Positions 1-32,399 of a stretch of 32,399 nt of DNA are shown piece by piece (positions within the stretch are counted from its first letter, which is position 1; each line of letters starts with the position of its first letter). A model generated the notes under the pieces. It did no database searches. It saw only the letters and a program-made list of their open reading frames with translations, and was not told where the DNA came from. Origin of the DNA: Campylobacterota bacterium (GTDB lineage Bacteria; Campylobacterota; Campylobacteria; Campylobacterales; Sulfurovaceae); assembly GCA_011048515.1 (NCBI GenBank), contig DSDW01000091.1, positions 1 through 32,399 of the forward strand, written 5' to 3'. Made by a program: the position numbers and the translations under genes.

Positions 1-13
1 ATATTAAGTAGGA

Positions 14-310
14 ATGATTTTGAGAAAAAAAAGAGTTGAACGTACCATTGCAGGAGACCATTCACACGTCTGCTTTAAGCCGTGTGGGGTACAGAGAAAG
101 TTTCTAGAGCGTGTAGCTTTGGATGAAGATGAGATGGAGGCGATCCGTCTCAGTGACTTCGAGGGACTTTATCAGCAGGAGTGCGCCGACCGTATGGGTA
201 TCTCCAGAACGACATTTTCGAGGATCATAGAGCGGGCCCATAAAAAAGTGGCTGATGTGCTTTTGCATCAAAAAGCACTGGTAATGATGACAGAATATAA
301 TGAAGGATAA
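14..310 (+). CDS. DUF134/UPF0251 family putative DNA-binding protein
   Basis: 98 aa ORF with helix-turn-helix-like 'QQECADRMGISRTTFSRIIERAHKKVADVL' and N-terminal 'CFKPCGVQRKFLERVALDEDEMEAIRLSD', typical of DUF134 proteins; followed by NifX-like genes. Confidence 0.85.
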   Translation: MILRKKRVERTIAGDHSHVCFKPCGVQRKFLERVALDEDEMEAIRLSDFEGLYQQECADRMGISRTTFSRIIERAHKKVADVLLHQKALVMMTEYNEG

Positions 311-313
311 AGA

Positions 314-739
314 ATGAAAATAGCGATACCGGTAAAGATGAACAGAGAGAACCCTGCGGTTGCACCGCTTTTCGGAAAAGCGAAATGGTTTGCTTTTATA
401 GAGAAAGGGAAAGTAGAGATCAAAGCCAATCCTGCACAGGGAGGACAGGCTGTGATCAGTTGGTTTGCTGATGAAGGTGTCGATACGGTCATTATGCAGG
501 AGATGGGAATCTCTCCCTATCAGATGATACGGTCGCATGGCGGCATGAAGATCTATCACAGCGGTTTTGAGAGGATCCTTCTTAACGACCTTATTAAAAA
601 GTTCGCAGACGGTGAACTTGAAATGCTCGATGATGCTAAAATGCAGGAGATCATCAAACATCACGAGGGGAGACACTCCCATGATGACCATCACCATCAT
701 GAACATGAACATGAGCATGGGCATCACCATCACCACTGA
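314..739 (+). CDS. NifB/NifX-type (dinitrogenase iron-molybdenum cofactor-like) domain protein with His-rich C-terminal tail
   Basis: 'MKIAIPVKMNRENPAVAPLFGKAKWFAFIE...' matches the NifX/DRAF fold; tail 'HHEGRHSHDDHHHHEHEHEHGHHHHH'; starts 4 nt after the DUF134 stop. Confidence 0.8.
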   Translation: MKIAIPVKMNRENPAVAPLFGKAKWFAFIEKGKVEIKANPAQGGQAVISWFADEGVDTVIMQEMGISPYQMIRSHGGMKIYHSGFERILLNDLIKKFADGELEMLDDAKMQEIIKHHEGRHSHDDHHHHEHEHEHGHHHHH

Positions 740-787
740 GATACACAGAGTATCCGGCAATAATTCAAAGAAAAAGAAGGAGAAAAG

Positions 788-1153
788 ATGAGAGTAGTAT
801 TCCCCACAGATGAAAATATGGGTTATCTAAGTCAAAGAGGTGCGCATTTCGGTAAAGCCAAATACTATACCATCATTACGCTCGAAGCGGGAAAGATCAC
901 CGATGTTGAGTGTGTCTCGAACCCCGGTCACAGCGGAGGAGCCTGCGGCAATGCGGTAGCGAATATCATGGCGCTCAATCCTGACGCGCTGGTGGTCAGC
1001 GGTATCGGCGGTTCGCCGGCGGAAGGATTTGCCAAAGCGGGTCTTGATCTCTATATTGACCAGACGAGTCCTACCGTGGAGAAGTCCGTTGAGCTCCTGC
1101 TTGCGGGAAAACTGGAAAAGAGCAGCGGAAACGGAACCTGCTCTGTGCATTGA
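788..1153 (+). CDS. NifB/NifX family (DRAF) domain protein
   Basis: 'MRVVFPTDENMGYLSQRGAHFGKAKYYTIITLEAGKITDVECVSNPGHSGGACGNAVANIMALNPDALVVSGIGGSPAEGF' typical of the family; preceded by an AG-rich ribosome-binding site (aagaaggagaaaag). Confidence 0.82.
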   Translation: MRVVFPTDENMGYLSQRGAHFGKAKYYTIITLEAGKITDVECVSNPGHSGGACGNAVANIMALNPDALVVSGIGGSPAEGFAKAGLDLYIDQTSPTVEKSVELLLAGKLEKSSGNGTCSVH

Positions 1154-1168
1154 TAAAAGGAAGTTGTT

Positions 1169-1711
1169 ATGAAATATATCGCAGCGATACTGGCCTTTGC
1201 CTTTCTTGTGTTTCTGGTGAAAGTAGGCGTTGATAGTACTGCCAAAAAGAGCAGTAAAAGTGTGCGTCTGGAGTGCCACAAGAAGAGCACGGTCTTTGAG
1301 CGTGTGTATGACCAGGCTCTGATCAAAGAGGTGCAGCGTGCCTTGCAGAAGGGGGAGTTCGAACTTCTCTCCCATGCGAAAAAAGCGCAGTACATGGAGA
1401 GCAAACTCTTTGAATATGTGGACATGAAAGAGGTTGATGCTATGGTCAAGAATGCTTTGGCTGCCTACAAGGATCCCCAGGCTCAAAGCACTACCCCGGT
1501 CACCATCGACTACTTTGTCTATGAGAATGACAAGGACGATCCGGGCAAAAAAACCAAAGAGAGCAAACTCTTTGCGGGGTATCTGCATTTCAAAGTATTG
1601 GTAGGCGGAGAGAGGATCTATGTGATCCAAATAGATTTTATGGATCTGCAAGGAAAAGATATACCCGAAAAGGTTGAGTGTGCCGTCCAATCTCTCATGA
1701 CGGCTTCATAG
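1169..1711 (+). CDS. conserved hypothetical protein with N-terminal membrane anchor
   Basis: 180 aa ORF with N-terminal hydrophobic segment 'MKYIAAILAFAFLVFLVKVGV'; aaaggaag ribosome-binding site upstream; co-directional and tightly spaced. Confidence 0.6.
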   Translation: MKYIAAILAFAFLVFLVKVGVDSTAKKSSKSVRLECHKKSTVFERVYDQALIKEVQRALQKGEFELLSHAKKAQYMESKLFEYVDMKEVDAMVKNALAAYKDPQAQSTTPVTIDYFVYENDKDDPGKKTKESKLFAGYLHFKVLVGGERIYVIQIDFMDLQGKDIPEKVECAVQSLMTAS

Positions 1712-1713
1712 TG

Positions 1714-2205
1714 ATGTTTGCGTTGAAACCCGTCGCTACGATACGTTCGCCCTTTTGCGAACTTGTCAATATGCCCGTACAGCCGAAAGGAGCCAAAGAT
1801 GTCTATGCCACGATCGAGTTCGATAGAGCGTATGAAGAGGGGCTGAAGGACCTTGACGGCTTCTCTCATCTCTATCTGATCTATTACTTTCATAAGGTGA
1901 AAGAACCGAAGCTCAGTGTGGTCCCTTTCAATGACAAAACACAGACCCCAAGAGGGGTTTTTTCCACGAGAACACCGATGCATCCCAACAGTCTGGGGCT
2001 CTCCGTGGTGGAGCTTGTCAGTATAGAAGGAAATATCGTCACGATCAAAGGCGTGGATGTGCTGGACGGCACGCCACTTTTGGATATCAAGCCTTACATC
2101 GAGAATTTTGATAAGGTGGAGGGGGAAGTGAGATCGGGATGGATGAAGGCTTCAAAAGAGGAAGTGAGCGAGAAGAAATCAGATGATCGGTTTGTGCAGC
2201 AGTGA
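1714..2205 (+). CDS. trmO: tRNA (N6-threonylcarbamoyladenosine(37)-N6)-methyltransferase TrmO (TsaA/YaeB family)
   Basis: 'MFALKPVATIRSPF...QPKGAKDVYATIEFDRAYEEGLKDLDGFSHLYLIYYFHK...RGVFSTRTPMHPNSLGLSVVELVSIEGNIVTIKGVDVLDGTPLLDIKPYIENFD' is diagnostic; ATG at 1714 chosen over 1678 because it lies 2 nt after the upstream stop. Confidence 0.88.
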   Translation: MFALKPVATIRSPFCELVNMPVQPKGAKDVYATIEFDRAYEEGLKDLDGFSHLYLIYYFHKVKEPKLSVVPFNDKTQTPRGVFSTRTPMHPNSLGLSVVELVSIEGNIVTIKGVDVLDGTPLLDIKPYIENFDKVEGEVRSGWMKASKEEVSEKKSDDRFVQQ

Positions 2206-3425
2206 TGTTTAGACTTGATGATCCCAGAAACAATGCCAAAAATGTCCTGCATGCTTTTTTTTTGGCACTTGGTGTAACGATCGCGGAACCCTCGACCATC
2301 CTTCCTCTGATGGTGCACCACTTCAGTGACAGTGCGCTGATCGTAGGTATCTTCGCTTCACTGCTTCGCGGTGGTGCAGTAGTGGTGCAGCTCTATGCCG
2401 CATTCCATGCGCAGGCCTATGTGCACGTTCTGCCCTATCTGAGAAAGGTCTTTTTCTTCCGCTTTTTAAGCTGGCTGATGATCGGGGTGAGCATCCTCTT
2501 CCTGGGTGATGAAAAGCCCGGATTGACGCTTTTTTTCATAGGACTTGGACTCTTTTTCTTCTCTTTCAGTGCGGGATTCGGTGCGATCTACTTCAAAGAG
2601 CTTCAGGCAAAACTCTTCAGTCGGAAGTACCGGGGCAAAACGATGGCAAACCGCCAGATCGCAGGGGCAATCGCATCGATCATCAGCGGTGGCGTGGCAG
2701 GATATGTGCTCACCTGGTATGAAGCGCCCTACAACTATGCTGCACTTTTTATCATCAGCAGTCTTTTTATGGCGATCGGTTTTGTCGCTTTCGGGACGAT
2801 CAGCGAACCTCCCAAAGAGAATGTCTCCCTCAAAGAGAAGCATTTCAGATCATTTGTGGCCAATGCAGGGAAGATACTCAAAAGCGATAAGCGTCTGAGA
2901 GCGCAGATCTTTGTGATCCTTCTGGGGTACAGCTACTTTCTGGCGATGCCTTTTGTGATCCTGAATGCCAACGCTATACACACTTTGACAGGGTGGATGC
3001 TTGGCGGTTTTATCACACTTCAGATGGTAGGAAGTATTATAGGAAGCATGTTTCTGTGGAGAAGGCTGCATCACTATGAGCTGATGCTCACCCTGAGCCT
3101 CTCTTTGATGCTTCTGGCCTTTGTGATCGCACTCTTTGCCGAATCTTTGGCAAGCTATATGGTGATCTTTTTTCTTTTCGGTATTGCATTTGACGGATTC
3201 AAGATCAGTGAAATGAATCTGGTGATCGAGATCGCGCCTGAAGAGAAAAGGCCTGTCTATGCAGCGCTGCAGGTCAACATTACCTCGCTTGGGCTTTTCT
3301 TCCCTATAGTCGGAGGATTGCTGCTGAACCTGCTGGAGAGCTATACGATGATCTACCTGATCACGGTTTTTCTGCTGCTTGTGTCGATCTGGCTGAGCCT
3401 CAGGCTCAAAAGCAAAGAGCCATAG
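2202..3425 (+). CDS. MFS transporter
   Basis: 407 aa with multiple hydrophobic helices; GTG 2202 or ATG 2205 overlaps the trmO stop (TGATG). Confidence 0.8.
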   Translation: MMFRLDDPRNNAKNVLHAFFLALGVTIAEPSTILPLMVHHFSDSALIVGIFASLLRGGAVVVQLYAAFHAQAYVHVLPYLRKVFFFRFLSWLMIGVSILFLGDEKPGLTLFFIGLGLFFFSFSAGFGAIYFKELQAKLFSRKYRGKTMANRQIAGAIASIISGGVAGYVLTWYEAPYNYAALFIISSLFMAIGFVAFGTISEPPKENVSLKEKHFRSFVANAGKILKSDKRLRAQIFVILLGYSYFLAMPFVILNANAIHTLTGWMLGGFITLQMVGSIIGSMFLWRRLHHYELMLTLSLSLMLLAFVIALFAESLASYMVIFFLFGIAFDGFKISEMNLVIEIAPEEKRPVYAALQVNITSLGLFFPIVGGLLLNLLESYTMIYLITVFLLLVSIWLSLRLKSKEP

Positions 3426-3653
3426 AGATGATCGCTCGGCATGTCGATGCGCATTACATCCAGGGAAGCATAAGGGAAGTCATGCATTGAGATCATGCGA
3501 AGATAGGATTTTTCACACGTTTATGATAAAAAGATGCCTGGAAGTGCTGCAACCGAAACGATGTTGAAAAACGGGTTTTTGGCCTGATATATTCATTTTT
3601 TATCGTTTTTTAGATAAAATCACAGAATTTTAGTACTCAAATAAAGGAATGTA

Positions 3654-4946
3654 ATGAACATTACAGTAAAAAAAGTTGATGATGCGAACGCGGTCGTATC
3701 AGGTAAAATCGATAATGCACAGATCGAAAAAAATGTGGATAAGCTGGCAAAACAGGCAGCAAAGCAGGTAAAAGTAGACGGTTTCAGACCGGGTAAAGTG
3801 CCGGTATCCGTAGTCAAAAGTATTCACGGGGAAAAACTTCAGCAGGATGCCGAAGGCGAAGCGCTTAGAGAGTTCATCGATGCAGGGCTTAAAGAGGCAG
3901 AGATCGCTGCAGCGGATATGATCGGCCAACCGGGTTTCAAAAAGTACGAAAAGGGTGAGAACGAGATCGAAGTAGAGATCGAAATCTCATTGAGACCTAC
4001 ATTTGAAGCAGAAGGCTACAAAGAGGTAATGCCGAAATTTGAAAAACCGAAAGCTGACGAAAAAGCGATCGATGAGAAGATCGAGGAGATCCTTACTCAG
4101 CAGGCGCCATGGGTAAAGATCAAGAGAAAAAGAATGGTCAAAGAGGGTGATATGACCCTGATCGACTTTGAAGGTTTCCTTGACGGTGAAGCATTCGCAG
4201 GCGGGAAAGCGGAGAAGTTCAACCTCAAGATCGGTTCAGGCCAGTTTATCCCTGGATTTGAGGATCAGATTGTTGGCATGAAGTATGAGGAGGAGAGAAC
4301 GATCAAAGTTACTTTCCCTGAAAACTACCAGTCGGCTGACCTTGCAGGGAAAGAAGCAGAGTTCAAAGTAACACTCCATGAGATCCAGGAGCAGGTACCT
4401 GAAGAGTTGACCGATGAAATGGCACAGAAACTTCTTGGCGGAGAAGAGGGTGCGACGGTTGAAACACTTAAAGAGAGAATCAGAAATCAGCTTGAAAGAG
4501 AAGAGGTCTCCAAGCTTTACCACAGTGAGCTCAAGCCGAAAATCGTCGAGGCACTGGTAGAGAAGTTCGACTTTGCATTGCCGCGCAACATCGTGGAGCA
4601 GGAGATCGATGCCAAGATCAACCAGAGAGCACAGGAGATGAGCGAAGAGGAGCTTAACGAGTATAAGGAGAACCCTGAAAAGATAGAAGCACTCCGTGAC
4701 GAGGTAAGAGCGGATGCTGAAGCAAGTGTCAAGGCTACATTCATCGTAGACGCGCTTGCGAGGAAAGAGGGTGTCACCGTGGGAGACCAGGAAGTATCCC
4801 AGGCACTTTACTATGAAGCGATGATGTCAGGGCAGGATCCGCAGGCGATCATCAAGTACTATGAAGAGCGCAACCTTCTCCCGGCGATCAAGATGGGAAT
4901 GATCGAAGACAAACTCTTCGGAAAACTTCTCGGACTGGATGACTAA
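3654..4946 (+). CDS. tig: trigger factor (ribosome-associated peptidyl-prolyl isomerase)
   Basis: 'VDGFRPGKVPVSVVK' ribosome-binding signature, FKBP-like middle domain 'GDMTLIDFEGFLDGEAFAGGKAEKFNLKIGSGQFIPGFEDQIVGM', full length 430 aa. Confidence 0.95.
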   Translation: MNITVKKVDDANAVVSGKIDNAQIEKNVDKLAKQAAKQVKVDGFRPGKVPVSVVKSIHGEKLQQDAEGEALREFIDAGLKEAEIAAADMIGQPGFKKYEKGENEIEVEIEISLRPTFEAEGYKEVMPKFEKPKADEKAIDEKIEEILTQQAPWVKIKRKRMVKEGDMTLIDFEGFLDGEAFAGGKAEKFNLKIGSGQFIPGFEDQIVGMKYEEERTIKVTFPENYQSADLAGKEAEFKVTLHEIQEQVPEELTDEMAQKLLGGEEGATVETLKERIRNQLEREEVSKLYHSELKPKIVEALVEKFDFALPRNIVEQEIDAKINQRAQEMSEEELNEYKENPEKIEALRDEVRADAEASVKATFIVDALARKEGVTVGDQEVSQALYYEAMMSGQDPQAIIKYYEERNLLPAIKMGMIEDKLFGKLLGLDD

Positions 4947-4954
4947 TCATTTTA

Positions 4955-5072
4955 GATAGTAAATAGTGGGGAGCAGGTAGTAGATAAGGCAGGGTTGCCA
5001 AAGGCAACCCTCTATCGGATAAAAGCATTTTTTAATGCTTACCAGATCTACTATCTACTATTTCCTACCCCT
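4955..5072. repeat. palindromic double-hairpin element, copy 1 (tig-clpP intergenic)
   Basis: gggttgcc-aaa-ggcaaccc (4992-5010) followed by aagcatt-tttt-aatgctt (5023-5040); flanked by imperfect inverted arms (agtggggagcaggtagtagat / atctactatctactatttcctacccc). Confidence 0.7.
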
Positions 5073-5162
5073 TATCTCTCTTTTTCTATTAATAAATTTA
5101 GTGTATATTTAACTAGTTTTTTAGTACTATATTTCACTATATACTTACACAAAGGTGACCAA

Positions 5163-5750
5163 ATGAGTTATATTCCATATGTTGTAGAACAGACCGGCAG
5201 AGGTGAAAGATCATATGATATCTATTCGCGCCTGCTTAAGGACCGTATCATTATGCTCAGCGGGGAGGTAAACGATGCCGTAGCCTCTACGATCGTTGCA
5301 CAGATGCTTTTCCTGGAAGCGCAGGACCCTGACAAAGATATCTATTTTTATATCAATTCACCGGGTGGTGTGATCACAGCGGGGATGTCGATCTTTGATA
5401 CGATGAACTATATCAAGCCTGATGTAGTCACGATCTGTATGGGACAGGCCGCATCCATGGGTGCTTTTCTGCTCTCTTCAGGGACTCCGGGTAAACGCTA
5501 TGCATTGCCCCATGCACGTATTATGATCCACCAGCCTCTGGGCGGGGCGCAGGGACAGTCGACGGATATTCAGATCCAGGCAAAAGAGATCCAGAGATTG
5601 AAGGATACTCTCAATGAGATTCTGGCAAAACAGACAGGAAAAACACTCAAAAAGATCGAAAAAGATACAGACAGAGATTTCTTCATGTCTTCGGAAGAGG
5701 CGGTAGAGTATGGTCTTATCGACAAAGTCCTGGAAAAAAGTTTTTCATAA
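5163..5750 (+). CDS. clpP: ATP-dependent Clp protease proteolytic subunit
   Basis: '[38 protein letters not shown]...[18 protein letters not shown]...[14 protein letters not shown]...[10 protein letters not shown]'; ATG 5163 with aaaggtgacc upstream; the ORF-track extension from 4995 reads through the repeat and is rejected. Confidence 0.96.
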
Positions 5751-5759
5751 GAAGCGGAT

Positions 5760-6272
5760 ATGATAAGAGAGATAGTTGTATATCCGGATAAGAGGTTGAA
5801 ACTCGTCTCCAGAGAGGTGGAGGAGTTTAACGGTGCATTGCATGATCTGCTGGATGATATGTATGATACAATGGTTCAAAGCAACGGTGTAGGGCTTGCG
5901 GCGATACAGGTCGGTGTTGATCAGAGGGTACTGATCATCAATGAACCGGACGAGAATGATGCGCAGCGTAAAGAGAATACCCTGGAGATGATCAACCCGG
6001 TGATCATCGAAAGAAACGGTGCTACAAAATACCAGGAGGGGTGTCTCTCTGTTCCCGGATACTATGATGAAGTAGAGCGCTATAAATATGTCAAAGTGGA
6101 ATACTTTGACAGACACGGACAATCGCAAACGATAGAGGATGACGGTTTTCTGGCTATCGCGATGCAGCATGAGATGGATCACCTTGACGGAAAGGTGTTT
6201 GTCGAAAAGCTCTCCTTTACAAAACGCAAACGTTTTGAGAAAGACTGGAAAAAACGCCAGAAAACCTCCTGA
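5760..6272 (+). CDS. def: peptide deformylase
   Basis: Motifs GVGLAAIQVG, EGCLSVPG and QHEMDHLDG; 9 nt after clpP. Confidence 0.95.
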   Translation: MIREIVVYPDKRLKLVSREVEEFNGALHDLLDDMYDTMVQSNGVGLAAIQVGVDQRVLIINEPDENDAQRKENTLEMINPVIIERNGATKYQEGCLSVPGYYDEVERYKYVKVEYFDRHGQSQTIEDDGFLAIAMQHEMDHLDGKVFVEKLSFTKRKRFEKDWKKRQKTS

Positions 6273-6284
6273 TAGGCAGAAGAG

Positions 6285-6372
6285 AGTAGGGGGTAAGTAG
6301 CAGGTAAAGCAGGGTTGCCAAAAGCAACCTTCTATCAGATAAAAGCATTTTCTAAATGCTTACCAAACCTTT
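6285..6372. repeat. palindromic double-hairpin element, copy 2 (def-gdhA intergenic)
   Basis: 'gcagggttgccaaaagcaaccttctatcagataaaagcattttctaaatgcttacca' is nearly identical to copy 1 (gcagggttgccaaaggcaaccctctatcggataaaagcattttttaatgcttacca); hairpins 6313-6329 and 6343-6361. Confidence 0.75.
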
Positions 6373-6392
6373 TGCCCCCACGGCTACACTTC

Positions 6393-6546
6393 GTTCCGAC
6401 TTGCCTTCAAAGGTGCATTTTGCACAACTTTTTCGGTTCCGAGCTTACAAAAGAAAAGCAGTTTGCTTTTGCTTAACAGCTCTCATAGTTCCGAAGCTAC
6501 AAACGACAAACTGTTGTCGTTTGCTTCACGCTTCTCATCTACTACT
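6393..6546. repeat. tandem array of three diverged hairpin units starting with gttccga
   Basis: gttccga at 6393, 6436 and 6488; hairpins gtgca-ttt-tgcac (6413-6425), aaaagca-gtt-tgctttt (6454-6470) and caaacgacaa-actg-ttgtcgtttg (6500-6523). Confidence 0.65.
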
Positions 6547-6551
6547 TGAAT

Positions 6552-7901
6552 TTATACCCCCTGAGCGACCATGGCTTTTGCGACACGTTTAAACCCGAGG
6601 ATATTGGCTCCGGCAGCCAGGTCCATATCGAGGTTATACTCATCACAGATTTTTTTGATATCTTTGTAGATCTTTGACATGATCTCTTGAAGTTTCTGGT
6701 CGATCTCTTCGGGACTCCAGTAGTTGAATGCACTGTTTTGGCTCATCTCAAGTACGGAGACCGCGACGCCTCCCGCATTGGCAGCTTTTGCCGGGGCAAA
6801 GAGAATCTGATGCTTCATAAATAGTTCGATGCCCTGCGTAGTGGTAGGCATATTGGCTCCCTCGGCGATGATCTTAACATCATTGTCTATGAGCTTCTTA
6901 GCACTCTCCTCCCCGAGTTCGTTTTGCGTTGCGCAAGGGAAAGCGGCAAAACAGGGGATATCCCATACATAGCTCCCCCCTTGATAATCTTCTCTTTTGA
7001 CATAGGCGGCTGTTTTTTTCTCTTCTGCATAGAGTTCCAGAGAAGCACGCTGTTCCAGCTTGATCTGCTTGAGCAGAGCGAGGTCGATACCGTTGGGGTC
7101 ATGGATCGTTCCTTTCGAGTCAGAACAGGTCACGGGGATCGCGCCGATATCATATAGCTTTTCGATCGCATGGATCGCCACATTGCCGCTGCCGCTGATG
7201 GTACAGATCTTTCCTTTGAGTGTTTCGCCCATATCCTCAAGAAGCGTCTGTGTAAAGTAGACCAGGCCATACCCCGTAGCGGAGATCCTTCCCTCGCTGC
7301 CGCCCAGTGCTATAGGCTTTGAGGTGATAATGCTGTCATAGCTGTTGGTAAGCATTTTATACTGGCCGAAGAGGTAGCCAACTTCACGCTCCCCTACGCC
7401 GATATCTCCCCCCAGGATATCGATATCCTCCCCGATACTGTTGTAGAAGGCTGTCATAAAGGCTTGGCAGAACTTCATGATCTCCTGGTCGCTTTTCCCT
7501 TTGGGATCAAAGTCGGCACCGCCTTTTGCTCCGCCGATGTGCAGCCCGGTAATCGCATTTTTGAAGATCTGCTCAAAGGCAAGAAATTTCAGGATATCAG
7601 GATTGACCGATGGATGGAACCGTACGCCGCCTTTGTAGGGGCCAAGTGCGTTGTTGAACTGGATACGGTAGCCATTGTTGACATGGATACGGTTTTTGTC
7701 ATCCAACCATTCGATCTTGAAGCGGATCTCTCTGTTGGGAGAGATGATCCTTTCGATGATATTGTGCTCGATATATTCCGGGTTTTTTTTGATGAACGGC
7801 TTGATGGAGGTAAGTACCTCTTCGATCGCCTGAAAAAACGTTGTATCCCCCACGCAGTTGGTTCCCCTTGCGATTTCCATAGCCTGCTGAATATAGTTCA
7901 A
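6552..7901 (-). CDS. gdhA: NADP-specific glutamate dehydrogenase
   Basis: 449 aa; 'RIQFNNALGPYKGGVRFHPSVN', 'GGAKGGADFDPKGKSD', 'NAGGVAVSVLEMSQNS' signatures. Confidence 0.96.
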   Translation of the reverse strand: MNYIQQAMEIARGTNCVGDTTFFQAIEEVLTSIKPFIKKNPEYIEHNIIERIISPNREIRFKIEWLDDKNRIHVNNGYRIQFNNALGPYKGGVRFHPSVNPDILKFLAFEQIFKNAITGLHIGGAKGGADFDPKGKSDQEIMKFCQAFMTAFYNSIGEDIDILGGDIGVGEREVGYLFGQYKMLTNSYDSIITSKPIALGGSEGRISATGYGLVYFTQTLLEDMGETLKGKICTISGSGNVAIHAIEKLYDIGAIPVTCSDSKGTIHDPNGIDLALLKQIKLEQRASLELYAEEKKTAAYVKREDYQGGSYVWDIPCFAAFPCATQNELGEESAKKLIDNDVKIIAEGANMPTTTQGIELFMKHQILFAPAKAANAGGVAVSVLEMSQNSAFNYWSPEEIDQKLQEIMSKIYKDIKKICDEYNLDMDLAAGANILGFKRVAKAMVAQGV

Positions 7902-8037
7902 ATCTTATCCTTTGTTGTAAAATCTATAGAGTATTATAGTACATATCGGTCATAGATACAGCATGATATTTTTTTAATAAATATGACAATATGACATTTT
8001 TTTGAAACCCCAGGTCTATCTTTGCCATACTTATCCT

Positions 8038-9606
8038 ATGAATGCACAAGTAGATAGTGGTACTCCACCTAAAACTGAAGCAAAAAAAGAAGCGATAGTA
8101 AACCGACTGACCTGTGCGACATTAGAGGGGGTTAATGCACAGGTGATAGAAGTGGAGGCGACCTTTACCAAAGGGCTTCCCGGATTTTCAGTGGTTGGCT
8201 TGGCTTCAAGCGATATTCAGGAGGCAAAAGAGCGCTCCAAAGCGGCACTTATGACCAACGGTTTTACCTTTCCGCCGCTCAAAATTACGGTCAATCTCAG
8301 TCCTTCTGATATCTCCAAAAAAGGGACACATATCGATCTTGCGATTGCATTACTTATTGCACTCCATAAGAGAGATATCCAGGAGGAGGGGCTCTTTGTC
8401 TTTGGCGAACTGGGGTTGGATGGGAGAGTAAAGACTAGTTCGATGCTTTTCCCATTGATTTTGTCGCTCAAGGAGCAGCGCCTGATCAAGCGGGCTATTG
8501 TACCCAAAGAAGCGATTATGCACCTTTCTCATATCTCCGGTGTAGAGTTCATTACCGTAGAGACGCTTGATGAGGCGATCACGCTTTTCAATGAGGGAGC
8601 TTTTGCGGCCAATACACAGCGATTTGATTATCATAGTGAGAAACTTCCCTTTGGAGAAGTAGATTATTACTATGAAAAAAAATATGCACATGATTTTGGT
8701 GATGTGAAAGGGCAGGGGATCGCCAAACGGGCATCAGTGATCGCTGCGGCCGGGATGCATAATTTTCTGATGGAGGGGAGTCCGGGATGCGGCAAGAGTA
8801 TGATCGCAAAAAGGCTCAAGGACATACTTCCTCCATTGACGGAAGAGGAGATACTCTCCATCGCCAAACATCAGTTTCTTGATGGCATCACACCGAATTT
8901 CTCTGCGATCAGGCCGATCAGGGCCCCGCACCATACAGCCACTTCCGCCTCCGTTTTTGGCGGCGGTTCGACGCAGGCAAAGATAGGCGAGGTGGCGTTG
9001 GCAAACCATGGGATACTCTTTTTTGATGAGCTGCCACACTTCAGCAAGCAGGTACTGGAGGCACTGAGAGAGCCGCTGCAGGACAGGAAAGTACATATCG
9101 CCCGGGTCAATGCCAAGATCGAATATGAAGCCGATATCATGTTCGTTGCGGCGCAAAATCCCTGCCCATGCGGCAACCTCCTCTCCAAAACCAAAGCATG
9201 CCGCTGTTCGGAGATCGAGATCAAAAGATATCAGAACAAGCTCTCTGATCCCTTTTTGGACCGGATAGACCTTTTTGTGGTGATGCAGGAGGTGAGCAGC
9301 GAAGACAGGAGCGATATCACTTCCTCGCAGATGCACGAGGCCGTCCTCAAAGCCTTCAGGATGCAAAAGGTGCGCGGGCAGGAACGTCTCAACGGAAAAT
9401 TGAGCGAAGAGGAGATAGAGAAGTACTGCAAATTGGATAGTGAGGCAGAAAAGATACTCGAGGGAGCGATCCGGCGTTTTGCGCTCTCCCACCGTTCTAT
9501 CGCTTCGATCAAAAAGGTGGGACGTACCATCGCCGACCTGAACGCACATGAAATGATAGAGAGAGCGGATATGCTCGAAGCATTGAGTTACAGGAGAAGA
9601 AGATAG
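8038..9606 (+). CDS. YifB/ComM-family Mg-chelatase-like AAA+ ATPase
   Basis: 'GLPGFSVVGLASSDIQEAKERSKAALMTNGFTFPPLKITVNLSPSDISKKGTHIDLAIAL', Walker A 'GSPGCGKSM', 'RAPHHTATSASVFGGG', 'FFDELPHFSKQVLEALREPLQ', 'NPCPCGN'; exact start uncertain (8002, 8038 or slightly downstream). Confidence 0.9.
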   Translation: MNAQVDSGTPPKTEAKKEAIVNRLTCATLEGVNAQVIEVEATFTKGLPGFSVVGLASSDIQEAKERSKAALMTNGFTFPPLKITVNLSPSDISKKGTHIDLAIALLIALHKRDIQEEGLFVFGELGLDGRVKTSSMLFPLILSLKEQRLIKRAIVPKEAIMHLSHISGVEFITVETLDEAITLFNEGAFAANTQRFDYHSEKLPFGEVDYYYEKKYAHDFGDVKGQGIAKRASVIAAAGMHNFLMEGSPGCGKSMIAKRLKDILPPLTEEEILSIAKHQFLDGITPNFSAIRPIRAPHHTATSASVFGGGSTQAKIGEVALANHGILFFDELPHFSKQVLEALREPLQDRKVHIARVNAKIEYEADIMFVAAQNPCPCGNLLSKTKACRCSEIEIKRYQNKLSDPFLDRIDLFVVMQEVSSEDRSDITSSQMHEAVLKAFRMQKVRGQERLNGKLSEEEIEKYCKLDSEAEKILEGAIRRFALSHRSIASIKKVGRTIADLNAHEMIERADMLEALSYRRRR

Positions 9607-9610
9607 TGTT

Positions 9611-9755
9611 ATCCGTTCGTGCTGAGCCTGTCGAAGCACAGGTTGGGAGTTATCCTTCGATAAGCTCAAGAGGAAGAGAAAAGAAAGAAAGTAATAAGTT
9701 TGGAAGAACTCCCCATTCGCCCAGGGCTTAGTCGAAGGGTGCGAATGGGGAATGA
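9611..9755. repeat. cluster of three CTTCGAC...GGCTCAG-type palindromic repeats
   Basis: gtgct-gagcctgtcga-agcac (9619-9639); ccttcgataagctcaag (9654-9670, opposite orientation); ccccattcgc-ccagggcttagtcgaagggt-gcgaatgggg (9711-9750). Confidence 0.75.
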
Positions 9756-9766
9756 CGGATGAGGTA

Positions 9767-10831
9767 TCAGAATACCGAACAGATCACCTTGGTGACGATA
9801 AACCCGCCGACAAGCAGCCATGCGAACATCGCTGCTGAGGTGTAGATCGGTGCAAGCCCAAGCCCTTTGAACTTGGCAAAGCGTGTCCCCATACCCAGTG
9901 CGGTCATCGCCATCGTAAGCAGGAAGGTATCGATCTCATTGATGATATCCACGATATCTGCAGGTACAAGATGCAGTGAGTTGAAGCCTGCCACGCCGAT
10001 AAAGTAGACGGCAAACCACGGGATGACAAGTTTCACTTTTTCTCCTGCGCCTCCCTCTTTTTTGGCAGCGTAGCTCAGGTAGATACCAAGGATGATCAGC
10101 ATCGGTGCGATCATGATAACCCTGGTCATCTTGACGATGACGGCAGAGTCCGCCATCTCTTTGGGCGAACCAGGTACAGAGGCAGGCACGGCAACCACCT
10201 GCGCCACTTCGTGGATCGTTCCGCCCACGTAGATACCGAACTCCTTGGCCGTCATGTGCAGAAAGCCGGAAGCCGGTTCAATGATCGTCGTATAAAGCAC
10301 CGGGTAGAGGAACATCGCGATCGTACCGAAGAGGACAACCATCGATACTGCAATGGCTGCCTTGTACTCTTCGGATTTGAGTACGGGTTCGGTCGCCAGC
10401 ACAGCAGCGGCACCGCACACCGATGCGCCGGAAGCATTGAGCATGGAAGTATCTTTTTCCATACCGAAGATCCTGTGGCCCAGCCATGTACCGAGGATAA
10501 AGGTAGAAGAGAGCATAATAAGAGAGACAAGGAATCCCGCCATTCCTACATCAACGATCTCCTGGAAGGTGAGTCTGAAGCCGTAAAAGACGATGGCAAA
10601 ACGGAGGATCTTTTTTGCTGAGAAGGTGATCCCTCCCTGCCATGCCTCGGGAGTCTTGTTGTGCAGGGTATTCGCATAGAAGATACCCATCACGATACCG
10701 ATGACCAGCGGCGAAATACCCAGCTTTTGTACCGCAGGAAAGTCGGAGATATAGGTCGCAGCAGCAGCAAAGATCGCCACAAAGAGGATACCGCTTATTG
10801 TGTCTTTTCGTTTTTCAGCAGAAAAAGGCAT
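9767..10831 (-). CDS. YeiH/UPF0324 family putative sulfate exporter-type membrane protein
   Basis: Polytopic membrane protein; 'LGISPLVIGIVMGIFYANTL', 'LNASGASVCGAAAVLATEPVLKSEEYKAAIAVSMVVLFGTIAMFLYP', 'VGGTIHEVAQVVA' typical of the YeiH family; internal ATG at 10831 preferred over 10930. Confidence 0.88.
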   Translation of the reverse strand: MPFSAEKRKDTISGILFVAIFAAAATYISDFPAVQKLGISPLVIGIVMGIFYANTLHNKTPEAWQGGITFSAKKILRFAIVFYGFRLTFQEIVDVGMAGFLVSLIMLSSTFILGTWLGHRIFGMEKDTSMLNASGASVCGAAAVLATEPVLKSEEYKAAIAVSMVVLFGTIAMFLYPVLYTTIIEPASGFLHMTAKEFGIYVGGTIHEVAQVVAVPASVPGSPKEMADSAVIVKMTRVIMIAPMLIILGIYLSYAAKKEGGAGEKVKLVIPWFAVYFIGVAGFNSLHLVPADIVDIINEIDTFLLTMAMTALGMGTRFAKFKGLGLAPIYTSAAMFAWLLVGGFIVTKVICSVF

Positions 10832-10957
10832 AAGTTTCCTTGATAATTTTTTATTATTAACGAAATTATACTGATTTTTAGGTATACTTTCAAAATAAAT
10901 AAAATTGAATGAAACTTTAAATATAATCAATTATTAATATTATAAGGGAAATTTATC
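10832..10957. promoter_or_regulatory. divergent intergenic region yeiH-like/lysR
   Basis: AT-rich divergent promoter region including tataat (10922-10927) and the dyad aatataatcaattattaatatt, expected to hold the LysR-type binding site. Confidence 0.45.
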
Positions 10958-11896
10958 ATGAAAATCACACTGCGACAGATGGAGATCTTTATCAATGTGG
11001 TGGCTTCAGGGCATCTGACCAATGTGGCCAAGGAGATGAATCTCAGCCAGTCGGCCATCTCTATGTCGATCAAAGAGCTCGAAAATATTTTGGGACGGCC
11101 GGTTTTTGACCGTATCAATAAAAAGCTGGTGCTCAATGAGGTGGGAAGAGCTTTCTATAAAGAGATAGAGCCTATCTACCGAAAGCTCTCGGATATAGAG
11201 TTTGAGTTCAAGAACTCCGAAAACAAAGGGATCATCCGGGTAGGCGCGAGTACAACGATCGTGGATTATCTGATGCCTTCCATCATCTGCAGCTACATGA
11301 GTGCCTATCCCGATGTAAAGATCACGCTCAAAGAGGGTAACACCAAAGAGATCGCGCATATGATCGAGGAGGGGACGATCGATATCGGTTTTGTAGAGGG
11401 GTTTGTCCAGGGATCGGATATCGTTAAGGAGAAGATCGGCGTGGATGAGCTTATCGTAGTGACAGCGGACAAGGCACTTTCCCAAAAGCCTGTCTTTATC
11501 GATGAGATTGCCAATGAGCGCTGGATACTCAGAGAACCGGGTTCCGGGACACGTGAGGTTTTTCTTGATTATATCAAAGAGAAGGTGGATGCGCTCAACA
11601 TCTTTTTGGAGCTTGGGCATACCGAATCGATCAAGAGTATTCTCAACAATCGCTCCTGTCTCACCTGCCTTTCCAAGATCTCTGTGGAGGATGAGCTCAA
11701 AAGCGGTAAACTTTTCCAGGTGCCTGTGAAAAACTTTGACTGCAAAAGAGACTTTCTGATGATCCATCATAAAGACAAATACCACAGTTCGCTTTTTGAA
11801 AAGTTCGTTTTCTTCTCACGCAAACTGATGGTGAAGATGATTGAGGAGCAGCAATGTGCGATCGATCTGGCAAAAGAGTTAAAGAAGTCGCTTTAG
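10958..11896 (+). CDS. LysR family transcriptional regulator
   Basis: N-terminal HTH 'MKITLRQMEIFINVVASGHLTNVAKEMNLSQSAISMSIKELENILGRPVFDRINKKLVLNEVGRAFY' and LysR substrate-binding domain; divergent from the YeiH-like gene. Confidence 0.94.
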   Translation: MKITLRQMEIFINVVASGHLTNVAKEMNLSQSAISMSIKELENILGRPVFDRINKKLVLNEVGRAFYKEIEPIYRKLSDIEFEFKNSENKGIIRVGASTTIVDYLMPSIICSYMSAYPDVKITLKEGNTKEIAHMIEEGTIDIGFVEGFVQGSDIVKEKIGVDELIVVTADKALSQKPVFIDEIANERWILREPGSGTREVFLDYIKEKVDALNIFLELGHTESIKSILNNRSCLTCLSKISVEDELKSGKLFQVPVKNFDCKRDFLMIHHKDKYHSSLFEKFVFFSRKLMVKMIEEQQCAIDLAKELKKSL

Positions 11897-12454
11897 GGCC
11901 TCTTGATACTCATCGGGACGGTTGAGGTTCAAAAACGGCTCTTTGGCTGTAAAGCATACGCGTTTTGTCTTTACCGTTTCAAGCAATGTTGTGAGCCGGT
12001 GATCGCCGTTTTTAAGCATCTGTGCAGCTTCCGGCAAAATAGCGCGTCTGTAGATGCCGCAGAGCGGCTCCCTTCCATGAGGACTTTCCGCCACGATGAC
12101 ATCATACGCTTCGCTCCTCTCATCCATCAGTTTCCCTATCACCCGTTCATCGACAAAAGGTGCATCTACACTGAGTATAAAGACCTCCGGCACATCCAGC
12201 TTCTCAAAGACCGATACCAGCGCCGCCAGTGGCGAATGGACGGCATAGCTGTCTGTGATGAGTTGGCACTCGAAACAAAATTTGTCTGACTTTGCCGAGA
12301 GGTAGACCTCCTCAAACAATTTCCCAAGACGGCGGTACTGGTACTCGCTGAGGGAGGGGTATCCTGCAAAAGGAAGCTGTGATTTGTCTTCCCCCATGCG
12401 TGAACTTCTGCCACCGGCAAAGATGATGGCCGGTATCTTATACATCGGCTGCAT
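11879..12454 (-). CDS. mobA: molybdenum cofactor guanylyltransferase
   Basis: 'IPAIIFAGGRSSRMGEDKSQLPFAGYPSLSEYQYRRL' nucleotidyltransferase signature, 'SVDAPFV', 'EPLCGIYRR'. Confidence 0.92.
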   Translation of the reverse strand: MQPMYKIPAIIFAGGRSSRMGEDKSQLPFAGYPSLSEYQYRRLGKLFEEVYLSAKSDKFCFECQLITDSYAVHSPLAALVSVFEKLDVPEVFILSVDAPFVDERVIGKLMDERSEAYDVIVAESPHGREPLCGIYRRAILPEAAQMLKNGDHRLTTLLETVKTKRVCFTAKEPFLNLNRPDEYQEALKRLL

Positions 12455-13571
12455 ACTTCTCCTTGCGCTTTTGATGGATCAGCAGGGCTCCCGCACCCAA
12501 CAGCGTAATGATCGCCTCATACAAAAAAAGGTGTTCTCCGTAAAGCTTGCCGGAGAGAAGCGCCCCGACTGAACCGCCAAGTCCAAATGCAACCCCCAAA
12601 AAAAACTGCTGGGCAAGTTTCTTTTGTGTATAGAGAGAATAGACATAGGTGATCGCAGCGGTATGATAGAGAGCAAAGCTTGCCGCATGCAGCGACTGTG
12701 AAGCAAATGTCAGGGGTAGCGAATCGGGATAGAGCCAGAGGATCATCCACCTCAAAGCTGTGACCAGCATCGCAAACTGTAAAATACGCAGCAGGTTGCG
12801 CTGCAGCAGAGGCCCCTGAAAGTAGAGCATGACGATCTCGCAAAGCACACCGAAGCTCCACATCCAGCTGATCACTTCGAGAGAGATACCATGTTCGCTC
12901 TCATAGATGGTAAAGAAGTTGTAAAATCCTCCGAACCCTACCTGCATCAAGAATGCCGAGAGCCAGAATGCCCAGTACCTGGAGAGTGAAAAACTTTTGT
13001 CAGACTCTTTCGAGTCGTGCGATGCCTGGTCGTAACGTACCAGCATCGCACCAAAGAGCAGCGTGACAAAGCTTACCGAGCATAGGTAGTAAAATGCCTG
13101 CTCCGGTGTCTCCAGTACACGGCCGAGCCAGAGTGCAATACCGGTAAACCCAAGCGATCCCCAAAGACGTACTTTTCCGTAATCGCTTTTTTCAAGCGAG
13201 GAGAGGGCGATGGTCTCTACATAGGGCAGAGAGACACCTACGGCTGCCCCGAAAAAGAGATTGGCAAGCAGGTAGAGCCAGAAGGAGTGGGCTGTGGTGA
13301 TAAAAAGCAGTGTGGCGACCAGCGTGAAAACCAGCGAGAGGATATAGATCTTCGGTGTCAATGCCAAAAAGTGACGAAAAGCAAAAGGAAGCAAAAAACG
13401 CATAAAAGGGGCAGCCATATAGATGATACCTACTTCAAAGGCTGTATATCCAAGCTCGGTGAGCACTTTTGGCATAAAGATGACATAGACACCCACCCCT
13501 GCAAAATAGAAGAAGTAGTAGCCGCTCATCAGCAGAGCAAAGAGGCTTCTGATAGGATAGATCGGTGTCAT
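12438..13571 (-). CDS. MFS transporter
   Basis: 377 aa polytopic membrane protein 'SLFALLMSGYYFFYFAGVGVYVIFMPKVLTELGYTAFEVGIIYMAAPFMRF'. Confidence 0.82.
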   Translation of the reverse strand: MTPIYPIRSLFALLMSGYYFFYFAGVGVYVIFMPKVLTELGYTAFEVGIIYMAAPFMRFLLPFAFRHFLALTPKIYILSLVFTLVATLLFITTAHSFWLYLLANLFFGAAVGVSLPYVETIALSSLEKSDYGKVRLWGSLGFTGIALWLGRVLETPEQAFYYLCSVSFVTLLFGAMLVRYDQASHDSKESDKSFSLSRYWAFWLSAFLMQVGFGGFYNFFTIYESEHGISLEVISWMWSFGVLCEIVMLYFQGPLLQRNLLRILQFAMLVTALRWMILWLYPDSLPLTFASQSLHAASFALYHTAAITYVYSLYTQKKLAQQFFLGVAFGLGGSVGALLSGKLYGEHLFLYEAIITLLGAGALLIHQKRKEKYAADV

Positions 13572-14077
13572 GGTTTGGTGATGACTGCCGTATGGCTCAG
13601 CAGATCATGCAGGGTTTTACGGTCTTTCCTGAAGAACATCATCACCCATCCGATGATCGAGAAAAAAGAGAGTATAGCACAGAGGTTTCTAAAAAGTATG
13701 ATGAAAAAAGAGGGTTTCTCTCCGCTGCTCTCATCGATCAGTCTAAGGTTGTAGGCGCGATAACCAGGGGTTTGTGCAGTTTTGGCCAAAAAGAATGTCT
13801 GCACGATCACCAGGGGTATAAGAATATAGACCCATCCCAGCATCTTGTGATCTGCGAAAACTTCTCTGCCCCCCATGACCAGGTAGAAGACGATATACAT
13901 GATGGGCATCAGAAGCATAAAACTGTCGGTGATAAATGCTTTGATCTTGTTTCCTAGGGAGGCATAGGGACGGGCCAATGGTGAGCGGGTTTCGCCTTTC
14001 GCCGTCCCTATGGGCGATTTTTTCTGCTTGATATCCCTGAACCGTTTTTTTTCTCTGCTGCTCATCAGAAATCCCAT
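13568..14077 (-). CDS. RDD family membrane protein
   Basis: 'ASLGNKIKAFITDSFMLLMPIMYIVFYLVMGG...QTPGYRAYNLRLID...FRNLCAILSFFSIIGWVMMFFRKDRKTLHDLLSHTAVI' RDD pattern. Confidence 0.85.
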   Translation of the reverse strand: MGFLMSSREKKRFRDIKQKKSPIGTAKGETRSPLARPYASLGNKIKAFITDSFMLLMPIMYIVFYLVMGGREVFADHKMLGWVYILIPLVIVQTFFLAKTAQTPGYRAYNLRLIDESSGEKPSFFIILFRNLCAILSFFSIIGWVMMFFRKDRKTLHDLLSHTAVITKP

Positions 14078-14844
14078 ACCACGGCAGCGTAAGGCCCTCT
14101 GAAATCGACATCGATGGCCAGATTGGCACCCAGGTTATTATCTTCCAGGTGTATCATACGGTATCCCCCTTCGATCCCCATGCCCATTCCGAAGGTATAG
14201 CGCAGGGTAAAAAGCGCATCGTACATCGTAGAATCTTCATAGCTGATCGCATTGAGTTCGGCTTGAAGCATGAGTTCCGTGTTGGGCAGTTCAAAACGTG
14301 TCTTCAGGTAGACCATCGGGATCCACTCATCATACTCTGCTCTCTCGGACTTGTAATCGTATGGCTGGTTCATCATCATAGTTCTGGTTTCCAGATAGAC
14401 ATCTCCATAGATACGGCGCAGGGTCAGGCCGGCATCAAAGCTTGCCCAGTTGTCGAGCAGTTCGTAGTAGAGGGTGACATCGAAAGCCTGCATATCCATT
14501 GTGTTATAGATATCTCCGGTAAAGCCGCTGATACCTCCCCAGCTAAAGTCGCTGACCTCTCCCGAGCCTTCATGCGAGAAATTACTGTACTCCAGTTTGA
14601 TATTGGGGAGAAAGGAAACGGGATGCTCAAAATAGGCTTTGAAGAAGAGATCCCTGGACTCTTCCCAGTGAAGGGTATCTTCGACGGAAGTTTTGGACTC
14701 TGTATCGTAAAAATCATAGGTTGCATACCCCTTGGGCGCATGGCTGTATACTCCCGCAGAGAGTTCCCCCCCGATCATATCCGCATAGGCAGGGATATGA
14801 AGCAGGAGTGGCAAAAAGGCTGTTTTTAAAAGTGAACGAACCAT
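14065..14844 (-). CDS. outer membrane beta-barrel protein (TIGR04219-like)
   Basis: Signal peptide 'MVRSLLKTAFLPLLLHIPAYA', then 'DMIGGELSAGVYSHAPKGYATYDF'; alternating beta-strand pattern ending in aromatic 'AAVVWDF'. Confidence 0.75.
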   Translation of the reverse strand: MVRSLLKTAFLPLLLHIPAYADMIGGELSAGVYSHAPKGYATYDFYDTESKTSVEDTLHWEESRDLFFKAYFEHPVSFLPNIKLEYSNFSHEGSGEVSDFSWGGISGFTGDIYNTMDMQAFDVTLYYELLDNWASFDAGLTLRRIYGDVYLETRTMMMNQPYDYKSERAEYDEWIPMVYLKTRFELPNTELMLQAELNAISYEDSTMYDALFTLRYTFGMGMGIEGGYRMIHLEDNNLGANLAIDVDFRGPYAAVVWDF

Positions 14845-14847
14845 CTG

Positions 14848-16062
14848 TTATGCTCCTTGAAGGCTCATACTGAAGATCGGCAGAAGCATCGCGGCCACGA
14901 TGACCCCGACGATCAGCCCGATAAAGAGCATCATCGCCGGTTCAAGCAGACTCAGCAGCAGTTTGAGTCTGTCTTCGTTCTCTTCCGTATAGAGTTTTGA
15001 GATATTGTTTAGGATATGGGCCACTTCGCTGGACTCTTCACCCAGGGCCAGAGACTGCATGAAGTTACGTTTGGGTTTAAACCCTTTGGTCATCTGTAGG
15101 GCATTGGAGAGCTTGTTCCCCTCCATAACTCTACCCGAAGCTGCCTCAAAGAGCTCTTTGAGGACGACATTTCCGAAGGTCGCGGTCGAGAGTTTCACCG
15201 CATGGGCATAGGAGACCCCCGAATCGAGCATCAGCGAGAGGATATAGGAGAAACGTCCCAGCTCATGGTTTTGGATAAGTGTGCCAATCACGGGGACCTT
15301 CAGCCACATCCTGTCCACGAACCGGTGAAAGGAAAGAAAGTAGCGGTAGGCAAGCTTGTAGCCGGCCACAATCAAAAGAAAGCCGACCAGGATGGCAACA
15401 TAGTGTTCTGTGAGGAAGTTGCTGATCGCGAGTACGAACTGTGTGATAGGAGGAAGCTCCTGGTTGTTGTCTTCAAAGATGCCGACGATCTTGGGTACGA
15501 CGAAGGAGATAAGGAAGCCGGTCATCCCTATGGCTACGATAAAGATAAAAAGAGGATAGACCATGGCATTGCCCACCTGCTTTTTGACCTTGTTCTGCGC
15601 GGAGAAGAAGTTTCCCATATTGACAAGCACCTCGACCATCTTTCCGCTCTGACCTGCGACATTGAGACTCTGCAGGAAAAAATCTGGCATAGCATAGACC
15701 TTCTGGGTCTGCAGTGCATTGTAGAGCGATTTTCCCTCGTCGATCATGGTTTTGATCGAATTGAGAAAAGAGACATACCTCTTCTCTCCCTCATGCTGGT
15801 TCTCCAGCAGCTTGATAGCCGTCAGTACCGTCATGCCGGAGTTGAGGTAAGAGGAGAGCTCTTTGGCAAAAGCGCTCAGCAGTTCACCGGGCATCACCCT
15901 CTTGGAGAAAGAGTCCATAGAGAGTTTCTGTGTGGGGGACAAACGCTCATAATATATACTTTGCAAACGGAGCTTCTGCGCTGCTTCATCATGAGATGCA
16001 GCGGTTACTGTACCTTTGACCTTTTTACCGGTGTTATCAAATCCTTTGTATTTGAAAAGCAT
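14848..16062 (-). CDS. gspF: type II secretion system inner-membrane protein GspF
   Basis: 'MLFKYKGFDNTGKKVKGTVTAASHDEAAQKLR', two T2SF domains, 'ALGEESSEVAHILNNISKLYTEENEDRLKLLLSLLEPAMMLFIGLIVG'. Confidence 0.92.
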   Translation of the reverse strand: MLFKYKGFDNTGKKVKGTVTAASHDEAAQKLRLQSIYYERLSPTQKLSMDSFSKRVMPGELLSAFAKELSSYLNSGMTVLTAIKLLENQHEGEKRYVSFLNSIKTMIDEGKSLYNALQTQKVYAMPDFFLQSLNVAGQSGKMVEVLVNMGNFFSAQNKVKKQVGNAMVYPLFIFIVAIGMTGFLISFVVPKIVGIFEDNNQELPPITQFVLAISNFLTEHYVAILVGFLLIVAGYKLAYRYFLSFHRFVDRMWLKVPVIGTLIQNHELGRFSYILSLMLDSGVSYAHAVKLSTATFGNVVLKELFEAASGRVMEGNKLSNALQMTKGFKPKRNFMQSLALGEESSEVAHILNNISKLYTEENEDRLKLLLSLLEPAMMLFIGLIVGVIVAAMLLPIFSMSLQGA

Positions 16063-16093
16063 CTATTGTTTATCCTTACGAATTATTAAAAGT

Positions 16094-16099
16094 ATTATA
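16094..16099 (-). promoter_or_regulatory. possible -10 hexamer for gspF (TATAAT on minus strand)
   Basis: Plus-strand attata at 16094-16099, 32 nt upstream of the gspF ATG; no strong -35. Confidence 0.35.
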
Positions 16100-16119
16100 G
16101 CGTCTTTATCTTGTGTTGA

Positions 16120-16548
16120 TTAAAATGAACTAAGGTTAAACCGAAAGTAAGTTGATGCATATTGGTCTTTTAGAATCACTTTTTCTATATTTGCATTTGG
16201 ACCAGCATCCCCAAATGTAGGCGCTATGATGGGATCTGGAATCGTGATGTCTCTGGAGATATTTTGCAAAATTTTTTTACTTTTCTGTTCTGAGATCATA
16301 AAAACGGGAGAAAGCATGTCGTAAGCATTTTTAGTATCTTTATGATACTGGTTTATTTTGTCATTTAAAAAGTATGAATCCTGAAAAGATATGATGTTTC
16401 TTTTTGAGAGATAGACGGCACTATTATGAGTTCTGGAAGAGATTTCCATAACAGCCAATATTACGACAGAGATGATGACGACAGAGATGATGACTTCTAT
16501 CAATGTAAATGCAGAATGGTGGGAGGCTAATAAGGTTTTCGGCTTCAA
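16120..16548 (-). CDS. type IV pilin-like/GspI-like pseudopilin
   Basis: 'LLASHHSAFTLIEVIISVVIISVVILAVMEISSRT' prepilin signature; TTG start at 16548-16546 overlaps the upstream stop (TTGA), with GGAG upstream. Confidence 0.72.
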   Translation of the reverse strand: MKPKTLLASHHSAFTLIEVIISVVIISVVILAVMEISSRTHNSAVYLSKRNIISFQDSYFLNDKINQYHKDTKNAYDMLSPVFMISEQKSKKILQNISRDITIPDPIIAPTFGDAGPNANIEKVILKDQYASTYFRFNLSSF

Positions 16549-17078
16549 TAATAATCTCCAATATTTGATAGTAGTGTGGTATTTTCTTCCCAAAGATATT
16601 TGGCCTCTTCAATTGTATTCACTTGCTGAGGGTTTCCAAAAAAAGAAGGAAGATAATAGACCCCATCAGGATTTTCTAAGATCACTTTCGTGCTGCTTCC
16701 GTTTGGATAAAAGTCCAGTTTAAGACAGATTTCTTGATCTTCATAACGTCCATATTCAATTTCGGAAATACTATCAGATGCATCAAGGGTATAGGCGATT
16801 GTATCTTTGAGGTTTATTTTTGCATCATAAAGAGTAAACGCATCATTGATACCGTGTCTTATATAGCAGGTGGTACATTTATTGATACATAAAAAAGTTG
16901 TATGACCGATAATTTGTCCAGAGTCAATTAATGAAGATTTTAGAGTTAACGGAGAGAGTACTTCGGGTTTTTCCTCATTTTTTTTAAAATAGGTAAAAAC
17001 CAGGGAGTAGACTATCAAGATAAGAAATACGACAATGATCAGTTCGATCAGTGTGAATCCCCTTCTTGATAATTTCAT
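16545..17078 (-). CDS. prepilin-type N-terminal cleavage/methylation protein (GspH-like)
   Basis: 'MKLSRRGFTLIELIIVVFLILIVYSLVFTYF'. Confidence 0.78.
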   Translation of the reverse strand: MKLSRRGFTLIELIIVVFLILIVYSLVFTYFKKNEEKPEVLSPLTLKSSLIDSGQIIGHTTFLCINKCTTCYIRHGINDAFTLYDAKINLKDTIAYTLDASDSISEIEYGRYEDQEICLKLDFYPNGSSTKVILENPDGVYYLPSFFGNPQQVNTIEEAKYLWEENTTLLSNIGDYY

Positions 17079-17097
17079 CTTTTAAATCAAATTCAAG

Positions 17098-17532
17098 TTA
17101 TTTTTGACACTCTTTAGTGAAAAATATATCACTTGCAAACTCTTCACCGCCCTCTTTTCTGTCCGACCCAAAACTGATCAGCTCAACCGTACCCTCTTGG
17201 TTGATATAAGTGAAAGGACTTTTCCATGCATCTTTAGGAAGACGTTCCATATAAGGTTTTACACTATAACCCGGATATTTTTCCGGATCAGGGTTTGCAA
17301 GTAATGCCTCAATACCTTCTTCTGTATCGGGAAGCACACCATTATCAAGTTTAAACATGTCAAGCGCTTTGTTTATTTCAGCCATTTGGATACATACTTG
17401 GTCTCTTTTGGCCTGGTCTGCTCTGTCCATGAGTGAGGGCGCTACCATGGCAACCAGTAAACCGAGTATCGCAATCACAATAAGCAGTTCAATGAGGGAA
17501 AAGGCTTTTCTCAAGTTTTTTCTGTTTTTCAT
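17098..17532 (-). CDS. gspG: type II secretion system major pseudopilin GspG
   Basis: 'AFSLIELLIVIAILGLLVAMVAPSLMDRADQAKRDQVCIQMAEINKALDMFKLDNGVLPDTEEGIEALL...KPYMERLPKDAWKSPFTYI...ISFGSD' GspG hallmarks. Confidence 0.92.
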   Translation of the reverse strand: MKNRKNLRKAFSLIELLIVIAILGLLVAMVAPSLMDRADQAKRDQVCIQMAEINKALDMFKLDNGVLPDTEEGIEALLANPDPEKYPGYSVKPYMERLPKDAWKSPFTYINQEGTVELISFGSDRKEGGEEFASDIFFTKECQK

Positions 17533-17619
17533 GTGCTTAAGTCCTTAGTGTATTTATTTGGCTATAATAGCTAAACAAAATTAATGAATAAATGAATTTT
17601 ACTTTAATAGAGCTTGTAG
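17533..17619. promoter_or_regulatory. divergent promoter region between the two T2SS arms
   Basis: Palindromic 'gctataatagc' (17561-17571) supplies TATAAT on + (17563-17568) and TATTAT on -; only about 87 bp between divergent start codons. Confidence 0.55.
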
Positions 17620-18519
17620 ATGGATAAAACCCACCCCCCCAAACAGCGTCGAGGTATAGCCTTGCTTATTACGCTGGTTACCATAACGATAATCACTGTG
17701 ATGATAGGTATATTACTTGGTGCACTTGATAGTGTACGAAAAGACTCCAGGAATACGACAGCACTACTTCAGGCAAATACTTATTACGCGGATATTGCAA
17801 AATTGTTAAAAGAGTTCAAAGAAAAAGAACTGCTCTTTAGTACGCTTTATCAATCGCCGATTCCTTTTATGAGCGAAGATGGTGCTTTTTCAATTATTAT
17901 AGAGTGCAAACCATTATTGGCAGGAGTCAATATCAATTGGTTGGGAATGGAACATGATACCAAAATGTATCCCAAATATGCTATAACTCAAAAACTTTTT
18001 GATGCGATTGCTGTAGAATATGATCTTGAAGATCCCGGAATGTTACTTGAAATGCTGCTTGAAGAGATAGGAACCGGGAGCAAATTTGTCGAAAAAGAGC
18101 GAAGTAGGCTCTTTCAAAAAAGAGGTATAATATCTTTTCAACAATTTGAATCCATTTTGAGTCGATATCAAATGCAGGCAGATGACCCTGGAGTTGGCGG
18201 GGTGCCTTGGAACCGATTCTTCGCATTTGTCCCTGAAGCAGAGGCCATTGATGGTGATCATATGTCTGCAGAGCTTGTATCATTATTATTTGATGTAGAT
18301 ATGACGATAGTAAAGGAAGAGTGGCAGGCGGGCGATGGTGCTTTGGCACAGTTTGCATTAACCTACGGTTTGGAGTATGATACTAAGATATTTTCCAAGA
18401 AATTTATAGAGTATGCCCAATGTGAAGTAGGATTTGATTATGCACAGGAAAGATATAGATTTTCGTTTGTTGATATGGAAGGGGAGGTAAAGCATTTTGA
18501 ATTTCTTGGAAGACAATAA
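17620..18519 (+). CDS. GspK-like minor pseudopilin
   Basis: 'QRRGIALLITLVTITIITVMIGILLGALDSVRKDSRN': prepilin-type segment without Glu at +5, as in GspK; first gene of the plus arm. Confidence 0.7.
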   Translation: MDKTHPPKQRRGIALLITLVTITIITVMIGILLGALDSVRKDSRNTTALLQANTYYADIAKLLKEFKEKELLFSTLYQSPIPFMSEDGAFSIIIECKPLLAGVNINWLGMEHDTKMYPKYAITQKLFDAIAVEYDLEDPGMLLEMLLEEIGTGSKFVEKERSRLFQKRGIISFQQFESILSRYQMQADDPGVGGVPWNRFFAFVPEAEAIDGDHMSAELVSLLFDVDMTIVKEEWQAGDGALAQFALTYGLEYDTKIFSKKFIEYAQCEVGFDYAQERYRFSFVDMEGEVKHFEFLGRQ

Positions 18520-19420
18520 AAAGCTCGTATTGGTCCATCGGTCAATGCCGCAGATGGAGATAAAGCAGCCGATCAATGTGATGCTTACTCCGCAATTTTA
18601 TACGCTGAAAAAAGAGATCCTTCCTATAAAGTTTGCCTATCAGGCAAAAAGGATCGCTGCTTCTCTCTTTGAGGGGATGGTGCCGGAGAGAAGAACCTAC
18701 GATTATTTTGTCTATAAAGAGGGGGATCAGTGGGTATTTATCGCTTACAGTCTGGAGGAGATCATCGAGTTTCTTCAGAGTAAAGGCCTCTACCCGGAGT
18801 CTATCTCGAAACTTTTTTTTGCTCAGCAAGCTGTCGCTGTTTTCAGAGAACCTTATCTCTTAAGCGACAAGGAAGTACTGGGGGTTGTGGATGACAAAGT
18901 TGTGGTCATGCCAAGATCAGCGGTCGGGGATGAAGCACTCAATACCACGATGGAACTGCCTAACCCGACAAAAGGTATCGCGATACAAAGCGCTTATGCT
19001 TCGGTCCTGAGCCTGAAAGAGGCGTTGGGTTTTGCGGCCATATTTCTCCTTTTTTCCGTACTGTTTATCGCCGAAGGGGTACGATATGGAGGAGATACAA
19101 AAGCCGGAACGCAGGAACTTGAAAGTCTGATCGAAGCAAATCCCTCTTTATCCAGTCAATATACAAGAGAGAGTATCGCTGCCAAGTATCGAAAGATCGA
19201 TGAGGCGGAAAGAAAAAAACGTGAAACGATCAAGGTCCTTCTGGAGATGATCTCCAAAGGCGTAGAGCTGCAGGCGCTCTATATTGATGAAAAAGGCTTT
19301 CGGGCAGAGTATGCCGTAAATGAGCCAAGCGCGATCAGGCGGATAGAAAGTCAAGCCAAAAAAGCGAAGTTTACCCTTCAAAAGAGTACTGAGGGAATCA
19401 AAGTGGAGGGAAGATTATGA
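18497..19420 (+). CDS. T2SS assembly platform GspL-like protein
   Basis: 307 aa with a single TM 'LGFAAIFLLFSVLFIAEGV' after an actin-like cytoplasmic part; position between GspK-like and GspM-like genes. Confidence 0.5.
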   Translation: MNFLEDNKKLVLVHRSMPQMEIKQPINVMLTPQFYTLKKEILPIKFAYQAKRIAASLFEGMVPERRTYDYFVYKEGDQWVFIAYSLEEIIEFLQSKGLYPESISKLFFAQQAVAVFREPYLLSDKEVLGVVDDKVVVMPRSAVGDEALNTTMELPNPTKGIAIQSAYASVLSLKEALGFAAIFLLFSVLFIAEGVRYGGDTKAGTQELESLIEANPSLSSQYTRESIAAKYRKIDEAERKKRETIKVLLEMISKGVELQALYIDEKGFRAEYAVNEPSAIRRIESQAKKAKFTLQKSTEGIKVEGRL

Positions 19421-19818
19421 ATTTCAGGCGATATCAAAATGAAATGATCGCGGCTGTATCTCTACTGCTCATGCTTACCGCATTTTTTTTCAAGGAGGGA
19501 CAGATCAGCGGAAAAGAGGAGCGGATGAACGTGTTGCAGGATTCTGTATCTGAAATGCGAGAGGTGATTGCGCTCAAGGAGATATGGGATGACAAGGAGT
19601 TGGATAAAAAAGCGAAAGAGTTGCAGACGGCAGTAGCCCCCTCCAAGGTGAAATGGAATCAAAAAAGCAAAAAAGTGACTGCAAGTTATCAGGGGCTGAG
19701 TGTCGATGAGTTCAACGTCCTTCTGAAAAAACTCTTGAACCTGGGAGTGGAGATAGAGTTATTTGATGTGAAAAAAGAGCGTACACTCTATGATGTGGAG
19801 TTAAGATGCAAATGGTAA
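19417..19818 (+). CDS. GspM-like small bitopic protein
   Basis: N-terminal TM 'MIAAVSLLLMLTAFFF' plus coiled/ferredoxin-like periplasmic part; ATGA overlap with the upstream gene. Confidence 0.5.
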   Translation: MNFRRYQNEMIAAVSLLLMLTAFFFKEGQISGKEERMNVLQDSVSEMREVIALKEIWDDKELDKKAKELQTAVAPSKVKWNQKSKKVTASYQGLSVDEFNVLLKKLLNLGVEIELFDVKKERTLYDVELRCKW

Positions 19819-20321
19819 AAAAGATAGCAATCCTCATTGCCGTACTCTGGCTTGCCGTGATCGTGATGATGCCAAAACAGGAACTCTACTATCTTCTTGA
19901 ACAGGAGCTGGCAAAGAAGGATATCAAAATCAGCTCCGAGAAGATCAGCGAAGGCTGGTTCTCCCTCAGTCTCAAAGAGCCTTCGGTGTATGTCAAGGGT
20001 ATCAAGGTCGCAACGGTCGAAGAGATAGATATTTTTACTTTGCTTTTTTACAGCAGAGCCTCATTGAAGGGGCTGCTTCTTGACAGTTCGCTCGAAAGGT
20101 TCGCTCCAGGGCAGATCGATCAGTCAATACTGACACAAAGTGTGTTGAATCCGTTCAAGGTGGCGATCAGCGGCAACGGAGCATTTGGAGAAGCTGAAGG
20201 CTCAGTAAATTTAAAAGAGAATCAACTCAAGCTGAAATTTTCTGACAATAAGGATCTTGGCATGTTAAGATCAAAGCTGAAAAAAGATGAAGAAGGGTGG
20301 ATCTATGAAACATCTTTTTAA
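19806..20321 (+). CDS. GspN-like protein
   Basis: N-terminal TM plus repetitive beta segment 'EKISEGWFSLSLKEPSVYVKGIKVATVEEIDIFTLLF', similar in style to GspN; located in the T2SS operon. Confidence 0.5.
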   Translation: MQMVKKIAILIAVLWLAVIVMMPKQELYYLLEQELAKKDIKISSEKISEGWFSLSLKEPSVYVKGIKVATVEEIDIFTLLFYSRASLKGLLLDSSLERFAPGQIDQSILTQSVLNPFKVAISGNGAFGEAEGSVNLKENQLKLKFSDNKDLGMLRSKLKKDEEGWIYETSF

Positions 20322-21162
20322 GCCTGAGAGAATGAAACAGGTAATGCTCATTTTAGTGGCCATACTGGTTGTGAAACTTTTATGGGTTGTGGTCGCATTT
20401 ATTTGGTTACCTACTGCAGGGGTAGAATACAGTGAGGAGCGGGGGATCAAAAACCTCTACTACAGGGTCAGGATTGCATCGGACAGACAACCCCAAATAG
20501 TTGAACAGCAGAAGGCTGTGCCTCAAGCCAGTATTAAAGATATCGATCTTCTGGGCATCTATAGTGCTTCGGGTAGTACTGTGGTCACGGTACAACATAA
20601 AGGGAAAACGAAAGTATTATCGAGAGGCGAATCGATTAATGACTTCGTACTGGAAGGAGCGGGGAGTGATTTTGCAACATTCAGCAAAGAGGAGAAGCTC
20701 TATACTGTGACACTGCTCAAGCCCAAGAAAAGCAGCGGCGGTACAGGCAGTATCAAAACCGTGAATGGTTCAGATACGGAGCGTCCAAAAGAGGCTAAAA
20801 ATGAACAAGACAAGACACCTTCGGGAGAGATCGTTGATGCAGGCGACAGAAAGATTATCGATCGCTCACTGCTGACCCACTATACAACCAATATGGATGA
20901 TATCTTCAAGGATATCGGGATCCAGGATATGAAAGAGGGGGATACTGTGACAGGTTTCAAGGTAAGCTTTGTTCGTAGAGGAAGCCACTTTTCAAAACTT
21001 GGCCTACAAAAAGGCGACATCATAAAATCTGTCAACGGGCAGGAGATCAACAGCTACAATGCTGCCTTTGGCATCTTCAAGGAAGTTCAAAATATGGCAA
21101 ACATGACACTGGTCATAATCAGAGACAATAAAGAGATGGAGTTAGAGTATGAAGTTAACTAA
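20305..21162 (+). CDS. GspC-like protein with PDZ domain
   Basis: N-terminal TM, homology-region-like 'IDLLGIYSASGSTVVTVQHKGKTKVLSRGESI', C-terminal PDZ 'SFVRRGSHFSKLGLQKGDIIKSVNGQEINSYNAAFGIFKEVQN'; start at 20305 (MKHLFK) preferred over 20287. Confidence 0.7.
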   Translation: MKHLFKPERMKQVMLILVAILVVKLLWVVVAFIWLPTAGVEYSEERGIKNLYYRVRIASDRQPQIVEQQKAVPQASIKDIDLLGIYSASGSTVVTVQHKGKTKVLSRGESINDFVLEGAGSDFATFSKEEKLYTVTLLKPKKSSGGTGSIKTVNGSDTERPKEAKNEQDKTPSGEIVDAGDRKIIDRSLLTHYTTNMDDIFKDIGIQDMKEGDTVTGFKVSFVRRGSHFSKLGLQKGDIIKSVNGQEINSYNAAFGIFKEVQNMANMTLVIIRDNKEMELEYEVN

Positions 21163-23137
21163 AATAATTTTAGGTGTGCTATTGATCTTTTCAGCAGGAC
21201 TATATGCACAAGAGGAAGAGACTGTCGAAGTAAACTTTAGAGACCTGGAAGTGGAAGACTTTGTTCAGATGGTTTCCAAAATCACACAGAAAAATATTTT
21301 AATGGAAGGCAATCTAAAAGGGAAAATCAACTTTATTACGACAAAACCCATTAAAAAGAGTTCGCTTTTTACCTTAGCAAACTCTATCTTGGCAGGGAAA
21401 GGTTATACCATTGTTGATCAGGGGGATTTTTATAAGGTTGTAAAAAGTCAGGGTGCCCCCAGCGAAGGTGTGCCGGTTGGCAGCAGTATAGAGGGAGATA
21501 CACTTAGAACAGTAATGTTCCCGCTCAAAAGTTCAAACGCCGCAGTGCTGCGGGCAAAGATCAAACCTTTGCTTGATAAAAGCGATGAAGTTATTTCTTT
21601 TAAGGAAAATAATGTTCTGGCAATCACTGCAAAACCTAGGACATTAGCCTCTGTATCCAAGATTATCAATGCAGTTGAGGAACGAGGGGAAAAGAAATCT
21701 GTAGTGATTCGACTCAAAAATGCATCTTCCAGAGAAATTTTCGATAATGTTAAAAATATGGCAACCAAGATCTTTCCCAAAGATATAGAAAGTGAAACTG
21801 TGGATATTTTTAATGATGAAGCAACGAACTCTATCATTCTTGTTGGGCAACAGGAAAATATTCAAAGAATGATCAAGTATGTGAAGCAGTTGGATATCAA
21901 AGGAGAAAGCGTTACCCAGAAAATGTATGTCGTCAGACTTCAAAACTCCAACGTTGAAGAGATGGAGAAGATACTCAGTCAGCTCATCTCACAGATGAAC
22001 AGCATGACACCGGATACACCTACGAAACAGGGTGAGAAACCACAAAAAGCGATGGTGGTTTCGGATATCGAGAGAAATGCATTGGTTATATTGGCAACAT
22101 CGGAGCAGATGAAAAACATCCGAGAAACGGTCAATCAGATCGATATCCCAAAGGTACAGGTCTATGTGAAAGCGCGTATCGTGGAGATCAACAAAAACCT
22201 GGCCTCACAGATAGGGATGCGTTATGGATTTGAAGGAGGGGCGATCACTTCCCAGGGGCTTTTCTCTGCAGCAGCCAATATGGGAGCCTCCTCTTTGATG
22301 GTGTCTCCGACACTATTAGGGTTTTTGAACAATCAGACAACACGATATGATAACTTTGGAAATCCATATACATCAACAGAGAGACCGTTTCAGTTTGACT
22401 CCAACATTTCCGAAGTGTTTGCACTGGGTGCACAGATGGACCTGCTTGAAAAAAATGGTGCGGCACATATCCTCAGCGAACCTTCGATCCTCTGTACCAA
22501 CAACAAAGAGGCGGAGATCTATGTGGGGCAGACCCAATCTATCCTGACCCAGGCGCAGCAGTCCACGCAGGGACAGGGGAATATCATCAACAACTACTCC
22601 AGAGAGGATATAGGGATCACCCTCAAAGTGAAACCGCGTCTTTCCAGCAACAACCAGGTGACACTGGAGGTGGTGACCGAGATAGAAGATGTCCTTCCCG
22701 GATCTTCTGCCTCAGCAGATAGACCGACAACAACAAAGAGAAAAGTCACGACTAATGCCATCGTCAACAACGGGGAGACGATCATCCTTGGGGGACTGAT
22801 CAAAAGATCGGGAGGAAATGGTGAATCACAGGTACCGATACTCGGCGATATTCCTATTGTGGGAGAACTTCTCTTCAGCAGTAACTCTGATGTTGAAAGC
22901 GAGGAGAACGTTGTCATCTATCTTACGCCTTATATCGTAAGAAAAAGCGGGGATCTTCAAAGACTCAAGTCTGTACTGACAGAGCTTGAAGAGGTACAGA
23001 ACAGATATAACGAATATGTTTATGAAGGACTTGAAAACGGTGCGCTGAGCACACCAAAAAGCGAGGGAAACAGTCCTGCAAGCCAAAGGATCAAAAGAAA
23101 AACAAAAAGCAATTTGGCAATCTTGGATGAGGAGTAG
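21149..23137 (+). CDS. gspD: type II secretion system secretin GspD
   Basis: Signal peptide, N0-N3 domains, secretin core 'EPSILCTNNKEAEIYVGQTQSI...TLKVKPRLSSNNQVTLEV...TTKRKVTTNAIVNNGETIILGGLIK...VPILGDIPIVGELLFSS'. Confidence 0.95.
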   Translation: MKLTKIILGVLLIFSAGLYAQEEETVEVNFRDLEVEDFVQMVSKITQKNILMEGNLKGKINFITTKPIKKSSLFTLANSILAGKGYTIVDQGDFYKVVKSQGAPSEGVPVGSSIEGDTLRTVMFPLKSSNAAVLRAKIKPLLDKSDEVISFKENNVLAITAKPRTLASVSKIINAVEERGEKKSVVIRLKNASSREIFDNVKNMATKIFPKDIESETVDIFNDEATNSIILVGQQENIQRMIKYVKQLDIKGESVTQKMYVVRLQNSNVEEMEKILSQLISQMNSMTPDTPTKQGEKPQKAMVVSDIERNALVILATSEQMKNIRETVNQIDIPKVQVYVKARIVEINKNLASQIGMRYGFEGGAITSQGLFSAAANMGASSLMVSPTLLGFLNNQTTRYDNFGNPYTSTERPFQFDSNISEVFALGAQMDLLEKNGAAHILSEPSILCTNNKEAEIYVGQTQSILTQAQQSTQGQGNIINNYSREDIGITLKVKPRLSSNNQVTLEVVTEIEDVLPGSSASADRPTTTKRKVTTNAIVNNGETIILGGLIKRSGGNGESQVPILGDIPIVGELLFSSNSDVESEENVVIYLTPYIVRKSGDLQRLKSVLTELEEVQNRYNEYVYEGLENGALSTPKSEGNSPASQRIKRKTKSNLAILDEE

Positions 23138-24652
23138 GTGATGCAGTTTTCACGTCTACAGGATGTCAACTTGGACGCGTTGTGGGAAGAGGAGATCAAC
23201 CACAAGCTGGCGATCAAGCACGCTCTGCTTTTCAGCACCGTTGAAGGCGAAAAGGCCTCCATCGTAGAGGAAAAGACCCTCGCGGATGCCCTCAACTATC
23301 TTTCCAAGCTGGATCTGGATTATCCGATCTACCTGGTAGATGCGGAGAGTTTTACCCGACTGAAAAACAAATTTTTGGAGATCCAGACGGGGAGTGACTT
23401 CGAAGAGATGTCAACAACCTCCGAAGAACTCATCGAGGTTGAAGCGGACCTTCTGGAGTTTATTCGGAATTCACAGGATCTGCTTGCCAGCGAAGAGTCG
23501 GCGCCGATCATCAAGCTGGTCAACTCACTCTTTTTCCAGGCGATTCAAAAAGGCTCAAGTGATATCCATATCGAGAGCGGTGAACGCAAAGGAGAAGTTC
23601 GTCTGCGTATCGACGGTGCACTGAAAAAACATATCGACCTTGAGAAAAATATTATTGGACTGGTGATCAACCGTATCAAGGTCATCTCAAGTCTGGACAT
23701 CTCAGAGAAGCGCGTACCTCAGGACGGCCGTACCCAGATCATGATCTCAGGCAAAACGATCGATGTGAGGGTCTCTATCCTCCCTACCTATTACGGTGAG
23801 AGGGTGGTGATGAGGATCCTTTCGCAAAGTGAGCATATTCCGACACTTGAATCGTTGGGGTTTCAGCCCGATATCACCAAAAACCTCTATAAGCTGCTCA
23901 ACCATGCGCATGGTATGATCTTGGTGACCGGACCTACGGGTTCGGGGAAGTCCACCACACTGCATGCCTGCCTGCAGCATATCGCCACACCCGATAAGAA
24001 CATTATCACCGTAGAAGATCCGGTAGAATACAATGCGGAGAATATCTCCCAGATCCAGGTCAACACCAAAGTGGGGCTGACCTTTGCTTCGGGGCTTCGC
24101 TCTATTTTGAGACAGGACCCTGATATTATCATGGTGGGGGAGATCCGTGACTCTGAGACCGCTGAGATCGCACTGCGCTCCGCACTGACAGGGCACCTTC
24201 TGCTCTCTACCCTGCACACCAATGATGCGACCTCCTCTCTGAGCCGTCTGATCGATATGGATATCGAGAGCTTCCTTATCTCGTCAACACTCCTGGGTGT
24301 TTTGGCACAAAGATTGACAAGAAAACTTTGCCCTGAGTGCAAAGAAGCGATACCGTTGCCAAAACATATCACGGATGAACTCGATATTGATCCGGAGCAG
24401 ATGTATTTTCATGCGGTAGGGTGCAAGGCATGCGACTTCACAGGCTACCGTGGAAGACAGGCGATCGCTGAGCTCTTCATGATCGATGATCATGTCAAAG
24501 AGATGATGAAGCAGGGGGCGAATGACCACGAGATTCGTGAAGCGATGAAGAAAAAAGGGATGAAAACAATTGCCGATAAACTCAAAGAGATGCTCGTAGC
24601 GGGAGAAACAAGCTATGAAGAAGCATTGCGTGTCGGACTCATGGATGGGTAA
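23138..24652 (+). CDS. gspE: type II secretion system ATPase GspE
   Basis: Walker A 'GPTGSGKSTTLHACL', Asp box 'ITVEDPVEYNAENISQIQVN', 'RQDPDIIMVGEIRDSETAEIALRSALTGHLLLSTLHTNDA', Zn-binding CPEC...CKAC; start GTG 23138 or ATG 23141. Confidence 0.95.
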   Translation: MMQFSRLQDVNLDALWEEEINHKLAIKHALLFSTVEGEKASIVEEKTLADALNYLSKLDLDYPIYLVDAESFTRLKNKFLEIQTGSDFEEMSTTSEELIEVEADLLEFIRNSQDLLASEESAPIIKLVNSLFFQAIQKGSSDIHIESGERKGEVRLRIDGALKKHIDLEKNIIGLVINRIKVISSLDISEKRVPQDGRTQIMISGKTIDVRVSILPTYYGERVVMRILSQSEHIPTLESLGFQPDITKNLYKLLNHAHGMILVTGPTGSGKSTTLHACLQHIATPDKNIITVEDPVEYNAENISQIQVNTKVGLTFASGLRSILRQDPDIIMVGEIRDSETAEIALRSALTGHLLLSTLHTNDATSSLSRLIDMDIESFLISSTLLGVLAQRLTRKLCPECKEAIPLPKHITDELDIDPEQMYFHAVGCKACDFTGYRGRQAIAELFMIDDHVKEMMKQGANDHEIREAMKKKGMKTIADKLKEMLVAGETSYEEALRVGLMDG

Positions 24653-24658
24653 AATAGC

Positions 24659-25243
24659 GTGTTGAAACGTAAGGCTTTTACTCTTCTTGAGGTACTGATC
24701 TCGATCGCACTGCTAACCCTTGTCATGCTTACGCTCAATCACAGCGTAGCGATACTTCGCGACTCCAATACCCACCTGTTTGATTATCTGAAAACTGCAA
24801 AAAGCGAAACAAAAGTACTCAATACGCTCTATCTGGATATTGCCGGCTCTGACGGGAACCTTACGATCTCCAAGGATGAGTTTTCGAGACTCTGTATCGA
24901 AGAGACGACAAACTCACTTTATGAACTTCCTACGGCAAAAGTGTGTTGGGTGGTTTTAAAGCAGGATAATACACTAGCACGCGTAGAAGGAAACAACTAT
25001 AGTATTCCGGTCGGATATGAAAGCCATGTTGAAGTAGATGTTTTGGTCAAAAATCTTGAGCTTTTTGATACCTACCATGAAAAAGGTAAAGTTCTAGTGT
25101 TGATAAAGGAACGTAATAAGGAGGCAATGGGATTTATGATACAGGGGATCACTAAACCGGAACCTAAAAAGAAAGATAATAACACAACCCAACAGGGGAA
25201 CGTACCCTCCTCACCCGCAAACTCTCAGCCAAATTTAATCTGA
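24659..25243 (+). CDS. prepilin-type pseudopilin (GspJ/GspI-like)
   Basis: 'KAFTLLEVLISIALLTLVMLTLNHSVAILRDS'; non-ATG start (GTG 24659 or TTG 24662) just after gspE. Confidence 0.75.
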   Translation: MLKRKAFTLLEVLISIALLTLVMLTLNHSVAILRDSNTHLFDYLKTAKSETKVLNTLYLDIAGSDGNLTISKDEFSRLCIEETTNSLYELPTAKVCWVVLKQDNTLARVEGNNYSIPVGYESHVEVDVLVKNLELFDTYHEKGKVLVLIKERNKEAMGFMIQGITKPEPKKKDNNTTQQGNVPSSPANSQPNLI

Positions 25244-25290
25244 CCATAAATTTTGTTACAATACTTACTACCATCAAGGAGGAGTAAGCC

Positions 25291-27624
25291 ATGTCAAAGA
25301 GCTATGAGAAATTGGGTCTTTTCTATCTGGGAAAAGATGTCGATAAAGAGACGATGCAGGCTACGCAAGCCCTGACTTTGCTGAAAAATAAAAACTTTAC
25401 GACACATGCTGCGATCATAGGGATGACCGGATCGGGAAAGACAGGTCTGGGTATCGGGATCATAGAAGAGGCGGCCCTGGACAATATCCCTTCGATTATT
25501 ATCGATCCCAAAGGAGATATGGGAAACCTCTGCCTGATCGACCCGGATTTCAGGGCAAGCTCTTTTGAGCCATGGATCACTGATGAGGCACAGAGTCAAA
25601 ATGAAGATATCGCTGTCTATGCACAGGCAACGGCAACACAATGGAAAGAGGGGATTGAGAGCTGGGATCAGGAGCGTGACCGCATAGAGAAGTTTTATTC
25701 TGTTGATAAGACGATTTATACACCCGGGAGCTCGGCGGGCGTTGCGATCAATGTGATGAACTCGCTTGAAAGTCCTTCTCTGGAAATGATGGAGGAGGCA
25801 GATACGCTGGGCGCCTATCTCAAAAGTACCGTAACCGGTCTGCTTTCATTTATAGGGATCGATGCAGATCCGGTGGAGTCCAAAGAGTATATCCTTCTGG
25901 CACAGATTCTTTCAAAATCATGGATGCATCAAGAAAAACTGAGTATCGAAGGGCTGATCGGAAAGATCATCAATCCTTCGTTCGCCCATATCGGCGTGCT
26001 TCCGCTTGAAGACTTTTATCCTCAGGAACAGCGCTTTGTGCTGGCAACGAGATTCAATGCACTGCTTGCTTCCCCTGGTTTCGCACAATGGCTCAAAGGG
26101 GATGAGCTTGATATCCAAAAACTGCTTTACGATGAAAACGGCAAAGCGAAAATAGCTATCTTCTCTATCTCCCATCTCAATGATAATGAACGAATGTTTT
26201 TTGTCACCCTTCTGCTCAACAGATATATCTCATGGATGAGACTCCAGAGCGGTACAGCAATCCTCAGAACAATACTCTATATGGATGAGATATTCGGATT
26301 CTTCCCTCCGACGAAGAATCCTCCAAGCAAAGAGCCGATGCTCCTGCTTCTGAAACAGGCGCGTGCGTTTGGCGTAGGTGTCGTGCTGAGCACACAAAAC
26401 CCCGTAGATATAGACTATAAAGGACTATCCAATATCGGTACATGGTTCATAGGTCGATTGCAGACTACCCAGGATATCGATAGGGTCATAGAGGGGCTTG
26501 GCGGGAAAATAGATTCTGATTTTTCAAAAAGTGAGATCAGAAATATTCTCTCGCATCTGGCAAAACGAACCTTTTTTCTGAAGAGCGCACACCTGGATCA
26601 GATCCGGCTTTTTACAACAAGATGGGCACTCTCCTACCTTAAAGGGCCGCTCAAACACGGAGAGATCGCACAACTGATGGAGGAGAAGAAGAGAGAACAA
26701 AGCGCTCTTGAACGTCCAGCGATCTCTAGAGAGACAATCAGTCAAAACTTTGAACCCTACCAGAAGATAGATACTTCCATACCGCAGTACTATGAACCGG
26801 ATATCACGCAGACCAATCATTTTGTTCCAAGCTTGTGCGCAAAAGCAAAAGTCCATTTTTATCAGGAGCGAAGAGCAATCGACGAGGTGTATGAGTATCT
26901 GCTGGAGCTCCCTCTCGATCCTAAAGTGAAGAAAATCGACTGGCAGGAGTCAAAAGCGGTGGACGAGGATTGTTTTATCTATCCACATATAGCGCCACAA
27001 AAGGCGCAATTCGGTGCATTACCGCAGATGGTTTTGGAAGATAGAGGATTGAAGCAGACAAGAAGCGTATTGGAAGAGTGGCTGTACCGGACAAAAGAGC
27101 TGGAGCTTTTTAAGTGTGTGTCGCCTAAGCTGGAATCTAAAGCAGGGGAGAGTCATACGGATTTCATGATACGGCTGCAAGAGAGCCTGAACGAGTCTAA
27201 AGAGCGTGATATAGAGAAACTCCAGGAGAGTTATGCCAAGAAAGAGAAGGTGTTTCTTACCCGTCTTAATCGTGCCAAAGAGCGGCTTCAGAGTGAATCT
27301 GCAGATTCACAAAACTCAATCCTTGAGACAGGCATTGCGATACTAGGAGCACTTTTTGGGAAAACAACTCCTGCCAATATAGGCACTGCGGTCAGAAAAG
27401 GGAGTAGAGTCCTCAAGGAACGCGGGGACATGGGGAGGGCCCAAGAGCGTGTCGCTGAAGCAGAAGCCGCTTTAGAAGAACTGGAGATTGAACTAGAAGA
27501 GAAAATCGACCTTTTGGATGAAAAGTATCGCATTGAAAACTATGAGGTCGAACGTTTTGGTATCAGGCCAAGAAAGAGCGATATAGTGGTTGAGGAGTGT
27601 GCCATTGTCTGGAGAGCGAGTTAG
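25291..27624 (+). CDS. HerA/DUF87-type ATP-binding protein with coiled-coil C-terminal region
   Basis: 'THAAIIGMTGSGKTGLGIGIIEEAALDNIPSIIIDPKGDMGNL' Walker A/HerA motif, 'ILYMDEIFGFFPP' Walker B, 'VVLSTQNPVDIDYKGLSNIGTWFIGRLQT', C-terminal charged coiled coil. Confidence 0.8.
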   Translation: MSKSYEKLGLFYLGKDVDKETMQATQALTLLKNKNFTTHAAIIGMTGSGKTGLGIGIIEEAALDNIPSIIIDPKGDMGNLCLIDPDFRASSFEPWITDEAQSQNEDIAVYAQATATQWKEGIESWDQERDRIEKFYSVDKTIYTPGSSAGVAINVMNSLESPSLEMMEEADTLGAYLKSTVTGLLSFIGIDADPVESKEYILLAQILSKSWMHQEKLSIEGLIGKIINPSFAHIGVLPLEDFYPQEQRFVLATRFNALLASPGFAQWLKGDELDIQKLLYDENGKAKIAIFSISHLNDNERMFFVTLLLNRYISWMRLQSGTAILRTILYMDEIFGFFPPTKNPPSKEPMLLLLKQARAFGVGVVLSTQNPVDIDYKGLSNIGTWFIGRLQTTQDIDRVIEGLGGKIDSDFSKSEIRNILSHLAKRTFFLKSAHLDQIRLFTTRWALSYLKGPLKHGEIAQLMEEKKREQSALERPAISRETISQNFEPYQKIDTSIPQYYEPDITQTNHFVPSLCAKAKVHFYQERRAIDEVYEYLLELPLDPKVKKIDWQESKAVDEDCFIYPHIAPQKAQFGALPQMVLEDRGLKQTRSVLEEWLYRTKELELFKCVSPKLESKAGESHTDFMIRLQESLNESKERDIEKLQESYAKKEKVFLTRLNRAKERLQSESADSQNSILETGIAILGALFGKTTPANIGTAVRKGSRVLKERGDMGRAQERVAEAEAALEELEIELEEKIDLLDEKYRIENYEVERFGIRPRKSDIVVEECAIVWRAS

Positions 27625-27638
27625 CTGCAAAAAAAGTA

Positions 27639-27666
27639 TTGACATTAAAATTAATTATGATATTAT
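27639..27666 (+). promoter_or_regulatory. sigma70-type promoter upstream of the PAS protein
   Basis: ttgaca (27639-27644), 16 bp spacer, tattat (27661-27666). Confidence 0.6.
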
Positions 27667-27723
27667 ATTTGCATATGATAATAAACTTTCTTATGAATAT
27701 GGGGAAGAAAAAAAGGAAGTACA

Positions 27724-28218
27724 ATGCAAGTGTTTACGAATACAAAAACAGGCAAAACGGTGATGCGTGATGCTCCTCAGGAGAGCAAAGTAGAGTATGA
27801 CGGCAAAATGATGATCCTGGAGATTGATAACGATGGGATTATCACCTATGCCAATCGTACCTTGAGGGATATGCTTGATTATGACAAAGAAGAGATCATA
27901 GGACTTCCTTATGTCGTAAGTGTGCATCCGGATATGCCAGAGGGACTCTACAACCAGGCATTTGAAGTAGCGAATGCAGGGAAAATCTGGTCAGGATATG
28001 AAAAGTCCATTACTCGTAACGGCCACTACTTCTGGACATCTGTATGTGTACAGCCAAAGTATCAAATGGACCAGTCGATCAATGGATATATTATCAGAAA
28101 AAAACCGCCGGAAGCAGAGATGATAAAAGAAGTGCAGAAAGAGTATGCCAGACTGGCTTCAGAGGATGTCTCAGCGTGCAGAAGCGAATTCTGCGGAGAA
28201 CTGAATTTTCGTCATTAA
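27724..28218 (+). CDS. stand-alone PAS domain sensor protein (Aer-like N-terminus)
   Basis: 'EIDNDGIITYANRTLRDMLDYDKEEIIGLPYVVSVHPDMPEGLYNQAFEVANAGKIWSGYEKSITRNGHYFWTSVCVQPKY'; no output domain. Confidence 0.82.
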   Translation: MQVFTNTKTGKTVMRDAPQESKVEYDGKMMILEIDNDGIITYANRTLRDMLDYDKEEIIGLPYVVSVHPDMPEGLYNQAFEVANAGKIWSGYEKSITRNGHYFWTSVCVQPKYQMDQSINGYIIRKKPPEAEMIKEVQKEYARLASEDVSACRSEFCGELNFRH

Positions 28219-28238
28219 TCAGAGAGCAAAAAGCGTGT

Positions 28239-28847
28239 TCAGCCTTTGCTCCCCGGTTTAACCGCTTCGCTCTCCCCGCTTTTGCACATTGGGCATTCTT
28301 CTGGTGTATAGATCTCAAAAGTAAAGTCACCCAAAGAGAAAAATGGCACATCACCTGGAAGTTGGCACTCCGGTTTGGCTGCGATATTGCTGCCTTCCCG
28401 ATGACAAAATCCCCTGTTCGCCAGTGAGGCAAAGGCAACGACCTTGCCGCCGAGTTCTTCGATCGCTTTTGCGGCTTTCAGTGCAGAACCACCAGTGGTG
28501 ATAATATCCTCACAGATGATCACCTTTTCACCCTGAGCGATCTCAAAACCACGTCTAAGTTCCATGCCGCCCTCTTTTTTTTCGACAAAGATCGAGCGGA
28601 CATCGAGTGATCTGGCAAGTTCATATCCTGCCAGTACCCCGCCAAGTGCGGGAGCACATACGGTCTCTACCTCAATACCCGCTTCTCTGATCATCGCAGC
28701 AAGTGCGTCAGTAAGCTCAGCCGCCTTTTTGGGATATTCAAGTACTTTGGCACTCTGAAGGTACCTGCTTGAGTGGTTGCCGCTGGCTAGAAGGAAGTGT
28801 CCTTCCAGCAATGCATTGGCGTCTTTGTAGGCTTGCTCAACATTCAT
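28239..28847 (-). CDS. pyrE: orotate phosphoribosyltransferase
   Basis: '[21 protein letters not shown]', '[19 protein letters not shown]', PRPP motif '[19 protein letters not shown]'. Confidence 0.94.
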
Positions 28848-28848
28848 T

Positions 28849-29406
28849 CTAAACCTTTAGGATATCTACTTCTTTTGCTTTGAAAAGCTCATCGATCTTT
28901 ACAATATGCTCATCAGTGATCTTCTGGATCTGCTCTTGCGCTCTTTTTGATTCATCTTCGCTGATCGCTTTGTCTTTTTCAAGCTTCTTGATCTTGTCGT
29001 TTCCGTCTTTTCTTACGTTTCTTACAGCCACTTTTGCATGCTCTGTCATTGCTTTGGCCTGTTTTACGATATCCTGACGCTGTTCTGTAGTCATCGGCGG
29101 GAAGAAAAGCTTGATAAAGTTGCCATCATTATTTGGGTTCACACCGATGTTTGCTTCCTGGATGGCCTTTTCGATAGCCCCTAAAAGTGGTTTTTCCCAT
29201 GGTGTGATCGCGATGGTTGTTGCATCGGTCGCAATAACGCTTCCAACTTGATTAAGCGGAGTGGGATTACCATAATAGTTTACCTTGATATTGTCTACAA
29301 TGGCAGTAGTAACTTTGCCTGTTCTCAGTGTTCCAAAGTCTCGCTTAAGTGCTTCAATACTTTTATCCATATTTGTTTTGGTCTGTTCAAATACCTCGTT
29401 TACCAT
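28849..29406 (-). CDS. frr: ribosome recycling factor
   Basis: '[45 protein letters not shown]...[45 protein letters not shown]'. Confidence 0.97.
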
Positions 29407-29520
29407 ATCGTTGCTCCTTGGTATAAATTAGGGAATTTTACCCTTTTTTACCTTTTTTAGTACTTCATGATCTAGAGAGGAAGGTGATTAATGAATAGTG
29501 TGATAAGTGTAGCGAATGGA

Positions 29521-29548
29521 TTTCCAAGAAGTGCGATCCTCTTGGAAA
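29521..29548. other. 9-bp stem hairpin downstream of secG
   Basis: tttccaaga-agtgcgatcc-tcttggaaa perfect 9-bp stem; lacks an obvious downstream U-tract on the minus strand. Confidence 0.5.
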
Positions 29549-29553
29549 CGTAT

Positions 29554-29901
29554 TTACTGTGCAGGTGCTACAGGGGCGGCAGGAGTGTCTATCCCAGCCG
29601 GAGTAAGGGGTACAGAAGGTACCTTTTCGCCGGTCGTTGAGACCTCGATCGTATCTGCTACTGATCGTTTGTTTTCGCTAGTATAAAGATAACCCAGTGC
29701 CAATGTATTTATGATCAGTACAAGTCCCAAAGTAAAAGTAAGTTTAGTTAAAAATCCAGTTGGCCCTTTTGCCCCGAACACAGACTCGTTACTTCCGCTG
29801 TATGCTCCAAGTCCGATACTTGAACTCTTTTGAAGAAGAACGGCAATGGTAATGAGAATGCTCAGTACTATTTGTACAATTAAAAGTGTAAATGTCATCA
29901 A
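29554..29901 (-). CDS. secG: preprotein translocase subunit SecG
   Basis: 'MMTFTLLIVQIVLSILITIAVLLQKSSSIGLGAYSGSNESVFGAKGPTGFLTKLTFTLGLVLIINTLALGYL'; secG-frr-pyrE order. Confidence 0.92.
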   Translation of the reverse strand: MMTFTLLIVQIVLSILITIAVLLQKSSSIGLGAYSGSNESVFGAKGPTGFLTKLTFTLGLVLIINTLALGYLYTSENKRSVADTIEVSTTGEKVPSVPLTPAGIDTPAAPVAPAQ

Positions 29902-29999
29902 TGCCTCTTTTTTAAATATGAATAGCCAAAATGAATTTTTGGTATAATGCCGCGATTATATCTAAAAATTTATGAAATAGCGATGAAGATGGAGAAGGT

Positions 30000-30728
30000 G
30001 TGCCCAATAAAATCAAGAAACAACCTCATATAGTAAAAGGATTTTCAAGATTTGCGCATACCTATGAACAGTATAATATGATACAGGCTGAAGTAGCAAA
30101 ACAGCTTGTATCCAGCCTGAAAGAGAAATACTATTCAACCGTGATAGATGTTGGCTGTGGAAGCGGTGCGGTGTTTAAAAGCCTTAGAGAATGCTCTATT
30201 CGGTTTGACAGATTCATCGCGCTTGATCTTTCTGCAGAGATGCTCGCACTGCACCCCTCCGGCGCCAATATCATTAAAGAGTGTGTAGATTTTAGCAGCG
30301 ATGAGTTACTGGGTGAATTCGTCGGTGATAAGGATACTTTGCTGCTCTCTTCTTCTGCGCTTCAGTGGAGCACAGATCTGGATCGGACACTTTCCGCGCT
30401 CTCTAGGTGCGCCAAGAGGGCCTGTTTTGCCATCTTTACTTCCGGCACGTTTAAGACACTGCATCAAAATGCCGGTATCACCTCTCCTATCTATAGTGAA
30501 CAAGAAGTCAGAGCGGCGATTGGAAACTATTATGATGCGACCTTTGTGCTACACTCTTATCAGCTAAGGTTTCAGGATACCAAAGAGATGTTCCGTTATA
30601 TCCAAAAAAGCGGTGTAAGCGGCGGAGAAAGACGGCTTGGATATAGCAAAATGAAACGTTTGATGGAGGAGTATCCTCTGGATTATCTGGAGTTTGAAGT
30701 ACTCTTTGTGGAGGCTACGGCTATTTAG
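30000..30728 (+). CDS. SAM-dependent methyltransferase, BioC-like
   Basis: GTG start; 'VKGFSRFAHTYEQYNMIQAEVAKQLV', SAM motif 'VIDVGCGSGAVFKSL', 'LSSSALQWSTDLDRTLSAL' as in BioC. Confidence 0.75.
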   Translation: MPNKIKKQPHIVKGFSRFAHTYEQYNMIQAEVAKQLVSSLKEKYYSTVIDVGCGSGAVFKSLRECSIRFDRFIALDLSAEMLALHPSGANIIKECVDFSSDELLGEFVGDKDTLLLSSSALQWSTDLDRTLSALSRCAKRACFAIFTSGTFKTLHQNAGITSPIYSEQEVRAAIGNYYDATFVLHSYQLRFQDTKEMFRYIQKSGVSGGERRLGYSKMKRLMEEYPLDYLEFEVLFVEATAI

Positions 30729-31146
30729 CCAAGTGCTTGAGGAAAAAATCCTTTTCAACTCCATAAAGCCCATACCGGACCTCTTTCGCGATCTCAGAGA
30801 ATACCGGATCAATGAGTTTAAAGCTCTCTTCAAGTACCCGGGCAGACTCTTGTGCCCTTGAGAAATTTGCGATCACCAGATCCACAATATTACTGCGCTT
30901 CAGTTCACTTTCAATGCTCTTTTTCTGCACATCATTTTCTATATCTCTAAAATAGAGGCGCTCTTGTGAATAGAGAGTTTGCAGTCTGTGCCTGAGTGAT
31001 TTGAGTTGAGAAGTAAGAGAGGCATCATCGTAGATATAACGATTGATATCCTCTATCACACGGATACCCTCTTTGAGCCGGTTCAAGTTGGCATCGATAA
31101 GACGCGCAACTTTCTCCGGTGATTCCGAATTAGTCATCGTTTCCAA
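30721..31146 (-). CDS. stand-alone ThiE N-terminal/ThiD2-like domain protein
   Basis: 'RLIDANLNRLKEGIRVIEDINRYIYDDASLTSQLKSLRHRL' resembles the N-terminal extension of some ThiE proteins; no TIM-barrel part in the ORF. Confidence 0.65.
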   Translation of the reverse strand: METMTNSESPEKVARLIDANLNRLKEGIRVIEDINRYIYDDASLTSQLKSLRHRLQTLYSQERLYFRDIENDVQKKSIESELKRSNIVDLVIANFSRAQESARVLEESFKLIDPVFSEIAKEVRYGLYGVEKDFFLKHLAK

Positions 31147-31819
31147 AGATACCTAGAAGCTGAAGCAGTGCAGTAAATATGTTGAGGAAGTCAAGATATA
31201 AAGATACTGCAGCATCTACCGGCGAGTCATAGGCGCCGTTAGCGATATTTTGCGTGTCATAGATCGTGAAGAGACTAAAGAGCAGCAAGATACCTGCTGT
31301 AATGATGATATGCATGATAGGGCTTTGCAGCAGGAAGTAGTTCACCAGTGACCCAACCACAACAATGATCAGCGTAATAAAGAGCGGTTTCCCCCAGCTT
31401 GCATAATCTTTCTTGCTGTTGATAGCAAAAAGACTCAGTGCCCCAAAAAGTACAGAAGTCATCAAAAATGCATTACCAATCACAGCGCCGTTACCTGCTC
31501 CGATCAATGAAGCCAAAAGCGGAACAAGTGATACGCCTGTAGCGAAAGTGAAAACAAAGAGTGCCGCTAGGTTCAGGCCCGGTTTATTTCTTGTCATTCC
31601 CAAGCCGATAAAGAGCATAAAGAGTTCAAAGCCGAAAATAAACCATTTATACTGCATAACAACATGCGCATAAGGCATAGTAAGGTATGCTCCTACAGCT
31701 GCTGCGATCATACTTGCAGCCAAAAGCTGATAGGTCTGCTTCATAAAACCGACAGAAGCACCCTCCTGAACATAACCGGATTCAGCGGTATTGCTGTAGT
31801 TTCTATTGTATAGAGCCAT
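31130..31819 (-). CDS. Bax inhibitor-1/YccA family membrane protein
   Basis: Seven hydrophobic helices, 'IYDTQNIANGAYDSPVDAAVSLYLDFLNIFTALLQLLGIFGNDD' family C-terminus. Confidence 0.93.
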   Translation of the reverse strand: MALYNRNYSNTAESGYVQEGASVGFMKQTYQLLAASMIAAAVGAYLTMPYAHVVMQYKWFIFGFELFMLFIGLGMTRNKPGLNLAALFVFTFATGVSLVPLLASLIGAGNGAVIGNAFLMTSVLFGALSLFAINSKKDYASWGKPLFITLIIVVVGSLVNYFLLQSPIMHIIITAGILLLFSLFTIYDTQNIANGAYDSPVDAAVSLYLDFLNIFTALLQLLGIFGNDD

Positions 31820-31896
31820 TTTTATGTATCCTTTAATAAATTAATTTTAACGCTAGTATAATTTGCTTTGTTTAATCTAAGATTAATCACAAGAAC

Positions 31897-32073
31897 TTAT
31901 TGCATACTACGTTCTTTTTGCAGTAACAGATACTCTTTTTGTGCCAGTTCAGCCTCTGATTTGTTTTCCATGATCTGTGTATTGGCAGTCGTTGCCTCAG
32001 GCTCTTTAAGTTCGGGATCGCTCATACAGGCTGTGACCAACAGCATAGCAGATAAAAACAGTAAAAATCTCAT
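31897..32073 (-). CDS. small putative lipoprotein
   Basis: 'MRFLLFLSAMLLVTACMSDPELKEPEA' signal peptide with lipobox LVTAC; ATG at 32073 preferred over the longer ORF. Confidence 0.65.
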   Translation of the reverse strand: MRFLLFLSAMLLVTACMSDPELKEPEATTANTQIMENKSEAELAQKEYLLLQKERSMQ

Positions 32074-32293
32074 ATATTCTCTTTTTTTAATAAATATGTA
32101 GTTGTTATAGTATTCTATTTTTGTCAATTAAATCAAGAAGAAGCTTTTAATCGCTTCTGCAATCATTTATAACAATTATATTAGAGTTGCATTAACAAAA
32201 AAAGAACAACAGAGTGTATTTATATAAATTTATGTAAGTAAATCATACAATTCAAAAAAAAACTAAAAAATCAAACTTTTTTCAAAAAAACCC

Positions 32294-32322
32294 TTGACAA
32301 CAAAGGAGTTTTTGTCTATAAT
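32294..32322 (+). promoter_or_regulatory. perfect-consensus sigma70 promoter, probable rRNA operon promoter
   Basis: TTGACA (32294-32299), 17 bp spacer, TATAAT (32317-32322), A/T-rich upstream tract resembling an UP element. Confidence 0.8.
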
Positions 32323-32347
32323 TCCCGTCCACAAACACAGAGACCTA

Positions 32348-32390
32348 GGCTGAGTTAGCCCAGAGAGTGCGAGTGAATGATCTTTGACAA
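32348..32390 (+). promoter_or_regulatory. probable rRNA leader antitermination region (boxB-like hairpin and boxA-like motif)
   Basis: ggct-gagtt-agcc hairpin (32348-32360), then TGATCTTTGACAA (32378-32390), close to the E. coli rrn boxA TGCTCTTTAACAA. Confidence 0.6.
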
Positions 32391-32399
32391 CCAAATATA

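Follow-up and report, generated by a model that had tools for sequence, protein, structure and literature searches.

A tagged two-hairpin repeat with its own stop codon at gene ends in Campylobacterota

The hairpin array between two convergent genes

We analyzed a stretch of 32,399 nucleotides (the window) from a member of the Sulfurovaceae within the Campylobacterota, in which an array of hairpins occupies the interval between a def-like and a gdhA-like gene. The two gene names are provisional and come from a preliminary description of the sequence; proteins related to GdhA are found in 65 genomes of the genus. The features of the locus, in positions of the window, are the following.

5760..6272, plus strand: def-like gene, 170 aa, convergent with gdhA (open reading frame)
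6285..6372, strand unassigned: type C element, a different and dispersed element neighbouring the array (second copy in the window)
6373..6402, minus strand: partial B module, the second in the array, AAGTCGGAACGAAGTGTAGCCGTGGGGGCA (a similar array lies on contig C93)
6403..6434, minus strand: B hairpin, most of unit 1 of the preliminary description (sequence; covariation of the B outer stem across the phylum)
6435..6487, minus strand: A hairpin unit, formerly unit 2 (covariance-model match E=7.5e-18, the sequence itself being included in the model; alignment; pair counts)
6488..6539, minus strand: A hairpin unit, formerly unit 3 (covariance-model match E=2.7e-17, the sequence itself being included in the model; alignment; pair counts)
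6535..6538, minus strand: RTGA tag (ATGA) of the first unit (sequence; tag columns of 123 units)
6552..7901, minus strand: gdhA-like gene, 449 aa, with the array at its 3' end (open reading frame; related proteins in the genus)

The preliminary description had recognized three hairpin units, each opening with GTTCCGA. The motif stands at all three starts (6393, 6436, and 6488), but unit 1 is a different module: it (6393-6435) has only the 7-nt start in common with units 2 and 3, and it is made up of a B hairpin on the minus strand at 6432-6409 (AAAG-TT-GTGCA-AAA-TGCAC-CTTT) together with part of another B module. Units 2 and 3 (6436-6487 and 6488-6539) are identical at 37 of 52 positions, a figure that our recount returned unchanged; other adjacent 52-mer pairs in the window agree at no more than 25 of 52. 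Recounting also gave 10 of 10 stem pairs in unit 3 and 9 of 10 in unit 2, and reproduced the two-sided changes between them at pairs 17/32 and 20/29. The pairing of the reported 10-bp stem holds, but the structure is longer: an asymmetric internal loop divides it into an outer stem of 5 bp and an inner stem of 11 bp. None of the shuffled sequences folds as well as the 281-nt region (z -3.25). A chance palindrome is ruled out by the dispersed copies and the comparison of units 2 and 3.

The element reads on the minus strand, on which both covariance-model matches lie (C9:6488-6539:- and C9:6435-6487:-). In this orientation an A unit opens with the tag RTGA and closes with GGAACC; between them lies a hairpin whose outer stem (5 bp) and inner stem (11 bp, capped by a loop of 4 nt) are set apart by the asymmetric loop GTTAA/A. 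Sixteen paralogues of this genome align nearly without gaps over 53 columns. Unit 3 accordingly combines an ATGA tag with GAAGC/GCTTC as the outer stem, GTGAA/A as the loop, GCAAACGACAA/TTGTCGTTTGT as the inner stem, and GGAAC as the tail; unit 2 has an ATGA tag (6483-6486), outer stem GAGCT/AGCTC, an inner stem with one mismatch, and tail GGAACC. The B hairpin follows GGAACC and has a 4-bp outer stem, a bulge that is often AT or TT, and an inner stem that in its clearest form is closed by GAA or AAA. In the window copy these parts are outer AAAG/CTTT, bulge TT, inner GTGCA/TGCAC, and triloop AAA, with tail GAAGGC. A complete unit (RTGA, A hairpin, GGAACC, B hairpin) measures ~85 nt, and in A-B-A arrays the second A begins about 82-86 nt past the start of the first. 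The window array is ordered A-A-B-B', with the second B partial, and an array on contig C93 is 82% identical to it over 173 nt. The ATGA tag at 6535-6538 lies 17 nt past the gdhA stop and hence is not the stop codon of gdhA here.

Among 123 distinct 53-mers the tag positions hold R in 121, T in 115, G in 122, and A in 119; the internal loop is conserved as GTNAA/A with a G-T (G-U) pair at its edge. Three structural likenesses were considered. The loop GTNAA-R/TA with its G-U pair resembles a tetraloop receptor, yet position 13 varies; GCTTAAC is similar to the core site of an integron attC, yet there is no partner site pairing to GCTTAAC; and a 49-sequence alignment, on inspection, shows neither A nor B to be followed by the T run that a Rho-independent terminator would have.

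The neighbouring type C element has a GTAG-rich start and arms and two hairpins, GGGTTGCC..GGCAACC and AAGCATTT..AAATGCTT. Its second copy in the window (4953-5075) is 85% identical to 6285-6365 over the part 4965-5044. One copy lies upstream of a clpP-like reading frame (ORF 4995-5750), the other beside the A-A-B array.

Units are dispersed across the phylum and their stems covary

A DNA search with the array region returned many partial copies in the same genome. The preliminary description had proposed a covariance-model scan of this genome and its relatives, and such a scan, with a model built from the 16 paralogues, found homologues in both: 36 copies at E<1e-3 in this genome, and matches in 44 of 60 genomes in a set of relatives that includes it. 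Across the phylum Campylobacterota, 85 of 397 genomes in 36 of 68 genera gave matches. Since the model derives from a single genome, the scores of 60-79 bits reached in other genomes constitute independent support. Rfam yielded no match over the gathering threshold in the window and a single chance snoRNA match when nine unit loci were searched at E<=1, and we found no paper on these repeats. The family is real and widespread, and apparently undescribed. In a distant family (f20), units end the same two genes in different genomes, with one match each (L367, L370, L371 and L368, L369), which suggests long-term retention there.

In the 16 paralogues, 96.5% of pair cells are paired and 52 changes are two-sided, values that none of 500 shuffles reached and that were destroyed by sliding the partners. 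Comparable results were obtained for the A and B hairpins of 49 sequences drawn from across the phylum (232 two-sided changes, 96.8% of cells paired), where again 0 of 500 shuffles gave counts as high and sliding abolished the signal; this phylum-wide alignment also shows covariation in the B outer stem. The mutual-information list for the 123 units is headed by variable stem pairs. With homologues genome- and phylum-wide and compensatory changes in the stems, the earlier proposal that the units are related and maintained as folded structures is strongly supported. Neither a lack of homologues nor stem changes without compensation, the two outcomes that had been named as speaking against it, was seen when tested.

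When the pair that forms the inner-stem foot is left out, G-T pairs make up 1.6% of canonical stem cells, vs. 7.3% in 11 tRNAs from the same loci, which form a small control, and 419 cells with Watson-Crick double changes compare with 29 G-T cells. Because G-T pairs are rare and outnumbered by Watson-Crick double changes, selection or copying of a DNA hairpin appears to be favoured. Evidence against this DNA-level reading comes from position 16/41, the inner-stem foot, where G-T occurs in 76% of units and hints at an RNA or a protein-recognized loop.

Units are coupled to stop codons and differ in presence between sister species

Considering non-identical array starts and open reading frames from 95 codons up, we found the stop of the upstream frame exactly on the RTGA position at 52 of 144 starts, including a few with a decayed tag and TAA as the stop; a further 21 genes terminate inside the unit. 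In the background, which is largely coding DNA, the 400 nt upstream contain 604 other RTGA, of which 19 serve as such stops. Genes with their stop on the tag include fabG, sucD, radA, rimP, groEL, and genes for a GspF/PilC-like, a small heat-shock, and an L,D-transpeptidase-like protein. In counts that overstate independence because the genomes are related, 14 of 14 fabG orthologues with a unit and 0 of 56 without one end in TGA (70 orthologues of the genus; the others have TAA in 44 cases, including L155 with a degraded unit, and TAG in 12), and in another family, from which 30 groEL orthologues were compared, a unit accompanies each of the four TGA ends and the 26 others are TAA or TAG. In the groEL set, the unit of L415 is a variant recognized by eye and L409 has a unit-like hairpin after TAA. 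Element-free sites at fabG, groEL, sucD, gdhA, and L063 have no RTGA; RTGA therefore looks like part of the insert rather than a pre-existing target, and these comparisons lead us to infer that the unit brings the TGA along.

Many unit-free fabG genes (L122-L191) have at their end a small hairpin of an unrelated kind that takes in the last codons and the stop within its 5' arm, e.g., ATGTAATACCGCAAGGTATTACATA, which gives the impression of a gene end copied onto itself.

The presence of units differs between sister species. The array is missing between gdhA and def in the three closest relatives (GdhA 95-97% identical); for twenty further sites of this genome, the upstream flanks were located in the same three relatives and the downstream sequence was then compared. 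At one site, comparison of L063 with L244 and L245 shows an A+B unit inserted almost cleanly. The first hairpins at the radA stop codon differ among four sister species, and a fabG protein tree has ~10 unit gains or losses, of which at least six are forced by well-supported branches. Internal deletions and tandem duplications are part of the turnover (L230, L231). No target-site duplication was established at the compared sites, where the neighbouring intergenic DNA is mostly too rearranged for clean empty sites. For one unit, comparison of L230 and L231 with L054 revealed an internal deletion in G036 and tandem multiplication in G093, showing that the array is unstable.

Known repeat systems and a model of spread

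Among described repeats, GTAG REPs have a tag that often provides the upstream gene with its stop codon, TAG, and CGTC REPs are widely distributed tagged palindromes without a dedicated transposase (PMC3733652). Like GTAG REPs, the units are short palindromes, dispersed and located at the 3' ends of genes, that have an unpaired, stop-donating tetranucleotide at one foot, but their tag is RTGA rather than GTAG (123 units), they have two hairpins and ~85 nt, and no RAYT/Y1 gene flanked by units occurs among 32 Y1_Tnp loci from the genus. With CGTC REPs they have in common tagged palindromes, wide distribution, and no dedicated transposase, whereas a CGTC repeat is a single hairpin with a CGTC tag, an 8-9 bp stem, and a 4-5 nt loop, compared with RTGA, a 5+11 bp stem, and two hairpins here. 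Membership in both groups fails on the tag, and for GTAG REPs also on the linked enzyme. The non-autonomous derivatives of IS200/IS605 (PATEs) and HEARO offer another likeness, their left and right hairpins being recognized as single-stranded DNA, but for the units we found neither a related protein nor an Rfam match, and no RTGA target predating insertion. In Escherichia coli, BIMEs and REP in 3' UTRs are mosaic intergenic hairpin arrays and plausible stabilizers of mRNA 3' ends; the units differ in their head-to-tail arrangement, conserved internal loop, and built-in TGA.

Other repeats occur in the vicinity of units and of Y1 genes. Sequences resembling CGTC-tagged repeats (CGTCATTCC...GGGAATGACG) adjoin units and are separate from them (L023/L025, L051, L014), and microsatellites (GTAGTAG, AAAGTAAAAAGTA, ATTCACT) border many arrays. 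The two short Y1 (RAYT-like) genes of this genome (L032 = G000:C1 and L033 = G000:C33) are flanked by other palindromes, at one of the genes by GTAG REPs of the GTAGGGGTGGACCGTCGTGTCCACCC type, distinct from the units. An IS605-like locus, L031 (G000:C99), contains tnpA and two further ORFs, one Fic-like and one tnpB-like.

The array is probably a REP-like, non-autonomous mobile palindromic element that has its own stop codon and is mobilized in trans. The closest working model appears to be one of the REP/IS200-605 kind, with a folded single strand recognized in trans. By analogy with Y1/HUH enzymes acting on REP and IS200/605 ends, a trans-acting enzyme would recognize the element folded as single-stranded DNA and join it to a new site. 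Mobilization would be limited to foldable copies, and for this reason stems would remain paired while their letters drift. Intragenic insertions would be lost, and those at a last codon would survive because the unit brings its own in-frame TGA. Hairpins at the gene end would become the mRNA 3' end and may stabilize the mRNA as a by-product. The covariation, the dispersal across the phylum, and the link to stop codons are observations, whereas we infer the mobilizing enzyme, the strand, and any host benefit. A REP-like element was one of three roles previously suggested and fits best; a 3'-end structure agrees with the position of the units, which abut gene ends, but explains them incompletely, and a processed RNA array gained no positive support.

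No unit lies within ~1.5 kb of the 32 Y1_Tnp loci, which are part of the Y1 genes of the genus, and two genomes that are 99-100% complete have seven units each and no Y1_Tnp match. A link to the Y1 transposases of this genome was rejected, as none of its three Y1 genes is flanked by units, and so was an autonomous element between two identical units 1.4 kb apart in G032, where only an ordinary gene lies between. We tentatively suggest that the units may represent a third super-family of tagged palindromes beside GTAG and CGTC REPs, with two hairpins, a tag that equals a stop, and phylum-wide spread by an enzyme acting on the folded single strand; as the tag itself is a stop codon, the element could harmlessly replace the native stops of essential genes.

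A cis-acting structured RNA at mRNA 3' ends is the less likely reading. The TGA and two hairpins would then be selected as RNA, for instance to block 3' exonucleases or for protein binding, and would spread because copies are useful at gene ends. Precise abutment to the stops of housekeeping genes (fabG, groEL, sucD, radA, rimP, small heat-shock protein), the occurrence of units at groEL ends in different families, and the conserved GTNAA/A loop are consistent with this, and the G-U pair at the loop edge in 76% of units would be better explained by an RNA motif. The rest of the stems, however, contains few wobble pairs, the distribution is patchy and changes fast even between sister species, many copies lie away from stop codons or in head-to-tail arrays, and no Rfam family matches.

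It is improbable that the units are relics of HEARO/IscB-type IS200/605 elements, with the two hairpins being the ends left once the protein gene was lost. HEARO inserts beside ATGA or GTGA, the same RTGA motif, and two end hairpins are typical of such elements. However, no HEARO RNA (RF02033) exceeded the cut-off in 298 Campylobacterota genomes, which gave one sub-threshold match, and none matched at E<=1 in nine unit-bearing loci; RRXRR (IscB, PF14239) was found in 0 of 298 genomes, although control genomes likewise gave no match. The element-free orthologues without RTGA also argue against a pre-existing target. Formation of the hairpins in place by template switching, with arm copied from arm and compensation without transposition, seems very improbable: it predicts Watson-Crick-only changes and accords with element-free fabG genes that end in hairpins with the stop codon in the 5' arm, e.g., ATGTAATACC GCAA GGTATTACATA, but leaves unexplained the common tag, internal loop, GGAACC, B module, and copies in unrelated loci, and sister genomes differ by whole units with common sequence outside the stems.

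The REP-like units add a phylum-wide structured repeat family without any matching Rfam model, and the coupling of this small repeat to stop codons in housekeeping genes is unusually clean: wherever a compared fabG or groEL gene ends in TGA, the element is present. Whole hairpins are replaced in place from one sister species to the next, and this turnover provides a natural test of whether covariation arises from RNA function or from DNA-level copying, a distinction that bears on every covariation-based search for RNAs. The family likewise raises a question open to testing, namely by which enzyme palindromes lacking a dedicated transposase are moved.
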